Positions 1-64,000 of a stretch of DNA of 64,000 nucleotides are shown here, one piece after another; the first letter of the stretch is position 1; each line of letters begins with the position of its first letter. The position numbers and the translations under genes were made by a program. This DNA is from a virus. Below the pieces are notes generated by a model. The model did no database searches, had not been told where the DNA came from, and saw only the letters and a list, made by a program, of their open reading frames with translations. The stretch covers positions 1 to 64,000 of IMG/VR virus record IMGVR_UViG_3300042505_000752; one strand, given 5' to 3'.

Positions 1-214
1 TTTGTAGTCGTACTCGTGTGCTCGTGACTTTCTTTTGCTCTGTTGCCTTGCGTGTCAAGCGACCCCAACCCCAACTAGTAGGTGACTTCACTTCGCTTTG
101 CTTTGCCTTGCGTGTCAAGTAAAAGTGCGCGACAAGTGTGTCATTGGGATTGAACTCTGACAATTCATCTATGAGCATTTGTACTGTCATCTTTGTAGAT
201 ATGTTGCGTGTCAT
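1..214 (-). CDS. Small phage protein, 3' end outside window
   Basis: A minus-strand reading frame opens with ATG at 212-214 and stays open to the window edge, giving 71 visible residues (MTRNISTKMTVQMLIDELSE...). An AAAGGA ribosome site lies about 7 bases before the start and a TTGCTT-17-TATGAT promoter lies at 245-273. The opening (MTVQMLIDELSEFNPNDTLV) resembles small phage proteins of unknown function that start MTVxxLIxxLxxxxPxxxVxV. A 17-bp direct repeat (43-59 and 103-119) makes the protein carry LTRKA twice. Function unknown; the frame is well supported. Confidence 0.65.
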   Translation of the reverse strand, partial: MTRNISTKMTVQMLIDELSEFNPNDTLVAHFYLTRKAKQSEVKSPTSWGWGRLTRKATEQKKVTSTRVRLQ

Positions 215-244
215 GCTTTGTCCTTTAGTAGTGGTGACAAGGTA

Positions 245-273
245 ATCATACACACCTATCAACCAAAAAGCAA
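245..273 (-). promoter_or_regulatory. Sigma-70-type promoter, leftward
   Basis: On the minus strand TTGCTT (268-273) and TATGAT (245-250) are separated by exactly 17 bases. It would drive the partial gene at 1-214 with a leader of about 25 bases that contains a good ribosome site. Its spacer resembles that of the promoter at 3318-3346 (both read TTGCTTTTTG, then ATAGG in register), which suggests a shared phage promoter class. Confidence 0.6.
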
Positions 274-317
274 CCTTTATCAAAAGAAATATTTATAATA
301 GTTATGTGACAAATGTC

Positions 318-469
318 TGTGGATAAGGTGTGGATAACTCTGTACACAGGCTGTGGGTAACGCTGTGGATAACCATGCGTGCTGTGGATAGTGCTGTGTA
401 TAACCTGTGGATAACTACATGACCAAAGTGTGGATAACTAGCACCAACTGTGGACAAAGGTGGGGATAA
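318..469 (+). other. DnaA-box array, candidate replication origin
   Basis: Five perfect TGTGGATAA boxes (318-326, 329-337, 364-372, 406-414, 429-437; complement TTATCCACA) and about five one-mismatch copies (352-360, 383-391, 395-403, 449-457, 461-469) all point the same way within 152 bases. The copy at 449-457 is TGTGGACAA, the form common in actinobacterial origins. An AT-rich stretch (about 276-306) flanks the array and could be the unwinding site. The array lies in the only gene-free stretch longer than 300 bases in the window (215-633). Known: DnaA binds such 9-mers. Inferred: the phage recruits host DnaA for replication, or titrates it. Confidence 0.75.
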
Positions 470-580
470 CTGTTGCGAAAACGAGGATGCGGGGCTATTT
501 TTCGGACGACCTCAGAACAGGGGGGAAGAGACACACACACCATATTGCATTGTTTCCATATAGATTTATCCAAAGTCGGG

Positions 581-592
581 GTAGTGCACTAC
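581..592. promoter_or_regulatory. 12-bp perfect palindrome, possible operator
   Basis: GTAGTGCACTAC is a perfect palindrome with C-rich and G-rich flanks, and a related half site (AATGCACTCCCC) follows at 608-619. On the minus strand the two can pair as an imperfect stem, but no T-run follows, so a terminator is unlikely. It lies between the DnaA array and the stop of the gene at 634-861. A regulatory protein site is possible; no direct evidence. Confidence 0.3.
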
Positions 593-633
593 TCCTTGGT
601 CTGGAATAATGCACTCCCCTAACTTAGTCGTGA

Positions 634-861
634 TTACAGCGACGCAATAAATTCTTGCGATGCGCTGTCGTATGCGACGAGTGACAAGCCTGCACAACCC
701 AGTGCGTCCAGTAGGAGGTTAGGTGTGATTTCGCCACCATCATTCTCATACGGCATGAATTGCGTGAGTTCTTTGAGGAGGGCTTCTGCATAAAGCGTTT
801 GCTTACCATCCGTAAGTTTTTGTAGTGTTTTTTCTTCTGTTGAGTTAAGTATGATTTCCAT
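634..861 (-). CDS. Hypothetical protein, 75 aa
   Basis: The frame extends upstream, but the ATG at 859-861 (MEIILNSTEEKTLQKL...) is preferred because it removes a long overlap with the gene at 872-1075 and has GGAAGG about 13 bases upstream. The product is slightly acidic, with a helical first half and a hydrophobic stretch near the end (LLLDALGCAGLSLVAYD). No family recognised. It is the last gene of a leftward cluster of four small genes facing the DnaA-box region. Confidence 0.5.
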   Translation of the reverse strand: MEIILNSTEEKTLQKLTDGKQTLYAEALLKELTQFMPYENDGGEITPNLLLDALGCAGLSLVAYDSASQEFIASL

Positions 862-871
862 AGTTGATATT

Positions 872-1075
872 CTACCTTCCAGTTTCAGTATTGTCAAGTG
901 TTTGTTTGATTTGTCGTTTACCATTTTTACTCGTGGATAGTCCGTTGATGCACTTGTGGTTTTTATGCCAGTCTTCAACATGTTTCCATTCGCCCCATCT
1001 GAATGATTTTCTATTACAGAGGGTGCATTGACCCCTATGATTTTTACCAATTGTTATGTTTTTTAGGGTTAACAT
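872..1075 (-). CDS. Small zinc-finger-like protein, 67 aa
   Basis: Start chosen at ATG 1073-1075 (MLTLKNITIGKN...). The product has CxxC (CTLC) followed by a His-rich segment with H-x3-H and a further Cys (WKHVEDWHKNHKC), a plausible single zinc site. It is strongly basic, so it may bind nucleic acid (inference). Its 5' end overlaps the gene at 1044-1256. The ribosome site is weak, so translation may be coupled to that gene. A repeat element (1099-1115) lies just upstream. Confidence 0.45.
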   Translation of the reverse strand: MLTLKNITIGKNHRGQCTLCNRKSFRWGEWKHVEDWHKNHKCINGLSTSKNGKRQIKQTLDNTETGR

Positions 1076-1256
1076 TTTTATTTGCTCTGCGTTGTTTTCG
1101 TTTAGATTTATCTGACTTTTTCTCATACTCGCGCATTTCTTCTTCGTAATATTTTTGCCATTTGCGATGAGAAATTTGCTTTCTGATGACATCTCTCGCG
1201 TAATCAAAAAACATGATTCCTTGGATTGTCAGACTGATTGTCAAGATTGTTTTCAT
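1044..1256 (-). CDS. Small, highly charged protein with N-terminal hydrophobic segment
   Basis: 70 residues. Residues 2-19 are hydrophobic (TILTISLTIQGIMFFDY) and could be one membrane segment or signal anchor; the rest is very rich in Lys, Arg and Glu (EEEMREYEKKSDKSKRKQRR). A strong GAGGAGAT ribosome site precedes the ATG. The start overlaps the end of the upstream gene in an ATGA junction (1253-1256). Unknown function; possibly an anchored basic tail facing the cytoplasm. Confidence 0.55.
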   Translation of the reverse strand: MKTILTISLTIQGIMFFDYARDVIRKQISHRKWQKYYEEEMREYEKKSDKSKRKQRRANKNVNPKKHNNW

Positions 1257-1447
1257 TTGAATATCTCCTCTAATTTTTGCATGATGTCTTCGGGTAAATT
1301 TTTCTGCGTTGTGTAAATTTGCTTCAGCACTTCGTAGTAATACTCTCGTTCTTCTACTTCACAGTGATGACAACCTTTTACGGAGCATCGTACAAGTGCA
1401 AGATTTTTTACTATCGGTTCTTTATCTGTTTTTTGGTAATAGTTCAT
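1253..1447 (-). CDS. Small Cys-containing hypothetical protein, 64 aa
   Basis: MNYYQKTDKEPIV... carries C-x4-C-x2-C (CSVKGCHHC) near residue 21, a possible metal site, then an acidic helical half. An AGAGG ribosome site lies about 7 bases before the ATG. It is the first gene of the four-gene cluster, downstream of the predicted small RNA, twin 15-bp repeats and a TAGATTTATC element, which may control it. No family recognised. Confidence 0.55.
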   Translation of the reverse strand: MNYYQKTDKEPIVKNLALVRCSVKGCHHCEVEEREYYYEVLKQIYTTQKNLPEDIMQKLEEIFK

Positions 1448-1518
1448 GGGGTGCCTCTCAAAAAAAAATCGGTTTTGTTCTGTGCGTTTAGATTTATCTG
1501 ATATTGCATGTGGGCTGT

Positions 1519-1556
1519 TTCTAAATACGAGGGGGTTTTAATTCTAAATACGAGGG
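1519..1556. repeat. Two tandem copies of a 15-bp repeat
   Basis: TTCTAAATACGAGGG occurs at 1519-1533 and again at 1542-1556, 23 bases apart. The copies lie between the predicted terminator (1558-1606) and the start of the gene at 1253-1447. Equal spacing near two helical turns is typical of paired protein sites. The GAGGG end also lets the second copy pair with the 3' arm of the terminator hairpin. Confidence 0.5.
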
Positions 1557-1664
1557 TAAAAAAGTTATACCCTCTACCATCCTTCCCAGATTGGCAGAGG
1601 GTACAACCCCGTAGTTGGTTTAAGTTGTCAATGGCAATTCTTGCCACCGTCAGATTTCTCTGCA
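1556..1664 (-). ncRNA. Predicted small structured RNA, about 107 nt
   Basis: A promoter (1670-1698) and an intrinsic terminator (1558-1606) on the minus strand enclose about 107 bases with no convincing reading frame. The transcript would hold a 6-bp hairpin TGGCAAGAATTGCCA (1632-1646, GAA loop), then the 15-bp terminator stem. Two pairs of that stem are G-U on this strand but mismatches on the other, which favours leftward RNA. It could be a free small RNA or a transcription-attenuation leader for the genes at 634-1447. Not seen: any known RNA family. Confidence 0.5.
1558..1606 (-). terminator. Intrinsic terminator with 15-bp stem
   Basis: On the minus strand GTTGTACCCTCTGCC pairs with GGTAGAGGGTATAAC (two G-U pairs) around a 14-base loop, followed by five Ts. 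The 3' arm (GAGGGTA) can alternatively pair with TACCCTC in the downstream repeat, so two exclusive hairpins are possible, as in attenuators. Confidence 0.65.
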
Positions 1665-1669
1665 CCAAC

Positions 1670-1698
1670 ATATTATCTGCGTCCGTTATTTTTGTCAA
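1670..1698 (-). promoter_or_regulatory. Promoter with perfect -35, leftward
   Basis: TTGACA (1693-1698) is 17 bases from TAATAT (1670-1675) on the minus strand; GATAAT two bases earlier is an alternative -10. Transcription would start near 1661-1664, downstream of the stop of the gene at 1717-2013 and upstream of the terminator at 1558-1606. Confidence 0.6.
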
Positions 1699-1716
1699 CC
1701 TAAACAACAAAAATTT

Positions 1717-2013
1717 TCAGTCCATTAAGGATTCAAATTCTTCATAAATCTTGCCTGTGATATCTGCGATCTGATTGTTCCACCAGTGTTCGGGTGGGCA
1801 GGTTGGCGAGATGAGAACTTCAATTGACTTAGAAACTTTTTTTGCTTCGGGGTGACTCTTGAAGAACTTGTCAACTTCTGTCATGTTCTTGAATGGACCG
1901 AAGAACACTCGGTCAGTTGCTCGGACATGATGAAGGATGAGTGAATAGTTAGGCATTTCGGGCTTTTCGGGTTGAGTTTCGTCCACGAAAAGTATTTCTC
2001 CTCGGTAAATCAT
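1717..2013 (-). CDS. Hypothetical protein, 98 aa
   Basis: MIYRGEILFVDETQPEKPEMPNY... has a start directly next to the stop of the upstream gene and an AAGGAG ribosome site 6 bases before ATG. The middle (VFFGPFKNMTEVDKFFKSHPEAKKV) looks like a small alpha-beta domain. No recognised family. Last gene of a leftward operon that starts at 3286. Confidence 0.6.
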   Translation of the reverse strand: MIYRGEILFVDETQPEKPEMPNYSLILHHVRATDRVFFGPFKNMTEVDKFFKSHPEAKKVSKSIEVLISPTCPPEHWWNNQIADITGKIYEEFESLMD

Positions 2014-2613
2014 TTATGCGCTCCTTATAGCAGTTTTTATGTATGTGATTGCTTTGCCGATGTCTCGGGCGTAGTTAAATAGCCAGTCATTGGCATGCTT
2101 GTAAGAATTGTCTTTAATGGGGTGCCAAAAGAAATGACCCTCATCTATGGGTGTATGTAAAAAATCTTTGAGTTCAGAGACAGCCAAAAAGTTCTTATTG
2201 AATTCAGTTAACTTTCTAATGATTGACTGACCTGTATCTATGTTGTATGCGTGTCGGTCAAATTGACTTGAAGATAAATCAACAAAATGAGTTCTTGTTA
2301 CCGTCACTAAATGGGCATTAAAATCGCCTGTAGTGCTTTTGATTTCTCCGACCCAGTTCGGTCCAACACCAACGCTCCAAGCAGTCTTAGACCAGTTGTC
2401 GCGTGGCACAGAGGTGCTGATGCTCTCTGCCATCTCCTCATTGCAAACAAATGCAGACACGGGAATCACTTTGTTCTGAATGTTGAAGTAGTTGAATACT
2501 TCTGATGTAATTCGTGCTGAAAGTATGCAACAATTTTTCTTGACATTTGGGGCTACTTCTGCTTGCCAAAATTCGTTGAGTTTCTCGGTTACAAATGCTT
2601 GTTTAGTAGTCAT
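2014..2613 (-). CDS. Putative papain/transglutaminase-fold protein
   Basis: The ATG at 2611-2613 (MTTKQAFVTEK...) is chosen because it overlaps the upstream stop as ATGA; 199 residues. Spacing resembles a Cys-His-Asp triad: C28/C29 at the start of a helix (NCCILSAR), H101 (NAHLVTVT) and D112 (FVDLSSSQFDR). That order is typical of papain-like and transglutaminase-like folds, where the His strand is followed by an Asp strand. This is fold recognition by eye; the protein may instead be a non-catalytic relative or unrelated. Operon with small hypotheticals. Confidence 0.45.
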   Translation of the reverse strand: MTTKQAFVTEKLNEFWQAEVAPNVKKNCCILSARITSEVFNYFNIQNKVIPVSAFVCNEEMAESISTSVPRDNWSKTAWSVGVGPNWVGEIKSTTGDFNAHLVTVTRTHFVDLSSSQFDRHAYNIDTGQSIIRKLTEFNKNFLAVSELKDFLHTPIDEGHFFWHPIKDNSYKHANDWLFNYARDIGKAITYIKTAIRSA

Positions 2614-2834
2614 GAAATTTTGATTTTCTTGATTTTGATTTCGTCCAGCGGAAGCCAACCAAACCATTTGTTGTTGATGCTTTTCAATAGAACCTGATTG
2701 ACTCTATTTGGATTGGGCATCATAAAGAATTCAGGTCCGTGTTCTTTGACTCGGTTCCGTGTTCTCTTTGATGCTGTTTGACCGTTAATTGTAATAAACA
2801 CTTCTTCGGTAATTTGAGGGTCAGGCGCTGTCAC
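2610..2834 (-). CDS. Hypothetical protein, 74 aa
   Basis: GTG start overlaps the upstream stop (GTGA, 2831-2834), with AAAGG upstream. Product MTAPDPQITEEVFITINGQ... ends in a Lys-Ile repeat (IKIKKIKIS). The middle looks like a short strand-rich domain (NNKWFGWLPLDEI). Unknown function; coupled on both sides to neighbours by four-base overlaps. Confidence 0.5.
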   Translation of the reverse strand: MTAPDPQITEEVFITINGQTASKRTRNRVKEHGPEFFMMPNPNRVNQVLLKSINNKWFGWLPLDEIKIKKIKIS

Positions 2835-3286
2835 TTCTCTGCCTTTCTCTCTTCTTTCGGATTACGAACTTGGTACAAACCCTTTTTGATCTTCCTAAAG
2901 TACTGAGGATTTGAATCAATAAATTTGAGAATTGTCGGATATGACATTTCTGATAAGTCTGTCAAAAATTGAGTAGTGACGGTTGCTTCAGCGTTGTCGT
3001 CTAGCCATTTGTAGATTTCGTCATACTTGTCAACACGCTTAACTTTTGGTTCTAGACCATCAAACTCGGGATTGACTTTTGCGATAATGCTCGGTGGGAA
3101 CATGTACTTACTGAGCGTTTCAGCGGTGACTTTGCCTTCGTATTTTTGCATGGTGTAGCGAAGGCGAATAATCTCTGACGGCTCCCGCATTTCTTCGGGT
3201 GGAATGCTTGTGGCATTGCCATACTTAGCAATGAGATTTTGGATTGCAGTGCGGTATTCGTTTTCGGCAGTTTCAATAGTTGTCAT
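2831..3286 (-). CDS. Winged-helix-like hypothetical protein, 151 aa
   Basis: First gene of the leftward operon 1717-3286, with AAAGGA before the ATG and a clear promoter at 3318-3346. The C-terminal part (about residues 95-140) reads like a winged helix: VTTQFLTDLSEMSYPTILKF as helix-turn-helix, then a wing (YFRKIKKGLYQV). It may bind DNA and regulate early genes (inference). The N-terminal half is helical and lacks recognised motifs. Confidence 0.55.
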   Translation of the reverse strand: MTTIETAENEYRTAIQNLIAKYGNATSIPPEEMREPSEIIRLRYTMQKYEGKVTAETLSKYMFPPSIIAKVNPEFDGLEPKVKRVDKYDEIYKWLDDNAEATVTTQFLTDLSEMSYPTILKFIDSNPQYFRKIKKGLYQVRNPKEERKAEK

Positions 3287-3317
3287 AATTGTCCTTTACT
3301 AGTAATCGGTTACACAT

Positions 3318-3346
3318 AGTATAACATGCCTATTTACAAAAAGCAA
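3318..3346 (-). promoter_or_regulatory. Promoter for operon 1717-3286
   Basis: TTGCTT (3341-3346) and TATACT (3318-3323) on the minus strand are 17 bases apart; transcription would start near 3311, leaving a 25-base leader with AAAGGA. The spacer shares TTTG and ATAGG in register with the promoter at 245-273. Confidence 0.65.
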
Positions 3347-3379
3347 ATAATTATTAAAAATAGCCTCTGACCAGCGGTT

Positions 3380-3712
3380 TTAGTCACCGATAGTTTTGGT
3401 AAATTTGCTTTCTTTTACTTTTTTAAGAATTCTTAAGATGTCATCTTCCGAAGCATCGTCAACAATGAAGAGTTCTGCTTCGGATGTTGAACCTAAATTC
3501 ATTTTATAACAGTCTTTGATAAATTCATATGATTGACCAATCAATTGTTGCTTGGTGTTTTTAGTATAGCAAACGGTATCATTTTTTTCATTTAGAAGTA
3601 CGGCAAATGGAATATCCCCATTTTCGTACTCATAGTAAAAAATTGCTGGGTATGTGAACTTTTCTTTTAAATTCTGTCTTGCGCGTTTGGTAACATCTAA
3701 ATCCTGCTTCAT
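3380..3712 (-). CDS. Hypothetical protein, 110 aa
   Basis: Start set at ATG 3710-3712 (MKQDLDVTKRARQNL...), which overlaps the upstream kinase-like gene's stop by one base (TGATG); an earlier ATG 18 bases upstream is also possible. The product looks like an alpha-beta domain (YPAIFYYEYENGDIPFAVLL). Its tight coupling to the kinase-like gene suggests a partner, substrate or regulator of it (inference). No family recognised. Confidence 0.55.
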   Translation of the reverse strand: MKQDLDVTKRARQNLKEKFTYPAIFYYEYENGDIPFAVLLNEKNDTVCYTKNTKQQLIGQSYEFIKDCYKMNLGSTSEAELFIVDDASEDDILRILKKVKESKFTKTIGD

Positions 3713-5754
3713 CACAATCCACCATTCCATGGAACAGAAGTTGTGTCTTTGATTGCTTGAATAAGTGCAGTTGGGTTATCTTCTAAATATTTAAGTCGTG
3801 TCATAGCAAGTGTCCTCATGGCGTTAATATGTGCTTCCTCGGTGGGTGTCAATTCTATACCACGACTTCTTAATCTGTCAAGAGATAAAATTTCATCAAT
3901 TTGAGCACGAAATTTTTTCATGGCAATTTTTTGCCCTTCGGTGAATTGCCTCATTGCCTCTGGGTCGCTTGAAATTCTTGTTCCGAATGTACCCAAATAA
4001 TTAAAAAAGATATTTCCGCCACTAGCAGCGTAATTTGTTGGAGTCATATCTTTGCGATTTTCAGCATGTTCTTCAAATTCGTAACCCTCTACCTCCACAT
4101 CGTGTCCTATTGACATCAATTCTGGGGCACGACCTCCAAACATTAAGCCGTTATCAATTACGCCAAGTCTTTGATTCCCATCTTCGTCATATGCGACCTT
4201 AATATTGTTTTCATGCCTATCAAGGTTGTCAAAAATATAATCAAGTGCTAAAACTTGAGCAACATCCTGAGGACTGACTTTATCTGAGTCAACCCCACCC
4301 ACGCGACCAGAGTCAACCCAATAGGAGGGTTTGCCATCTTCTGTTTGAATCTTTAAAGGCACTGTCCTGTCCCATGATTCAATGCTTCTCATTGCTGTCC
4401 AGCGAACTTTTCTTCCCATTGGGTCGTTCCAATCTGGATTTCGTGGATCAACAACTGGGACTTGTGTTCCAGTGCGAATTTCTTTAGGATCGTTTTTTGA
4501 CGCAAGATCAAGGAGGGCTGATGCTTCCATTCCGATGTTTTCAAGAATTCCGTCGTTAGAACCAAAAGTTGAAGCCTTCAAATACCAAACTTCTCCAGTT
4601 TCTTTGTCTTCTACTTTAAATACAGTCCAAAGACCACCGTACTCATGTCCGCCAACCGAGTCTTTTCCTTGGTTTCCTTTTAGTGTCTTAAATTTGAAGC
4701 GTTTATTTTCAAATGTTGCCTTGGCTGCAATGTCCGAAAATATGACGCTTTCGTCAAAGTTGCCCGTCATAATATCCTCAAATGTGATGTCAATACCTTG
4801 AGGATTTAGTAGACCTAGCCCACTATTTTCATCAATAATAATATTTTCGTCAAAGATTGCGGCTGCAAAAATGTCATCATCAAGGTCAGCGACATCGCCA
4901 CCTCCATAGTGAATATCGGCTACAGCATTGCGATACTTCTCGTCATCAATTGTACTAATGCGGGTTGGACCAATAAGTTCAGCCTTTGCTTCTTCTGCTC
5001 CAGCAAATTGGACCTTAGGCTTGCCATATCGCATAACCTGTACGCCGTCAGGAACATTGCCTGATCCGCCAATTCTGTCAATAAAATCATCGTAGTCTCG
5101 TTTTGAAAGAACCAATATTTCTTTATCCGTCTCAACGACATAATGGTCACCCGAAGTAAATGCGAGTTCTTGTGCTTTTTCGTCAGCACGCTTAAATGCG
5201 CGATTTCTATTGATACGAATAGGGACACGCTGGTCTTGAGGTAAGCCTCGTGCAAGGGCACTAAATGCATCTTCAAAATCTTCTGCTGGCTCTTCTGGGG
5301 CACTGGCATTTGCAATGCTTGCATCAAAACCAAGACGATCTTGTGAAATTTCACTAGATGGCTGTGGAGGGTCAAGAATGTTCTCAACCGATGGAACCCG
5401 AGTTTCAAGACCGGGATATCCAATTTCCTCAAGCGATGACGATCCGAGTGATAGTCCACGCTCTGAAAGTGATGGGTATCCAAGTTTTCCTAATTGAGAA
5501 GGTTTTCCACGCTTCTTAGCATCACCAGCACTGCCATAAGAAGGCTTGTAGGCAATGTCCACACCATCGGAACCGACGACCCTCATTGAGGGACGACTCA
5601 TTGAGGTTATTCCCCGCTGAATATCGTTGCCGATTTCGTCAAGTAAACGACTTCCAACAGGGCGTTCCCACGCTGTACCTTCTTGGACAATGCCGTCGTT
5701 GTCAGCGTCTATGGCATCTGGGTCATAGGGTTCTATGCGTAGTTTTCGTGCCAT
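3712..5754 (-). CDS. Large protein with HipA/PI3-4-kinase-like domain
   Basis: 680 residues. Residues 11-30 (DPDAIDADNDGIVQEGTAWE) form an EF-hand/dockerin-like calcium loop, followed by a low-complexity region. From about 370 to 560 a kinase core is visible: K393 in a strand (VWYLKAS), E410 in a helix (NIGMEASALL), catalytic loop FDNLDRHENN with D512 and N517, and metal-binding IDNG with D534. This order matches HipA and phosphatidylinositol 3/4-kinase-fold enzymes rather than Hanks-type kinases. Substrate unknown. No Shine-Dalgarno site, but a -10 lies just before the start. Possible roles: host modification, or a virion-associated enzyme. Confidence 0.7.
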   Translation of the reverse strand: MARKLRIEPYDPDAIDADNDGIVQEGTAWERPVGSRLLDEIGNDIQRGITSMSRPSMRVVGSDGVDIAYKPSYGSAGDAKKRGKPSQLGKLGYPSLSERGLSLGSSSLEEIGYPGLETRVPSVENILDPPQPSSEISQDRLGFDASIANASAPEEPAEDFEDAFSALARGLPQDQRVPIRINRNRAFKRADEKAQELAFTSGDHYVVETDKEILVLSKRDYDDFIDRIGGSGNVPDGVQVMRYGKPKVQFAGAEEAKAELIGPTRISTIDDEKYRNAVADIHYGGGDVADLDDDIFAAAIFDENIIIDENSGLGLLNPQGIDITFEDIMTGNFDESVIFSDIAAKATFENKRFKFKTLKGNQGKDSVGGHEYGGLWTVFKVEDKETGEVWYLKASTFGSNDGILENIGMEASALLDLASKNDPKEIRTGTQVPVVDPRNPDWNDPMGRKVRWTAMRSIESWDRTVPLKIQTEDGKPSYWVDSGRVGGVDSDKVSPQDVAQVLALDYIFDNLDRHENNIKVAYDEDGNQRLGVIDNGLMFGGRAPELMSIGHDVEVEGYEFEEHAENRKDMTPTNYAASGGNIFFNYLGTFGTRISSDPEAMRQFTEGQKIAMKKFRAQIDEILSLDRLRSRGIELTPTEEAHINAMRTLAMTRLKYLEDNPTALIQAIKDTTSVPWNGGL

Positions 5755-5763
5755 AAGTTAACT

Positions 5764-5792
5764 ATTTTACTCTTTTTTCTGTTGACTGACAG
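5764..5792 (-). promoter_or_regulatory. Promoter close to the kinase-like start
   Basis: CTGTCA (5787-5792) and TAAAAT (5764-5769) are 17 bases apart on the minus strand. Transcription would begin about three bases before the ATG at 5752-5754, giving a leaderless or nearly leaderless mRNA, consistent with the missing ribosome site. The -10 overlaps the stop codon of the upstream gene. Confidence 0.4.
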
Positions 5793-6132
5793 GTTCCCAA
5801 CCTTCTTCACAAAAAGAATGATGAAGCGTTTTGAATTGACCGTTTTTACCCTTGCGCATAAGTTCGCCAGGTTTACCTGTTACTTCGCAAGTCAAAAGGG
5901 AGATTCGTTCTGCATTTCGTATTAAGCCATCAATTTGTTCGCTGAATTCAGGGTTTGAAGGTGCGTAGTAAAATCGTAAACCACCAAATTTTTCTTTGAT
6001 TTGATAAATCTTATAATCGGGGTCTATTTTGAGAATATCGTTATGTAGGCGCTCAATCAGCGGGAACCAACCCTCATCGCAACTAACTGTTGCGGGAAAT
6101 GTTGGGTGGAATCGTAGTAAAACATCTTTCAT
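5767..6132 (-). CDS. Hypothetical phage protein with KEKFGGLRFY motif
   Basis: 121 residues with AAGGAT 5 bases before ATG. It contains GWFPLIERLHNDI, then IYQIKEKFGGLRFYY, then TCEVTGKPGELM and a late Cys. This combination recurs in phage proteins of unknown function, where the late part often forms a Cys-rich metal site; here the second Cys of the usual CxxC appears replaced (CEVTG). Located between the kinase-like gene and the gene at 6156-6776. Confidence 0.6.
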   Translation of the reverse strand: MKDVLLRFHPTFPATVSCDEGWFPLIERLHNDILKIDPDYKIYQIKEKFGGLRFYYAPSNPEFSEQIDGLIRNAERISLLTCEVTGKPGELMRKGKNGQFKTLHHSFCEEGWEPVSQQKKE

Positions 6133-6155
6133 AAAATCCTTATCGTCTATTTTGT

Positions 6156-6776
6156 TTAAAAATCATATTGCAAAAAATACCCTGCTGTCTCATGTAAGCC
6201 AACAGAAATTGCAAGATGAAATGTATCTATGTCTTCTGGAATTGTACCAGTTTCCATGTTTAAAATTTCTTGAGCCTCACTAATATATTCATTATTTCTA
6301 AGTACAGATGGGTCTTCCGAATGGACCAAAGCGCCCCATGTAACCTTTTTACCTAATTTAATCTTAAATGGTATAGCGCATAAATCTATAGTGTCTACAT
6401 CAACATAATTTATTGTTAAGCATTCATTAACTCCGCTTTTTGGATCAAGAAATGCCTCTACGAGGTTTTTGTCGCGGGTTAGTTCGGGGTTTTTGGACAT
6501 ATATCCCTCTGCCAAGACGGTGAACGAATCACAATGCCATCCTCGCCTGAGTGCATTATATGCATCGTGCGTGCGCTCAATCTTTTCATCATCATCGCTC
6601 ATAAAAGATGTGTCCATTTGCGCCACGCAAACAAGTTCATCATCGCGCCATCCAAAAATATTCATGGCTAGTTCTTCCCCGATGCCATGGTCTTTGACAA
6701 CTTGCGTTTTAGCAGCCTGACCAACAGCGAGTGTCAAACTAATCTTTGAAATAGAATCTGGATATTTTCCCTGCAT
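6156..6776 (-). CDS. Hypothetical protein, 206 aa
   Basis: MQGKYPDSISKISLTLAV... contains a segment naming-like for an enzyme of unknown type: FGWRDDELVCVAQMDT, then AYNALRRGWHCDSFTVLAEGY, then a second strand-rich half. No known catalytic motif was recognised. No Shine-Dalgarno site is present; TAAGTT six bases before the ATG could be a -10 for leaderless expression, though no -35 fits. Divergent from the gene at 6857. Confidence 0.55.
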   Translation of the reverse strand: MQGKYPDSISKISLTLAVGQAAKTQVVKDHGIGEELAMNIFGWRDDELVCVAQMDTSFMSDDDEKIERTHDAYNALRRGWHCDSFTVLAEGYMSKNPELTRDKNLVEAFLDPKSGVNECLTINYVDVDTIDLCAIPFKIKLGKKVTWGALVHSEDPSVLRNNEYISEAQEILNMETGTIPEDIDTFHLAISVGLHETAGYFLQYDF

Positions 6777-6856
6777 ATAGACAACTTAGTAGGAAAATAG
6801 TATGGATGGGGGGAACCTTCCACTGGCGGTCAAAGTAATCCACTAATGTTTCTTTT

Positions 6857-7180
6857 ATGACACAGAGCAATACTCCCAAAAAGAAGACAGTAGCCAAAAA
6901 AACTACTGCGCCCAAAAAGGCAACAGCAAAGAAAACTAGTCCTTCATTAGCCCCCGCAAAGCGTGGTCGCCCTCCAAAGAAGAAGGCAGAAGAAGTAGTT
7001 GAACAAATCAACAATGCGGTAGATTCAGCGCAAGATAAGGTAACTGAAATTGTTGAAGAAAAAATTGATCAGGCTTTTGCCTTGATTGATGATTTTGCTG
7101 AATATGTTGTTACACCAGAGAACATTAAAAAGGCAAACTGGGTACAACGATTTTTCCGTTCGCTTGCTAAGCGTTCGTAA
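6857..7180 (+). CDS. Histone H1-like, AT-hook DNA-binding protein
   Basis: 107 residues. The first 45 are a Lys-Ala-Pro-Thr tail (PKKKTVAKKTTAPKKATAKK) ending in a classic AT-hook, KRGRPPKKK. The rest is an acidic amphipathic helix region (about 46-80) and a short basic end. Such tails resemble actinobacterial HupB/H1-like proteins. It probably binds AT-rich DNA in a non-specific way (inference), for example compacting phage DNA. It is an isolated rightward gene among leftward neighbours, with no clear ribosome site. Confidence 0.65.
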   Translation: MTQSNTPKKKTVAKKTTAPKKATAKKTSPSLAPAKRGRPPKKKAEEVVEQINNAVDSAQDKVTEIVEEKIDQAFALIDDFAEYVVTPENIKKANWVQRFFRSLAKRS

Positions 7181-7182
7181 AA

Positions 7183-7500
7183 CTATTTAATATTTTTCCC
7201 GCACTTCATACAGCGCGTTCCCCACGGAAACCATTTTAGCGTTTCCGCTGGGTGACCGCACTCAAGGATACTTATAGCCATCTTGTTGGCTGCGTTGCGC
7301 AAAAATTCGCTGAGAGTGATATTTTCTTTGTCTGCAGCGCGTTTCCAATAAGCGTGATCTTCATCCGTTGTCCTGATTAATACTTGTTTTGTAGCAGTAG
7401 AACCATCTTCTGCTCCAGTATTAGGCTTACGAGTAGGCGTAATTGTTTCAGCAATTTTTGCCATTGCTGCTTCTACATTGTCAATATTTTCGTCATCCAT
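7183..7500 (-). CDS. Ribbon-helix-helix protein with zinc ribbon
   Basis: Start at ATG 7498-7500 (MDDENIDNVEAAM...) because GAGGA lies 8 bases upstream; 105 residues. Residues 38-75 (KQVLIRTTDEDHAYWKRAA... ITLSEFLRNAAN) fit a ribbon-helix-helix DNA-binding fold. The end holds C81-x-H83 and C97-x2-C100 (CGHP, CMKCG), a likely zinc ribbon. Probably a transcription repressor (inference). It overlaps the upstream HTH gene by 8 bases and converges with the AT-hook gene, leaving two bases between stops. Confidence 0.65.
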   Translation of the reverse strand: MDDENIDNVEAAMAKIAETITPTRKPNTGAEDGSTATKQVLIRTTDEDHAYWKRAADKENITLSEFLRNAANKMAISILECGHPAETLKWFPWGTRCMKCGKNIK

Positions 7501-8131
7501 AAATTGTTTCCTCATCGTCGTCTATATCTGCTGTTTGCGCTTCAATTTCCGCGAGGGAAGGTAAAGCCCTAACTTCTTCTCCTAGAATTTGCTTAACCGT
7601 ATCAGATGGAAGCACGCCAGATAATCCCATAAGTTCAAGAAGTGCTCGCGCCTCTGTTTCGGGGTTAAATTTGTTAATTTCTGCTGGTCCAGCATTCATG
7701 GTGCCAGCGAGAATAGCCCGTGGCAAACTGTCTATTGTCTCAACGGTGAGATTAACGGTCTGTTGCTCCATGCCAAGGAGTTTTGCTCGCCTATCCATAA
7801 TTGCAAGCACTTGTTGAATTGCTTTCAAATCTGGCTCTACAGTAATTTCAGTACCATCATCTAGCGTGGTTTTACGGTGCTGGGTTAGCGGCCAGATTGC
7901 TTGTTGCAATGCGTCTAGTCGCTCTAATTCCATGCGAAGCACTTCGGGGTATGCCATTAGTGCTTCTTTATTCATTTTTTCCAGTTGACGCTTAATAGCA
8001 GCATTAACTGATTGGGTCGTAATATTGAAACGACGACCAATTTCCTGCGGAGAAACACCTGCTTGACGCATCTTGAAAATACGCAAATCGCGTTCAGCCA
8101 AAAATTCTTTTGTCAAGCCTTTGCTACTCAT
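7493..8131 (-). CDS. HTH protein, possible small terminase subunit
   Basis: 212 residues. Residues 12-45 (AERDLRIFKMRQAGVSPQEIGRRFNIT...) are a helix-turn-helix, followed by a long helical region with LAIMDRRAKLLGM, wording often seen in small terminase subunits, and an acidic tail. The large subunit is 49 kb away (57059-58363), so the TerS role is uncertain; a transcription regulator is the alternative. Start abuts the primase-helicase stop. Confidence 0.5.
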   Translation of the reverse strand: MSSKGLTKEFLAERDLRIFKMRQAGVSPQEIGRRFNITTQSVNAAIKRQLEKMNKEALMAYPEVLRMELERLDALQQAIWPLTQHRKTTLDDGTEITVEPDLKAIQQVLAIMDRRAKLLGMEQQTVNLTVETIDSLPRAILAGTMNAGPAEINKFNPETEARALLELMGLSGVLPSDTVKQILGEEVRALPSLAEIEAQTADIDDDEETIYG

Positions 8132-9843
8132 CAGTCACCTTCTAGGAATTCTAGCACCTCAAACGGAAATACTTTCCCACGCTTCATTTTAGTCGGCCAT
8201 CTACGCTGGTCACGGGCACCTCGGAAGTGCCTGACTTCGTAAACATAACCATCAACTGATGTTGGGTCGGGCTGTAAAGATAAGCCAAATTCAGGCCAGC
8301 GTGACCATACGGCGGAACCAAATGGTCGCAAATCTCGTGATGCCATGGCGCTACCAAGCGGAGCATGATGCTCAAACCAAAAGGCGCACTTAAAGTATTC
8401 ACGAAGAGTGTCAAAGTATTTAGCAATCTCAATTGCTACGGATTCGCTTGTTCTTCCGCCTGGGTCAATAAATGACTTATAGATAGGACCGAGGAATACA
8501 ATGTCAGGCTTAACTATTTCAAGTTTCTCCTCAATCATCATCCTGTCCTGCATTCTCATTAAGTCAATACCGTCAGGCTTGATGAGTAGATGGGCATCAG
8601 GAACATGCTTATTACCGTAATGTAATGTCGCATTATAGATATTTCGTGATGTTCGCCTAATGATTCTTTCGGGGTTTTCCAAGTCAATCATGAGAGTACG
8701 CATCGGTGGAATTGCCTCAAAGGTAAAAGGATGCAGACCAGAGGAAACGCAAAGTGCCACCTGTCGTGCAAGCATCGTTTTTCCCACCCCCTCAGCAGCA
8801 ACAACCATCACTCGCTCGCCACGCTCTAGGAGACCGGGTATAACCCAATCGTATGTGTCCGTCTCCGACTCATTAACGAATTCTCCCCACTCAACTAAGC
8901 GTCCCTCGTTCTTTACTGCCACAACCTGAGGGTCTAATTCAAGAAGAATTCTTTCAGCACGCTGGATTTTTGCTTGATGGGATAAATTATCTTTCTCAAA
9001 TAATTTGTGAAGTTTGTCTAAGACTGGCGCATATGGATCGTGAGCCTCAGGCTCATCTACCATTTCATCAAAATCACGCAAGTCCTCAAGTTTTCCGCCA
9101 CCCTTGAGAAGATCAGTTACATCTTTTACTTTGTCTGCAATTTTAACTGAGACTTGGCACTCTGCTTGGATTAATTTATTTGAAACATCAAGAGCGTGCT
9201 TTTTACCAACTTCATCGTTGTCTGCAACTATAACGATCTTTGCACCAGCAAGCGTCTCGGTGTGGATGTCTAGCCACTTACCTGCACCACCAGGCATTGT
9301 TGTTGCTGGTATGCCCATGTTGATGAGGGTATTAGAGTCTTTTTCTCCCTCAACTACCCAAATGGTTTCGCCATTATCACGAGAGGCACAAATCATTGGC
9401 AGGTTGTATAGGACTTTTTCAATCCCATCAAGATTCATTACCCATTCGCCACTTACTGGGTCTACACGGCGTTGACGGAATGTTTTTTTGCCATCCTCAT
9501 CAACAAATCTTTGTTTTTGAAATAACAATTCACCCAAAGCATCACGATAATCGTAAGTTTCTACAAGGGTTAATCTTTGTTTCTTTTTTGGAATATCTTT
9601 TGGTGGCATTAAATCAGAAACTGTCATTCCAACCGACCCACAAATAGTTTCTACATCACAAGGAATTCCGCGGTGACATGTAACTAGGACGCGACCATCA
9701 GTGCCTTGACCAATTGAAAGGGATGGGTTTTTATCATCATTTCTACACGGGCATTGTGCTGACCAATTTTGACCGTTTTGTTTTACGCCATTAAGTTTTG
9801 ATAGAAATTTCTCTACCTCTGATGAAGTATTTTCCCTTGCCAT
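8131..9843 (-). CDS. Primase-helicase: zinc finger, TOPRIM, RepA-like ATPase
   Basis: 570 residues. A CHC2-type zinc finger is seen at C31, C33, C56 and C62. A TOPRIM domain follows, with E165 (VVEGEKD) and D208-x-D210 (VADNDEVG). A RecA/RepA-like ATPase has Walker A at 349-356 (AAEGVGKT) and hydrophobic strand plus Asp (KPDIVFLGP) as Walker B. Such proteins make primers and unwind DNA at phage forks. AGAGGGA precedes the ATG. It sits with ThyX, WhiB and TerS-like genes in the replication block. Confidence 0.85.
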   Translation of the reverse strand: MARENTSSEVEKFLSKLNGVKQNGQNWSAQCPCRNDDKNPSLSIGQGTDGRVLVTCHRGIPCDVETICGSVGMTVSDLMPPKDIPKKKQRLTLVETYDYRDALGELLFQKQRFVDEDGKKTFRQRRVDPVSGEWVMNLDGIEKVLYNLPMICASRDNGETIWVVEGEKDSNTLINMGIPATTMPGGAGKWLDIHTETLAGAKIVIVADNDEVGKKHALDVSNKLIQAECQVSVKIADKVKDVTDLLKGGGKLEDLRDFDEMVDEPEAHDPYAPVLDKLHKLFEKDNLSHQAKIQRAERILLELDPQVVAVKNEGRLVEWGEFVNESETDTYDWVIPGLLERGERVMVVAAEGVGKTMLARQVALCVSSGLHPFTFEAIPPMRTLMIDLENPERIIRRTSRNIYNATLHYGNKHVPDAHLLIKPDGIDLMRMQDRMMIEEKLEIVKPDIVFLGPIYKSFIDPGGRTSESVAIEIAKYFDTLREYFKCAFWFEHHAPLGSAMASRDLRPFGSAVWSRWPEFGLSLQPDPTSVDGYVYEVRHFRGARDQRRWPTKMKRGKVFPFEVLEFLEGD

Positions 9844-9885
9844 AATTCCCTCTTGTTTAGCATATAACTACTAGAAGGACGCAGA

Positions 9886-10563
9886 TTACGGCGCTTTTCT
9901 TCCGTTAGCAATAAATGAATTGTATGTTACTGGCATTTGTTCAGCAAGGATTTGCTCTAATGCATTGGCGTAATCACGAATTTCTTTTTGAGCATGTGAA
10001 TCTGCTCTTAGTTCAATGAAGTTCATTAAAGAACGAGCATTGCATGTTGCGTAGAACTGAGTGAATGTTCCTACAGGAAGAACAACGCGAGCAAGTTCCT
10101 TGGCAACACCAAGGTCTAAAAGTGAACGATATGAATCATAAGCATGACGCATAACTTCGCCCATTATCTCCGATGCATCAACTGCAATAACTTCTTCAAG
10201 TGGTTCAAAAGAGTAACGACCAGGTACTCCAACTTGCGTACGGAAATCTTCAATCTCTGGAATGAAAAACTCGTCGTTCATCTCTGCATATCGTGCTGAA
10301 AATTCGTTATACGACCAGCCGATTCTGTGACGGAACCATTCTCTTGTTACGAAAATTGGTGCCTTGATATGAAGTCTAAAAAAGTTATGTTCAAATGGTG
10401 TACCGTGCTGATTTTTCAAAAGATAGTTGATAAGCCCAATGTCCCCATCGGAGATTTCCTCTACACGCTTTCCGAAAGAAACTCGTGCGCTATTGACAAC
10501 ACTTCTATCATCAGCCATTACTGCGTCTAGGCGTACAAAACCGCCACCTGCTATTTCAATCAT
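9886..10563 (-). CDS. thyX: Flavin-dependent thymidylate synthase
   Basis: Start at ATG 10561-10563 (MIEIAGGGFVRLDAVM) because it overlaps the WhiB stop as ATGA; 225 residues, normal for ThyX. The ThyX signature RHRxxSxNExSxR is seen at 78-91 as RHRIGWSYNEFSAR, with one extra residue. The enzyme makes dTMP from dUMP using FAD, NADPH and methylene-tetrahydrofolate, supplying phage DNA synthesis. Other conserved stretches are HGTPFEH (53-59) and NARSLMNFIELR. Works with NrdJ (13643-15571) in nucleotide supply. Confidence 0.92.
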   Translation of the reverse strand: MIEIAGGGFVRLDAVMADDRSVVNSARVSFGKRVEEISDGDIGLINYLLKNQHGTPFEHNFFRLHIKAPIFVTREWFRHRIGWSYNEFSARYAEMNDEFFIPEIEDFRTQVGVPGRYSFEPLEEVIAVDASEIMGEVMRHAYDSYRSLLDLGVAKELARVVLPVGTFTQFYATCNARSLMNFIELRADSHAQKEIRDYANALEQILAEQMPVTYNSFIANGRKAP

Positions 10564-10817
10564 TTTGATATTGCACTCACTCTCCGTGAAACACCCCGTT
10601 CTATTGGTGTCTTTCCTCCCCAAATACCGAATATTTCTTTATTTTCCATAGCGGATAGCAAGCATTGCTCTCTAACTTTACAAATGTTACAAAGTGTCTT
10701 TGCTTGAACCATCAACTTGCGACTTTCACGACTGTTCATCTCTTTTGGGAACCACCATTCTTGTGGTTGCCCCTTGCACATGGCATCTTTAGCCCAATCG
10801 TTATTCTTGAATTCCAT
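10560..10817 (-). CDS. WhiB-family iron-sulfur regulator
   Basis: 85 residues. Four cysteines fit the WhiB pattern: C14, then C43-x2-C46-x5-C52, expected to bind a 4Fe-4S cluster. WWFP (21-24) and the turn GIWGG (64-68) are typical, followed by a basic end (SRRVSAISK). WhiB proteins occur in actinobacteria and their phages, so this is the strongest host clue. It probably redirects host transcription by contacting the sigma factor (family knowledge). A perfect AAGGAGG site lies 6 bases upstream; the end couples to thyX. Confidence 0.92.
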   Translation of the reverse strand: MEFKNNDWAKDAMCKGQPQEWWFPKEMNSRESRKLMVQAKTLCNICKVREQCLLSAMENKEIFGIWGGKTPIERGVSRRVSAISK

Positions 10818-10986
10818 TTTGCCTCCTTAGAAATGAAAAATTGATCTTACGCACACGAGCGAAAAAAGTCAAGTATTTGTTGATGAATTCGGTAATTTTA
10901 TTTTCTTCAGTCGGCAAGACTGGAGCCTTGTAATCGGGATGATTCGTGAAGTCCTTATAACGAAAATGATGGTTTCGGTCGTTCAT
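10801..10986 (-). CDS. Hypothetical small protein, 61 aa
   Basis: MNDRNHHFRYKDFTNHPDY... starts in an ATGA overlap with the methyltransferase stop and ends inside the 5' end of the WhiB gene. It is basic with a short aromatic helix (FINKYLTFFARVRKINFSFL). No ribosome site, so coupled translation is likely. No recognised family. Confidence 0.5.
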   Translation of the reverse strand: MNDRNHHFRYKDFTNHPDYKAPVLPTEENKITEFINKYLTFFARVRKINFSFLRRQNGIQE

Positions 10987-12095
10987 GAATTATCAAATAA
11001 AGATAATTGTTCCTGTCTTTGCAGGCGGGCAGTTACAGCCTCGTTTACTCGTTTGTCAATTAACGGTATGTATTCAGAATTCAACTCTACTGCAACCCCG
11101 TTTCTGTCATTAAGTATAGCAACAGCAACAGTTGTGCCAGAACCGCCGAATGGGTCAATGACTGTTCCATCCTGCGGACACCCCGCAAGAATGCAAGGTT
11201 CAATGAGGTCAGGTGGGAAAGCGGCAAAGTGAGCACCTTTGTATGGTCGTGTTGCTACTGTCCATACAGAGCGTTTATTTTTGAACTCTCCTGTAGCGCC
11301 AGTCATGTTATTCATTGTCGTACCACGACGCGAATCTTTTCGTGCCCCACGGTTATCCCCTGCATATACTGCTGGTTCTTTAATTGCGTCTGCATCAAAA
11401 TAATAGTGTGGGCTTTTAGAAAGCAAGAAAATATACTCATGCGCTTTTGTGCATCTATCTTTTACTGACTCAGGCATTGGATTGGGCTTGTGCCAAATAA
11501 TGTCTTGGCGCAAATACCAACCATCAGCCTGAAGCGCAAGTGCTACTCGCCAAGGAATTCCTACAAGATCTTTTGGCTTTAATCCATCTGAAATTCTGTT
11601 AGTTATCGTCTCTCGTGGATTGCCAAATCCAGCCCTGCCTCCATTGCTGGCGCGCGAATTATTCCCTGCGTATGAATCACCAAGATTTAACCAAAGTGTT
11701 CCATCGTCCTTTAGTACACGCCGTACTTCTCGGAAGACTAAGACCATCTGTTCAACAAATTCATCAGGGGATTGCTCTAAGCCAATTTGTTGGTCAATTC
11801 TTGTTGCTCCGCATAAATGGCAGTTATCTGATGCTCCACCCCTATTTGCCACCTCTGGTCGCAGTACCTGAGTTCCACGCTTTGGGTCGTTCCATTTGGT
11901 TGGCATGGAAATCGTATGTTCGCAGTCGGGTTCGCCACCTTCCCACTCTGCCGTTCCATAGTCGCGAAGCCCCCAGTAAGGTGGAGAAGTTACACAACAA
12001 TTGATGCTTTTTTCTGGCAATAGTGACAATACTTCTCGGCAGTCGCCATTATAAATGCGATATTTCTCGCCCTCTAATGCGGGTGAAATGTCCAA
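10983..12095 (-). CDS. DNA methyltransferase, N4-cytosine or N6-adenine type
   Basis: Start chosen at TTG 12093-12095 because GGAG lies 7 bases upstream; 370 residues. Catalytic motif SPPYWGLRDYG is at about 37-47 and the AdoMet motif DPFGGSGTT lies near the C-terminus, the permuted order of beta-class enzymes. Cys pairs in the insert (DCEH, NCHLC) may bind zinc. No restriction partner is visible nearby, so it probably protects phage DNA or regulates it (inference). Target sequence cannot be read from the gene. Confidence 0.88.
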   Translation of the reverse strand: MDISPALEGEKYRIYNGDCREVLSLLPEKSINCCVTSPPYWGLRDYGTAEWEGGEPDCEHTISMPTKWNDPKRGTQVLRPEVANRGGASDNCHLCGATRIDQQIGLEQSPDEFVEQMVLVFREVRRVLKDDGTLWLNLGDSYAGNNSRASNGGRAGFGNPRETITNRISDGLKPKDLVGIPWRVALALQADGWYLRQDIIWHKPNPMPESVKDRCTKAHEYIFLLSKSPHYYFDADAIKEPAVYAGDNRGARKDSRRGTTMNNMTGATGEFKNKRSVWTVATRPYKGAHFAAFPPDLIEPCILAGCPQDGTVIDPFGGSGTTVAVAILNDRNGVAVELNSEYIPLIDKRVNEAVTARLQRQEQLSLFDNS

Positions 12096-12110
12096 TTTGG
12101 TCTCCAATAG

Positions 12111-12188
12111 TTAAGATAGATGTGAAAATATATACAAAAGCAAATATGCCGACGCTACCAATGCGGCAATTTCTTGCCAGTCTCGCAT
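12111..12188 (-). CDS. 25-residue single-membrane-segment peptide
   Basis: Not previously listed because it is short: ATG 12186-12188, TAA 12111-12113. The product MRDWQEIAALVASAYLLLYI plus FSHLS is one hydrophobic helix after a charged start. AGGGA lies 8 bases before ATG, and the start is one base after the upstream stop, so it fits the operon. Possible roles: holin-like, membrane-localised regulator, or a tiny membrane protein of unknown function. Confidence 0.5.
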   Translation of the reverse strand: MRDWQEIAALVASAYLLLYIFSHLS

Positions 12189-12189
12189 C

Positions 12190-12567
12190 TTAGAATCCCT
12201 GTGATTTTGCTTCATCAGTTAATGCCTTCATATAGTCCTGCCACTCTGTAATTGGCGAAATGTCAATTTCTGACATCAGACTAGGGTCAGTGAATACTAG
12301 GCGGTCATAGAGCGCCTGAGATAGGTCTGCGAGCGATTGCGCATGGTCTGTCACTGTTGAGTACAGAGAGAATCCACTCACCGCCATTGCCATCAAAACC
12401 AATAGTGAACGGGATGCCGTAGAAATAACTTGAGCATCTTCTTCTGACATGTTGTCATACTTGCCAATTTTGCCTAATAGTGTAGATGTTGCTAAAATAT
12501 AGTCAACCATATCTTCATCTGGTGGGCGAAATTCGGTGTTAAATAAATTCTCTGGAGTATCAGGCAT
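12190..12567 (-). CDS. Hypothetical protein, 125 aa
   Basis: MPDTPENLFNTEFRPPDEDM... has GAGGAGC before its ATG, which overlaps the upstream stop (TAATG). Residues 48-68 (ISTASRSLLVLMAMAVSGFSL) are hydrophobic and could be a buried or membrane helix. The rest is acidic. Second gene of the leftward run from 12746. No family recognised. Confidence 0.6.
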   Translation of the reverse strand: MPDTPENLFNTEFRPPDEDMVDYILATSTLLGKIGKYDNMSEEDAQVISTASRSLLVLMAMAVSGFSLYSTVTDHAQSLADLSQALYDRLVFTDPSLMSEIDISPITEWQDYMKALTDEAKSQGF

Positions 12568-12746
12568 TACTTGCTCCTCGTTTGTAGGGTTAAATCTCTA
12601 AATGAACCTATTGCCTTCTGAACTGACGAATTAGAAGCCAAGTCTGGGTATATTTTTACACAATTAAAGAGTGCATCAACTAGTTCTTTATTGATACTAG
12701 CAAGATGATCTTGTTTAGTTAGTTTTTTTCTTTTTGCGTAAAACAT
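12567..12746 (-). CDS. Hypothetical protein, 59 aa, likely leaderless
   Basis: The frame is open further upstream, but ATG 12744-12746 (MFYAKRKKLTKQDHLASINK...) is preferred: a TTGACA-17-TACTGT promoter ends so that transcription would start on the A of this ATG, and no ribosome site exists. The product is a basic helical protein. Unknown function; first gene of the methyltransferase-WhiB-ThyX operon. Confidence 0.5.
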   Translation of the reverse strand: MFYAKRKKLTKQDHLASINKELVDALFNCVKIYPDLASNSSVQKAIGSFRDLTLQTRSK

Positions 12747-12752
12747 TCGGCA

Positions 12753-12781
12753 ACAGTAATCAGGGAAGGTGCGCTTGTCAA
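12753..12781 (-). promoter_or_regulatory. Promoter predicted to make a leaderless mRNA
   Basis: TTGACA (12776-12781) and TACTGT (12753-12758) are 17 bases apart on the minus strand. Six bases separate the -10 from ATG 12744-12746, so the start site would be the A of the start codon. Leaderless genes are common in actinobacteria. Confidence 0.55.
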
Positions 12782-12864
12782 GTATTTGAATGACTGCAAA
12801 AATAAAATTGAAAAATATTCTTTCGGAAGTTGCATAATTATTTGACTGTAGGTACCATGTACTC

Positions 12865-12878
12865 GTGGTTATAACCAC
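12865..12878. promoter_or_regulatory. 14-bp perfect palindrome, candidate operator
   Basis: GTGGTTATAACCAC is a perfect palindrome 30 bases before the rightward gene at 12908 and within the divergent intergenic region shared with 12746. A site of this size suits a dimeric repressor. TTGACT at 12842-12847 upstream could be part of a rightward promoter, but the spacing to a -10 is poor. Confidence 0.4.
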
Positions 12879-12907
12879 AACAACTACAATTATTAGGAGA
12901 AACTATT

Positions 12908-13159
12908 ATGGCAACAGAGTTTGAAAAACTCGCAAGCAGTCCAACTGGTATGCGACGCGGACGCATTAGTCGTCTCACCGCAGAACAAAAGGCTGAAAAA
13001 CTTATTGAGACAAAGGCAAAGAATCGTCTCCGCAACGAGGCGCGTCGTCGTGCCCACATCGTCTTGCAGTATCGTTACCAGAGCGAATTTGAACAATTGA
13101 TTGAATCAGAAATGAAGAATTTGATTGCCAACGATCCTCGGTACGCAACAATTTCCTGA
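12908..13159 (+). CDS. Small basic hypothetical protein, 83 aa
   Basis: MATEFEKLASSPTGMRRGRIS... has AGGAGA 8 bases before ATG. A basic centre (KAKNRLRNEARRRAHIV) suggests nucleic-acid or protein binding, flanked by helical segments. It is followed by a strong terminator, so it is a single-gene transcription unit with its own palindrome. No family recognised. Confidence 0.65.
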   Translation: MATEFEKLASSPTGMRRGRISRLTAEQKAEKLIETKAKNRLRNEARRRAHIVLQYRYQSEFEQLIESEMKNLIANDPRYATIS

Positions 13160-13180
13160 AAACAAAAAATATGTGGCGAG

Positions 13181-13205
13181 AGACACCCTTCGGGGTGTCT
13201 TTTTG
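13181..13205 (+). terminator. Intrinsic terminator with TTCG tetraloop
   Basis: AGACACCC and GGGTGTCT form a perfect 8-bp stem closed by TTCG, followed directly by a T-run. It ends the transcript of the gene at 12908-13159. Confidence 0.85.
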
Positions 13206-13253
13206 CTTTATAAGGTCTAATGGCAAAACCTTGTTGTGATGTACCATCTTTAG

Positions 13254-13559
13254 ATGAGTTATGAAGCCGATAAAAACACAGAATATGTTCTTGGCAACAT
13301 AACAATCCTCAGGCAGGGTCATGAACCTTGCATTGTTTGTGGACACCCAACAGGAGACTGTTCAACTAGTACATCTCAGCCTCATCACATTTGGGGAATG
13401 ACGGAAGTACCGTCGCTACAAGAAACAAACATGATGCTTGTAGAGCATGATGTTATTGAATGGAGACAAATAACGCCATTCACAAAAGCAAAAGTTATTC
13501 TTGCTCGTGCTGGACAACAGATAGCAGTCTCACGAGCAATAGAACTCGGAATCATCTAG
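13254..13559 (+). CDS. Hypothetical protein with Cys cluster, 101 aa
   Basis: MSYEADKNTEYVLGNITILR... contains CIVCGHPTGDC (C-x2-C-x6-C) and later His-His, a likely zinc site. No ribosome site; TACCAT lies six bases before ATG, so the mRNA may be leaderless. A 14-codon frame (13220-13264, AAGG upstream) overlaps the start and might act as a leader. It precedes the ribonucleotide reductase, to which no functional link is visible. Confidence 0.6.
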   Translation: MSYEADKNTEYVLGNITILRQGHEPCIVCGHPTGDCSTSTSQPHHIWGMTEVPSLQETNMMLVEHDVIEWRQITPFTKAKVILARAGQQIAVSRAIELGII

Positions 13560-13642
13560 TCTGTCCGTTAAACCAACGAGCAGACGAAAGATTTTTTGAC
13601 TCTGCTTTATAACATCAACCAAAAACACAGAAAGAAAAAAAA

Positions 13643-15571
13643 GTGGCTCACATTAGCGACCAATTTGTATCAAAGTACGCATCACAACAAGCACCTTGGG
13701 GATTTGGTGGGCTTGGAGAAATTGTTTATCTCCGAACCTACAGTCGTCGTATTGAGGAAATTGATCGTAATGAAATGTGGCATGAAACAATTCAGCGCGT
13801 CATCAATGGTGCCATTGAAATTGGAGTTCCATATACGCAAGAAGAAGCAGAAGTTTTATTTGACCACATGTTCAATCTTCGTTGCTCATTTTCTGGTCGC
13901 GCATTGTGGCAACTAGGAACGCCATTGGTTAAGCAATTCAATGCCGCTTCGCTTAACAATTGTTACTTCGTAAACATTGAATCTGTTAACGATTTTGAAT
14001 TTCTTTTTGATCACTTGATGCTTGGTGGTGGTGTTGGTTTTTCTGTTGAACGAGCAAAGATTCACGAATTGCCAAAAGTTAAAAGCAATGTGAAGATTTC
14101 GCATGAGCGAACAAACGATGCCGACATCATTGTTCCAGACTCGCGTCAAGGATGGAGCAGACTTCTTCATTCCGTATTGAAGTCATACTTTGAAACAGGA
14201 AAATCTTTTACTTATTCAACAATTCTTGTTCGTGAATTTGGCGCTCCACTAAAGAAGTTTGGTGGCACAGCATCAGGACCGGGCGCTCTTATTGATGGCG
14301 TTACCGACATCTGTAAGGTCATGGAAAATCGCGCTGGCAAGAAGTTGCGTTCAGTTGATGTGTTGGATATTTGTAACATCATTGGTCGTATTGTTGTTTC
14401 AGGTTCATCGCGCCGTTCAGCGCAAATTGCAATCGGAGACCCCGACGATGTTTTGTTCCTTCGTGCAAAGAACTGGTCATCAGGAACTGTTCCAGCATGG
14501 CGAGCAAATAGCAACAACAGCATCTATGCGGATGCATGGGATGAAATTCTTCCAGAAGTATGGAAAGGATATGACGGTTCTGGCGAGCCGTATGGTCTCG
14601 TAAATCGCAAGTTGGCTCGTACCGTTGGTCGTTTAGGCGAGAAGCACGCAGACCCATCAATTGAGGGCTACAACCCTTGTGCAGAAATTGCACTTGGCGA
14701 TGGTGAGTCATGTAACCTTGCAACACTTTTCTTGCCCAATGTTGAATCACTTGAGCAGATGAAAGAAATCTCTCGCTTGCTTTACATGTGCCAAAAGCAA
14801 ATTACTCGTCTTGAGTACCCATACGAAAAGACCAATAAGATTGTTGCAAAGAATGCTCGCCTAGGTCAGTCAATCACTGGAATTCTTCAGTGTGATGAAG
14901 AGCACCTTTCGTGGTTGTCTCCAACATATGATTACCTGCGTTCGGTAGATAAGGGATATTCCAAGGAACATGGATTCCCTGAAAGCATTCGCTTAACGAC
15001 TGTTCAACCTTCTGGAACATTGGCACTTCTGCCTGGTAATACGCCTGGTATTCACCCCGCTTATGCCCGTTACTACATTCGCCGTGTTCGTTTCGGTGCA
15101 TCAGATCCACTAGTTGATGCCTGTCGTCGCCGTGGATATGTCGTTAAGTGGGATGTCGGTCTTGATGGACGCGAAGACCACACTCGTTATGTGGTTGAGT
15201 TCCCAGCAGAGTCGCCAGAGAACGCTGTCCTCGCTAAGGACATGACTGCCGTTGAGCAGTTGGAATGGGTAAAGAAGATGCAGACCGAATGGGCGGACAA
15301 CGCCGTATCAGTAACGGTCTATTACCGCAAGGAAGAACTTCCGTCCATTAAAGAATGGCTTGCATCTAACTACACGAATTCAGTGAAGTCAGTTTCATTC
15401 CTTCTCCACAGTGACCACAACTTCCCACTTCCCCCTTATGAGGAAATCACCAAGGATGTTTACGACAAGATGATTGCTAAGGTTGACTATTCATCGCCCT
15501 TGGTTTTGATCGCTTCGGGAACCGAGTTGGACGATACTGACTGCGCTACTGGCGCTTGTCCAATCCGCTGA
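13643..15571 (+). CDS. nrdJ: Adenosylcobalamin-dependent ribonucleotide reductase (class II)
   Basis: 642 residues from a GTG start. The radical site N344-x-C346-x-E348 (NPCAEIA) is clear. C107 (SLNNCYF) and C357 (ESCNL) form the redox pair, and the end carries C634-x4-C639 (DCATGACPIR) for re-reduction. The size and single-chain layout match the monomeric Lactobacillus-type class II enzyme. It makes deoxynucleotides without oxygen or a second subunit, but needs host coenzyme B12. No cobalamin riboswitch is seen in the short upstream region. Its end overlaps the convergent nuclease-like gene by 26 bases. Confidence 0.92.
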   Translation: MAHISDQFVSKYASQQAPWGFGGLGEIVYLRTYSRRIEEIDRNEMWHETIQRVINGAIEIGVPYTQEEAEVLFDHMFNLRCSFSGRALWQLGTPLVKQFNAASLNNCYFVNIESVNDFEFLFDHLMLGGGVGFSVERAKIHELPKVKSNVKISHERTNDADIIVPDSRQGWSRLLHSVLKSYFETGKSFTYSTILVREFGAPLKKFGGTASGPGALIDGVTDICKVMENRAGKKLRSVDVLDICNIIGRIVVSGSSRRSAQIAIGDPDDVLFLRAKNWSSGTVPAWRANSNNSIYADAWDEILPEVWKGYDGSGEPYGLVNRKLARTVGRLGEKHADPSIEGYNPCAEIALGDGESCNLATLFLPNVESLEQMKEISRLLYMCQKQITRLEYPYEKTNKIVAKNARLGQSITGILQCDEEHLSWLSPTYDYLRSVDKGYSKEHGFPESIRLTTVQPSGTLALLPGNTPGIHPAYARYYIRRVRFGASDPLVDACRRRGYVVKWDVGLDGREDHTRYVVEFPAESPENAVLAKDMTAVEQLEWVKKMQTEWADNAVSVTVYYRKEELPSIKEWLASNYTNSVKSVSFLLHSDHNFPLPPYEEITKDVYDKMIAKVDYSSPLVLIASGTELDDTDCATGACPIR

Positions 15572-16280
15572 TAACAGTTTCAATAAATGTGTTGACCACT
15601 TGCTCAATTGCTTGTTCTAGCGGTTGTAGCAAGTGGGATACACCTTTTATTTGCGTAACTGGCTTTCCCCAGACATGATTGTCTGCCGTAATGAGAGAAA
15701 CTTCTAGTTCTTTGGGGAATTCTTGGGTATCTAAAACAAATGCCGTTGAGTTTGAGTAGCAGATACCAAAAAGGACAGTTCTTTGCGACATTAGTTTCTT
15801 AAATTTGTCATCTCTAATATCGCATTTGTTGTGCGTTTTCCAGTGCGTTTTCAGATCAGTAACTAGTTCAAGATTTCTTATAAATTTATTGAATCCAAAT
15901 GTAAAGTCTGCACTTGAACTAACACTTGCACCTTTTAGAAAAACACGATTTTTATCTGCGCCATGCGTCCTTAGCGGAAGTCCTGCGTCTTTGAATTGGA
16001 TGGCTATGGCATCCTCGCAGAGCCATCCAAGAGCGATGTCCGTTGCGTACTCCACTGGCGTGCGTGTATCTCTATTATGAGAAAGACTCTGTGACCCAAG
16101 TATTGAATCTATATAAGACTGCGTTTTTGCGCTGACTTCATAGTTTATGAGTTCGTAAAATACTTCAGATTTGATAATGTCACTATTTGGAAATGTTTCA
16201 TTTTCATACTGTGACAATAATAAAGACATGTCTATTTGGGAACGCTCAAGAAATTGTGTAAAAATTTTAGTACTGTTCAT
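15546..16280 (-). CDS. PD-(D/E)XK nuclease-like protein
   Basis: 244 residues. A nuclease-like pattern is seen in the middle: SSADFTFGFN, then LELVTDLKTHWKTH, i.e. Asp followed by a strand with D-x-K. Earlier residues (ALGWLCEDAIAIQFKDAG) fit the helix that often precedes it. This suggests a restriction-like nuclease, but the Asp-Lys signature is short. Convergent with nrdJ (26-base 3' overlap). Possible roles: DNA degradation, repair, or host-genome attack. Confidence 0.45.
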   Translation of the reverse strand: MNSTKIFTQFLERSQIDMSLLLSQYENETFPNSDIIKSEVFYELINYEVSAKTQSYIDSILGSQSLSHNRDTRTPVEYATDIALGWLCEDAIAIQFKDAGLPLRTHGADKNRVFLKGASVSSSADFTFGFNKFIRNLELVTDLKTHWKTHNKCDIRDDKFKKLMSQRTVLFGICYSNSTAFVLDTQEFPKELEVSLITADNHVWGKPVTQIKGVSHLLQPLEQAIEQVVNTFIETVISGLDKRQ

Positions 16281-16303
16281 TTTCTACTTTCGTATTTTCG
16301 CCC

Positions 16304-16990
16304 TTAAATCCAGTCATCTTTAAGATACCCAATAGCAATAGGAGTATCCTCTGTCATATCAAGGATTGTTTGCCCAACGACCAAGGGTAGCACATGCCTT
16401 AGTTGCCCAATCCAGTGTTCTGCAAAATATCTATTTATATATCCCAATGGGGAGTTTAATCTCAATGCATCACATCTTGCCCACCAATATGTTCCACCAT
16501 AAAACATATTTTCATCTGGCGTACCTCTAGAGACGACAAGCCAATGACAACCAGCAAGATACTTCCCATCAATTAATGCCTGTCTTGGTATTTCCCACTC
16601 TACAAAATTGTGGTACTCCATACTTCGTCGCCACGATGTATTAATTGGGGATGGATGAGCAGAACCTTTTGAGTGAGAATAAATAACTATCCCATCATTT
16701 TCTTTACTAAATTTATGCAAATATTCTAGAGTTACCTGCTCCCACCCCAATTCCTGCTCTGCTATAACTGTATAAGTTAAATTCTGCTCATTTAAAAATT
16801 GTTTTACTGCTTGCGTATTTTCAACTGAACCAACAAGCCCAATATTTATTGATGCCAATTGCTGGTCAAATGAATTCCTTCTTAGTGCTGTGATATGCTC
16901 GGATACAGGTTCATGCCAACTCCCATCGGCATAAATATGGTAAAAATGATGTAAATCCAACTTGCGAGGTCCTTTTGTCAATTGAAACAT
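16304..16990 (-). CDS. Putative glycan-modifying protein with WWA motif
   Basis: Start at ATG 16988-16990 (MFQLTKGPRKLDLHHF...), 228 residues; an earlier TTG is possible. It has HFYHIYADGSW near the start, VIYSHSKGSAHPSP, W-R-R-S-M-E-Y, and FYGGTYWWARCDAL. The combination lYxHxKG plus FxGxxWWA is typical of proteins of unknown activity found in glycosyltransferase clusters. Its 5' end overlaps that of the divergent gene at 16975 by 16 bases. No ribosome site. Confidence 0.5.
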   Translation of the reverse strand: MFQLTKGPRKLDLHHFYHIYADGSWHEPVSEHITALRRNSFDQQLASINIGLVGSVENTQAVKQFLNEQNLTYTVIAEQELGWEQVTLEYLHKFSKENDGIVIYSHSKGSAHPSPINTSWRRSMEYHNFVEWEIPRQALIDGKYLAGCHWLVVSRGTPDENMFYGGTYWWARCDALRLNSPLGYINRYFAEHWIGQLRHVLPLVVGQTILDMTEDTPIAIGYLKDDWI

Positions 16991-17709
16991 ACATAACAGT
17001 TCACGATTCAACAATAGTTGCTGAATGCGAGGATTCGGGGAAGTTTAATTCAGTTAGCCATACATACTTATTTGTTGGACCAAGACCTGTTGATGTTGCT
17101 GATGATGTTAAAATAATTGTTTGTAAAGACATACAGCCAAACTATGAACACCTACCACATTTTTATGATTTCACTGGTTGGTTTGTTCTTGGAAAATACG
17201 AATTATTCTCAACAGACAACGCCATATTTTTGCAATATGACCACCTAATTAACTCTGAGGATCTAGAGTCCCAGACCGAATCAGCATTGGCTGACAACCA
17301 CATGATTGGGTATGCGCCAGCAGGACCAGAGTTATGGACATTGCAGTTGCCAAACTTCTACGAACGACAATTGGATGGCATTAGGGCGTGTGGTAACGAC
17401 TGGGAAAAACTGCTGACTGAAGTTCCCTTTACAATTTGGCCAACGACTCAAGGTACGGCTTGGCGAACAAATGAATTCTGCCAGTTTATGAAGTGGTTTG
17501 AACCAGCGTTTGAATCCTTCAAGGACCACACATTTGCTGGGCATCTTGCCGAACGAATGATTCAACCATTTTTAATGGCACACGGGATGACGGCAGGGTA
17601 CTTACCGGGCTTGATTTCGCATGAATCCTTGGACTGTCATGGAACCAAAGATCTAATCCTTGGGAATATAGAATCTTATAATAATAAAACCTTAACCTTT
17701 GGGCTATAA
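16975..17709 (+). CDS. Hypothetical glycan-cassette protein, 244 aa
   Basis: TTG start with GAGG five bases upstream. MSIETYITVHDSTIV... contains IFLQYDHLINS, which might be a nucleotide-sugar Asp, and PFTIWPTTQGTAWR. It is the only rightward gene in the cassette and converges on the FkbM gene with a 6-base overlap. Probably a GT-A-like transferase, by context more than motif. Confidence 0.4.
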   Translation: MSIETYITVHDSTIVAECEDSGKFNSVSHTYLFVGPRPVDVADDVKIIVCKDIQPNYEHLPHFYDFTGWFVLGKYELFSTDNAIFLQYDHLINSEDLESQTESALADNHMIGYAPAGPELWTLQLPNFYERQLDGIRACGNDWEKLLTEVPFTIWPTTQGTAWRTNEFCQFMKWFEPAFESFKDHTFAGHLAERMIQPFLMAHGMTAGYLPGLISHESLDCHGTKDLILGNIESYNNKTLTFGL

Positions 17710-18315
17710 GATTTTTTTATTGACATACCAGTCTTCGTAGGGCTTCATGTAATACAGGGGATTCGTGTCAAGACATGGCGCATCTTCAACAACTCGCTCA
17801 AATCCATTATTTGACATAATTTGGAATATCAAGTTTTTGTTTACTGGACCATCCATATACAGATTGTGCTCAATTGTTGCTGAGTTAATTTGATATTTGG
17901 AAAAATCAAAAGACAGCAATACATCTGGTTCCATGCCCTCAATGTCCATTGACATGTAATCAATCTCATATGGGGCGTTTGCTAACTCAAGAATTGTCTC
18001 AAGTTTTGAACAAGGAACTAATGGGGCATTTTTATCTGATGTTGATGAAAATCCAGAAAAGTTTATTTCTCCTTCAAATGAAGCAGCGGCTACATTTAAG
18101 TTTTTACAGTTAGGGCGATTGATAATAAGTGACTTAAACACCTCTGGGCTTGCTTCAATACACACCCCAGTCCATCCTTGTTCCTCCAATGCCCATGTAT
18201 TGCTCGTATTGATGCCATCGTATGCGCCAATATCCACAAAAAATTTAGGAGATTGCTTGTACTGCATTATTTCTAAAACCCACTTATCCTGACCTGCTTG
18301 GGAATAGAAGTTCAT
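17704..18315 (-). CDS. FkbM-family methyltransferase
   Basis: 203 residues. Starts with SQAGQDKWVLEI, followed by VDIGAYDGINTSNT (AdoMet-binding loop), W-T-G-V-C-I-E-A-S-P and MDIEGMEPDVL (second acidic motif). These are hallmarks of FkbM-type O-methyltransferases, often acting on sugars. AAGGAG precedes ATG, and the start overlaps the glycosyltransferase stop as ATGA. It probably caps a phage- or host-made glycan (inference). Confidence 0.8.
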   Translation of the reverse strand: MNFYSQAGQDKWVLEIMQYKQSPKFFVDIGAYDGINTSNTWALEEQGWTGVCIEASPEVFKSLIINRPNCKNLNVAAASFEGEINFSGFSSTSDKNAPLVPCSKLETILELANAPYEIDYMSMDIEGMEPDVLLSFDFSKYQINSATIEHNLYMDGPVNKNLIFQIMSNNGFERVVEDAPCLDTNPLYYMKPYEDWYVNKKIL

Positions 18316-19262
18316 AAAATCTCCTTAATCATTTTTTCAATATCATCAATAAACAAGTTTGCATATTTATTCTTCAAGTCAATAGCATTATTGCTAAATG
18401 TATCGTAACTATTAACAATATCTGCAAAGTTTACATTTGGATATCTTGGGACACTTTCATCAATATGTCTAAAAAGTGCACAGTCGCTCAATAGCATTGG
18501 TTTTCCAGAGGCAATCAAGTAGTCAGCAGAAGAAGATATCCCAGCATTGCTTGGTGGGAGTTCATAAAATAGTGCATTGATGTCATTTGAAGCAAGCATT
18601 TCAACAATTTCTTCTTCACTTACATAATCACTAGTATGGTTAAAGCGAATATTGGGTTTTGTAATTTCACTAAGGATTGATTGAATAATCCCATCTGTAT
18701 AATCCCCAGTAAAAGTACCAACTGTCATGTGTAGGTTAAAAACGGCATTATCAAAATGTTTGTTTATTTCTCGCATAATGATATGAAAATTCTTATGGGG
18801 TAAACCAAAGCCAAAACTGCCTATTCGTATTTCGCCATCACTTAGTTGGGTGTCTACGCTTTTACCCGCGTGAATTGTTCTACCAACTGGAAATATGCGA
18901 TTATCCGATGTTTTTAGTGTTGGATCGTTGCATATCATGTAGTCAAATAAGCCAGAATAACCATCCATTATTGCGGTGATGCTTGTTGGATCAAATAGAT
19001 GCTGCACTACGACTCTTTTGGCGGGGAAACCAGATATTGAGTCCTTTGACACCCACGGCATAACAAGTTGCATGTAATTAAAGAAAACAATAGACGGCTG
19101 ATGAATTGCGTAGATAGAGGCGTACTCGTCTGCTGAATTACACTCAGCGTAAACAGCGTCCAAGAGTGAACTCTTTGCTAACTGATTAAACTGCCGTTTT
19201 CCAAAGTCATAAACACCACAGCGAGAACCGAGACCGTGGTTTATATAAAGGACTTTTATCAT
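18312..19262 (-). CDS. GT-B-fold glycosyltransferase
   Basis: 316 residues. It opens with IKVLYINHGLGSRCGVYDFG, typical of a GT4 N-terminal domain, and has IRIGSFGFGLPHKNFHIIMREI, the start of the nucleotide-sugar domain. The GT4 C-terminal Glu motif region (FYELPPSNAGISSSADYLIAS) is present in altered form. It probably transfers a sugar to a glycan or protein. ATGA junctions link it to both neighbours. Target unknown. Confidence 0.7.
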   Translation of the reverse strand: MIKVLYINHGLGSRCGVYDFGKRQFNQLAKSSLLDAVYAECNSADEYASIYAIHQPSIVFFNYMQLVMPWVSKDSISGFPAKRVVVQHLFDPTSITAIMDGYSGLFDYMICNDPTLKTSDNRIFPVGRTIHAGKSVDTQLSDGEIRIGSFGFGLPHKNFHIIMREINKHFDNAVFNLHMTVGTFTGDYTDGIIQSILSEITKPNIRFNHTSDYVSEEEIVEMLASNDINALFYELPPSNAGISSSADYLIASGKPMLLSDCALFRHIDESVPRYPNVNFADIVNSYDTFSNNAIDLKNKYANLFIDDIEKMIKEIL

Positions 19263-20467
19263 GAACCAACTATATCAAACACTGGACAAGGGAAAACAAA
19301 CTTTCCGCCACCATCAAGGTATGACTTTTCTCGGAGAATAAACTCTGCACGGAAGTGCCAAGGGAGAACGAGGAGGTAGTCTGGTTTTGCCTCTCGCATT
19401 TCATCTTCTGATTTGATTGGAATATTTGTACCAATAGTGCGGAGACCAAACTTATACGGCGAGCGTTCCGCAATTGCGTCTACCATTGTTTCATCAATTC
19501 CAAAGTATTGCAACAATGTATTGCCTTTTGTTGAGGCACCGTAACCCCAAACTGTTTTGCCTTCTTCTTTTGCCTTCTTAAGAAAAGCCAAAGTTTGTGC
19601 TTTAAGGTTTTCAATCTTGACAAAGAAATCATTCCATACTTCTGGAGTATTAACTTTTGTTTCGCGCTCATGGGCAAGTACGGATTCAACTCTAAATTTG
19701 CACACATCACGATGAGGCTGTGTCCCAAATTTCGTCTTATCAGCAACATCTTTCATAGCGTAAATTCTGAAACTTCCACCATTAACATCATTGAGTTGAC
19801 AGTCCATAATTTTAAAACCGCATGATTCAAATAGTGTCTTAATTGAATCTAGGCTGTAATAATAAACATGTTCATGACAGATATTGTCAAATGCAACTTG
19901 TGCCAACATCAAGGGCGTATAACTCATTTGAAGAATAAAGATCCCATCATCATCCAAGACTGAATATGCATCATTTAAGAATGGACGCGGATTATCCAAA
20001 TCGTAAAACATTGCGATACAAGTAATAATGTCTGCTTTGGGCGCATCGGATGGGTATGACTCAGCAGAAAAGTAGTCACGAATAACTACATCGCCGTGCT
20101 TTTTTGCTTCTTCCGTAAAGGACTCATCAGCAGGGTCAATGCCAATTTTGTAAACATTCTTCGGGATTTTTTCAAGAAGTGTTCCATCATTACATGCAAT
20201 ATCAAGCCATGTTGAAATATTGCCTTGCCCCTTGATTTGAATGGCAGAACTCACAATTCCTGCGAGTTCATCTTTCATAGTTTGGTTGGTACCAGACCGA
20301 TACCAATAGCGACCATACATAAATGAAGGATCAGCAGTTTGCTTGAGGCGAGCACAATTAAGTTCTGAGTCCCACTCTAATTGAAGGTCTACTGGCTCAC
20401 ACCGAGGCTCTTCGTTTTCGGCAAGAAAGTCAGAAAGAAATAAGTTTCCAAGATTGAACAAATCCAC
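19259..20467 (-). CDS. SAM-dependent C-methyltransferase-like protein
   Basis: Start at GTG 20465-20467 because GGAG lies 6 bases upstream; 402 residues. AdoMet motif WLDIACNDGTLLEKIP, then NICHEHVYYYS and the late GYGASTKGNTLLQYFGI. The HEHVYYYS and GYGASTKG pair is typical of TylCIII/NovU-type sugar C-methyltransferases, whose N-terminal zinc site appears reduced here. Suggested role: methylating a nucleotide sugar used in the cassette. It heads the leftward glycan operon, with a TATAAT upstream. Confidence 0.8.
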   Translation of the reverse strand: MDLFNLGNLFLSDFLAENEEPRCEPVDLQLEWDSELNCARLKQTADPSFMYGRYWYRSGTNQTMKDELAGIVSSAIQIKGQGNISTWLDIACNDGTLLEKIPKNVYKIGIDPADESFTEEAKKHGDVVIRDYFSAESYPSDAPKADIITCIAMFYDLDNPRPFLNDAYSVLDDDGIFILQMSYTPLMLAQVAFDNICHEHVYYYSLDSIKTLFESCGFKIMDCQLNDVNGGSFRIYAMKDVADKTKFGTQPHRDVCKFRVESVLAHERETKVNTPEVWNDFFVKIENLKAQTLAFLKKAKEEGKTVWGYGASTKGNTLLQYFGIDETMVDAIAERSPYKFGLRTIGTNIPIKSEDEMREAKPDYLLVLPWHFRAEFILREKSYLDGGGKFVFPCPVFDIVGS

Positions 20468-20502
20468 AATAAACTCCAAATTTAAAACATTGATTTTTGT
20501 TT

Positions 20503-20508
20503 ATTATA
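20503..20508 (-). promoter_or_regulatory. -10 element for the glycan operon
   Basis: A perfect TATAAT lies 35 bases before the GTG at 20465-20467, placing a start site near 20496 and a 29-base leader with GGAG. The -35 is poor (TGCCTG at 17 bases). It separates the glycan cassette from the tail-fibre operon that ends at 20540. Confidence 0.4.
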
Positions 20509-20539
20509 GACTTATATTTTTTTGTCAGGCATAAGTCAA

Positions 20540-22333
20540 TTAATTGTTTATATTAGATTCCTCTAATTGCTGGAGTCGTTTTCTTAAATCTTTAACTTCT
20601 GCTACAAGGACTGCCACTACCCCATGAAACTTCCAGCCTGCGGGAACAAGATTACCCTCACCATCATCACTATATTGAGCCAAAAACCCTGTACCAACTT
20701 CCGCTACTTCTTCAGCAATGAACCCGTATTCAAGATCGTTATCTTTCCATGATGTAGATAATTCATCATCATCTTCGGTGATTTTTGCTTGATATGTGAC
20801 AGGGTTGAGTTGATCAATCAATGATCCACTGTCTGTAATTGTCTCAATGTTGCGCTTGGCATCTCTTACAGATGTAAAATGATAGTACGCAGGGAATCCA
20901 CTTGTTGAACGAACAACATACTGAAAACCAGTTAATGTTGTTGTTGCTACAGAGTTATTCCAAATGTTATCGTGCGTAGTCAAACCAATAAGGTTTGTTG
21001 CAACATCGGTTCCATTGCCAACAATTAAAGTGTCTGTACCAGCACCACCAAGACGAACAGTTGAACCAGCAGTAGTAGATCGCAAATAAACATTGTTGTT
21101 ACCTGCCAAAGCACCAAGAAGCATATAGCCTTTGGAAGTTTCAACTGACGCATAAGCACTTGAACCTGACCAGTTGCCGAGAGTGACAGCAGGGGCAGCG
21201 CCATTATTATTTACAACAAGATTGTTACCAACTGTCGCATTATTGTTTTCAAGATTGATTATTAACGGCCATTGACCACCAAATTGCGCCCATGTCGTTG
21301 AGTTGTTCCCATCGCCACGCAACACATAAAACAGGTTGCTATTGCAATGAATCATTGACGATCTGTTATCGGTGTCTTGTAAATATATTGTTGGCGAACT
21401 ATTGTTTATAAATTGCTGACCTACCGACCTGATGTTTCCTGTGACATCTAAACTTGCGCCACTAATAATTCCTGTGGCATTGTAATCACCCGTCGCCATA
21501 TCCCAAGTATGTTTAATGGTTGTAGCAGACCAGCCACCTAACTCCATTTTGTTGGCAGTTGATAAACCAAAGTTTACCGCATACGCACCAACCCGATGAA
21601 AAGACATAACAGCAGGGAATGTTGCATTACCTCTAACAGAAAAACTGCCTGTATCATTTGCCGCTGCCACAGTTGTAGTAGTGCAAACATCGCCTACTAA
21701 AAGTTCAGTTAAATTACCTAAAGAAGTAATATTCGTAGCAGCAGCGGGTAAACGCAAATTATTCAAAGTACCACTAGTCAAACTAGAAGCATCAGTAGTA
21801 GCCAAAGTACCAGAGGTAGGTAATGTTACGCTTGTATTAGCAGTTACAGTTAAGGTTGTAGTAAAAGCGCCAGTTGTAGTAAAAGCGCCAGATGTAGTGA
21901 GGTTTCCACCCAGTGTTATGGTCCTACCAGTATTGGCAACACCAGTTCCACCATACTGCCCTGCAATGACAGAGGCATTCCAAATACCAGCGGTAAGCGT
22001 CCCTACTCCAGTAATTCCCGTATATGAACCACCAATGCGAGCAGATGCAATAGTTCCACTTAAAAGAGTAGAAGCAATGTCTCCAGCAGTTACCGTTCCT
22101 ACGCCTGTAATGCCCGTATAAGAACCACTAATACGCGCTGATGGGATAATGCCAGCAAGATCACTAGCGTCTGTTACATATAGAAGGCTACTCCACGCCG
22201 TAGAACCAGTGCCGACTTTAAGTCTTCCTGTGTCGGTTTCAAAGCCCATCTCGCCAACGGCAAGGGTAGGGTCTACAGACATCCAAGTGGATGCCGTGTC
22301 ACTTCTCAGTTGTATTAGGTCATTCCTCGGCAC
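20540..22333 (-). CDS. Tail fibre with S74-type intramolecular chaperone
   Basis: Start at GTG 22331-22333 (PRNDLIQLRSDTAS...), supported by the near-identical start of the protein at 22845-23426; 597 residues. It has an N-terminal anchor module (GEMGFETDTGRLKVGTGST), Gly-Thr-Val-rich shaft repeats (SARIGGSYTGITGVGT), and a C-terminal S74 domain. SVRDAKRNI at about 488-496 fits the Ser-Lys self-cleavage dyad, followed by YGFIAEEVAEV. The domain trimerises fibres and is normally cleaved off. Likely receptor-binding fibre. Confidence 0.8.
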   Translation of the reverse strand: MPRNDLIQLRSDTASTWMSVDPTLAVGEMGFETDTGRLKVGTGSTAWSSLLYVTDASDLAGIIPSARISGSYTGITGVGTVTAGDIASTLLSGTIASARIGGSYTGITGVGTLTAGIWNASVIAGQYGGTGVANTGRTITLGGNLTTSGAFTTTGAFTTTLTVTANTSVTLPTSGTLATTDASSLTSGTLNNLRLPAAATNITSLGNLTELLVGDVCTTTTVAAANDTGSFSVRGNATFPAVMSFHRVGAYAVNFGLSTANKMELGGWSATTIKHTWDMATGDYNATGIISGASLDVTGNIRSVGQQFINNSSPTIYLQDTDNRSSMIHCNSNLFYVLRGDGNNSTTWAQFGGQWPLIINLENNNATVGNNLVVNNNGAAPAVTLGNWSGSSAYASVETSKGYMLLGALAGNNNVYLRSTTAGSTVRLGGAGTDTLIVGNGTDVATNLIGLTTHDNIWNNSVATTTLTGFQYVVRSTSGFPAYYHFTSVRDAKRNIETITDSGSLIDQLNPVTYQAKITEDDDELSTSWKDNDLEYGFIAEEVAEVGTGFLAQYSDDGEGNLVPAGWKFHGVVAVLVAEVKDLRKRLQQLEESNINN

Positions 22334-22457
22334 TTTCCGAATCTTTCTGAATAGCGTCAATCGTCGCTTCTAAAACAGCGATGCGCTGCGCCTGTTGTGC
22401 AATTTGAGTCACTAGTGATTCAACTATTTTATTGACATCTAATTGAAGATTTGACAT
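22320..22457 (-). CDS. 45-residue coiled-coil protein
   Basis: Short gene, ATG 22455-22457 to TGA 22320-22322, overlapping the next fibre start by 14 bases. AAGGAT lies about 6 bases before ATG. MSNLQLDVNKIVESL... IAQQAQRIAVLEATI has regular hydrophobic spacing typical of a coiled coil. It may be a fibre chaperone or trimerisation aid (inference). Confidence 0.55.
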   Translation of the reverse strand: MSNLQLDVNKIVESLVTQIAQQAQRIAVLEATIDAIQKDSESAEE

Positions 22458-22471
22458 TTTATTATCCTTAA

Positions 22472-22699
22472 TTATGCGAGCGAGTCGTGCTCTGTAGCAA
22501 TGGCAGCGTGGGCAGATTCAATGATTTCAAGGTTATTCGTAAACTGAGCGACCTGAGTCTCTTTTGCCTCATCGTCGGGAAGGCTTTGTGCCACCAACAA
22601 CGCGGTTTCATTGCTCAAGTACTCTTGTTCCAACTGGTTGAGACGACCAAGCAGAGCCTGCTTTTTGCCTTCTACGGGGTCAAGTGTTCTAAATTCCAT
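22472..22699 (-). CDS. Hypothetical helical protein, 75 aa
   Basis: MEFRTLDPVEGKKQALLGRLNQLE... is largely helical with coiled-coil periodicity. AGGAGA precedes ATG. It lies between two fibre genes and overlaps the end of the 41-codon gene upstream by 11 bases. Probably a small fibre-associated or assembly protein. Confidence 0.6.
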   Translation of the reverse strand: MEFRTLDPVEGKKQALLGRLNQLEQEYLSNETALLVAQSLPDDEAKETQVAQFTNNLEIIESAHAAIATEHDSLA

Positions 22700-22814
22700 T
22701 TTGTTTCTCCTGTGCCAGGTAGGTTTGATAGTTTCTGGTTGCTAATTTATCACATGCGCCTCGTGGTTTGCGCAACCGAGCGATACGCTGGATATTTAGC
22801 AGTACATTAGACAT
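22689..22814 (-). CDS. 41-residue basic hypothetical protein
   Basis: Short gene, ATG 22812-22814 to TAG 22689-22691, with AAGGAG 8 bases upstream. MSNVLLNIQRIARLRKPRGAC... is basic. It overlaps the following gene and keeps the fibre operon without gaps. Function unknown. Confidence 0.5.
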   Translation of the reverse strand: MSNVLLNIQRIARLRKPRGACDKLATRNYQTYLAQEKQNGI

Positions 22815-22844
22815 TATTATTCTCCTTAGTTATTGTTGTTATTA

Positions 22845-23426
22845 CTAAACTGCACCAATATCTTCTACGAGAAGAATTGCTGATCTTGGTGCGGTACGAA
22901 CTAACGCAGGAGAGCCTGTCGTATCTGATGTTTTAGCGCAACCAACCAAAGTTACTGAGCCAGCAGTAAAAGTCTTGATCGCTATAACTGTCAAAGCAGA
23001 CTTGATTATATATTGAGGTGAAAAAATAATGGTTGTGCCTTGGCTTGCACCTGCAGCATTAGTCAGCCGAATATCAATTTCAGTATTTACTTGAATAGGA
23101 ATATCTGCCGTCTGTGCTTCAGGTTCGTAATAGGTGATCTTGTAACGCCTGTTTGCAACGGCAGTAAAAGTTACTGACATACCCGTGGTAGCAGTAAGTG
23201 ATGTGGTCAATGTGTAATTTGTTTGTGATGTTGCTAACGCCATCACACCACGAGGTGAAGCATCCGTAACATAAAGCAAAGATGTCCATACTGTAGAGCC
23301 AGTACCAATCTTTAACTTGCCTGTATCTGTCTCAAACCCCATCTCACCAGCGGCAAGAGTTGGGTTTGTAGAGGTCCAGTTAGCGGCGGTATCACGCCGT
23401 AATTGAATGAGTGCGTTACGAGCCAT
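22845..23426 (-). CDS. Virion protein with fibre anchor module
   Basis: ATG 23424-23426 (MARNALIQLRRDTAANW) with GGAAG upstream; 193 residues. The first 60 residues nearly match those of the fibre at 20540-22333 (GEMGFETDTGKLKIGTGST... SLLYVTDAS), so both probably attach to the same baseplate site. The rest is a beta-rich domain (YKITYYEPEAQTADIPIQV). Likely a short fibre or alternative receptor-binding protein. Confidence 0.65.
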   Translation of the reverse strand: MARNALIQLRRDTAANWTSTNPTLAAGEMGFETDTGKLKIGTGSTVWTSLLYVTDASPRGVMALATSQTNYTLTTSLTATTGMSVTFTAVANRRYKITYYEPEAQTADIPIQVNTEIDIRLTNAAGASQGTTIIFSPQYIIKSALTVIAIKTFTAGSVTLVGCAKTSDTTGSPALVRTAPRSAILLVEDIGAV

Positions 23427-23625
23427 TATTGTCTTCCAATGTTTCTTGTTCTTCAACTATCGGCGCTTGCCATACGCCGTCAATAAGTATCCACCCCGTG
23501 TTAAGCGGGTTCTCTGGTGTTACTTCAATCAAGGTACAGCGTAGTGCCGCTTCTGTCGCTTCTTTGTCATCTGCAACAATTATGTTTGACACATAGTTGC
23601 CGTTTATCATTGCATAAATTGCCAT
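23416..23625 (-). CDS. Fibre-assembly-like small protein, 69 aa
   Basis: MAIYAMINGNYVSNIIVADDKEA... resembles small phage proteins that begin with a short strand, VxNIIVADD, and an acidic end (TLEDNNGS). AAGGAG before ATG. It overlaps the next start by 11 bases. Likely involved in fibre assembly; evidence is mostly context and the opening motif. Confidence 0.5.
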   Translation of the reverse strand: MAIYAMINGNYVSNIIVADDKEATEAALRCTLIEVTPENPLNTGWILIDGVWQAPIVEEQETLEDNNGS

Positions 23626-23634
23626 AAATACTCC

Positions 23635-25215
23635 TTAATAGAAAAGATATATAACACCGTTGCCGCCAGTTCCACCAGTGCCATTGTTCATTCCAGCACC
23701 TCCTCCACCCCCGCCGTTTCCGCCATTTCCACCGTTTACGGTTGATGCATTAGAGCCAGCACTAATATACCCTCCGCCCCCGCCACCTGCACCAACAAGA
23801 ATGCCTGTGCCACTTGTTCCCGTTCCGCCAGCAAATTTGTCTCCAGCACCGCCAGACGCACTAACAATTGTGTTCAGTCCTGTCACGCTTGCAGCGCCTC
23901 CACCAATAAGACCCAAACCTCCACTGTTGGCGGTTATTGAAGCAGTTGTAACAGCAGAGTTTGTGTATCCACCGCCCCCACCAGAGACACCGACCCCTCC
24001 AGGTAGTGTGCTCCCACCTCCACCCGCATAACCAATGCCACTCGTTGATGAGGCTGGAGCACCATAGAAAGAAGCGCCACCTCCTGTTGCACTAATATGG
24101 GCAGAGTTACCACCGCCAGCACCGCCAGCAATGGGAGCCAAGGTTCCAGTTGTACTTACACCACCACCACCTGCACCGCCGCCAGCAATAACCATTCCGT
24201 AAAGTGTGTCACCACCTTTGAAACCATTTCCGTTTGGATTGTTCCCAGTAAAAGTTGTGCTGTTTGGCACAAAAGCCATTTCCATTTGACCGCCCGCACC
24301 ACCAGCACCAACAGTGCAAGTATTAGAAGCAAATGTCCAACCAGCAGAAAATCCACCGCCTCCCCCACCACCGAAACTTGATACTGTTGACTGCGTGAAC
24401 TGCGAGTTACCACCGCTAGTCCAAGCCGTTGCTTGGGCGAGAGTGTTAGCAACAGAATATTCCGTAGAACTTGCTCTGACCACAACCTGTGTTGCCAAGT
24501 TAAACCCCGCAGCCGTGTGACCAGTCATTGTGACTATTGAACCAACTTTATAGTTGTTTGCAGCCGTATATCTGACCACACCAGTAAATGTGATGGTTCC
24601 AGTTGCTGCACCAGTTGTTGCGTTATCAACTGTAAAACTTGTTCCAGGATTACTTGCGGTAACAAGCCATGCTCCGTTGTATCCAGTGGGTGTTGCACCT
24701 GAAATTACTACTGGCACACCAACTGGAACGGCGGTTGTGGTGCTGTATGTAACCTTACCAGTAGAAGGTGAACCTGCTGTTACGGCAGTTATTGTTCCGC
24801 CCGCAGCAGCGCCAGTCGTTACTGTTCTTGCTGTAGCAGTGGCGGTTGTCAGGGTTGGCGTACCAGTAGTGGCGTTTGTGACCGTAAAATTAGTTGCGGA
24901 AGCCGTAGCAATAGCAACATTAGTGAGGTTGTATCCAGCAATACTTGAACCCACAGTTGTCACCTCCATGCCTGCAACAAAATTGTTATCACAGGTGTAT
25001 GTAACAGTTGTTCCATTACCTGAGATATTAGTAATATTGCGAATATTGGGAAGCGTTCCTGTTCCACCACCACCACCACCACCAATACAGACAGCATAAA
25101 CCCGCTTAACACTGCTAGGAATTGTAACGCTACCGCTTGAAGTAATTGTTTGTTGTAATTTCAATCCAAACGGTGTATCCGAAAATTGAGAATTTTGATA
25201 AATATTTACGCCCAT
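23635..25215 (-). CDS. Glycine-rich tail adhesin, 526 aa
   Basis: The start (LKLQQTITSSGSVTIPSSVKRVYAV) is shared with the next gene. Then come repeated Ala-Thr-rich strands (ATATARTVTTGAAA) and a long C-terminal part with many runs of Gly (AGGGGGGYISAGS...). Such Gly-rich ends can form polyglycine-II sandwiches, as in known phage adhesins. It probably binds host surface. AAGGAG before ATG. Confidence 0.7.
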   Translation of the reverse strand: MGVNIYQNSQFSDTPFGLKLQQTITSSGSVTIPSSVKRVYAVCIGGGGGGGTGTLPNIRNITNISGNGTTVTYTCDNNFVAGMEVTTVGSSIAGYNLTNVAIATASATNFTVTNATTGTPTLTTATATARTVTTGAAAGGTITAVTAGSPSTGKVTYSTTTAVPVGVPVVISGATPTGYNGAWLVTASNPGTSFTVDNATTGAATGTITFTGVVRYTAANNYKVGSIVTMTGHTAAGFNLATQVVVRASSTEYSVANTLAQATAWTSGGNSQFTQSTVSSFGGGGGGGFSAGWTFASNTCTVGAGGAGGQMEMAFVPNSTTFTGNNPNGNGFKGGDTLYGMVIAGGGAGGGGVSTTGTLAPIAGGAGGGNSAHISATGGGASFYGAPASSTSGIGYAGGGGSTLPGGVGVSGGGGGYTNSAVTTASITANSGGLGLIGGGAASVTGLNTIVSASGGAGDKFAGGTGTSGTGILVGAGGGGGGYISAGSNASTVNGGNGGNGGGGGGAGMNNGTGGTGGNGVIYLFY

Positions 25216-25224
25216 AACTTCTCC

Positions 25225-26079
25225 TTAATAGAAAATATAAAGAATGCCGTTACCACCTGCGGCACCGGGGGCAGCACCACCACCACCAAGACCTCCAGCG
25301 CCACCAGAACCCGTTGTTGCATTGCTACCGTTTGCTGCAATTCCCGCGCCACCACCACCACCGACACTTCCCGTATGACTGACTCCCGTCCCACCTGTGT
25401 AGATAGTTCCGTCAATACCGATGGCGTTCCCACCAGCACCAGATGTACGAGTTCCTGAAGGTGATTCGCCACTACCACCAGCACCGCCAATAATCCCCGA
25501 CCCGCCGTCACCCCCAGACTCTCCAACAGCCATAGAACGAGAGCCACCACCACCAGAAATACCGTTAGCACCATTTCTGAGACCCAACTGACCTCTGCCA
25601 CCACCAGCGCCACTTCCAGTCCGTGCTAAAAGCGTACCTGTGGCACCAGCGCCACCTGCAAACCCATAGTAATTGGTACTGCCAGAATTACCATTAGTAT
25701 CATTGCCTCTACCAGCACCCCCAAGCACACCAGAGTTTCCGCCACCAGCAATAATATGCCCATAGCGGCTATATCCTCCTGGGTCACTTGCACCAGCGCC
25801 AATGATGCAACTTGATTGTGCCAATGTCCAACCCCACGAAACACCACCAGCACCACCACCACCACCGAATGCGCCCTGAGAACCAGCGCCAGTGATAATC
25901 ACATACACCCAAGTTATACCAGTAGGAATTGTTACCGCACCTGATGAAGTAATTGTTTGTCGCAAGCGAAGTCCGTGTGGCGCAAAAAAAGATGTGTTTG
26001 CAATCGGAGTATAATCAGGACCTTGCATCCCAGTAGAAACTTCACTTCCTACCTGTCCTCTGCGGTTTGGGTTAGCCAT
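25225..26079 (-). CDS. Glycine-rich tail adhesin paralogue, 284 aa
   Basis: Shorter relative of the protein at 23635-25215. LRLRQTITSSGAVTIPTGITWV matches its start, followed directly by Gly-rich repeats (GAFGGGGGAGGVSWGW, GGGGAAPGAAGGNG) and the same ending type (ILYIFY versus VIYLFY). Two paralogues may give two host specificities or a mixed tip. The start overlaps the upstream stop (TAATG). Confidence 0.7.
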   Translation of the reverse strand: MANPNRRGQVGSEVSTGMQGPDYTPIANTSFFAPHGLRLRQTITSSGAVTIPTGITWVYVIITGAGSQGAFGGGGGAGGVSWGWTLAQSSCIIGAGASDPGGYSRYGHIIAGGGNSGVLGGAGRGNDTNGNSGSTNYYGFAGGAGATGTLLARTGSGAGGGRGQLGLRNGANGISGGGGSRSMAVGESGGDGGSGIIGGAGGSGESPSGTRTSGAGGNAIGIDGTIYTGGTGVSHTGSVGGGGGAGIAANGSNATTGSGGAGGLGGGGAAPGAAGGNGILYIFY

Positions 26080-26441
26080 TAGGAAATCCTATTGATGTAA
26101 CCAGAAATAGTAATAACTGATGCCGTTGCAGCAAAAGCATAAATAGTGTTCGCTGCTGCACCTGTGCCTGTCAACGGTAGACCTGCAACAATCAAAACAT
26201 CACCAGATTGCGGAGAAAGAGTAATCGGTTTAGCGTGCTGCACTGCACCTGTTCCACCAAATTGCACCGTGAGCAACACGGGCGATGTTGAAGTATTATT
26301 TGCATACAACCATACCTCGTCAATAATTGAAGACGAAGTTCCTGTTGCGTGAATGGTTGTGCCAGTTGAAGCAGTTTGAACTACTGTGATGGGTTGTCCT
26401 TGTGTTGAACCACTTAGTAAAACCTTGTTGAATGAAGCCAT
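26079..26441 (-). CDS. Small virion-associated beta-rich protein, 120 aa
   Basis: MASFNKVLLSGSTQGQPITVVQTAS... is beta-rich with Thr, Gly and Ala. AGGAG precedes ATG. Proteins of this kind, often with a TGTGxxxNTIYAFA-like region, occur beside phage fibre genes. Probably a structural adaptor or minor fibre protein. Confidence 0.55.
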   Translation of the reverse strand: MASFNKVLLSGSTQGQPITVVQTASTGTTIHATGTSSSIIDEVWLYANNTSTSPVLLTVQFGGTGAVQHAKPITLSPQSGDVLIVAGLPLTGTGAAANTIYAFAATASVITISGYINRIS

Positions 26442-26451
26442 TATTTATCTC

Positions 26452-26718
26452 CTAAGAAAAAACCTGTGTCTGAATAATTAGGTCAGCGGATAGTTCGCCA
26501 CCATTAATAGTGCCACTAACATTTAATGAAGTTAAAGTACCAACACTTGTTAAAGACGACCCAGTAACAGTGGATTTAATAGTAGTACCAGGAAGAGTTT
26601 CAGCACTGAAAGAGGTGGTGTTGTAGGTATTCCAAGTAGTACCGTCATAAATCCAAGTCTTATTACCTACGGTATAAGTGGCGTTGGTTGCTGGTGAGTT
26701 AGGAAAGTCAATTGCCAT
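26452..26718 (-). CDS. Fibre-associated protein, 88 aa
   Basis: MAIDFPNSPATNATYTVGNKTWIYDGTTW... holds the short motif WIYDGTTWNTY seen in phage fibre proteins where it forms a small beta module. The rest is Ser-Thr-Leu repeats (SSLTSVGTLTSLNVSGT). The start overlaps the upstream stop. Confidence 0.55.
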   Translation of the reverse strand: MAIDFPNSPATNATYTVGNKTWIYDGTTWNTYNTTSFSAETLPGTTIKSTVTGSSLTSVGTLTSLNVSGTINGGELSADLIIQTQVFS

Positions 26719-29700
26719 TATGCGCTACCTCCATCTAGTCCAGAACTTGGGGAACCTACTTCAATCCAGAACGAATCATAATACACATACATTGCTCCAG
26801 TATCAGATTTGTACCACAAGTTACCTGCAACTGGCGCGGTTGGGGCAGTATCAGATACTGCGATAAGAGCAACCGTGCCTGAAGCGTTAGGTAAAGTAAT
26901 TGTTTTATCGGAACCAGTCGGTTCAGTGACAGCAAGTGTTGTTTCAAAGCCATCGGCAGTTGCACCTTCAAAAACAACCGACCCTGTTAGGGCAATATTG
27001 CCTGCAACATCTAGTTTTTCGGTTGGTGAGGCAGTACCAATACCAACATTGCCTGATGAGTCAATACGCATACGAACCGTAGCGTTAGTAGTAAAGGCTA
27101 ATGTAGTTGCACCTTCAGAACCAATAAACGGTGTATTGCCAGTAATAGAACCAAGTAGCAAACGACCACTTGTAGTAGTGCCAAAAGCACCTGACACATT
27201 GGTTTGCGAAGAAACTGTGTTGCTACCCAAAACTTCAAGTCTTGCCACTGGAACGGTAGTGGCGATACCAACATTGCCTGCGTTGGTAATACGCATACGC
27301 TCGGCGTTTACAGATGCGCCATTGGAAGTGGTGAAAAAAGTTATACGACCAGGAACACTACCTGTTGCTACGGTACCATCAACATTAGCCGTAATTTGTG
27401 CTGCAATAGGGTCTAGTGTTGTTCCATCCGCACCAGCAAACATCAAATTTGCAATGCTGTCACCATCAACAAGTGCTGTTACTGCACCAGCAGTAGTGCC
27501 ACGACTTTTACCCAGAACAAAACGCAGACCATTACTGTCGGCTCTGTTAAGAACAGAAGTAAATGCAGTTAATCCACCGCTTCCTTGTTCATTGAAGATT
27601 TGGTTTACTACAGCAGTTTGAAAAGAACCACCAACACTTCTACGACTGGTTGCACCTACTAAAAGATTACCAGTAGAGTCAACTTTGAACTGTGATGCTC
27701 CACCAGAGTCCTGAACATCAATGAAATCTCCTGATTGTGATGCAGCACCCTTGACGACTAAAACTTTAGCGGCGGCAGTAGAAGTTGTAACTATTGTTCC
27801 GTTTGAAGCAAATGTGGCAATGTCTGTAGTGCCCGAACCAATACGAACATCCTGTGCGGATGTGCCACCAAAAGCAACATAGCCCATATCGGTTGCATCA
27901 ATAGTTCTTTGAATTTTAGCCTGAGCAGTAGTCCAATCCGCACCAGTAGATACACGCCTATATTTTGTATAGACAATGTCTTGATTGTTGTTTGTTGCCC
28001 TAACTTGTGTAGCAATAAGTTCATCACCAGCAGTGCCGCCGAGTGCACCAGCAAAAACATGAAGTGCAGAGTTAGGTGAAGCGGTGCCGATACCGACACG
28101 ATTATTGGTTGCATCAACAAATAAAGTACTTGTATCTACTGTTAAATTGCCAGATACTGTTAGTGCAGTCAAAGTGCCGACACTAGTAATTGCTGTTTGA
28201 GCCGCACCAGTAACAGTTGCCGCACTACCAGACACATTGCCTGTCACATTACCTGTCAATGGACCAGCAAAAGCCGTAGCAGTAACTGTGCCGACAACTT
28301 GAAGGGCTGTTGCTGGTGATGCAGTTCCAATGCCGACATTTCCAGCACTATTGATACGCATACGCTCAGTATTGCTAGTGCTGAAAATCATTGGGGCTAC
28401 TTCTTGGGTAATAATGCTAAGAGCACCAGTACCACGATGAAGTAACTCACTGGCTGCGTTTGCACCAGTGTTGCCACGCAAAAGCCTCAACCCATAATCG
28501 GTATAAGTAGCGTCACCAATTAAATCAATATAGGAATAACCATTTCCAGTTCTACCAAAACCAACTTTAGTTTTAGCATCACCTGTAGTAATATTTGAAG
28601 CAACAAACAAGTTTCCTGACGAGTCAACTTTGAACCGTGATGCTCCACCAGATTCCTGAACATCAAAGAAATCGCCCGCTTGTGATGCTACACCTTGAAC
28701 AATCAATGCTTTATTGGCAGCAATGCTTGGAGTAAAAGTGGTTGTACCTCGTACCAAAATATCGGTAGTAGACCCACCCGAAAGACGAATACCATAAGCA
28801 GTATCCGACCAGGGTGCAATGACAAACGATCCTCTTGATGTAGTTGAGTTTGCTCCAGACGCAATAATTCCTTTTGACCCAGCGGTAACTATGCCGTTGT
28901 AGGAACCAGCACCCATATCGTTAAACAGGTTTAGCGACCCTGAACCTGAAACACCATTAAGCGTCACTACTGGGTTAGCACTATTAGTAGTGCTACCACT
29001 AAAGGTTGCTGCTGTCGTAGCGTTAGAAACTGTCAACCCAGTCAAAGTACCTACAGAAGTAATTGCTGTTTGAGCCGCACCAGTAACAGTTGCCGCAGTA
29101 CCCGTAGTGTTTTGGTTGAGCGTAGGAATATCAGCAGCAACAATTGCTCTAAATGTAGGAACTCCAGCAGACCCGTTAGGTGCCGCTAAGACATAGTTGG
29201 CAGTCTTAGAAGCGTATGGGTTTTGTGTATCTCCATAACTAGCCGCCAAAGAAACGGTAGCCGATGAACCCTCGCCAGCAGTATGCGCCACAGATACAGG
29301 ACTTGTTCCAGAAATGCCCGACATGTAGTTACCTGTCGTATCTGTACCAAGGTCAATAGCGTCATTAACCCATGCTGTGCCATTCCATTTAAGGAAGTCT
29401 CCAGACGATGGGGATGGGGCGGTTACATCAGTAAGACCATCTAGGGTTGTCGCTCCTCCACCACCCACAAGGTTTGTTGTGGCTGCCGCCGCTCCACCAG
29501 TTATGTCAATGTAGAAACCTCTGTTAGTTCCCCCATTTTCATAAAAACGCAACCTATTTTGGTTAACATCAATGGTTACGCCAGTTACAATTGTTGTGTT
29601 TGTTGACGCTTTGCTGAGGAATATCTCCCCACCCTCGTCACCATTGCTGTATACAGATTCAAGGTTTCCATTTACTTTTATGCTTGTACCGTCGTATTGA

Positions 29701-30884
29701 AGCCCAGAACTACCTGTTGCGACATTAGAACTATTTTTATAAATAATCTGGTTAGCAGAACCTGGATATGGGATATCAGTAGCAGTTAATGCTCTGAACG
29801 ATGGGGCACCACTAGAACCATCAGGGGACGCTAAGACATAATTAGCAGTCTTTGACCCATATGGGTTTTGTGTGTCACCATATCCACTTGATAAAGAAAC
29901 CGTTGCCGAAGAACCTTCAGAGGGAGTATGGGAAACAGACACGGGACTAGTACCCGAAATACCAGACATATAGTTACCTGTGGTATCTGTACCGAGGTCA
30001 ATAGCATCTGCTACCCACAATGAACCGTTGTACTTTAGGAACTCTCCAGAAGCAGGTGAGGGCAAACTCACATTATGAAGTTCATCTAGTTCATATCCAT
30101 TTTGGGTAGCAACATAGATAATGCCGTTATTAGTGGCACGAACTACTACACCAATGAATACCAAGTGGTCTGGTGCTGTGGGTTTAGTTTTCGTAAATGC
30201 GCCAGCCTCGCCCAACCATAAAACATCTCCAGCGGTATACCCAACCGATAGATCAATACCATCTACATATCCCTGTGTTACAACTACACCATTTTCGCTT
30301 GCTAAAATATTTGCACTAACAACACCAACAGTTTTGGATGAAGTGGTATCGCTATTGTTATCTGCTCGTTTAACAGTGGCATGATCACCTGTTGCGCCAA
30401 ACAAATAGACACAAGTACCAGTTGTAATAGTTGTTGCTTCAGCATTTCTTACATATACGCTGCTTGGAGAATTTGCGTTAACCCAGTTAGTACCGTTGTA
30501 CTCAAGAGTTTGAAACTCTAAGGGTGTTGTAATAACAACATCTGAAAGGTCATTTAAGGCACCAACACTACTGCCCGTTGCTGGGAGAAACTTTGTGCCA
30601 TTGTACTTAAGAACTTGATCTGTAGTAGCACCAGTCGTATCTACTTCAATGCCATCAATAAAAAGTACAGGAACCTTTAGAGTGTCATCAGTTTTAAGGA
30701 CACTGGCAGAATCGCGATAAATGTTAGTATCAACAGCATTAGTTCCATCACCCCACGAAATCTTTCCACCCGCATCAATACTCAGACGAGGATTAGCATC
30801 ACCACTAACGCCAACATCTAAGGCGGTGTCTGCTGCTGTATTAAAAAATCGTGCGCGGATAGCCGCGAAAAACTTGTTTGCCAT
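26718..30884 (-). CDS. Very long tail fibre, 1388 aa
   Basis: Repeat-rich beta protein. Repeated blocks include TTGNYMSGISGTSPVSV plus a 60-residue following segment (two copies), VTGAAQTAITSVGTLT (two copies), FDVQESGGASRFKVDSSGNLF (two copies) and NVGIGTASP modules (several). Short WYKSDTGAMYVYYDSFW lies near the C-terminus. No enzyme motif or S74 domain was seen. It is the main long fibre, preceded by GAGG before ATG. Confidence 0.8.
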   Translation of the reverse strand: MANKFFAAIRARFFNTAADTALDVGVSGDANPRLSIDAGGKISWGDGTNAVDTNIYRDSASVLKTDDTLKVPVLFIDGIEVDTTGATTDQVLKYNGTKFLPATGSSVGALNDLSDVVITTPLEFQTLEYNGTNWVNANSPSSVYVRNAEATTITTGTCVYLFGATGDHATVKRADNNSDTTSSKTVGVVSANILASENGVVVTQGYVDGIDLSVGYTAGDVLWLGEAGAFTKTKPTAPDHLVFIGVVVRATNNGIIYVATQNGYELDELHNVSLPSPASGEFLKYNGSLWVADAIDLGTDTTGNYMSGISGTSPVSVSHTPSEGSSATVSLSSGYGDTQNPYGSKTANYVLASPDGSSGAPSFRALTATDIPYPGSANQIIYKNSSNVATGSSGLQYDGTSIKVNGNLESVYSNGDEGGEIFLSKASTNTTIVTGVTIDVNQNRLRFYENGGTNRGFYIDITGGAAAATTNLVGGGGATTLDGLTDVTAPSPSSGDFLKWNGTAWVNDAIDLGTDTTGNYMSGISGTSPVSVAHTAGEGSSATVSLAASYGDTQNPYASKTANYVLAAPNGSAGVPTFRAIVAADIPTLNQNTTGTAATVTGAAQTAITSVGTLTGLTVSNATTAATFSGSTTNSANPVVTLNGVSGSGSLNLFNDMGAGSYNGIVTAGSKGIIASGANSTTSRGSFVIAPWSDTAYGIRLSGGSTTDILVRGTTTFTPSIAANKALIVQGVASQAGDFFDVQESGGASRFKVDSSGNLFVASNITTGDAKTKVGFGRTGNGYSYIDLIGDATYTDYGLRLLRGNTGANAASELLHRGTGALSIITQEVAPMIFSTSNTERMRINSAGNVGIGTASPATALQVVGTVTATAFAGPLTGNVTGNVSGSAATVTGAAQTAITSVGTLTALTVSGNLTVDTSTLFVDATNNRVGIGTASPNSALHVFAGALGGTAGDELIATQVRATNNNQDIVYTKYRRVSTGADWTTAQAKIQRTIDATDMGYVAFGGTSAQDVRIGSGTTDIATFASNGTIVTTSTAAAKVLVVKGAASQSGDFIDVQDSGGASQFKVDSTGNLLVGATSRRSVGGSFQTAVVNQIFNEQGSGGLTAFTSVLNRADSNGLRFVLGKSRGTTAGAVTALVDGDSIANLMFAGADGTTLDPIAAQITANVDGTVATGSVPGRITFFTTSNGASVNAERMRITNAGNVGIATTVPVARLEVLGSNTVSSQTNVSGAFGTTTSGRLLLGSITGNTPFIGSEGATTLAFTTNATVRMRIDSSGNVGIGTASPTEKLDVAGNIALTGSVVFEGATADGFETTLAVTEPTGSDKTITLPNASGTVALIAVSDTAPTAPVAGNLWYKSDTGAMYVYYDSFWIEVGSPSSGLDGGSA
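29187..30008 (-). repeat. Two ~180-bp diverged repeats inside a fibre gene
   Basis: Bases 29187-29369 and 29830-30008 align closely and encode the DLGTDTTGNYMSGISGTSPV block twice (about residues 292-351 and 505-566). They share most codons, so this is a recent internal duplication or recombination product. Confidence 0.75.
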
Positions 30885-30926
30885 TGAGCCTCAACTCAAA
30901 ATAAGTGACCCCGCAAGGTCTATGAT

Positions 30927-32204
30927 TTAACCCGTTACTACGATTCTGTAGGAAGAAGCACCGGGCGCAACACTAAAAGTAACTATAACTCTATTTACAG
31001 TTGACCGAACAATATCTGCAAAAACCGTGTCATATGATGTGATGTCATAAACTTGGACGGTGACATCGCGCGTATTGAAGTTGTGGTCAATATCAAAACT
31101 TGTTGCAACACCCGTAACTGTCTGCGACGCAACGCGAGCCAACGCAGGGGTGTTGGTAGTGCCACCAGTGATATCTCCTGCAAGGTTGGTTCGTGCGCCA
31201 CTAGCAGTACTAGAGTTAGTACCACCAGCAGCAACGGAAATATCAGTAGCGTTCCATGTGCCTGTAGTAATAGTTCCAAGGGTCGTGATGGTTGACTGAC
31301 CAGCATATGTAGAAGCAATGTCTACGGAGTCAGCATTAACTGTAATGCGGTCTGTTGTGCCGCCAACATCAAGAGTATTACCGCTCTTGGTAAGACCAGC
31401 GCCAGCAGTGATCTGACCAGCGCCAGAGAACTGAACAAAAGTTAATCCTGTTGTTCCAAGTGTGATCGTGTCATTTGTTGACAGAACCCAGCCAGAGTCA
31501 GCATTTATGGTACCTTCAGAGACAAAGGTGAACATTCCCGATGTAACTTCTGCCGAAGTGTCAGCATCAGTTGCTCGCACAGCGGCACCAGTTGCCTGAA
31601 CTACATAAATACCGTTTTCCGAAGCGGTATCTTGGTTTTTTACAAGAACACGGTTGCCAGTAGCAAGTGTTACCCCGTCAATAACATCGCCATTCTCCAA
31701 AGCAGAGGCAAGAAGAACCGAGGCAGTTGTGGCGACCCTCACAGACTCCTTGACATCAAGACCCGAACGGGTGGCATCTACATATGCCTTGTTGGCTGCA
31801 TCAAGATCATTTGATGGAGCGGCAACTTGTAGCCGACCATCAGCATCACGCTTAGCAAGCGTGCTACCAGTACTAGATGCCGTGGAGTTATTAAGCAGAG
31901 TATAGAAAGCACTTGTTAAAAGACCAGCATTTGACCCGTCAGCAAGGTTGAGAGTAAGGGTGATTTCTCCAGCATTAGTTTCACCAACGGTCAGGGCGCT
32001 AGCGTAGGTTCCAGCAGATGTAACGCCGTTGATGAGCGTTTCCCAAGCCGTACCAGTGTAATACTTTACAGCATCGTCGCCCGTATGAAAAAACATACGA
32101 CCTTCAAATAGGTTTGTACTAGGATCAGCGCCAAGTTTTTCAAATGTACCATTTAGAATCTGATTGTTATTCAGATCTAAATTTGTAAGAAATTTTGTTG
32201 CCAT
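30927..32204 (-). CDS. Tail fibre or fibre-base protein, 425 aa
   Basis: MATKFLTNLDLNNNQILNG... opens like many phage fibres, then has RMFFHTGDDAVKYYTGTAWE, LAKRDADGRLQVAAPSNDLDAANKAYVDA and GLDVKESVRVATT, all common in fibre proteins of contractile-tailed phages. The C-terminal 80 residues are a separate beta domain (VQVYDITSYDTVFADIVR). AAAGGAT before ATG. Likely a fibre adaptor. Confidence 0.75.
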   Translation of the reverse strand: MATKFLTNLDLNNNQILNGTFEKLGADPSTNLFEGRMFFHTGDDAVKYYTGTAWETLINGVTSAGTYASALTVGETNAGEITLTLNLADGSNAGLLTSAFYTLLNNSTASSTGSTLAKRDADGRLQVAAPSNDLDAANKAYVDATRSGLDVKESVRVATTASVLLASALENGDVIDGVTLATGNRVLVKNQDTASENGIYVVQATGAAVRATDADTSAEVTSGMFTFVSEGTINADSGWVLSTNDTITLGTTGLTFVQFSGAGQITAGAGLTKSGNTLDVGGTTDRITVNADSVDIASTYAGQSTITTLGTITTGTWNATDISVAAGGTNSSTASGARTNLAGDITGGTTNTPALARVASQTVTGVATSFDIDHNFNTRDVTVQVYDITSYDTVFADIVRSTVNRVIVTFSVAPGASSYRIVVTG

Positions 32205-32216
32205 TGAATTTATCCT

Positions 32217-32702
32217 TTAGGTCAAATACGCATAGCCCGAAAAAGGCGCAGTAAATGATATCCGCACCTGAGATGTACTTATATATGATACTTCCCCGAT
32301 AACGGTTGTAGATGCAGTATCAACTACAGTTACGCTTGGATACCCACCTAGAATGTGATTAATGGTCCATGTGGAGGACGCTGATGCCTGAGTGTGGACA
32401 TGACGAGTCGTTGCACCAGGGACGAAAAATGGGGATGCAGGCCATCCTGACTCAGTTTTTGGTCCCCATAATGAACTATTTGTAGTATTTACATATATTT
32501 CACCAACTCTGCCAATGTTGGAGGTTGGGTTTGTGGTCCCAGTTAGAATTCCAAGACCTTTTGACCCCGAAATACCAACTAGCGAAACAAGAACATTGGT
32601 AGTTTCTTCATTTACAGAAACAAGGTTGCGTAATTGATCTGGGGCATTTTCAATATTTAATTTTGTTACTTCTTGGACTACTGAGACATTGACATCGGTC
32701 AT
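32217..32702 (-). CDS. Tail-associated structural protein, 161 aa
   Basis: MTDVNVSVVQEVTKLNIENAPDQL... then a collagen-like or fibre-type segment (SGSKGLGILTGTTNP) and a C-terminal beta domain (HTQASASSTWTINHILGGYPSV). This last motif, WxINHxLGGYPSV, is common at ends of phage fibre-tip proteins. ATGA overlap with the upstream gene. Confidence 0.65.
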   Translation of the reverse strand: MTDVNVSVVQEVTKLNIENAPDQLRNLVSVNEETTNVLVSLVGISGSKGLGILTGTTNPTSNIGRVGEIYVNTTNSSLWGPKTESGWPASPFFVPGATTRHVHTQASASSTWTINHILGGYPSVTVVDTASTTVIGEVSYISTSQVRISFTAPFSGYAYLT

Positions 32703-33046
32703 CTAGTGACCTCTAATTCAAGTTTTATTTTACCTTTTAGTATACGGAATACCCTGCCTTGCGCGTCAATGATTTCAATGTCATATACGCCATCCGAGGT
32801 CATGACAGCGGTATTTGCGGCAAGGATAACCAGAGTAATTGTTCCCGCAACACCACCAAGTGTAATTCCACCATTTTCAGTAGTTAACGATCTGACGACA
32901 GTACTAGAGTCAATTTCTGTTCTAATTTGCATACGAGCGGTAAAACCCGTCAAATCATATATTGAATCATCAGAGTTAGTTATGGTTACAACACGCTCAA
33001 AATGAGCGCCCTGGTCAATTGTAAAGTTATAATTGCCAGCAAGCAC
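32699..33046 (-). CDS. Tail/baseplate beta-sandwich protein, 115 aa
   Basis: GTG 33044-33046 chosen because GGAGG lies 6 bases upstream (MLAGNYNFTIDQGAHFER...). YNFTIDQGA, DLTGFTARMQIRT and a late strand (IEIIDAQGRVFRILKG) resemble phage tail proteins with an immunoglobulin-like or BppU-like fold. First gene of the fibre operon. Confidence 0.65.
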   Translation of the reverse strand: MLAGNYNFTIDQGAHFERVVTITNSDDSIYDLTGFTARMQIRTEIDSSTVVRSLTTENGGITLGGVAGTITLVILAANTAVMTSDGVYDIEIIDAQGRVFRILKGKIKLELEVTR

Positions 33047-33109
33047 ACTAAACCTCCAAAACAATGGCTACAACTAATTCTAGCCCTAAATGCGACAGTT
33101 TTATAGCAT

Positions 33110-33146
33110 ATAAGCAAACGGAGCGGTCAGGAGGGTACCGCTCCGT
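33110..33146 (-). terminator. Intrinsic terminator-like hairpin
   Basis: ACGGAGCGGT and ACCGCTCCGT form a perfect 10-bp stem (33118-33127, 33137-33146), followed on the minus strand by TTTGCTT. It lies after the gene at 33169-33435 and before the fibre operon, so it probably separates those transcripts. The T-run is interrupted, so it may be partly leaky. Confidence 0.6.
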
Positions 33147-33168
33147 TGCTCTCCTTGTCGGGAGGACC

Positions 33169-33435
33169 CTAATCTTCGTCAGAATCTTCGTCTAGGTCAT
33201 CATTATCGCTATAAAAGAATGATGCATCTAATTCCCTAGTCATCATAATTTCCTTGGCGCAATCAAGCATCCCCGCCCCAAGCCAAGTAGTCATCCCATC
33301 GGATGTGCCAAGGTGAAGGTCGCGAGAATCATTATCAAGCACTTCGGCAATAATGATCCAGTTTGTGATCATTTGCTCTGGGAATGCCTCAGATATTAGA
33401 CCCTGTAGATCTTTATCATCGTAAGGATTTCCCAT
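33169..33435 (-). CDS. Acidic hypothetical protein, 88 aa, likely leaderless
   Basis: MGNPYDDKDLQGLISEAFPEQM... ends in DDLDEDSDED. No ribosome site; TAAAAT (33442-33447) lies six bases before ATG, so transcription may start at the A of the start codon. No family recognised. It sits between two hairpin or promoter signals, so it may be a separate transcript. Confidence 0.6.
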   Translation of the reverse strand: MGNPYDDKDLQGLISEAFPEQMITNWIIIAEVLDNDSRDLHLGTSDGMTTWLGAGMLDCAKEIMMTRELDASFFYSDNDDLDEDSDED

Positions 33436-33441
33436 TTATAT

Positions 33442-33447
33442 ATTTTA
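33442..33447 (-). promoter_or_regulatory. -10 element for leaderless gene at 33169
   Basis: TAAAAT with exactly six bases (ATATAA) before the ATG at 33433-33435, the same geometry as the promoter at 12753. No good -35 was found, so the call rests on the -10 and the missing ribosome site. Confidence 0.35.
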
Positions 33448-33523
33448 GCAGTCAAATGAGACTCAAGACTTATGATGCCTCATGCCACATATCCCACCAC
33501 AAATATCATTTACTGTGACTAAG

Positions 33524-33748
33524 TTAAGGCATGTCTGGGAATTCAACAGTGTAGGCTGGTGTCCATGTTTCGGGGAAGTCTCGCAAGGCTTGACGATAAT
33601 TACCCCAAGCAGTCTTATTAGTTGGGGTGTCTGGAATCATCGCCCAGTCGGAGGTAACCAAAAGTGCGTCACGGCGTAGCCTCATTCGTTCTATCAACCA
33701 TTCGTCGGGTGCTTCAGTTTCGTGGGGTGCTAATAGGTTCATGTTCAT
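33524..33748 (-). CDS. Tail-fibre-assembly-like protein, 74 aa
   Basis: ATG 33746-33748 (MNMNLLAPHETEAPDEW...) overlaps the upstream stop as ATGA; a longer frame exists. The end contains RLRRDALLVTSDWAMIPDTP and YRQALRDFPET, which match the common RDxLLxxSDWxxxPD...YRQALRD pattern of phage tail-fibre assembly proteins. Confidence 0.7.
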   Translation of the reverse strand: MNMNLLAPHETEAPDEWLIERMRLRRDALLVTSDWAMIPDTPTNKTAWGNYRQALRDFPETWTPAYTVEFPDMP

Positions 33749-34317
33749 GCCGCCTGATAATACATTGACCAAAAAATGATGTCGGTACTTGCCCATGTAA
33801 ATGGAATTGAATTTGTGATTGGCGATGCTGAAAGATAACTACCTGTCAATGATTGAGAGGCTAACGACGCTATACCTGAAAAGCCCTCAATGTTGCGAAT
33901 CAACCCGACATAATTGACTGAGGCACTCACATCGCGCATATTAACAAAACCGCTATATGTTCCACTAGTGCTTGAAAAGGACGCGTCGCACCCAACGGGC
34001 AAAGTAACTTGTAAACCTGAAGTGTTGATTGATGTTCCTGGTCCCCATACGACACGCCCCCAATAATGCACAAAATCGTTGACACGACAATACTCGGCAG
34101 TCACTACTCCGTCACCAAGTGTCAGACCTGACGGGAAGGTTGGCGTGAACGAAAGGTAATTACCGATCACCGTATTGCCGATTCTTACTTTCGCCTCAAG
34201 TGCCTCAACTGCGTCGTTTAGGTCAGAGTGAGACAATGAATGAGACGGTGAAGTCAATAGGCTTGAAGCCGTTGGATTCGTGAAAGTATCTAAAGATGTG
34301 GGGAATGTGCTAGCCAT
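33745..34317 (-). CDS. Virion structural protein, 190 aa
   Basis: MASTFPTSLDTFTNPTASSLL... SHSLSHSDLNDAVEALEAKVR is a pattern recurring near phage tail genes. Then a beta domain with WGRVVWGPGTSINTSG. It precedes the tail-fibre assembly protein and is probably a fibre or baseplate attachment part. AAAGGA before ATG. Confidence 0.6.
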   Translation of the reverse strand: MASTFPTSLDTFTNPTASSLLTSPSHSLSHSDLNDAVEALEAKVRIGNTVIGNYLSFTPTFPSGLTLGDGVVTAEYCRVNDFVHYWGRVVWGPGTSINTSGLQVTLPVGCDASFSSTSGTYSGFVNMRDVSASVNYVGLIRNIEGFSGIASLASQSLTGSYLSASPITNSIPFTWASTDIIFWSMYYQAA

Positions 34318-34356
34318 TATCTAGTCCTTTTATCCATGCTGTTTTAAAATATTATT

Positions 34357-35613
34357 TTATAGAAGTGTATCATTATAAGTGCCATCTGCATCGTCGTATA
34401 TGTTTGGCGATTCATATGTTGATACTACCGTATGGACATATGTGTAACCCATTGGTCGCGATAATTCGGCAGCACCCAAAACTGATGCGTCTGAACCTAA
34501 GCCAGTTGGAGTTTCGGAATCAAGGGTTTGAATAGTTATGACCCATGGGGAGGCAATTGGGTCTAATAGTATATTTACTGTCTTGGATGCGCTAAGTACA
34601 GTTTGTACTGAAGCAATAATTGCATCTCTAGTACCAGCATTATGCCCTGTTCTTGCAGTAGTAATCTGATTCCGTCGTCCCTGAACATAGTTACTATCTA
34701 CGGGGTTGTATAGTTCAATTTCCTGCCAGATGGTGGTGTCGTCGTTGTCTCCAGCGTCATCTATCGCATTGATAAATGTTGTCCATGTCTGGGGAAAGTT
34801 CCCCCAAGGAGTAGTTCCTCCAGTTGTTTGACTTAATTTAACTCCAACAATTTGAGCAAGCCATGGCAAAAAGTGATCTGAGGCTACTTGAGGCTCAACA
34901 AGATAACTTTTAGTAGAGTCATCATCGGGGTCATATCCAGAGGCTATGTCTAAATATGGGAAAGAATCTAATTGGTCTACCCCTTTTCCTGCATAGGCAA
35001 GACCAATATCCATAATCCTCATTAACGGGAAATTAGGGAAAGTTTGTTCAGAGTCTTTTTCTATAAAAAATGCTGGCATTCTTTGCATGCACATTCGTAA
35101 AAAAAGATTATTTCTTATTGCGTAGATGTTTGTTAATACTGGATGCCCTAAATAAATAGCAGCCTGATTATGATTAGTAATTTCTATTTTTACTGTAAAT
35201 TTAGTTGTACCTTCTGTTGGTTGTACTTTAACTTCTGGACCGCGAATAACTCCCCATGTCAAAGCATTTAAAATTGTAGTAATAGATTGACTTTCACCAT
35301 ACGATGAGGTGATTGTAACAACTACTGTAACTTTAGATTCACAGTAAATGTGACCGTAAAATGTCACATAGTCATTACTGTATACTGACGGTAAAGATAC
35401 ATTACTTCTCGTTAATGTGACAACATTGAGTGAAGAAGGGACAGTTTTTAGCGTGTGATACTGGTCAAAAAATCTAAAAGAAAAATCAACACTTGACGAA
35501 CCACCGATAGTTGTCCATGAGCCGACGCTTGTGTCAAAATAACAATCTTCTACACTCAAAAAGTTTGTACAGTTAGCACTTAGGTTTTCAATAGCCTCTA
35601 AACTTGTAGCCAT
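34357..35613 (-). CDS. Baseplate protein, P2 gpI-like
   Basis: 418 residues. The N-terminal 150 residues look like a carbohydrate-binding-type beta domain (SWTTIGGSSSVDFSFRF). The middle has MDIGLAYAGKGVDQLDSFPY, then SDHFLPWLAQIVGVKL, which resembles the tail protein I family (LPWLAxxL). The end (QTVLSASKTVNILLDP) is a small alpha-beta domain. It would link the baseplate wedge to fibres. It follows the J-like gene, in the expected order. Confidence 0.65.
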   Translation of the reverse strand: MATSLEAIENLSANCTNFLSVEDCYFDTSVGSWTTIGGSSSVDFSFRFFDQYHTLKTVPSSLNVVTLTRSNVSLPSVYSNDYVTFYGHIYCESKVTVVVTITSSYGESQSITTILNALTWGVIRGPEVKVQPTEGTTKFTVKIEITNHNQAAIYLGHPVLTNIYAIRNNLFLRMCMQRMPAFFIEKDSEQTFPNFPLMRIMDIGLAYAGKGVDQLDSFPYLDIASGYDPDDDSTKSYLVEPQVASDHFLPWLAQIVGVKLSQTTGGTTPWGNFPQTWTTFINAIDDAGDNDDTTIWQEIELYNPVDSNYVQGRRNQITTARTGHNAGTRDAIIASVQTVLSASKTVNILLDPIASPWVITIQTLDSETPTGLGSDASVLGAAELSRPMGYTYVHTVVSTYESPNIYDDADGTYNDTLL

Positions 35614-35614
35614 A

Positions 35615-37120
35615 TTAAATACTACTTACCGTTACTGAAGATACTGGTAAAGTTCCTTTATAAACAAAAACAGCATTACCAGATCCATCAATAGATGCTA
35701 GTTCTGTACTATTTGCATTAACGGTCATTGTAAATGAGTCAACATAGTCAACGCCATCAACATTTGCAACATCTGCAATTAATTGATTTTTACGAATTTC
35801 TGTTGTAAATGGGTATTCTAGTGGTGATAAATAGTTTGTAACAAAAGCATCAACCGCAGTCCGTACATCAAGAGATGAATATCCTTCTATTACTGCAATT
35901 GAAATAGATACTGAAATGTAAGCCAAGATTACATCAGTAACATATACCGTTAATCCGCCAACGCAACGAGACCTAATATCATCAGCGACTACACCCTTTT
36001 CTTCCGCGGTCAAACTAGCGCCAGTTGAGTCAGATAAAAATACTGTAACAGCGCCAATTTGGTTAGAACTACTAAATGCAAGGGTGTCAAGAATTTCAAC
36101 TTCTGGAGAATAAGTTGGAGTAGTTAGAATTGTTGTAGCAACCCCAGAATAAACGGCATCGGCAGTAACTGTGCCACTAGTACCTGGGTCGTTGGATACT
36201 GCCCAGATTCCCTCATAGGACGCAATGTTTGTATTTGAAATTCTAATAGTGGAAGCACTGCTCATATTGGGGAGAGACGCGGTAGGGAGTGTATAAATAC
36301 TCCTACCAGTAGTTCCGTATGAAATGGCATGGTAGCCAGTTCCAGTATTAGTAAAACTTGAACGGAGTGTACCTACGCCAACAACCTTACCAAGCGAGTC
36401 TGCTTCTAATTTAATTACCCGAGTTAAGTCGTATGTAGCAACACGATAAGTATCAGAATAATTTGTCAAAATATAATCTGTTGTCTGAGATGCTGTCGCC
36501 AATGAACGACTAAGACTTCCAAGGTATGTTCGTGCACGGGAGAAGAATTCAGCATCTGTTTCGGTTGCTTTGCCTTGGGTCAAATTTCCATTAAATTCTG
36601 CATCAATTAATTTGACAATAGGACTCAAAATTGTTAAAATTGTGCCATCAGCAATAACTGGCTTCACACCCGAGGTAATTGCCTTAATTTGCGTTGAAGC
36701 AGACTGCGTATCACCAGCATCAATAGTGACTGATGCTGTGGTTTCAAAGATATGGAGAATTGACTGATCGTCAGTAATTTCTGTATACCCGACTTGAGTA
36801 CCAGCGGGAATTGTCAATCCTGAATTATCAATTGCAGAGAAAATAACAGCACCTGAAGCAAATGTTGACTCAAGGCGATAAAAGCCCATAACACGAAGCA
36901 TTCCTTCAATTAGGCTATTTGGAAGCCTATTGATTGCCCCCGTAACAACGCCTGAAACATAAGACATCGCTTGGAGCATGGCATCTTCCACTGTTCCAGT
37001 TCGTGGATTAAACTCTGGAAGCGCAATAAGAGCATATTCGCGGGCGAGGGAATATATGTCTGATGGCTGTAAGTCATTAACCGTAAGGTCAATGTATTCA
37101 CTAAAATCTGGTGATGCCAT
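35615..37120 (-). CDS. Baseplate J-like protein
   Basis: 501 residues. The start includes LPEFNPRTGTVEDAMLQAMS; the middle has GFYRLESTFASGAVIFSAIDNSGLTIPAGT, then ETDAEFFSRARTYLGS, a hallmark of baseplate J-like wedge proteins, and finally DIRSRCVGGLTVYVTD and YPFTTEIRKNQLIADVANVDGV. It forms the wedge of a contractile-tail baseplate with the neighbouring gp25-like protein. The start overlaps the upstream stop (TAATG). Confidence 0.88.
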   Translation of the reverse strand: MASPDFSEYIDLTVNDLQPSDIYSLAREYALIALPEFNPRTGTVEDAMLQAMSYVSGVVTGAINRLPNSLIEGMLRVMGFYRLESTFASGAVIFSAIDNSGLTIPAGTQVGYTEITDDQSILHIFETTASVTIDAGDTQSASTQIKAITSGVKPVIADGTILTILSPIVKLIDAEFNGNLTQGKATETDAEFFSRARTYLGSLSRSLATASQTTDYILTNYSDTYRVATYDLTRVIKLEADSLGKVVGVGTLRSSFTNTGTGYHAISYGTTGRSIYTLPTASLPNMSSASTIRISNTNIASYEGIWAVSNDPGTSGTVTADAVYSGVATTILTTPTYSPEVEILDTLAFSSSNQIGAVTVFLSDSTGASLTAEEKGVVADDIRSRCVGGLTVYVTDVILAYISVSISIAVIEGYSSLDVRTAVDAFVTNYLSPLEYPFTTEIRKNQLIADVANVDGVDYVDSFTMTVNANSTELASIDGSGNAVFVYKGTLPVSSVTVSSI

Positions 37121-37419
37121 TATGTATTCCTCTGCCTGAAGCCTAAACCGATTTCAACTACGCCTGATTCGGTTTCTGATATTTGAACATTATCAATCAT
37201 AATTTCTGGAATGAACGCTCCAGCGGTAAACGCCAAATCTCGCGTTAATGCGGCTTGAAATGTAGGGTCTTCAATTCCGTATGTTGGAGTTAATGGCAAT
37301 TCACCAGGGATAATCTGGATTGATAAAGCGAGCAATTGAGCGTAATAGTCATCTGTAAGATCTGTCAATTTTTTGACAGATCCATTATAAAATTGAATTG
37401 GAAAACGAAAAGTATCCAT
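37120..37419 (-). CDS. gp25-like baseplate wedge protein
   Basis: 99 residues. YYAQLLALSIQIIPGELPLTPTYGI and DPTFQAALTRD match the T4 gp25/W family (PGExPLxPxYGIxDP). It joins the wedge to the sheath and J-like protein. No Shine-Dalgarno site; the product is a typical length. Confidence 0.85.
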   Translation of the reverse strand: MDTFRFPIQFYNGSVKKLTDLTDDYYAQLLALSIQIIPGELPLTPTYGIEDPTFQAALTRDLAFTAGAFIPEIMIDNVQISETESGVVEIGLGFRQRNT

Positions 37420-37446
37420 ATGACTATTTTGCCATCTTTTTAGTCA

Positions 37447-37737
37447 TTAGGCAGAACCACCGTGAATTGAAGTAAAAGTATTCAATGTAATCTTACCGAT
37501 AACAACTAACTCGGATTTAGAATTATTCAAAAATGCACAGATAACGGTGTCATTTACTGACGGTATGATTCCAGCCCCAGAGACAACACAGGGACCAAAA
37601 GCGTAACCTGGCGCAACGGCACGAAGTTCAACATATACCTGCGTATCAACAACGCGCCTAACTATCCCATAATGAATCCCGCCTTGAAAAGGTACGGAAA
37701 CAGCCTTATTTCTGGCTGTAAAGTTTGGATTCTGCAT
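37447..37737 (-). CDS. OB-fold spike-base protein (gpV-like)
   Basis: 96 residues. VSVPFQGGIHYGIVRRV... VYVELRAVAPGYAFGPCVVSG then SVNDTVICAFLNNSKSELVVIGKI reads as an OB fold, as in the baseplate V/gp5 N-terminal domain. The needle (beta-helix) part of larger homologues is missing, so the spike tip must be another protein or very short. AAGGAG before ATG. Confidence 0.6.
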   Translation of the reverse strand: MQNPNFTARNKAVSVPFQGGIHYGIVRRVVDTQVYVELRAVAPGYAFGPCVVSGAGIIPSVNDTVICAFLNNSKSELVVIGKITLNTFTSIHGGSA

Positions 37738-37742
37738 AGTTC

Positions 37743-39467
37743 CTACTCCTTAATGAGACCAGGGTAGTTTTGTCCAAATGATCTAGTTGAGTCATATGGT
37801 GGAATCAAAAGTTTTACAACACCTTCTTGGCGAACCGCCTTGTATATAAATGAATTCATGCCACCAGAGTAAGATTTTTTAATTTCATTGTATTTTTTTA
37901 TTTTTTCACTCTTGGTTGGCAAACCATAAATAGTACTTGCTAGTGTTTTTGCCTTGGCTTTCAAAGATTCCTTAGTTATTCCAGCAGCCTGAATCCACTG
38001 TCCATCTATGTAACTATCAATTAAAGTGTTAACCGCCGATGGATAAATCTGTTTAGGACCAAGCAAATTAGTGCCGCCACTTGCACCAGATGAATCAGTT
38101 GGACCTTTTGCTGGAGTTATAGTTGTTACACCAGAAGTAGTGGTAGAAATATACCCTTCTTTAATTTTGGCAAATGCATCAGCAGAAAGCCCTCCAGCAA
38201 CTGCGTATGTTCTCAGGGGAATACTAAACATGAATCCCCATAAAATATTCTCAGCCAAAGTCTTATCCGCGGCTGAAAGTTTTGTAGAAAAAGTTTTAAT
38301 AAGTGACTCAGCATTGGCGGGGTCGCCACCTTCAACTAAGTATTTAGCGGCTTTCATAACTGCATCTTGAATGAGATTTGCATTAGAGCCTCCGTACCTA
38401 TAATTTGCCAAAAAGTCTGTTACATACTTCTTAGAGTCGGTAGCATTAAGTTTTGAAAAATCAGTAGCAAATTTGTTTTCTTCATCAGTATCTGGACCGC
38501 CAATTCCGTTTTCGTCACCATTCCCGCCCGAGTTTGTAGTCTCTTTTTTTGTACCGTCAGTAGAGATATTTTCTTTATTTGGGTCAACTGGTGTGCGGAA
38601 CTGAACTTGGACAGGCTGAAAAGTACCCTCACTAAACTGAACATCACTAATTAAATAAAAGCCATCAAACCCATGCATCCCACCAAGAAAAATAGTCATA
38701 CCAGGCCTGAGTAAAACGCCGTTTGCCCTATCTACGGTCATTGAGCCAGAGGCAGCGCGAACATCATCATCTGAGCGACGCACTGTAGGCATGTCTAGAA
38801 GGACATATTTATCTATTGCTTCTGGAAGAAAATCAACTGTTGGTTCTGGCCAGATAAAAGGAATAAACTTTATATCGCCATAAGCAAACTTAGGGTCTCC
38901 CCATTTGCCAAGAAGCCATTTTTCCGAAGCATAAAAAAGAGTATTGTCAGATACAAAACAAACAAATTCCTGTTCGCCAGCAGCGCTTTGTAAAACACTC
39001 CAAACTGAGTCGTCAGTAGTACCGCTATTGGACTTGACCGTAGCCTGTTTTTTGGCATCTTTTTGCCCAACAAAGTTCATGTTGTATCGCAGTGCCATTC
39101 TTTGAGCAAGGTCATATCCCGAAATGCCGTTGAATGCTTCAGGTCGCTTGTCCCTTTTCATCAACTGAATAGCCTTTGAACGACAATCAAGTTGGTGCTT
39201 TGGATGTATGCCTTCACTTCTTGATGTTTCTACGGCTGCAATTTCAAAAAGCAATCCTTTATAAAAAGCATCTCGCCTAATTTGAAAATAATTAGCCTTA
39301 GCCATTCTGAAATCTGGGTCAATAACGCTTACTGAAACTTCAGATGACCCCGAAATAGTTAAAGAGATATTTAGTTCTGTTAGTGCTTGTACAATGTCCC
39401 TATTGGAAAATGTACCCAAGTCACCAAGACTGAATAAATTTATGTCAATGTTGTCAAAGTACGCCAT
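37743..39467 (-). CDS. Baseplate hub protein (gpD-like)
   Basis: 574 residues. The first 300 (VSVIDPDFRMAKANYFQIRRDAFYK, SGYDLAQRMALRYNMNFVG, FYASEKWLLG) fit the late-control D / gp27-like hub that caps the tail tube. The C-terminal 270 residues are an extra domain with Lys-rich helical parts (AKTLASTIYGLPTKSEKI), of unknown role. It sits between the OB-fold protein and the gene at 39470. Confidence 0.7.
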   Translation of the reverse strand: MAYFDNIDINLFSLGDLGTFSNRDIVQALTELNISLTISGSSEVSVSVIDPDFRMAKANYFQIRRDAFYKGLLFEIAAVETSRSEGIHPKHQLDCRSKAIQLMKRDKRPEAFNGISGYDLAQRMALRYNMNFVGQKDAKKQATVKSNSGTTDDSVWSVLQSAAGEQEFVCFVSDNTLFYASEKWLLGKWGDPKFAYGDIKFIPFIWPEPTVDFLPEAIDKYVLLDMPTVRRSDDDVRAASGSMTVDRANGVLLRPGMTIFLGGMHGFDGFYLISDVQFSEGTFQPVQVQFRTPVDPNKENISTDGTKKETTNSGGNGDENGIGGPDTDEENKFATDFSKLNATDSKKYVTDFLANYRYGGSNANLIQDAVMKAAKYLVEGGDPANAESLIKTFSTKLSAADKTLAENILWGFMFSIPLRTYAVAGGLSADAFAKIKEGYISTTTSGVTTITPAKGPTDSSGASGGTNLLGPKQIYPSAVNTLIDSYIDGQWIQAAGITKESLKAKAKTLASTIYGLPTKSEKIKKYNEIKKSYSGGMNSFIYKAVRQEGVVKLLIPPYDSTRSFGQNYPGLIKE

Positions 39468-39469
39468 TA

Positions 39470-40216
39470 TCAGGTACCAGCATCTATATTGCCTGAAATT
39501 GCCCCACCGTAACTACTACTGTCACGAACAACTGTGTAATCCAAGAAGTCAGGAACTGGGTCTGGGTTGTCTTTTTTAGGAATATTAACAGTTGTGTTGT
39601 AGGTAATTGCAGGTAAATCAGCAACAACAACACTTGGGTTGACATTCTCAACTAATGTCATATTTGCTTCAGCAGCAGTGATCTGATTCTGTTCATTTCT
39701 ACGGATAGAACTAAAATTCAAGTCAGTGATAGACCAAAAAATGTTTTTAGATGCGTCTGTCGTGCCCATCGGATTAGAAATTTGTTTATCCATGTTTGTA
39801 AAAAATACAGGACGAGCAAGGTTTGCCATGTCAAACAATAATTCCAAATCATTATCAACTGATGTAAATAAGCCATCGTTAGGAACTGCAATTAGAAACT
39901 TGATAGACAACTGTCTTGACCTAAATCTACTGAATGCAACAATCGGCATTTTACCAGGACGAGAAATTTCCTGTAACTCTGGTCCAATATTTCCATATTG
40001 AATTTGCTGTGGAGTAAAAGGGAAAGTAAATGAAAGCATTGGTTGATTTTCATTACTTCTTGTTGCATGCATGGTAACGGGAACGGCATTTGCTGTATTC
40101 GTATAAAGAGTTTCAGTTAATGAAAGTCTGTCACGAACAAACCTCTTAACAGTCGTTGAAATAAAACGACGAGAATTGCTAGGTATAATAGATCGTAGGT
40201 CACTATTGGTTGCCAT
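39470..40216 (-). CDS. Baseplate or tail-tube cap protein
   Basis: 248 residues. FTFPFTPQQIQYGNIGPELQEISRPG and ISxxFLIAVPNDGLFTSVDNDLELLF resemble the tail-cap family of contractile systems in which a LysM often follows; no LysM is visible here. Lies next to the tape measure gene, which fits a tail-initiator role. Confidence 0.55.
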   Translation of the reverse strand: MATNSDLRSIIPSNSRRFISTTVKRFVRDRLSLTETLYTNTANAVPVTMHATRSNENQPMLSFTFPFTPQQIQYGNIGPELQEISRPGKMPIVAFSRFRSRQLSIKFLIAVPNDGLFTSVDNDLELLFDMANLARPVFFTNMDKQISNPMGTTDASKNIFWSITDLNFSSIRRNEQNQITAAEANMTLVENVNPSVVVADLPAITYNTTVNIPKKDNPDPVPDFLDYTVVRDSSSYGGAISGNIDAGT

Positions 40217-40218
40217 AT

Positions 40219-43200
40219 TTAGTATCTTTCATTCCTTGAACGCTGAGCGCGCTCAATTTGATACATAACTTCTGAAGCCAGAGCATTGACATCCATATTT
40301 GGAGTGGCATTGATGACTAGATTAACCGTAGAGTTACTGCTTGAGGATGGAGCCATGATTGGAGCACCCATGTACGGAGTAGCCGTATCGCCAACAGGAC
40401 CATTTCCTGGTACGACATGAAGATGGCGGGCACTGCCATTGCCGTGGAATTCTGCAAATCCGCCAGCCTTATTGATTGCCTGACCGTATAGTCCAAGGTT
40501 TTGGCCAACGAGGTCATAGGCTCGTCCAGCGGCGTGATCTGAAGACATAGAGCCAAGAGCATTAGTTCTAAAGCCTGATGTCACTGTACGATTTCCTGCA
40601 ATCTGAGCATCAAATGCGGAGTGCTTACCCATTGTGTTGAGCATATTTCGGCGTGGGCTTGCTGTATCTCCGCCAAGTTCGTCAATAATCATTTGAGCGG
40701 CTGTATCAAACTTTCCTACCGCAGTAGTGAATGTGTCTCCAGAGTCGGTCCACTCAACCATGCCAAGTTGAAGTCCTTCAATTGTGCTTCGTAATTTTTC
40801 TTCATTCGTTGCTTGAAGAGTCAGAGTATTTGCAAATTCAGTATCTTTAAATGCCAATGCTACCTGTTCGTCGGCGGTTAAAGTACTCCCTGGCATAGCA
40901 CCATAAGGCGTAGCGGTTGTTGTTGGTACAAGGAATTCGCCAGAAGTTATCTTGCTAATTATTTCCATATATGCGCCCATGCCCTTTTCGGAAAGGACGC
41001 TATTCAGCATTGCTGTTATATCTTCAACACTTCCAGCCTGCATTCCAACACCAGCAAGACCAGAAACAAGGTTTTCGGCAGCGGCACCAGAAACTGCACC
41101 ACCCATTCCTCCAGTACCAAAGAAAGCATCCACGAGTGCTTGACCTTCGCCTTGGAATAATGAGCCACCAAGACCAGCCAAGACACCAGGTACTGCCTTG
41201 CCATCTTTTAAGCCTGTTGTGGTAAATTGTTTAGCACCTTCAAAACCAATATTGTTATATAAAGTCTGAAATGCCTTAAGTGGGTCTCCACCAGAAGCAA
41301 TTAGTTGTTCTTGTGCTAATGCTTCAAGAAGTGCTGCTTGATCTTCTGTTGTGACCGTACCAGCCAATGCTTTTTCACGGAAGGACCGAGTTACCTCATT
41401 GGCAACCTTGGGAGCATTAAGAATTTCTAAAGTTTTTCTAATGTTACTAACAGCCTCTGAATATGCATCTGTTAGGTAATTTTTTAAGTCATCGCCAAAA
41501 CGCATGGTTGCGATACCAGTAGCGGCAAGAACATCCTGAAGACTTAGAAGTCCATTGCCCAATGAAATCTCTGCGGAGTTTGCTAGTTTTGTAATTTCCT
41601 CGCTTGTCAAACCACTAATTTTACCCAAGTCTGCAAAGCGAGATTCCATCAACTTGAGTCCGCCCTCAAGTGATGCTCTTTGTTCATTCCACTTTTTTGT
41701 TGCTTCTTTAAGTGCGGTGCCACTCTTTATCTGTAGATCAGCCATTTTCTGAGCGTTTGAACCAAATTGATCAAATGCTTTTCGGGCTGTAGCAACATTA
41801 TTCTCGCTCAGAGCAGTATTTATGATCCCCGAATATGCTGTAACAAACTTTTGAGCGGCTTGCTTTGCTTCTTTTTTATACTTGGAATCCTTCATGAATC
41901 CAGTGTATGCACCAACAAGAGAACCAAGAACCGCACCGACTGCAGCGCCGATTGCAGTTCCAAATACTGGGACAATTGAACCAATAGCCGCACCAGTCAA
42001 TGCGCCACCAAGAGCGCCAGTAGTAGCGCCAGTTGCGGTAGCAAGATACCTATTCCCACCAGTCTTTCTGTAGGCATAATCTGATACTTCACTAGCGGCT
42101 GATTGGGTAAGTACTGCCCCACCAACACCAATAGCACCAACGGCACCCATTTTACCAGCAGACATGCCACCGATACCTTTAGGTAACATGCCTGCTAATT
42201 GCAAGCCCGCCGCGCCACCAATAATTGTTCCGCTCACTGAGTCTTTAATAATGTCAGGAGTGTCTCCCATTAAGTAGTTTGCACCAATTCCAGCACCAAT
42301 ACCTATACCGAGTTTGGAAGTAAGCATATTCTTTGCATGCTTTCCTATAAATCCTCTAGCACCTTTTGCCTTCTTTCCGTCCCCAAGTAAAAACATTGGA
42401 GCAGCGGCGGCAAGAAGTCCTAAAGATCCTCCAAACCCTCTTCCTGAAAGACCCTTAATCATAGAACTAACACCACCAACAATTGTTGAGATAATGTTTG
42501 CAAAAATCGTAAGAGTTGGAAGTGCTTCCATAAAAGCAATACGAATAGCACTGAATAACTCAAAAATCTTGGAAATTAGTTTTTCAATAGAGTCACCAAA
42601 CTTTAAAAAACTACTTTCGTTTTTTACAATACTTTCTCCAAATGTTTCAAAGTTCTTCTTAAGACCACTACCAAGCGCCTTGATAATTCCACCAAGGAAC
42701 TTATTAATAATTTTACTAGCAGCACTAAATCTTTGCAGATACGCAGTAAAAGAACCAAAGGCTGATTTTACCTTATCCCAGAATGATGAAAAGCCTTTAA
42801 AGAAACCTTGAGACTTAGGAACATAATCCTGCATCAACTGAACTAAGAATCTTGAAACTGTATCTATACCCTTGACAACATTGTCTAAAAGTCCGCCTTT
42901 TGCGTAGTCGGCAAGGAGAGGACTAATTGCGGTAAAGGTCCGAACCATGATGCGTCGGATTTCTTCAAACGCAACTTGAACGGGTTGAATAAATTGAGCA
43001 CCAAGGTCGCCAAACATGACCTGCATTTGAGTAATAAAGGATTTGAACTGACCCAAGAGTGATCCTTGGACTGCTTGAGAAGCACCAGAGATGCCAGCCT
43101 TTTGCGCAAATTCACCAGACGAGAACATCTTAATGAGTTCTGCACTTGTCATCTTTCCGCCAGCAATCATCTCCTTGTAAGTCTTTTCAAACTCAGGACC

Positions 43201-43998
43201 GATTTCTTTGGCAGCGCCAGTAACTTTTGAACTACTTAGTTCTTCACCCTTTTGGATAAGGGAAATGATGTTTGCTAGCGCACTTGCACCTTTTTCAACA
43301 TCCCCAGATGCGTAAGCGAAGTCAAGTAATCCAGCCAATGCACCACTCGTTGCGCCAGTGACTTTTGAGTTTTTTGAAGCGGCTGCAAAAGCCTGAGTAA
43401 GACCCTTCATGCCAACCTCAGCAAGACGAGCATCCCCCGTCATTCCCCGTAGGGCGGCGCTAGAGGCTTTATAGTCCCCACCATAGCGACCTGTGGCTTG
43501 AGCGGCTACGAACTGACGCTGAGCGGCGGCTACTGTTGCTAGGGCGATAGCGGCAACTGCAGCGCCCTTGGCTAGGGCAGATAATGCAACTTGGTATGAC
43601 TTAGCGGCAAATTTACCAATTGCTAACAAGCCGTTGACCGAAGATAATGCCAGCGCAAGACCAGCAGTTTCAATTGCCGCGCCAATCATGGCAAATTTGT
43701 AAGTCGTCTTTAGAATGCCTGCTAGACCTTTTCCTGCCTTGCCTGCTTTTTTAAATCCATTCCCAGCACCATCTGCGTCTTTTCCTAATTTTTGAGTGCT
43801 TTTACCCGCCTTAACAGCAGAGTCGTCAAGATCGTTTAAAGCATCTCCAAATTTTCCAGTTTTGATGCCAGCATTCTGTAATTGAGCGTTAACGAGTTTT
43901 GCCTTGGCAGCAAGTGCTAGGAGTTTGCGTTCTACCTTGTCAATGCCGCCTGTATTAGCATCGGTATCAATTTTTATAGTGACTTGCTCGCGAGCCAT
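40219..43998 (-). CDS. Tape measure protein with M15-type peptidase end
   Basis: 1259 residues, which should set tail length. The N-terminus is Lys-rich and coiled-coil-like; hydrophobic segments lie near residues 90-130 and 580-720. Near the C-terminus a peptidase M15/VanY-like pattern is seen: H1155-x6-D1162 (SDHAAGRAYDLVG), E1183 (FAEFHG) and H1192-x-H1194 (RHLHV), expected to bind zinc and cut peptidoglycan cross-links during DNA entry. GAGG lies 4-5 bases before ATG. Confidence 0.88.
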   Translation of the reverse strand: MAREQVTIKIDTDANTGGIDKVERKLLALAAKAKLVNAQLQNAGIKTGKFGDALNDLDDSAVKAGKSTQKLGKDADGAGNGFKKAGKAGKGLAGILKTTYKFAMIGAAIETAGLALALSSVNGLLAIGKFAAKSYQVALSALAKGAAVAAIALATVAAAQRQFVAAQATGRYGGDYKASSAALRGMTGDARLAEVGMKGLTQAFAAASKNSKVTGATSGALAGLLDFAYASGDVEKGASALANIISLIQKGEELSSSKVTGAAKEIGPEFEKTYKEMIAGGKMTSAELIKMFSSGEFAQKAGISGASQAVQGSLLGQFKSFITQMQVMFGDLGAQFIQPVQVAFEEIRRIMVRTFTAISPLLADYAKGGLLDNVVKGIDTVSRFLVQLMQDYVPKSQGFFKGFSSFWDKVKSAFGSFTAYLQRFSAASKIINKFLGGIIKALGSGLKKNFETFGESIVKNESSFLKFGDSIEKLISKIFELFSAIRIAFMEALPTLTIFANIISTIVGGVSSMIKGLSGRGFGGSLGLLAAAAPMFLLGDGKKAKGARGFIGKHAKNMLTSKLGIGIGAGIGANYLMGDTPDIIKDSVSGTIIGGAAGLQLAGMLPKGIGGMSAGKMGAVGAIGVGGAVLTQSAASEVSDYAYRKTGGNRYLATATGATTGALGGALTGAAIGSIVPVFGTAIGAAVGAVLGSLVGAYTGFMKDSKYKKEAKQAAQKFVTAYSGIINTALSENNVATARKAFDQFGSNAQKMADLQIKSGTALKEATKKWNEQRASLEGGLKLMESRFADLGKISGLTSEEITKLANSAEISLGNGLLSLQDVLAATGIATMRFGDDLKNYLTDAYSEAVSNIRKTLEILNAPKVANEVTRSFREKALAGTVTTEDQAALLEALAQEQLIASGGDPLKAFQTLYNNIGFEGAKQFTTTGLKDGKAVPGVLAGLGGSLFQGEGQALVDAFFGTGGMGGAVSGAAAENLVSGLAGVGMQAGSVEDITAMLNSVLSEKGMGAYMEIISKITSGEFLVPTTTATPYGAMPGSTLTADEQVALAFKDTEFANTLTLQATNEEKLRSTIEGLQLGMVEWTDSGDTFTTAVGKFDTAAQMIIDELGGDTASPRRNMLNTMGKHSAFDAQIAGNRTVTSGFRTNALGSMSSDHAAGRAYDLVGQNLGLYGQAINKAGGFAEFHGNGSARHLHVVPGNGPVGDTATPYMGAPIMAPSSSSNSTVNLVINATPNMDVNALASEVMYQIERAQRSRNERY

Positions 43999-44031
43999 TG
44001 GTACCTCAACTAAAGTTTGAAGGCTGTAAAA

Positions 44032-44238
44032 CTATTTGTTCTTATTCATTTTACGCTCTTGTTCAGCCCTATCAGCCTCAATAACTTTAGCACATGCATA
44101 CCTAATAACCCATTCTTCATCAGAACAGTTAAGTAATTGTATAGGGTCAGTCCCCCATAGTTCGCCAAGTCTAGCGGCTGCAACAATCCGCCCGTCCGAG
44201 ACTAGAAAGTCTAGGACATCTTCGTAGGGTCCACCGTC
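44032..44238 (-). CDS. Tail-chaperone extension reached by -1 frameshift
   Basis: The -1 frame of the chaperone gene is open from after a TGA at 44239-44241 to TAG at 44032-44034. It encodes EDVLDFLVSDGRIVAAARLG, then WGTDPIQLLNCSDEEW and an Arg/Lys-rich end, about 63 residues beyond the 0-frame stop. Such G-GT-type overlaps between tail-tube and tape-measure genes are a standard tailed-phage feature. The slip should happen between 44238 and 44214; the best candidate is CCT sliding to CCC (GGACCCT). It has no start codon of its own. Confidence 0.65.
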   Translation of the reverse strand, partial: DGGPYEDVLDFLVSDGRIVAAARLGELWGTDPIQLLNCSDEEWVIRYACAKVIEADRAEQERKMNKNK

Positions 44239-44726
44239 TCAACGGTGTCTGAATACCCCGCCGCCTCTAGGATTGCTAGAGCCGCCCCTTCAACATGGGG
44301 GTCAATGCCGAAGAAGGCACGGACACAATCTGGAACTGGACGAGTCGTGCTAGTCATCTGGAGAATGGCTTCCGAGGCAAAAGTAAGACCAACACCATCC
44401 TCATTGACTACTTGCTCTCCATTAATGAAGATTCCCGTGCAGGTATGACCAACCACAAAAGCGGCAAAGCGAGTTGCATCCATACCATTTTTGGTATCTT
44501 CACCAGCGTTTTTACGCCATGAACGAAGTTGGTGCTGTGTAATGTTTGGCGAAACCTGAACAGTTACACCGGGGCGTTCTGGGACTTCAATAAATACTGA
44601 ATCCCGTTCAACCTTTTTGGTAATTACTTCTTTTAGTTGTTCCAAAACGCTAGGAGGCTTAACATCCTTGACGACTTGCTTTTTAGGGGTGTTATCTTCT
44701 GAAATGGTGAAAATATCGTTGCTCAT
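44211..44726 (-). CDS. Tail assembly chaperone, gpG-like
   Basis: 171 residues. It lies between the tail tube and the tape measure, where tail chaperones occur. The centre (VFIEVPERPGVTVQVSPNITQHQL) is a beta domain and the rest is helical. AGGG lies 9 bases before ATG. It should bind the tape measure during tail assembly; a share of ribosomes would extend it into the -1 frame. A terminator-like hairpin lies just upstream. Confidence 0.65.
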   Translation of the reverse strand: MSNDIFTISEDNTPKKQVVKDVKPPSVLEQLKEVITKKVERDSVFIEVPERPGVTVQVSPNITQHQLRSWRKNAGEDTKNGMDATRFAAFVVGHTCTGIFINGEQVVNEDGVGLTFASEAILQMTSTTRPVPDCVRAFFGIDPHVEGAALAILEAAGYSDTVETVDPTKMS

Positions 44727-44743
44727 GTTTTGAACCCTAGCAT

Positions 44744-44773
44744 GAAAGAAGGAGCACCTAGTGGTACTCCTTC
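44744..44773 (-). terminator. Hairpin between tail-tube and chaperone genes
   Basis: On the minus strand GAAGGAGTACC pairs with GGTGCTCCTTC (11 bp, one G-U) around ACTA, followed by TTTC. The T-run is short, so it should be partial. It would keep tube and sheath mRNA higher than chaperone and tape-measure mRNA. Confidence 0.6.
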
Positions 44774-44799
44774 AGTCAAAACAATTATTGAATTTTTAT

Positions 44800-45273
44800 T
44801 TAACCTGTAGTGGTTGCGCTAATCACACTCTGAATGCTGAAGGTCAAAGAATAAGTAGACGGAGCACCAGAAGCGGCATCACCATCAGGCTCGGTCAAGC
44901 CGACCAGCAACGCCTTGGAGTAGGTTCGCTGAAGTTCTGGGATGGCAACATTGCAGTTCAATTCGTCAATCTGAATGTCGTAATAAGCACGACCAACCAT
45001 CTGACGAATCCCACCAAGGAAAGATCCGTCAATGTCTGAGTCATAGTGGCGAGTTACCGTGATGTCACCAATTTCCGCAGGAGCACAAAGCACTTCGGGG
45101 AACAACTTTCCACCGATGTAAACTTTTTCAACTGAAGCGGTAATTTCACCACCAGTTACCTGTGCGTAATAAACAAGGTCACCATCTGCGCCAGGGGAAG
45201 GAGGTGTCTCAATATTTCCTGACGATGATGGGCTAATTGATGCAACAATTTGCCTCTGCGCGATTTTGCTCAT
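44800..45273 (-). CDS. Tail tube protein
   Basis: 157 residues. Its place right after the sheath gene fits the tail tube (gp19/FII-like). VYIGGKLFPEVLCAPAEIGDITVTRHYD and YYDIQIDELN are typical of tube proteins. AAGGAAC precedes ATG. Likely a high-copy structural protein forming the inner tube. Confidence 0.78.
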   Translation of the reverse strand: MSKIAQRQIVASISPSSSGNIETPPSPGADGDLVYYAQVTGGEITASVEKVYIGGKLFPEVLCAPAEIGDITVTRHYDSDIDGSFLGGIRQMVGRAYYDIQIDELNCNVAIPELQRTYSKALLVGLTEPDGDAASGAPSTYSLTFSIQSVISATTTG

Positions 45274-45292
45274 AGTTGTTCCTTGCTCCTTA

Positions 45293-46750
45293 TCAGACTA
45301 CTGATGCTGTGAGATTTGACTTAGTGACATCAACCTGAATCTGGTCACCAATGCTAGAAATACGGACTCCGACCTTAGCCTTGACTAAACCGCCAGCCAA
45401 TTGCGAAAGCGGGTTAATGGCATCGCTAACAACAACAGAGTAACCGTAGTCAATGCGACGACCAGTACCATCAAATGCCTCATACAACCCACCAGCAATA
45501 CGGATGGGTTCCAACATGGCGACAAGGCGACCCTTGACACGAGTAAACAAGGCAGAACGACCATCAATTGGTGAGAAAATCAAGTCTTCCAGAACTGACT
45601 CTGATTGAACAACAATAAAGTTGAGCATTTCGCGAGCGTTCAAGAAGCGATAGTTATCTTCATCATTGGATACCGAGCGAGCGCCATAGACGCGAACACG
45701 ACCACCAATGATGCGCAAAGTGTTAACTCGCGACTCATCCAAGGTGTTGCTAATCGTCTTGGTTACCGTATCGTTCAATCCAGTCAACCAGCGCGATTCC
45801 GAAATAACACCAGCGTAAGCCGCCCAAGAACCAGTACGGTTGTGGGCAATTGAACGCTTGGCGGCTACGAAACCTTCTGGCGAAATGACAATAGCGGTGT
45901 CATCGTCACGAGTTGCCTTGACCCATGGCCAGAACAGGCCACCATATTCTGCGTAAGCAGAGGCAGAAAGTGTGCTTGTGGCATGCGTTGCCGCTTGGGT
46001 TGAAGTGTAGTTAGAAGGTGTTGACAAAATTGCCATGCGGTGATTTTCATAGCAATGGGTGAGCATTAACAAATGAACCGATCCAATATTTGCACTAGTC
46101 ACAAAACCTGGCATTGAAAGAGCGCCAGCACCAAGATCGTATCCAAAATCGGCCATAGCGTCTGTCCAGTTGGCATCCACGATGGTTGCAACTTTGTCAT
46201 CACCAGCACTGAATGCCAATGGGCTTGCTACATCAACAAATGCTCCACCATTGGCGACTGCCGTGATGTATTTTGCTGCCGTGGCGCTACTGTTGATCTT
46301 ATTTACAAGAGCAGCGGCTGTTGCCGCTTCTCCAGAAGCATAAACAAGTTCACCACTCAAATACAACTTAAGTGTTTTTCCACTACCAATACTAGTGATA
46401 GTTGCCGTGAGGTTACTTGACCATGAGCCTTCGCCAACAGCAGTGAGTGTGAGTGCGGGAGTAGAGGCTGGCAAAGCACGAACGCCAGCGGTTGCTGATG
46501 CTCCTACAACTCGCGAAACATAAACCTGTGCTCCACCTTCTTCAAAGAAGGTCTGCACTTGCTGATGCACAACTCCAGTTGAAATATAACCACCATAGAT
46601 TGATTCGTAGTCGGAAAGACTAGTTACCAGTTGCGATCCGCTAGACGAACCGCGCTCCGTGATTCCAACAACAAACCAAGTAGAGGTTGGCGATTGGTTG
46701 ATTGTACTCGGTCCTGTTCGGACTGATGTGTTGACTACGATTCCGGGCAT
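45293..46750 (-). CDS. Tail sheath protein
   Basis: ATG 46748-46750 (MPGIVVNTSVRTGPST) with GGAGGAAGG upstream; 485 residues. STWFVVGITERGSSSG, YGGYISTGVVHQQVQTFFEEGGAQVYVSRVVG and the C-terminal LSQLAGGLVKAKVGVRI match the contractile-tail sheath family. It forms the outer contractile layer. Confidence 0.92.
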   Translation of the reverse strand: MPGIVVNTSVRTGPSTINQSPTSTWFVVGITERGSSSGSQLVTSLSDYESIYGGYISTGVVHQQVQTFFEEGGAQVYVSRVVGASATAGVRALPASTPALTLTAVGEGSWSSNLTATITSIGSGKTLKLYLSGELVYASGEAATAAALVNKINSSATAAKYITAVANGGAFVDVASPLAFSAGDDKVATIVDANWTDAMADFGYDLGAGALSMPGFVTSANIGSVHLLMLTHCYENHRMAILSTPSNYTSTQAATHATSTLSASAYAEYGGLFWPWVKATRDDDTAIVISPEGFVAAKRSIAHNRTGSWAAYAGVISESRWLTGLNDTVTKTISNTLDESRVNTLRIIGGRVRVYGARSVSNDEDNYRFLNAREMLNFIVVQSESVLEDLIFSPIDGRSALFTRVKGRLVAMLEPIRIAGGLYEAFDGTGRRIDYGYSVVVSDAINPLSQLAGGLVKAKVGVRISSIGDQIQVDVTKSNLTASVV

Positions 46751-46800
46751 CGTGCCTTCCTCCGCTCCCATAACTTGGGACTAAGTTCATGACTTTATGA

Positions 46801-46806
46801 AGTATA
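46801..46806 (-). promoter_or_regulatory. -10 element before the sheath gene
   Basis: TATACT lies 51 bases before the sheath ATG at 46748-46750. The -35 is weak (CAAAAT at 17 bases). The 121-base gap 46772-46892 also holds an inverted repeat (ACAGGT...ACCTGT). It may be a late promoter for the tail genes. Confidence 0.3.
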
Positions 46807-46892
46807 CCTGGTCTAATGCCTATATTTTGAACAGGTGAAACTTACCTGTAACTATTGTGACCGATTATTGCTATATCCTAGTGGAACAACTG

Positions 46893-47495
46893 TTATATAT
46901 TGTCAAAAGTTTCTTGAATAGCAACATCTACGACTTCTGTTTCTATGCTCGTTGCGCTTGGTGCGATAACTGGAATACGGCTTGTTTCTACGATTGTTAC
47001 CGTATATCCAAGATAAGCGCCAGCCATAACTCGCTCTCCCTTGATAAGTGTAAGTTCTGAATATTCTTCACGAATACTTGATTCGTCAATCATTACTTCT
47101 AAACCCTCCGAATCCCCACACTGATTGAGTGATGGACCATCAAGAATGGCAGAGCGTAAAACTGTTATCAATCGGTCTCTTTTAAGTGTTGCAAGATCAC
47201 TTTGGTCATCTTTTACCCAAATATATGTTCTCATTGTGTAGGCGACACTAAATCTAGGGTCATATAGGCGCGTATAGTCGGTTCGCTCCAAGCCATCCAT
47301 TGAAATTGCCACGGTAATTAAAGTAGGCCATGCGTCAATTGCTACAGGTTCGTAGGCTAGGTACTTTTTCGGCTCAGGAAGTTCTTCATCATCAAGGTTC
47401 CAAGCATTACGATATTTAATAAGCCTATCTGGTAAATCAGATTCTAGATATAAATTGACAAATTCTTTTGCCTTATGGGGTCCCTGCATCGTCAT
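46893..47495 (-). CDS. Neck/tail-terminator-like protein, 200 aa
   Basis: MTMQGPHKAKEFVNLYLESDLPDR... contains LRSAILDGPSLNQC and a beta-rich end. Position between the virion-morphogenesis protein and the sheath gene is that of the tail terminator. The start overlaps the upstream stop (TAATG). The call is mainly by position. Confidence 0.5.
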   Translation of the reverse strand: MTMQGPHKAKEFVNLYLESDLPDRLIKYRNAWNLDDEELPEPKKYLAYEPVAIDAWPTLITVAISMDGLERTDYTRLYDPRFSVAYTMRTYIWVKDDQSDLATLKRDRLITVLRSAILDGPSLNQCGDSEGLEVMIDESSIREEYSELTLIKGERVMAGAYLGYTVTIVETSRIPVIAPSATSIETEVVDVAIQETFDNI

Positions 47496-47938
47496 TAGAG
47501 CGTCCCATTAACAATATAGTTAGCGGCTTTTCGTGACAAGTCTTCACTGAAGCCTCGGGGTTCAAAGATAATTTTTCGTGCTGGCATCTTTGTAGTCCCA
47601 TATTGATGAAACTTTGCATACTCAACATTTGTACCAAAATTTGCAAATGTTGGAGTAATAACATTAGGAGGACCAAACAAAGATGTCAAAGAACGCATCA
47701 ATTTACCAGTAGGACCTGCTAGTGGGGGGTGCGTGTATGATTCTGCATCACGCCTCGGTGCCCATCCACCCACTGGTAAACCGCCAGTAGCAAAGTTTTC
47801 TGCATTTGCTAATTCAAGCATTTTCCTTGCATACATGAAAAGAGGCGTAAAGTTCTTTGAACGCAATTTCATGGTATTTAGGCGCAGGAGGGCTTCCTTA
47901 ATATCAACATCAATATCAATATCAACACTCATACTCAT
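47495..47938 (-). CDS. Virion morphogenesis protein, HK97 gp10/Mu gpG-like
   Basis: ATG 47936-47938 (MSMSVDIDIDVDIKEAL...) overlaps the upstream stop as ATGA; 147 residues. NVEYAKFHQYGTTKMPARKIIF is the classic gp10-type signature (YAxxhexGT..MPaRpF). It acts at the head-tail joint during assembly. Confidence 0.78.
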   Translation of the reverse strand: MSMSVDIDIDVDIKEALLRLNTMKLRSKNFTPLFMYARKMLELANAENFATGGLPVGGWAPRRDAESYTHPPLAGPTGKLMRSLTSLFGPPNVITPTFANFGTNVEYAKFHQYGTTKMPARKIIFEPRGFSEDLSRKAANYIVNGTL

Positions 47939-48564
47939 GAGACGCGAACTCGCTTCCATCGCTTAACGGAACGAAGTTCTTCCTCGGAAAATCCCGTAGT
48001 TAAGGGGGCAGTATTTCTGGTTTCAAGGTCCTTGATACCAACAACATCATCGTGCATGTTTTGCATTTCGCGAGCCGCTGCTCGTAAAATTAATAGTCTA
48101 AATATTTTAATTTCAGAGCCAGCAAGACCTGCCGTATATTCAATTTCAATAGAATCATTGGCAAATGTTCGGTAAATATCTACGCCATAGCGCCTAACGA
48201 CATAATCAGTACCTTCAGTCAAAACTTCAGGAACGCTACCCGGAGTAGGCGATGTGACGGTAATTGTCTCAACGGAAACAATTGGCGAATTCCGTGCATA
48301 AAGCGTGTATGGAGGATGGAACCATGTCATTGGACGCTCGGTCGTATCCAGACTGACATCGTAAAAGAAAGATGAAGTTGGAACGCCAACACTATTTGAC
48401 TCAACAACATATGTTTCCGTTAATGAATTTACTTCAATTGGACGGCGAAGCCACGCCTCTAATTCACTTTGGAGACCTTCAAGGACATATTCAGCAGCAT
48501 GAAGTTGCCGATTGCTTAGTTTGATGTCCATGTAACGCTCTAATTCAACAATACTGACAAGCAT
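47935..48564 (-). CDS. Head-tail connector, gp6-like
   Basis: 209 residues. Opens MLVSIVELERYMDIKLSNRQLHAAE, then LQSELEAWLRRPIE, typical of head-tail adaptor proteins of the HK97 gp6 type; a beta insertion follows (YTLYARNSPIVSVETITV). AAGGAAGG before ATG. Confidence 0.7.
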   Translation of the reverse strand: MLVSIVELERYMDIKLSNRQLHAAEYVLEGLQSELEAWLRRPIEVNSLTETYVVESNSVGVPTSSFFYDVSLDTTERPMTWFHPPYTLYARNSPIVSVETITVTSPTPGSVPEVLTEGTDYVVRRYGVDIYRTFANDSIEIEYTAGLAGSEIKIFRLLILRAAAREMQNMHDDVVGIKDLETRNTAPLTTGFSEEELRSVKRWKRVRVS

Positions 48565-48607
48565 TCTGCACCTTCCTTACGGATAAGTTTACTATTTAAT
48601 GCTCGGC

Positions 48608-49690
48608 TTAGAGGTAAGAGGCTAAAATCTCATCCCATTTTTTAGCCATAACTTTTACATTTAAGGCTTCAACTAGTTTTCTATTCTTTTTTGCCTCTTC
48701 AGAGCGAGCACGCACATCTGTCATTTCAGTTAGATAATTAACCCAGTCATCTTTACTTGAAGCAAGAAACCCAATCCCGTACTCATCGTGAAGTCTGCGA
48801 TATTCAGGCATGTCGGACATAACTACGGGGATGTTTGATGCTGAGTATTCAAGTGCTTTAATCCATGATTTTGCACGATTAAATGGGACATCATTCAGCG
48901 GAGCAACTCCACAGTCAAATTCAAAAGACAAACGAGCATAATCTTTTGGGTGATGCATGGGGGTTAGGGTTACATTTTTTCGTTCAACGCCAACTTTGTC
49001 AGCAAAATATTCTGATGATGAGTTATGCCCAGAATGATGCAATCGCCACAATGGATTATTCAATACTCCATCCAAAATTTCAAGGTCTCCAGAACGATGC
49101 GAAGTTGAACCAACCCATCCAACTTTCATTTTGCGCTGACGATGAAAACGCTGACGAAAATCTAATGGCGTAATACAATTCTCAATCAAATGAACATTTT
49201 TACAGCCAAATTCATTTTTAAGTTTCTCAGCAATATAAGGCGTACTAGTTGTTACGGCATGCCCAAGTTGAATGATCTGTTTATAGAAATCTATGTTTTC
49301 TGTTTTGTTAAAATCTGGGTGCGTTAGTTTATATGCTTGATTATCTTTGTGGAGTTCCCAGTACCAATCATCAATATCATTAATAAATACTTGATTTTTG
49401 TTTGGGTTTTCTGCAAGTTTTTCAGCAAGATTACTAAACATTAACCGCTGTAAGACAATAATATCGCAGTCATAGTGACTATTTGAACCCCAGTCGCCAA
49501 TACCAAATCCCTTTTGTGGGTGATAAACCAAAAGACCAGTAACAGAATGGTATTTGAGATGTTTGCGATTTTGTTGTATGCGGACCCAATTAGCACCACC
49601 AGGTACTGGATGTCCAGATTGGTCAAGCATTGACTGAGACCAATCAGTTGAAGCAAATCCTATTTTAATCATTTTGCTAGTATGAGCCAT
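48608..49690 (-). CDS. GT4-like glycosyltransferase in the head-tail cluster
   Basis: 360 residues. IKIGFASTDWSQSMLDQSGHPVPGG opens a GT-B-like domain; KVGWVGSTSHRSGDLEIL starts the second half and WIKALEYSASNIPVVMSDMP carries the typical Glu region near the donor sugar. ATG 49688-49690 is preceded by AAGGGA, which is covered by a hairpin (49693-49720). Its place inside structural genes suggests a sugar added to a virion protein (inference). Confidence 0.7.
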   Translation of the reverse strand: MAHTSKMIKIGFASTDWSQSMLDQSGHPVPGGANWVRIQQNRKHLKYHSVTGLLVYHPQKGFGIGDWGSNSHYDCDIIVLQRLMFSNLAEKLAENPNKNQVFINDIDDWYWELHKDNQAYKLTHPDFNKTENIDFYKQIIQLGHAVTTSTPYIAEKLKNEFGCKNVHLIENCITPLDFRQRFHRQRKMKVGWVGSTSHRSGDLEILDGVLNNPLWRLHHSGHNSSSEYFADKVGVERKNVTLTPMHHPKDYARLSFEFDCGVAPLNDVPFNRAKSWIKALEYSASNIPVVMSDMPEYRRLHDEYGIGFLASSKDDWVNYLTEMTDVRARSEEAKKNRKLVEALNVKVMAKKWDEILASYL

Positions 49691-49692
49691 GT

Positions 49693-49720
49693 ATTTCCCT
49701 TATTTGTGATTCAGGGAAAT
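49693..49720 (-). promoter_or_regulatory. Hairpin covering the glycosyltransferase ribosome site
   Basis: ATTTCCCT (minus strand, 49713-49720 read leftward) pairs with AGGGAAAT (49693-49700) around a 12-base loop. The second arm includes the AAGGGA ribosome site of the gene at 48608-49690, so folding would block translation. Confidence 0.45.
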
Positions 49721-49739
49721 CCTAGCACGCCATTTATGA

Positions 49740-49922
49740 TTACCCGTTACGGCGAAGCCTATCTGGAAGCAAATCTCGTCCAGCGCCCTGTGGGTTGCCA
49801 GCACCGCCAAGGCGCTTATTCATGCCTCGGAGAAGGAATGCAAGAGCGCGTCGCCACCACGCAGGGCGACGACCTTCACGCTCGTCAGGTTCAACATCTG
49901 GTGTACCACCGGGTATAGGCAT
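49740..49922 (-). CDS. Arg/Gly/Pro-rich hypothetical protein, 60 aa
   Basis: AGGAGA lies 5 bases before ATG 49920-49922. MPIPGGTPDVEPDEREGRRPAWWRR... contains AWWRRALAFLLRGMNKRLG, an amphipathic basic helix, and ends Gly-Arg-rich. It is visibly more GC-rich than its neighbours, suggesting separate origin or selection. Unknown function. Confidence 0.5.
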   Translation of the reverse strand: MPIPGGTPDVEPDEREGRRPAWWRRALAFLLRGMNKRLGGAGNPQGAGRDLLPDRLRRNG

Positions 49923-49975
49923 ATCTTCTCCTAATCTCTAAAAGATTTTAGCACAATATAATAACCTGTTATTGA

Positions 49976-50566
49976 TTATCCGTCGGCGTTCGGTGGGCGC
50001 TCAATAACAAGAGCATCGTCTTTGGCTGATGATGGTGCCTCAATCGGAACCCATGCTGAAGAGTATTTATGTTCTGCAATATTTTTATCTTTCAGCATTG
50101 TGCCGTCAACCATTAGGTCAATTTCATCCATATGCATGACAAACATTCGTTTGATGTCTGCCTCGCTATATTTGCGTGACCGAAGAACCTGCTGAATAAT
50201 CCGCGACAACTTCTTTGCGACCACCTCGCCACGAGAACGATTAAGTCGGGCATGAAGAATCATAGCCTCAATATCATCACAGTCAACATAAATAACAGGT
50301 ACAGTATCCTCTGTAATTTTTGATAGTTTATGTAAACTTTTACTAATTTGCCACCTATACGAACCGTCAATAATTACATTTTTTGACTTCTGAACAATTA
50401 GTGGCTGAAGCCACCCATAATCCTCCATAGACCTTGCTAGTACCTGTAAGTCAGGCTTCAAGATATATGTTGTACGCCACGAAGCCAGATTCAATGTAGA
50501 GCCATCAACCCACTCCATTTGTCCATTGCCTAGCATTCCAGATTTGCCTTTTCCAAAAATTCCCAT
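49976..50566 (-). CDS. ParB/sulfiredoxin-fold protein (first copy)
   Basis: 196 residues. LARSMEDYGWLQPLIVQKSKNVIIDGSYRWQIS and LHARLNRSRGE match the ParB N-terminal fold, where xxDGxxRWxA and a LNRxRGE stretch are typical. There is no helix-turn-helix region of a partition protein. Together with the genes at 50575 and 51747 it forms a ParB / PAPS-reductase-like / ParB trio, similar to IbrB-IbrA pairs. AGGAG before ATG. Confidence 0.78.
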   Translation of the reverse strand: MGIFGKGKSGMLGNGQMEWVDGSTLNLASWRTTYILKPDLQVLARSMEDYGWLQPLIVQKSKNVIIDGSYRWQISKSLHKLSKITEDTVPVIYVDCDDIEAMILHARLNRSRGEVVAKKLSRIIQQVLRSRKYSEADIKRMFVMHMDEIDLMVDGTMLKDKNIAEHKYSSAWVPIEAPSSAKDDALVIERPPNADG

Positions 50567-50574
50567 AATTTCTC

Positions 50575-51738
50575 CTACCGTGAATCGTCTTGATAATCAA
50601 GTGCGTCTAATTCGGCTAACTCTTGAGCCTCTGCCAGACGCATAGTATGTGCTCGTGTTTTTGGTCCAATAGGGTTTACTGAACTGATATTGAATTCATT
50701 AATTAATAGATTTCTAATCAACCAGTGGACTGGGTATGAATAAGGGTCTTTGCGATGCTTCTTTCTAAATTCTGAAGCAAATGCCATTGCCCGCTGTTTC
50801 AGCCCTGGTGTAATTATATTGTCATCAATGCACAATTGCACGCCTTTCCAACCTCTGAGGGCATACATTTGGATCATGAGTTCAAGGTCAAACTGTGACC
50901 ACAAACGGCGCTGTGCATCAATGTGTGGAAAACACTCCACTAGTCTGTCGTAAAATTCTGGTTCAGTTCTAACTACATCCTTAATGCGTCGGATGGCAAC
51001 TGAGTGCAATGGAATACCAATACGGCTATTTGAGCCAGACAGAGCAGCGTGGTCGTAATATTCGCAGTATGAGGCATTGTGTTCCTCTGAAATAAATTTA
51101 AACACATCGCTTGCTGTCCAGTCATAAATAACCTTGGCAAATCGCAAAGGAATTGACTTTTTCATTTTGAATGGGATATTGATGTAATTTTCATTTAATT
51201 TCTGAACACATGCTCTATATCTGACCATTGACTCGTTGGCTCGTACACCAGTCAAGAAAGCAACACTTCCCGACTTTCCTTGCATTGTGTAATAGTCAAT
51301 TGACTCTGGAAGAATTTGATCTCGTGTAAGTCCGAAATGTTCAGCAGTAATTGCCCACGGCGGAATATCGCGGTAGAGACGACCTTCTCGTTCTCGCTTG
51401 GCGGACCAAAGTAAACAAAACTCTCGCCTACCTAGAACCCAGACTTCTTGACCCATTGGCATGCAATACCATTCCATGTCAACCCAGTCGTAATTGCGTA
51501 CTTCTTCAATATATTTAATAGTCAAAGGCGAAACCATTTCTTCGTCTCTGAAGATTACTTTTACTGGACCCAACCCTCGTTCTTCATGAATTTCTTTCGC
51601 AAGATACAAAACTGCTGTTGAGTCTTTACCCCCTGAGAATTGAACACATACCGTGTCAAAAGTGTCGTAGACATGTCGGATTCTTTCGCGAGCAGCCTCA
51701 ACACAATTGATATCTAAAAACATTCTTTGTCTGGTCAT
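50575..51738 (-). CDS. PAPS-reductase-like PP-loop ATPase (IbrA-like)
   Basis: 387 residues. The PP-loop SGGKDST is at 35-41. VIFRDEEMVSPLTIKYIEEVR, LTGVRANESMVRYRA and YDWTASDVFKFI follow, as in PAPS-reductase/DndC/IbrA-type enzymes. The C-terminal ECGLH catalytic motif of true PAPS reductases is absent, so sulfate reduction is unlikely. It probably adenylates a substrate, perhaps nucleic acid. Its pairing with two ParB-like genes is the notable point. AAGGAA before ATG. Confidence 0.75.
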   Translation of the reverse strand: MTRQRMFLDINCVEAARERIRHVYDTFDTVCVQFSGGKDSTAVLYLAKEIHEERGLGPVKVIFRDEEMVSPLTIKYIEEVRNYDWVDMEWYCMPMGQEVWVLGRREFCLLWSAKREREGRLYRDIPPWAITAEHFGLTRDQILPESIDYYTMQGKSGSVAFLTGVRANESMVRYRACVQKLNENYINIPFKMKKSIPLRFAKVIYDWTASDVFKFISEEHNASYCEYYDHAALSGSNSRIGIPLHSVAIRRIKDVVRTEPEFYDRLVECFPHIDAQRRLWSQFDLELMIQMYALRGWKGVQLCIDDNIITPGLKQRAMAFASEFRKKHRKDPYSYPVHWLIRNLLINEFNISSVNPIGPKTRAHTMRLAEAQELAELDALDYQDDSR

Positions 51739-51746
51739 TATTTTCC

Positions 51747-52523
51747 TTAGCGATAATCTGCGTGAGCATCTAAAAAGTTAATAAGTTTTTCTGCAATTGT
51801 GTCTCCATCGGTGGAAGGATCACTTCTTAGCCATTTAACAAATGCATACCAATGACCTTGCTGGTCAGCGTTATCAAAAACCAGAGTGTATTGAACTACT
51901 GCATTTCTAGTCCCCTGAGCGCCAATGCTTGTACTTCCGTTAGCGGCAACTTTCCTATCATCCACTGATTGAGATGGAACCAGTCTTGAACCCTCATCAG
52001 TATGCTCCACGGCATATTTGGGTGAGTTTTGCATTGGGTCTATTAATACTGGAGCGGTGTAACCGATTGTATTTTCTTGAGTCCGCTCAATGCGATTAAT
52101 TTGTTCGTTAATTGATGCCATTTCAAACATATCCCAACCTAAATCCTCAAGTAGTTCGGGGTAGATTTCATCAATATCCCCAAGCAATGATTTTAGGATG
52201 GATGGGTCCGTGTACCCAAGTTCGTTCGTTCTGTTGTCGGCAAGTGCAAAAGCAATAGCCCTATTATCGTCTACCTCGTATTGCACGGCAGCAATATGCG
52301 TCCAACCTAGTTTTTGAGCGGCTTGAAACTGGTGATTACCAGCAATAACCGTCATTGTTCCGTCCTCATTCGGGCGAACAACAATTGGCTTTAGTTGACC
52401 AAATTCCCTATACGAAGCAATGATTGCGTCTAAGTTTCCCTTGCGAGGGTTATTTGGTAATGGGATTAGTTTTTCTATATCAACTAGCAAATTAGTTAGT
52501 GATGCGTCAACTTGATAATCCAT
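51747..52523 (-). CDS. ParB/sulfiredoxin-fold protein (second copy)
   Basis: 258 residues. LPNNPRKGNLDAIIASYREFGQLKPIVVRP, then VIAGNHQFQAAQKLGW and ALADNRTNELGY, a classic ParB-type nuclease or ATP-binding domain. A 130-residue tail follows with AFVKWLRSDPSTDG. It is more canonical than the first copy. It may guide the enzyme to DNA. AAGGAG before ATG. Confidence 0.8.
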   Translation of the reverse strand: MDYQVDASLTNLLVDIEKLIPLPNNPRKGNLDAIIASYREFGQLKPIVVRPNEDGTMTVIAGNHQFQAAQKLGWTHIAAVQYEVDDNRAIAFALADNRTNELGYTDPSILKSLLGDIDEIYPELLEDLGWDMFEMASINEQINRIERTQENTIGYTAPVLIDPMQNSPKYAVEHTDEGSRLVPSQSVDDRKVAANGSTSIGAQGTRNAVVQYTLVFDNADQQGHWYAFVKWLRSDPSTDGDTIAEKLINFLDAHADYR

Positions 52524-52537
52524 AATTTCTCCTTAGG

Positions 52538-52882
52538 TTATGGCATTGTCTGTGCACGGACATTAGCGGCTAGCGTGCGTAGGGCATCAATGCTTGTGCG
52601 TAACGAATGAAGGCGTTCTCGTTTGCTCTTCACTAATGCTTCGCTAATTTTATATTGCATTATTAAATCCTGCAATTTATAATCAGCCCATGCTTCTCGT
52701 TCTTTGATTGATCCTTTTGCGCCAAGGTATTCTTTAGCCCATGAAGACTTCATGTTTGCGTCTTTGATAGCGGCATCTTGCGCTAAGGTTTCAAAATTTT
52801 CTGTTTCATTTTCTAGTAAGCCAGTGAGCCGAAGAATTTCTTCTTCTACTTCAATCTGACTAATCGGTCTGTTTCTGTTCAA
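52538..52882 (-). CDS. Coiled-coil hypothetical protein, 114 aa
   Basis: TTG start at 52880-52882 chosen because GGAGG lies about 6 bases upstream; an earlier TTG precedes it. NRNRPISQIEVEEEILRLTGLLENE... is almost wholly helical with heptad-like repeats. It overlaps the RuvC-like gene's end by 23 bases. Function unknown. Confidence 0.5.
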   Translation of the reverse strand: MNRNRPISQIEVEEEILRLTGLLENETENFETLAQDAAIKDANMKSSWAKEYLGAKGSIKEREAWADYKLQDLIMQYKISEALVKSKRERLHSLRTSIDALRTLAANVRAQTMP

Positions 52883-53399
52883 TTTTTCCTCCAATAGTAG
52901 ACCAGTCTATTTTCTGTAGACTGTCAATGCTTTCCTTGCCCCATTTATATCTGGGTCGTCCTAGGACATATAAACCCATTTCTTCAAGAATCCATGCATC
53001 ACACATATCATCAGCACCCTTACCAGCCCAAACAATTCCTGTTTTTGCCGATATTGATGAGACTACTTCATTTTTTGAAGCATTGCCACGACCTGTAGCA
53101 AATTTTGCTCTACAAGTCGGAGGTACTACCGCAAATGGTATTTCTAGATTATGTAGACATAAGCGGATTGCCCCACCTAATTCACCGATTGAAAATGCCT
53201 GCCCACTACGGCTTGCAAAAGAGTATCCCTCAAGCACAACCAATGGTTCATTTATTTCAGATAACAATTTCGTGAATTCGTTTACTATATCACTCAAGCG
53301 TTGAGTGTCTTTTGATTTAACAGCAATTACTCCCTGTTTATTGTCACATGCCCATCCCGTGGATGTTAGCGAAATATCTAGACCAATTACTGATTTCAT
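52860..53399 (-). CDS. RuvC-like Holliday-junction resolvase
   Basis: 179 residues. RNase-H-fold acidic residues in order: D8 (GLDISLTSTGW), E57 (VVLEGYSF), D131 and D134 (GADDMCDAWIL). This matches phage RuvC-type resolvases that cut branched DNA before packaging. It belongs with the Rad52-like and Cas4-like genes. No Shine-Dalgarno site; TAGACT lies 5 bases before ATG. Confidence 0.75.
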   Translation of the reverse strand: MKSVIGLDISLTSTGWACDNKQGVIAVKSKDTQRLSDIVNEFTKLLSEINEPLVVLEGYSFASRSGQAFSIGELGGAIRLCLHNLEIPFAVVPPTCRAKFATGRGNASKNEVVSSISAKTGIVWAGKGADDMCDAWILEEMGLYVLGRPRYKWGKESIDSLQKIDWSTIGGKIEQKQTD

Positions 53400-53416
53400 T
53401 TTTTTAGTCTACTTGG

Positions 53417-53444
53417 TTGTGATTTTTCTAGCGGACGATAAAAT
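53417..53444 (+). promoter_or_regulatory. Promoter for the gene at 53463
   Basis: TTGTGA (53417-53422) and TAAAAT (53439-53444) are 16 bases apart on the plus strand; GGAGG follows before ATG 53463. The promoter is divergent from the RuvC-like gene. Confidence 0.5.
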
Positions 53445-53462
53445 AATTGTTCGGAGGGCGTA

Positions 53463-53810
53463 ATGACACTAAGCAATGAAGCAAGAAGAGAACGAAGCAA
53501 GCAAGCGCAAGTAAATCGCATGGGGTATAGAAACCTGCCAGTTATATATGGCTCAAAGACTCATATGGTTCTTGAATTTGCCAAATTTTTCAACCGACCC
53601 GTTACAAACAGGGAAGTCTTTGAGTTTTCTCCACGATTTAAGGAAATCAGAGAAGTAACAGACGGATTTAACGACCTCAGAGTAAGAGGATTGGCAGTAA
53701 GAGTTGGGGACAAGCATCAAATCACAAAACTTGGCATTGATGTCTTGTACCTATGTGCCAGAATACATGTAGAAAAAACATCTTCTTACACAAGAAGCGT
53801 TAAATATTAA
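53463..53810 (+). CDS. Winged-helix-like regulator, 115 aa
   Basis: MTLSNEARRERSKQAQVNR... then residues 47-90 (TNREVFEFSPRFKEIREVTDGFNDLRVRGLAVRVGDKHQIT) fit a winged helix with a wing hairpin. Basic N-terminus. GGAGG precedes ATG. A rightward gene among leftward neighbours, so it may control one of the flanking operons. Confidence 0.5.
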   Translation: MTLSNEARRERSKQAQVNRMGYRNLPVIYGSKTHMVLEFAKFFNRPVTNREVFEFSPRFKEIREVTDGFNDLRVRGLAVRVGDKHQITKLGIDVLYLCARIHVEKTSSYTRSVKY

Positions 53811-53830
53811 CTGGTGGCTATAAACCTATT

Positions 53831-53839
53831 TGCTATAAT
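53831..53839 (+). promoter_or_regulatory. Extended -10 promoter for gene at 53875
   Basis: TGCTATAAT is a perfect extended -10 (TGnTATAAT); the -35 is poor, as usual in this class. Start near 53846 leaves a 29-base leader with AAAGGA. The strongest -10 seen in the window. Confidence 0.6.
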
Positions 53840-53874
53840 TTACTTGTCCGCCTAACACGACAAAGGAAAAAAAA

Positions 53875-54225
53875 ATGGCAACAGGAGTTTTAGCCCCATC
53901 AACAATTACCCTGACAATTCCGGGTACCCTCAGTGCTTCAAGCATTGTCACCGCAGCAATGCCCTTCAATGGCACAATCACTGGCGCTTATGTTGCAGTG
54001 ACTACCGCTCCCGCAGGTTCGGCGCTTACCGCTGACCTCAAAGTTGGTTCTGCCGTTGCCGCTGCTTTTTCAATTGCCGCTGCAGGAACTTCAGATGAAG
54101 GTACTTTGAATGCCGCGAATGTCAAGTTTGACAAGGGTGCCCTCATTAGCCTTGATGTTGCAACGGTTGGTTCAGGTACCGCTGGTTCAAACATTACGGT
54201 TGCATTCACAGTTATTGAAGGCTGA
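53875..54225 (+). CDS. Abundant-type beta-rich protein, 116 aa
   Basis: MATGVLAPSTITLTIPGTLS... is rich in Ala, Thr, Gly and Val with almost no charged residues, like a small capsid-decoration or coat-associated protein. It uses C-ending codons much more than neighbours, and has its own extended -10 and AAAGGA site, both signs of high expression. It is far from the head genes and in the opposite direction to its neighbours. Function unproven. Confidence 0.55.
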   Translation: MATGVLAPSTITLTIPGTLSASSIVTAAMPFNGTITGAYVAVTTAPAGSALTADLKVGSAVAAAFSIAAAGTSDEGTLNAANVKFDKGALISLDVATVGSGTAGSNITVAFTVIEG

Positions 54226-54229
54226 TAAA

Positions 54230-54547
54230 TCAGTCCCAAGAATGTTTGGCTAAACCGAGGTCAAATGCTAATTGGGGATTATTCCCGATTCGTGTGTGAC
54301 ATTCACGGCATACTGCCATCAAATTAGATTCGTCAAGGATAGACCCACCTTGAGAGCGTCGGACTAGTTCGTGAATGTCTCTACTAGGGCGACGAATATA
54401 AACCATAAGATTGTCATGTTCTGCAAAAACTGGACATGCTTCACACCAACGCCGTTCCTCTAGTAATTTTTTTACTAGAGGAACTCGTTGTTTATACAGT
54501 TCTTCAGTTTTTTTAGAACGCTTTTTTATTGGTTTTCGGGGTTTCAT
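54230..54547 (-). CDS. HNH endonuclease
   Basis: 105 residues. CxxC at 35-38 (CEAC) and 80-83 (CREC) should bind zinc; DIHE (H59), N75 and H84 give the HNH core DIHELVRRSQGG...NLMAVCRECH. A basic N-terminus. Could be a homing-type or packaging-associated nuclease. It lies four bases after the stop of the convergent gene. Confidence 0.82.
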   Translation of the reverse strand: MKPRKPIKKRSKKTEELYKQRVPLVKKLLEERRWCEACPVFAEHDNLMVYIRRPSRDIHELVRRSQGGSILDESNLMAVCRECHTRIGNNPQLAFDLGLAKHSWD

Positions 54548-54556
54548 GACTTAATG

Positions 54557-55066
54557 TCAGTCATCAATGACATCTTCAGCCCTAATTGTGTTGAATGTCC
54601 ACTTACCTTCAAGTGATGCCCATAAAGCCTCATCAATTGAAGTCGGTTCAATATCATATAACTCAATAAGCGCTTTATGTTTTTTGATAGCGTTTTCGTA
54701 AAGCATTACATTTTGACTTGGGTCATTCTGAATTGTTCCAGTTTTGATCATTAATTCAACTTCATCAAGCCTTCGCTCAACATGAAATTTAAATCTTTCA
54801 ATCTTGCTAGAACGAGCGGAATAGGCAGACATTGCTTCTGCAAGCAATTTTGCACCATCAGCGCCGAGTGCTTCATATCTTTTTTTGTCAGACTCAGAAT
54901 CAAAATAAATTGCATCTAATTGCTCAGATAAACTTAAACTCAAACTAATTAAAGAGCGTTTCCAACGATCCCAGTTTTCTTTTTCTGTAAGAATGCTTCT
55001 TTGTGATTTAGAAACTTTATTTTTTACTTCTTCTGCCACAAGACGCGCAAATGCATCATCGTTCAT
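54557..55066 (-). CDS. Helical hypothetical protein, 169 aa
   Basis: MNDDAFARLVAEEVKNKVSKSQ... is helix-rich with Ser-Leu repeats (SLISLSLSLSEQLD) and basic-acidic patches. AAGGGA before ATG. Its place between HNH and Cas4-like genes suggests a recombination-block protein. No motif recognised. Confidence 0.55.
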   Translation of the reverse strand: MNDDAFARLVAEEVKNKVSKSQRSILTEKENWDRWKRSLISLSLSLSEQLDAIYFDSESDKKRYEALGADGAKLLAEAMSAYSARSSKIERFKFHVERRLDEVELMIKTGTIQNDPSQNVMLYENAIKKHKALIELYDIEPTSIDEALWASLEGKWTFNTIRAEDVIDD

Positions 55067-55078
55067 AACTTCCCTTAT

Positions 55079-55831
55079 CTATTTAGTCCAAGACGGACAG
55101 ATTTTCTTAAAATTACACCAATTACAAAGAGGACCTGTTTTTGTTGGAAAATTTTCATCTTCGCAGTACTGGTCAATTAAGGACTTAGTTTTAACAATCT
55201 TATCAACTGTTGTTTTTACTATATCCTGAGTTACTGGAGTTGTAAGGACTTTTGGTCCAGTGAGATAAATTAAAGAAACTGTCTCAGTTTCCCCAACGCC
55301 CAACTCCTGTAACATTGCCGCATATATGAAAAGTTGCAAAAACTTATCATCCATATAGCGTTTATCAGGTATCTTGCCTGTTTTGTAATCCTCAATAATA
55401 AGCGACCCATTGTCAGACTTCTTAAATCTGTCAATAAATCCCTTGACGGTTACGCCTTCAATTGAACCATATACTTCGCGTTCAACATCAACAAGATTGG
55501 TGTCTTGTGGATCTTCAAGTTTCCACAGATTCTCTACGCACCACCATGCTTTCCAGCGAAACTCACGACCATTTAATCTTAGTTTGCTAGTTTCAGCCTC
55601 GTAATACTCTTCCCATTTCAATCGCGCTAACCCTTTAGCCATATCAATTGTTCGTTCATTTGATGGCAAAAGGTATAACGCTTCAAGAATGTCGTGGACA
55701 AAGTTTCCAAGAAGAGTATGGACTGTTGGCGGTTCCATCATTCCATCAATTTTATTAAACTTAAATTTTAATGGACATTGATGAAATGTGTTAATTGATG
55801 ATGGCGATAAGTGTGGGGGTGCTACAAGCAT
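55079..55831 (-). CDS. Cas4/RecB-like iron-sulfur exonuclease
   Basis: 250 residues. H46 (LGNFVHDILEAL), D134 (VKGFIDRFKK) and D148-x-K150 (IIEDYKTG) form the PD-(D/E)XK site; C19 (HQCPLKFKF) plus C236, C239 and C245 (CNWCNFKKIC) form the Cas4-type cluster. Works on DNA ends, probably with the annealing protein encoded just upstream, to which it is joined by a one-base overlap (TAATG). No CRISPR array was found, so it is not CRISPR-linked. Confidence 0.85.
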   Translation of the reverse strand: MLVAPPHLSPSSINTFHQCPLKFKFNKIDGMMEPPTVHTLLGNFVHDILEALYLLPSNERTIDMAKGLARLKWEEYYEAETSKLRLNGREFRWKAWWCVENLWKLEDPQDTNLVDVEREVYGSIEGVTVKGFIDRFKKSDNGSLIIEDYKTGKIPDKRYMDDKFLQLFIYAAMLQELGVGETETVSLIYLTGPKVLTTPVTQDIVKTTVDKIVKTKSLIDQYCEDENFPTKTGPLCNWCNFKKICPSWTK

Positions 55832-56502
55832 TATTCTGCGCTGTCAACAAACTCTGGAGAAATAGTCCCACCAAGATGAATGCGAAGTGCTTCTACTGTA
55901 AGAACTTCTAGTTCTTTAATAGTAAATTCGCTTGGCTTAGGGATTGCTCGTCCATCGCTCCATGTTGACCAGTAAGCGCGCAAGTCTTTAACTTGGTCCT
56001 CGGTGAGAAGGTCTCTGATTTCCTTGAAACGATTGTACTTATCAACAACTGGGTCAATTTGCACTTCTGCGTGAATTACTTCATCCATTTCAATTGCATC
56101 AGCATCACGAGCAAGGTATAGACCTACTCCAAGATGTTGGCATGCCTTTTTAAGTGCGTCAGAAACGGCACCCTTAAATTCATCACCTAGGTCAAGAATA
56201 TCGCCACTCTTAGTGCGCTTGATCTTGGTTCCACCAAATCCAGCATGGGAAGTATGGAACATAGATGTGGCACCTTCGTCATAAACATCAACACGAACAT
56301 GTGCAATTACCCATTCAGGGTCATTCTTGTCTCGTTCGCAAGATACAACAGTATGCGACCATCCACATGGTCCAAATATCCTGTTCATTCGTGTAATAAC
56401 TTCCGAAATAGGAATATAGGTAAGGCTTGCCCCACCTTTTTTGACTTGGCGTTCCATTTCTATTGGGAATGGATCAGATAGTTTTTCGTATAAGTTTTCC
56501 AT
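55831..56502 (-). CDS. Rad52/22-like single-strand annealing protein
   Basis: 223 residues. The Rad52-family signature lies at about 106-133 (GDEFKGAVSDALKKACQHLG), after Tyr-Ile-rich strands (LTYIPISEVITRMNRIFG). It should anneal complementary strands and promote phage recombination. Paired with the Cas4-like exonuclease, a normal phage recombinase plus exonuclease pair. Confidence 0.82.
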   Translation of the reverse strand: MENLYEKLSDPFPIEMERQVKKGGASLTYIPISEVITRMNRIFGPCGWSHTVVSCERDKNDPEWVIAHVRVDVYDEGATSMFHTSHAGFGGTKIKRTKSGDILDLGDEFKGAVSDALKKACQHLGVGLYLARDADAIEMDEVIHAEVQIDPVVDKYNRFKEIRDLLTEDQVKDLRAYWSTWSDGRAIPKPSEFTIKELEVLTVEALRIHLGGTISPEFVDSAE

Positions 56503-56505
56503 GAT

Positions 56506-57033
56506 TTATTTACCCTTCCTTAGTGAGATACTTGGTTCTGCTTCGCCTGACTGACAGTAGTCGTCGGCATTTACTCCAATATTTGATAATGCTGTTACTC
56601 GCCAATATGACGGCTGAACATAGTCAAGCAGTGCAGTAATCATTTCTTTTGTAGAAAGTACTCGCTCGCCTGTATCCATGTCAATAGCAAGCGACTCAAT
56701 TTTTTCCGAAACTACATCTGCCAAATCTTTATGCTTCCATGCTTTTCGGTTCTTGTCCCATTTTTTTTCAATGGTGTCACCCGACGGAAGAACGACCATT
56801 TCTGTTTCGGTCATTTCTTTTAGCAAATGATGAGTCAAGGAGTTATAAATAATTGACAATTGAGTTTTAAAGTTTGAAATCTCAACAGCCATTTCACACC
56901 AATTTTCCAGTGTAATTTGGCTTTCTTCTGGGCTTTTTTCTTTTAATGACTGAATAAAATCATCAAGAAGAAGAATTGCAGATTGGAAATCACCAAAATG
57001 CGAAGCCTTGCCTGTTTCGTTAGTATCTTGCAT
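56506..57033 (-). CDS. Hypothetical protein of recombination cluster, 175 aa
   Basis: AGGAG before ATG. VVLPSGDTIEKKWDKNRKAWKHKDL and a late YVQPSYWRVTALSNIGVNADDYC. That last motif recurs in phage proteins encoded next to RecT/Rad52-type recombinases. Probably a recombination accessory; function unknown. Confidence 0.6.
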   Translation of the reverse strand: MQDTNETGKASHFGDFQSAILLLDDFIQSLKEKSPEESQITLENWCEMAVEISNFKTQLSIIYNSLTHHLLKEMTETEMVVLPSGDTIEKKWDKNRKAWKHKDLADVVSEKIESLAIDMDTGERVLSTKEMITALLDYVQPSYWRVTALSNIGVNADDYCQSGEAEPSISLRKGK

Positions 57034-57058
57034 TTTTCTCCTAGTAAATAGTTATGTA

Positions 57059-58363
57059 CTAGAGGATTATAGTCGCTCTACCCCTTTGAGGCAACCCCAA
57101 ACCTGTTAAATGCGTAAATGCTCCTACGGCAGAGTCAACTTGGTCATCGTGGTTGCAAGCCTCGGGAAAAGATGCAAATTCGTCTAGCCAGTCTGTAAGC
57201 CAAGCGCCCCTGACCAGACGGACATTGCCATTCGCTACAGCGGCGGCGAATGGGCGAGCACGCGTAACTTTGTCGCCAGTTGCCCTTATTCCCATGAAGT
57301 CGTAACCTGGTAATACATATCGGGCATATTGGTCAATTAGAGCCTTTCCTGACGAACCAGGTTCCTGCTCCATTCTGATAGTTACCGCATTACCATCTTC
57401 ATAGGCTGTTTGTGCAATTAATTGTTCTACTTTTTCGCCTTTAACTCTGGCTTTCTTTACATCTAATATGTAACTTATACCCGAATCAAATAAAATTAAT
57501 GTACCAACGGTCCAGTCGGGGTCTGGGTTGCTATGTGATGGTTCAGTCGCGGCGCAGTCCCAGAACCTAACAGCGCGAGCATTAGAGGCGATCTGAGGCA
57601 CCTCGTGGGGGTCAATAATGACAAAGTTCTCTCGGTCAAACAATGTTCCGAGTGAGGTCGTAAACCAGTCGCCCTCTTCTAGCCTGCGACGCTCAATGGG
57701 GTCCAAAGCCTGCAATGCCTGCCGATATGACTCAGCGTCAATGCCGGGGTTGTCGTGGAGTTTAGAAGGGACGAAGATCCGCCCAGTTTCCATTCCTTCA
57801 ACGATGAATCTTTGGCGAACCCAATTGGGTGCTGGGTTGGATGCTGACCTCATTCTTAGCGGAACCTGCGCCAAAGCGCCTTTTGCTGGACGGCGGAGAC
57901 GCGAGAACATATACCGATAGTCGGATTCTCGGATTTCGGTAACTTCGTCCATGCCAATAAATTGAAATTCAGCACCCTTGTAGCGAAGGTAGTCCTGCTG
58001 GTTATTTAGGTATCCAAACGATATGCGAGCGCCAGAAGGGAAAACAGCAGTATAGTTATTAGCATTCCACCTAACATTGTCATAGTTCGCCACCCAAGAT
58101 TGGAATCTGTCCATGATTGCACCAGGGAGCGCAAGGTCGGCATATGTCCTACGGAAAAGAATGGCTGAATAATTTGGGATATCAACATACTGTAGGGCAG
58201 ACATTAATAGAGCCGAACTTTTACCTCCGCCAGCCGCTCCTCCAAAAAGTGCTTCTAGAGCGTAAGTCCGAAGAAAAACCTTCTGAGTCAAGGAAGGCTC
58301 CTCAGGGCAAAACTCAGACATTTTTGGTTCTAAATATTTTAGAATTGATTCCCAGTCAGTCAT
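57059..58363 (-). CDS. terL: Terminase large subunit
   Basis: ATG 58361-58363 (MTDWESILKYL) with GAGGGA upstream; 434 residues. Walker A around 41-50 (GGAAGGGKSS), Walker B D139-E140 (FIGMDEV), and nuclease acids D269 (RFWDCAAT), E332/E334 (MEQEPGSSGK) and D406/D407/D410 (HDDQVDSAVG). It pumps DNA into the prohead and cuts it. It is the last leftward gene before the rightward head block. Confidence 0.94.
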   Translation of the reverse strand: MTDWESILKYLEPKMSEFCPEEPSLTQKVFLRTYALEALFGGAAGGGKSSALLMSALQYVDIPNYSAILFRRTYADLALPGAIMDRFQSWVANYDNVRWNANNYTAVFPSGARISFGYLNNQQDYLRYKGAEFQFIGMDEVTEIRESDYRYMFSRLRRPAKGALAQVPLRMRSASNPAPNWVRQRFIVEGMETGRIFVPSKLHDNPGIDAESYRQALQALDPIERRRLEEGDWFTTSLGTLFDRENFVIIDPHEVPQIASNARAVRFWDCAATEPSHSNPDPDWTVGTLILFDSGISYILDVKKARVKGEKVEQLIAQTAYEDGNAVTIRMEQEPGSSGKALIDQYARYVLPGYDFMGIRATGDKVTRARPFAAAVANGNVRLVRGAWLTDWLDEFASFPEACNHDDQVDSAVGAFTHLTGLGLPQRGRATIIL

Positions 58364-58421
58364 ACCGTTCCCTCGTAGATCATAAGATACATTAGTGTTG
58401 ACCAAAGCCTCAGAGGTACAT

Positions 58422-58601
58422 GTGAAAAATTTTCTATTAAAATTTAAAGGCAAACCATGGCGCACAATGGCTGCGGACACTTTAATGATAACATTTATAG
58501 TGCTTACAAGTATTGGAGCATACATGATAGCACCGCCAGTTGGACTAATTACTGGCGGCGCATGTTGTGGCTTATACGGCTTTCTTTTGGGGTCTGAATA
58601 A
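58422..58601 (+). CDS. Two-segment membrane protein, 59 aa
   Basis: GTG 58422 (KNFLLKFKGKPWRTMAAD...) with AGAGG 58412-58416. Two hydrophobic stretches: LMITFIVLTSIGAYMIA and GLITGGACCGLYGFLLG, with a basic start. The size and topology suit a class II holin, but no lysin follows; it could also be a portal-associated membrane protein. Confidence 0.55.
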   Translation: MKNFLLKFKGKPWRTMAADTLMITFIVLTSIGAYMIAPPVGLITGGACCGLYGFLLGSE

Positions 58602-58603
58602 AT

Positions 58604-60874
58604 ATGGCTTGGAATTCACGAAACACCAAGGGACTAAATTCATCTGAATCAAAGGCCGCCTCGCTCGGTCCTGGCGCTCCTGTCGCACAAAACCCCTCCA
58701 TGATCGGTAGGGGTTATAAGGATTCATGGGATATTGAGCGTGCATACCGAGAGGGAATGCAAAAAGTAACTTGGGTGTCGCGTTGCATTGATGCAATTTC
58801 AGGCAACCAAGCACGACTTCCAGTTATTTTACGAAAAGATAATAGTCCTAGTGGTGAAATTTTTACAAAAAAGCATGAGATTTTAACCCTTCTTAATACA
58901 AAAGCAAATATTGGCGAAAACTCATTTATTTTTAGGTATCGTTTATCTAGCCAACTTTTAATGTCAAGCCGTGGCGTTTTCATTGAGAAAATTCGCGGGC
59001 GTGATGGACGGTTAATTGCACTCAACTTACTCCCACCGCAACACACTTCCCCGATCCCAGACGCTAAGAAGTTTGTCTCTGGGTATGAAGTATTGATGCC
59101 AAACGGTGGAAAAATAATCATTCCCCCAGACGATGTGACATGGATTCGTCGCCCCCATCCTCTTGACCCTTATTTGTCAATGACACCAATGGAATCCGCT
59201 GGTATTGCCATTGAAGTAGAAAACCTAGCAAAGTTATATAACCGAAACTTCCTGCTCAATGACGGTAGACCAGGTGGTCTTTTAGTTCTTCGTTCTGAAA
59301 TTGATGACGACGACAAGGATGAACTTAGAAGCCGTTTCCGTGGAAATATTAACAAGACGGGTTCAATTACGGTTATTTCATCAGACGATGGCGCTGACTA
59401 TATTGACACCTCGTCTAGCCCTCGCGATGCCAGTTACATTGAAATGCGTCAAATAACCAAGGAAGAAATCCTTGCCGCATTTGGTGTTCCAGAATCCGTC
59501 ATCGGAAACGCCGCTGGACGAACTTTTAATAACGCCGCCGAAGAACTTCGTGTTTTCTGGATGGAAACAATGATGCCCCACCTTGAGCAAATTGCTCGGG
59601 CATTAGATGAATTAGACGAAGAATACTACATTGACTTTGAAACTGGGAATATTCCAATCCTAATTATCGCCAAGCAAGAGCGTGAGCGATACAGCAAAGA
59701 TGAATTCCAAACTGGTCTTATCAGTATTAATGAATATCGGACCGCCACTGGACGAAAGACCGTAGAGTCAGATATTGCCGACAGTCTCCTCCTGTCCCCG
59801 AACCTTGCCCCAGTTGCAAATACAGAGAAGCCTTTTGATGCCGCTCAGGTTCAGCCTGTTGATATGGCTGGTGGTCAACCTGGTGCCCAACCTGGTGCCC
59901 CTGCTGGTCCTCCAGGCTTACCTATGCTCGGTTCTGAGCCACCGCCAGAAGGAGAGCCTATGGTTGGCGAGGCGACCCCAGTGGGCGAACCAGGTCCAAC
60001 TGACCAAATCGCACCAGGTGCCTCGCCGGGGCAAGAAATTGAAGGAATTGCACCTGTCGCCAACGCGGCACCGGGTCAACTTTCCGCTCGTCATGGAAGA
60101 TTTGAAGTCAAAACAGAGAATCAAGCACTTGATGCTTGGGATGTCAAGGCTGAGCAAACTACAGAACGATGGTCAGAAATTCTTGATCGTAACTTAGAGC
60201 GTTATTTTGAAAGACAACAAAGGGTTGTTTTAGAGAAGGCTCTAGGTGCAAAGGCGCGCAAGTTGATGAGTTCTCGTGAATTGAAAACAGAGGATGTTTT
60301 TGATACTCCTGTCTGGAATAGGCAAATTGCCGACGACCTTGGTCCTGTCTATTTAGCAATTCTCCAAGATGCTTCTGAAATTTCACTAGGTGACTCTCAA
60401 AGTAGTAAAGAATTAGATGAGCAACTTGTTAAAGAGTACATTGCACAGCAAGTTGAGCGAACACAAAAGGTCAACGACACGACCAAAGAGGAAATTGCGG
60501 CTGCTTTACTAGTTGCCATGGCAATTGCCAACGAGGACGAATCTGACAGAATGAGCCTATTACGGGCAGCGTTAGCCGCTATTTTCGCTAACTTACTTGG
60601 CAAGCGTCGTCGCGTAATTGCCGAGCATGAGGCTTCTTCGGCTTTTAACGCTGGTACTTACTTTGCTGGTAAGCAGTTAGGTAAGTCTTCAAAGACTTGG
60701 ATTACTCGCCGTGACCAGAAGGTTAGGTCTGAGCACACAATTCTTCATGGCAAGAGTATTCCCCTTGGTGAAGGTTTTATGGAAGATGGCGCTTTATTGA
60801 GGTTCCCTGGTGACCCTACCGCTCCGCTTCATTTGACTATCAACTGCCGATGCAGACTGAAATTCAATAACTGA
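58604..60874 (+). CDS. Portal protein fused to MuF-like domain
   Basis: 756 residues. The first 400 fit an HK97-type portal (WVSRCIDAISGNQARLP, LAKLYNRNFLLNDGRPGGLL, GVPESVIGNAAGRTFNNAAEE). A Pro-Gly linker (about 410-490) joins a MuF/SPP1 gp7-like end: helical region, then KTWITRRDQKVRSEHTIL (697 on) and NCRCRL at 747-752. Normally these are two proteins, so this is a fusion. It forms the DNA-entry ring and carries a capsid-internal domain. Confidence 0.88.
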   Translation: MAWNSRNTKGLNSSESKAASLGPGAPVAQNPSMIGRGYKDSWDIERAYREGMQKVTWVSRCIDAISGNQARLPVILRKDNSPSGEIFTKKHEILTLLNTKANIGENSFIFRYRLSSQLLMSSRGVFIEKIRGRDGRLIALNLLPPQHTSPIPDAKKFVSGYEVLMPNGGKIIIPPDDVTWIRRPHPLDPYLSMTPMESAGIAIEVENLAKLYNRNFLLNDGRPGGLLVLRSEIDDDDKDELRSRFRGNINKTGSITVISSDDGADYIDTSSSPRDASYIEMRQITKEEILAAFGVPESVIGNAAGRTFNNAAEELRVFWMETMMPHLEQIARALDELDEEYYIDFETGNIPILIIAKQERERYSKDEFQTGLISINEYRTATGRKTVESDIADSLLLSPNLAPVANTEKPFDAAQVQPVDMAGGQPGAQPGAPAGPPGLPMLGSEPPPEGEPMVGEATPVGEPGPTDQIAPGASPGQEIEGIAPVANAAPGQLSARHGRFEVKTENQALDAWDVKAEQTTERWSEILDRNLERYFERQQRVVLEKALGAKARKLMSSRELKTEDVFDTPVWNRQIADDLGPVYLAILQDASEISLGDSQSSKELDEQLVKEYIAQQVERTQKVNDTTKEEIAAALLVAMAIANEDESDRMSLLRAALAAIFANLLGKRRRVIAEHEASSAFNAGTYFAGKQLGKSSKTWITRRDQKVRSEHTILHGKSIPLGEGFMEDGALLRFPGDPTAPLHLTINCRCRLKFNN

Positions 60875-60906
60875 CTTTACTGAAAGTCGTACTTTACTGA
60901 AAGTAC
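60873..60906 (+). repeat. Twin hairpins with shared loop after the portal gene
   Basis: GACTTT-ACTG-AAAGTC (60873-60888) and GTACTTT-ACTG-AAAGTAC (60889-60906) are adjacent 6- and 7-bp stems with the same ACTG loop. TTTACTGAAAGT occurs again inside the protease gene near 61107. They could cap or process the mRNA, or bind a regulator. No T-run follows. Confidence 0.5.
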
Positions 60907-60967
60907 CTTCCACTAGCAGTACCCCTATTGCGTTTATGATTAGTGTGTTAGTTACATGAGGTGAAAA

Positions 60968-62653
60968 ATGCCTGTACAAGAAGCAATAGAATTCAAAGCA
61001 ATGCCTGGTCAAATTGGTATTGACGAGGCTAAAGGCATCGTTGAATGCTTCGTTGCTGGTGTTGGCAACAAGGACAGCGTTGGCGATATTGTTCTTTCTG
61101 GTGCCTTTACTGAAAGTCTGAAGCGACGCAAGCCACGAGTCGTTTGGGGTCACGACTGGAATCACCCAATTGGCAAAGTTCTAGAAATTTACGAAGTACC
61201 TGCTAATGACCCTCGTTTGCCCGCAAAAATGAAGCGCGCTGGAATTGGTGGTCTTTATGCTCGCGTTCAGTTTAATTTAAAGGCAGATAAAGGTCGCGAG
61301 GCGTTTGCCAATGTCGCGTTCTATGGCGAGGACCAAGAATGGTCAATCGGCTACAAAACTTTAGATGCTATTTACGATAATGGTCGCCAAGCAAATCTAC
61401 TTCGTGAAGTAGAACTATATGAAGTAAGCCCTGTATTGCACGGAGCAAACCAACTGACGGGCACTATTTCTATTAAAGCAGCAAAAAAAGACGAGCCAGT
61501 AAACTCTTTTGGAAAATCAAAATGGGTGATGTTTGATCGTGAGTTTGCAAGTCGCCTAAAAAAGGATTATCCACAAATTTGGGCGCTCGGTGGAAACATC
61601 AAGGGCAATGACCAATATCGCATATTGACACAGATTGCCGAAGCGGGCGGAGTTGCTAAAAATCAGGCACAGACAAATGCATTAGAATTGCGTGAAGCAT
61701 GGGTGGCGCGCCATGCAGGAGATTTCCGACTACCTGGCGTAATTGCTCAAATCAAGTGGTTAGCAGTGGGTAGTCGCGGTGAAGACCACATGAAAAATGT
61801 AGTCCGTGAAGCCATGCAAAAACAAGATGCCAAAATGAAGGAAAAGACATTCCCAGCAGGGGAAATGGACGAAGAAGAAATGCCAAAAGGCATGGTAGGT
61901 CGTCAAATGGGGATGGCTCGTGCTTTGGCGATGGAACTTGGAAATAGGTTTGGTGGTCCTGCCAAAATTCGCCATGCTGATTCAAATATGGTTGTTTTTG
62001 ACCACATTATGGATGGCGTTCCAAGCACTATGCGTGTTGCTTTCCATTTTGACGGTGAACGGTTTATGTTCGGTAAACCAGACCGCGTAAAGCCTACTGT
62101 CGTGTATATGCCAGAAAATGAAGATGAGGAATACTCCAAGCCTTCAAAGCCAATGATGAAACCAACTAATGCTGGCAATGTTTACGACGATCAGTACGAA
62201 GATGAGGATAAGCCCGTCTGGATGAAGCCTAAGGCTTGCGGTTGTGGCGGGAAAACTAATGCGTCTTCGGAAATTGATGATGCATTTGACAGTTTCAAAT
62301 CTCTTTTTTCTGAAGAGGTCAAGGCTGGTCGTGCTATCAGTTCTGGCAATCTTGAAAAATTGATGCAGGCTATTGAATTAATTCGTGGTGTTGTAGCAGG
62401 TGGCGGGCGAGCCGAAATTGAAATGAAAGATCCAAGCGCCAACATCTCAACTAACATTGAAGACCTATTTGGAGTTAAGCAATTACTTGACCCAGTTTTT
62501 GAATACCATAATTTAAAAACACTTGCAACCGAGAATGGTATTGAAATAAAGGGTATAGTTTCAAGTAGTGCAATGAGCGCCATCAACACGGCGCTTAGTG
62601 TTTCTGATTATGATGCTGAATTGGTAGTGGAAAATAATTACACCGATAACTGA
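60968..62653 (+). CDS. HK97-type prohead protease with long C-terminal part
   Basis: 561 residues. Residues 20-165 are the protease: H62 (VVWGHDWNHPIG), S126 (EWSIGYK) and E149/E152 (REVELYEVSPV), with usual surrounding motifs. The C-terminal 380 residues are not part of standard proteases; they contain a Cys-Gly cluster (KACGCGGKT) and resemble scaffold or DNA-interaction parts. It cleaves scaffold and capsid proteins during head maturation. Confidence 0.85.
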   Translation: MPVQEAIEFKAMPGQIGIDEAKGIVECFVAGVGNKDSVGDIVLSGAFTESLKRRKPRVVWGHDWNHPIGKVLEIYEVPANDPRLPAKMKRAGIGGLYARVQFNLKADKGREAFANVAFYGEDQEWSIGYKTLDAIYDNGRQANLLREVELYEVSPVLHGANQLTGTISIKAAKKDEPVNSFGKSKWVMFDREFASRLKKDYPQIWALGGNIKGNDQYRILTQIAEAGGVAKNQAQTNALELREAWVARHAGDFRLPGVIAQIKWLAVGSRGEDHMKNVVREAMQKQDAKMKEKTFPAGEMDEEEMPKGMVGRQMGMARALAMELGNRFGGPAKIRHADSNMVVFDHIMDGVPSTMRVAFHFDGERFMFGKPDRVKPTVVYMPENEDEEYSKPSKPMMKPTNAGNVYDDQYEDEDKPVWMKPKACGCGGKTNASSEIDDAFDSFKSLFSEEVKAGRAISSGNLEKLMQAIELIRGVVAGGGRAEIEMKDPSANISTNIEDLFGVKQLLDPVFEYHNLKTLATENGIEIKGIVSSSAMSAINTALSVSDYDAELVVENNYTDN

Positions 62654-62667
62654 TTCAGGAAAGTAAT

Positions 62668-64000
62668 ATGGACACAGAAAAATCTTTAGTAAAAATAACA
62701 ACCAAGTATCACTGCATGGTTTCTGGAAAGAAACAAATGGAACCATGCGACGGATGCACAAACCCACAAGGCTGTCTTTCAAAAGCCATGCAATACAAGG
62801 AGAATGAAGAAATGGACGAACTCAACGAAAAGGCTATCGTCAAACTAGATGCAGACGGTGCTGTCGTAAAGTGCGCCAAGGGTCTTGGGGCTGCTGAATG
62901 TGGCTACAAGGCTGGAGCAAAAGTTTGTGGTGCTTGTGGTGCAATGGCATCAATGACCAAGGCTGGCATGATGCCAGATGCCGAAGAAGACGAAGAAGAA
63001 GAAATGTCGGATGACGACACTTCAATGATGCCCGATAAGAAGAAAAAGGGTGGCATGGGTGGCTACGCAATGGGCGAAGATGACGAGGAAGAAATGATGC
63101 CCGTCAAGAAGCGCGGTATGCCGATGGTGGATGTGGAAATGGCTGACGACGAAGAAATGATGCCTGCTCCAAAAAAGAAGAAGCCAATGATGATGGTTGA
63201 AGACGAAGAGGAAATGCCCGAAGACGAAGAAATGGGCAAGACTTGGATGATGAAGCCGAGCAAGCGTTCGCGCATGATGGCAATGAAGTCACTTGAAGTG
63301 AAGTCTGAAAATGACGATGTTTACATGTGTCAGTTGGAGCGCAAGTCGTACCCATCGGCAAGTCAAATTTGCGAAAACTGTCCTGGTGGATGCCAGACAG
63401 AAGGAGGCATGCCTGGCTTGTTAGATGTTGAAGGCGTTGGTCTTGGCATTATTGGCGGAAAAGTACTTGACTCTGGTTACTCATTTGACGACGATCTTTT
63501 TGTTGTTCAACTTCAGGCAAAAGATGGCAATACATGGGAAATGATTGCCGATGGTCAAAGTGGTGAAATGTTGCGCATGGAGCGCATTAAGACACCAGAC
63601 TTTGGCATTGAAGGCAAGTCGGCATTTGATGAAGAAACCGCTTCAGACTTTGGAATCGTTTCAGCATCAGAAGCAGTTGAGATTGCATTGAAGTCGCTTG
63701 AAGCAGAATTTGATGTAATTGGCGATGTTGTTTCAACTGACTCGGATGTATTCCTCGGTCATGATGTTTACTCAATTGAAGTAGACGCAATGAATGGCAA
63801 GTCATACGATGTCTATGTTTCGCTTGATGGACAGTTTGTCGGTCTTGATGAGTGGACTGCTGATGAAGCAGAAGAGATTGAAGCAGAGGCTGCTGAAATT
63901 GCATTGAAGCGTGCATACGACGAAGAGTCACGCACAGACATGGCTAAGGGCGGTATGGCAATGCCTGACGGCTCATACCCAATCAAGGATGTTGCTGACC
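62668..64000 (+). CDS. Met/Asp/Glu-rich head-region protein, cut by window end
   Basis: ATG 62668-62670 with AGGAAAG upstream; open to the window end (444 codons seen). It starts with two Cys clusters (CDGCTNPQGC, CGACGAM), then a Met-Asp-Glu-Lys tract (EEMMPVKKRGMPMVD), another Cys cluster (CENCPGGC), then a PepSY-like region (YSIEVDAMNGKSYDVYVSLDG), ending DGSYPIKDVAD at the edge. The last motif occurs near the end of several phage scaffold-like proteins. Likely head assembly; precise role unknown. Confidence 0.65.
   Translation, partial: MDTEKSLVKITTKYHCMVSGKKQMEPCDGCTNPQGCLSKAMQYKENEEMDELNEKAIVKLDADGAVVKCAKGLGAAECGYKAGAKVCGACGAMASMTKAGMMPDAEEDEEEEMSDDDTSMMPDKKKKGGMGGYAMGEDDEEEMMPVKKRGMPMVDVEMADDEEMMPAPKKKKPMMMVEDEEEMPEDEEMGKTWMMKPSKRSRMMAMKSLEVKSENDDVYMCQLERKSYPSASQICENCPGGCQTEGGMPGLLDVEGVGLGIIGGKVLDSGYSFDDDLFVVQLQAKDGNTWEMIADGQSGEMLRMERIKTPDFGIEGKSAFDEETASDFGIVSASEAVEIALKSLEAEFDVIGDVVSTDSDVFLGHDVYSIEVDAMNGKSYDVYVSLDGQFVGLDEWTADEAEEIEAEAAEIALKRAYDEESRTDMAKGGMAMPDGSYPIKDVAD

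Follow-up and report, generated by a model that had tools for sequence, protein, structure and literature searches.

Why should a phage carry a dense array of DnaA boxes, all facing the same way, and do these boxes start its replication or capture host DnaA for another end? Large lytic phages are usually assumed to start their own replication or only to block that of the host. We analysed a window of DNA, the first 64,000 of the 128,966 bases in a virus record (G000), in which the array under study (array A) lies at 318-469, and compared it with the full record, a relative (G002), other array-bearing viruses and bacterial origins.

The original prediction placed about ten boxes here, five of them perfect and one TTGTCCACA, all pointing the same way, and a pattern search returns exactly that count: ten boxes within one mismatch of TTATCCACA in 152 bp (318-469), 10/10 on the minus strand, five perfect and five with one mismatch. 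Perfect copies of TTATCCACA occupy 318-326 (the box closest to an adjoining AT-rich stretch), 329-337, 364-372, 406-414 and 429-437; the one-mismatch boxes are TTACCCACA (352-360), CTATCCACA (383-391), TTATACACA (395-403), TTGTCCACA (449-457) and TTATCCCCA (461-469), the last of which is perfect in G002. Start-to-start steps of 11, 23, 12, 19, 12, 11, 23, 20 and 12 bases are close to one or two helical turns. Within the window the total of 20 matches with at most one mismatch is ordinary (19.8 expected from shuffles), but their clustering is not: when the full record was shuffled 40 times by a Markov model, the biggest cluster held two boxes, against ten in array A. Across the whole record there are 31 perfect boxes (shuffle mean 1.3, maximum 4, again from 40 Markov shuffles). 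The gene-free gap around the array (about 215-633) had been described as the largest gene-free region, which is true of the window though not of the genome.

Beside the array lies the AT-rich stretch that had also been foreseen, with an AT content of about 80% at 261-300. This weakly paired DNA (245-317, from the stability ranking) sits 3' of the boxes, where an unwinding element would be expected in an oriC, and is a candidate for one; when 60-bp windows are ranked by stability, its weakest one (245-304) falls among the lowest 0.6% of the genome, and the G002 counterpart among the lowest 0.025%. Yet the stretch overlaps a sigma-70-like promoter, TTGCTT-17 bp-TATGAT, found by eye on the minus strand at 245-273 and largely conserved in G002. 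It serves the next minus-strand gene, a small one that begins 104 bases downstream of array A (start part at 1-214, ATG at 214-212 with AAAGGA ahead of it) and crosses the joint of the record. DnaA bound to array A might then act as a transcription switch, controlling this promoter from 104 bp upstream, and it is true that on the strand of the boxes the array is followed by a good promoter (245-273) and then by a gene start (214), both of them kept in G002. We nevertheless consider a switch quite improbable, since most other box clusters in the genome lie at convergent gene ends in promoter-free surroundings, and known DnaA-controlled promoters manage with far fewer boxes than ten. On the other side of the array are a plus-strand GCGGGGCTA motif (489-497, motif scan) and a perfect palindrome, GTAGTGCACTAC (581-592), perhaps a dimeric operator, of which G002 has two copies (104080 and 104106). 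An Rfam search gave zero matches across the window.

The relative G002, a 145-kb record that comes to about 133.7 kb once the 11.3-kb overlap of its ends is discounted, shares about 79-98% DNA identity with the phage in matching blocks. Its array A has 11 same-direction boxes and one reversed box at nearly identical steps, and between both genomes the arrays gain or lose whole 11-22-bp units. Box positions have changed at 8/429 sites (1.9%) against 123/1699 (7.2%) for other intergenic DNA, a figure somewhat inflated by poorly aligned edges (p = 5e-6). From this pattern, selection appears to favour boxes kept in register. Searches by primase or array-flank DNA yielded only G002 and one 16-kb contig as further kin.

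The phage itself is myovirus-like, with a tail sheath, baseplate J, TerL, portal and prohead protease, and encodes a TOPRIM + AAA_25 primase/helicase (8131-9843, minus strand; Pfam and PHROGs matches) and an SSB. DNA polymerases of families A, B and C were sought in it and in G002 and none was detected; the phage seems to need the host polymerase. Among its other genes, 13643-15571 on the plus strand encodes a class II (B12-dependent) ribonucleotide reductase, 3712-5754 a 680-aa protein whose one match, to PI3/PI4-kinase, is below threshold (E 1.2e-4), and L002 8847-9458 a product, unusual in a phage, that matches a proteasome subunit over residues 140-194 only (Pfam E 2.6e-8) and has no PDB sequence relative.

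For window positions 1-25000 there is no near GenBank phage by DNA, and four TerL matches among MAG contigs are spread over unrelated taxa. Among cultured phages, primase and TerL have their closest kin in phages of Arthrobacter and Gordonia (30-43% identity). These matches make an actinobacterial host plausible, and the label actinophage in the original prediction is accordingly plausible rather than proven. Among other actinophages, Arthrobacter phage Seahorse has similar boxes; no arrays are present in Gordonia phage GMA6 or in the 42.6 kb scanned of the 67.6-kb Arthrobacter phage Tank. Since these near cultured phages have none, and more distant TerL relatives in IMG/VR carry 0-3 perfect boxes per record, the arrays are a property of the lineage and not of the whole family.

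Which protein, then, reads the boxes? Host DnaA is the likely binder, because the boxes are near-perfect in consensus, oriC-like in spacing and conserved above their surroundings, and because a phage DnaA was not found. A profile search for DnaA domain IV detected none in the phage or in G002 and none in the 24 other array-bearing records checked (0/25 with G002), so that a phage-encoded DnaA was dropped as a candidate; the lack of dnaA in these records also argues against the arrays being a host oriC carried along with its dnaA. Tandem boxes occur in 32/297 genomes of one bacterial phylum, some with oriC-like clusters of similar spacing (for example 12, 21, 11, 17, 17, 12, 12, 22, 12). Such an iteron-like array could also serve a phage initiator that has escaped recognition and shares the DnaA-box sequence by coincidence; phage initiators are often hard to recognise, many small genes of this phage carry no annotation, and a second motif that stands beside every cluster (see below) suggests another, phage-specific binder. 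We regard this as very improbable, given that the near-perfect DnaA consensus recurs in unrelated phages and in chromosomes and that positions flanking the boxes are only loosely conserved.

Our best guess, held tentatively, is that array A recruits host DnaA at an oriC-like origin. Its observed base is the boxes, their spacing, direction and conservation, the AT-rich flank on the expected side and the fact that no phage DnaA or polymerase A/B/C was found; from these we infer DnaA binding, unwinding and replication start. Host DnaA would bind the minus-strand boxes head-to-tail and form a directional filament, which would point at the AT-rich stretch (245-317) and then open it; a helicase, either host DnaB or the primase/helicase of the phage, would together with the host polymerase start phage DNA synthesis there. 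Array A would thus be an oriC-like half-origin, with the remaining clusters of the genome, described below, binding extra DnaA and holding it on phage DNA. What favours an origin is that the AT-rich stretch, one of the least stable of each genome, lies on the side where opening by DnaA would be expected. The reference for that side is the polarity of the E. coli R1 box relative to the unwinding side. In known origins, DnaA oligomers form head-to-tail with the help of one-direction boxes next to the unwinding element (PMC10316083). Same-direction boxes, steps of 11-23 bp and a 3' side facing an AT-rich stretch are likewise features of oriC in E. coli (left half), B. subtilis and T. maritima, whereas array A differs in lying on a phage, in a genome without dnaA, in having more boxes of near-perfect consensus and in the putative status of its origin. 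It also differs in lacking tandem TAG-type DnaA-trio repeats, of which a reading of the sequence past the last box (318) found none; such trios are not universal, E. coli having TTATT-type motifs instead (PMC10316083). Among phages, the nearest proposal concerns Pseudomonas phage vB_PseuGesM_254, for which DnaA boxes and an AT-rich stretch were put forward as an origin by Ori-Finder; that origin is a prediction only, and the passages on it describe no dense one-direction array (PMC11512268).

Several observations weigh against an origin. Besides the missing trios, GC skew tracks gene direction throughout the genome and marks no origin, the promoter overlap alone could explain the AT-rich stretch, and GMA6 and the scanned part of Tank do without arrays. 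The polarity of the flank, moreover, does not generalise: in 48-58 dereplicated, unrelated viral contigs with directional arrays, the less stable side is the 3' side in 22/48 and 27/58, a comparison for which chromosomal origin arrays, being mixed in direction, provide no positive control. Flank polarity therefore failed as a general proof of origins, directional phage arrays as a class are not oriC-like in flank stability, and the polarity of array A could be luck. Of the two roles first proposed, host-DnaA sites are thus backed by consensus, spacing, conservation and the lack of a phage DnaA; the origin has the local AT-rich side and polarity and the lack of a detected phage polymerase in its favour, and the want of a general polarity in other viral arrays against it.

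Comparison with other phages overturns the claim that few tailed phages carry such a cluster. Pattern scans of IMG/VR for paired or triple boxes each found at least about 120 viral stretches, same-direction triplets alone accounting for at least 120, and among the matches listed in the first two scans about 35 contigs have clusters of at least six boxes at 11-12-base steps, with up to 26 boxes. DNA polymerase A was present in 5/25 records searched, all five of them array-bearing. GenBank entries with similar boxes come from T5-like phages, Stanwilliamsviridae, Audreyjarvisvirus, Seahorse and Berlinvirus. The cultured, T7-like Berlinvirus phages P483 (L334 2442-2567) and A7 (L551 22-147) come closest to array A, with eight boxes, 8/8 in the same direction, at steps that are for the most part 11-12 and 22-26 bp, in DNA free of genes; they differ in being unrelated podoviruses whose arrays lie near the junction of terminase and early genes. 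Their arrays count against an origin as well, for the T7-like group is not known to need DnaA for its replication.

The rest of the genome bears on the other role first proposed, the titration of DnaA. A pattern search of the full record gives 73 boxes with at most one mismatch, distributed over array A, a second array (array B) and six small satellite clusters, eight clusters in all. Array B (record 115399-115737; L003 11399-11737) comprises 21 boxes in mixed directions, mostly at steps of 11-13, with three TTGTAnnnTACAA dyads and, in the stability ranking, no strongly weak stretch at its left. By the ORFs, four of the six satellites occupy gaps where genes converge, in which promoters are not expected. 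G002 retains array B and the satellites too, array B with losses of units and with two of the three TTGTAnnnTACAA dyads lost or changed. A second motif, CGGGGCTA, is found in 27 copies on both strands, that at 489-497 included (1.5 expected, maximum 4), and in 25 copies in G002; nearly all copies fall in the region of small genes that holds the DnaA clusters (mostly record 94-129 kb), and each of the eight clusters has one within about 95 bp. It may be the site of a phage protein acting with DnaA. Within this region, L003 (record 104-124 kb) contains many small genes, several of which have their own promoter-like sequence and a common GTAGTA-type leader ahead of the start codon.

The main rival to an origin is accordingly a DnaA sink, possible though in our judgement unlikely, in which arrays and satellites together would sequester host DnaA, or make it inactive, as the number of phage genomes grows. 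New rounds of host replication would then stop and the expression of DnaA-controlled host genes would change, with the direction and AT-rich flank of array A incidental. A sink would make sense of 31 perfect and 73 one-mismatch-or-better boxes per genome, of satellites placed mostly at convergent gene ends and off promoters, of a dense, mixed-direction array B whose left side has no strongly weak stretch, and of arrays spread over many viral contigs that are unrelated to each other, several of which encode a DNA polymerase. For datA of E. coli, two consensus boxes and four with one misfit are enough to titrate DnaA (PMC5835720). As putative DnaA-binding clusters off the origin, array B and the satellites resemble datA and DARS, array B having many more consensus boxes. 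Against a sink, a single infecting genome adds few boxes relative to the chromosome, so its effect would be late, and the conserved one-direction layout of array A would be unnecessary.

The position of array A near the end of the record invites one more explanation, a DNA-entry or genome-end element in which DnaA and repeats would hold or mark the first-entering DNA, like the T5 injection-stop signal, which has been described with repeats, palindromes and DnaA boxes (PMC13250531). The same combination in gene-free DNA among small early genes is seen here, foremost in array B with its 21 boxes and three TTGTAnnnTACAA dyads. T5-like GenBank records (among them phages Spc35 and VF16) have such boxes in first-step-transfer or terminal-repeat DNA, and similar boxes lie near the record end in Thalassa and Seahorse or beside the terminase/early junction in P483 and A7. 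The T5-like records compared, however, have few boxes, in or near long terminal repeats, while here the assembly is circular and array A strictly directional. The ends of the record are not biological, because they share exactly 127 identical bases followed by a mismatch at base 128, a pattern typical of circular contigs assembled at k = 127; the record thus closes at about 128.77 kb. The terminal location of array A was dropped as evidence for the same reason, an apparent 193-base end repeat being this assembly joint. No terminus can be placed on such a record, and in G002 array A is internal, with the record ends among tail genes; we therefore judge a DNA-entry element improbable.

Array A is thus real and conserved, one of two arrays that form a system in a phage lineage where neither DnaA nor a DNA polymerase is recognisable. 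It probably serves to recruit host DnaA or to capture it. A wider reading, which we offer as speculation and think rather unlikely to hold in full, is that DnaA-capture arrays are widespread and have been gained repeatedly in tailed phages, taking here a two-part form in which a directional oriC-like array is joined by a bidirectional sink and its satellites, and each has as its partner a phage-specific CGGGGCTA site for a second protein that would work with host DnaA. The recurrence of dense DnaA-box arrays in many unrelated phages suggests that phages commonly target or use host DnaA, and the like arrays of the cultured phages P483 and A7 provide a ready model system in which the question is directly testable.
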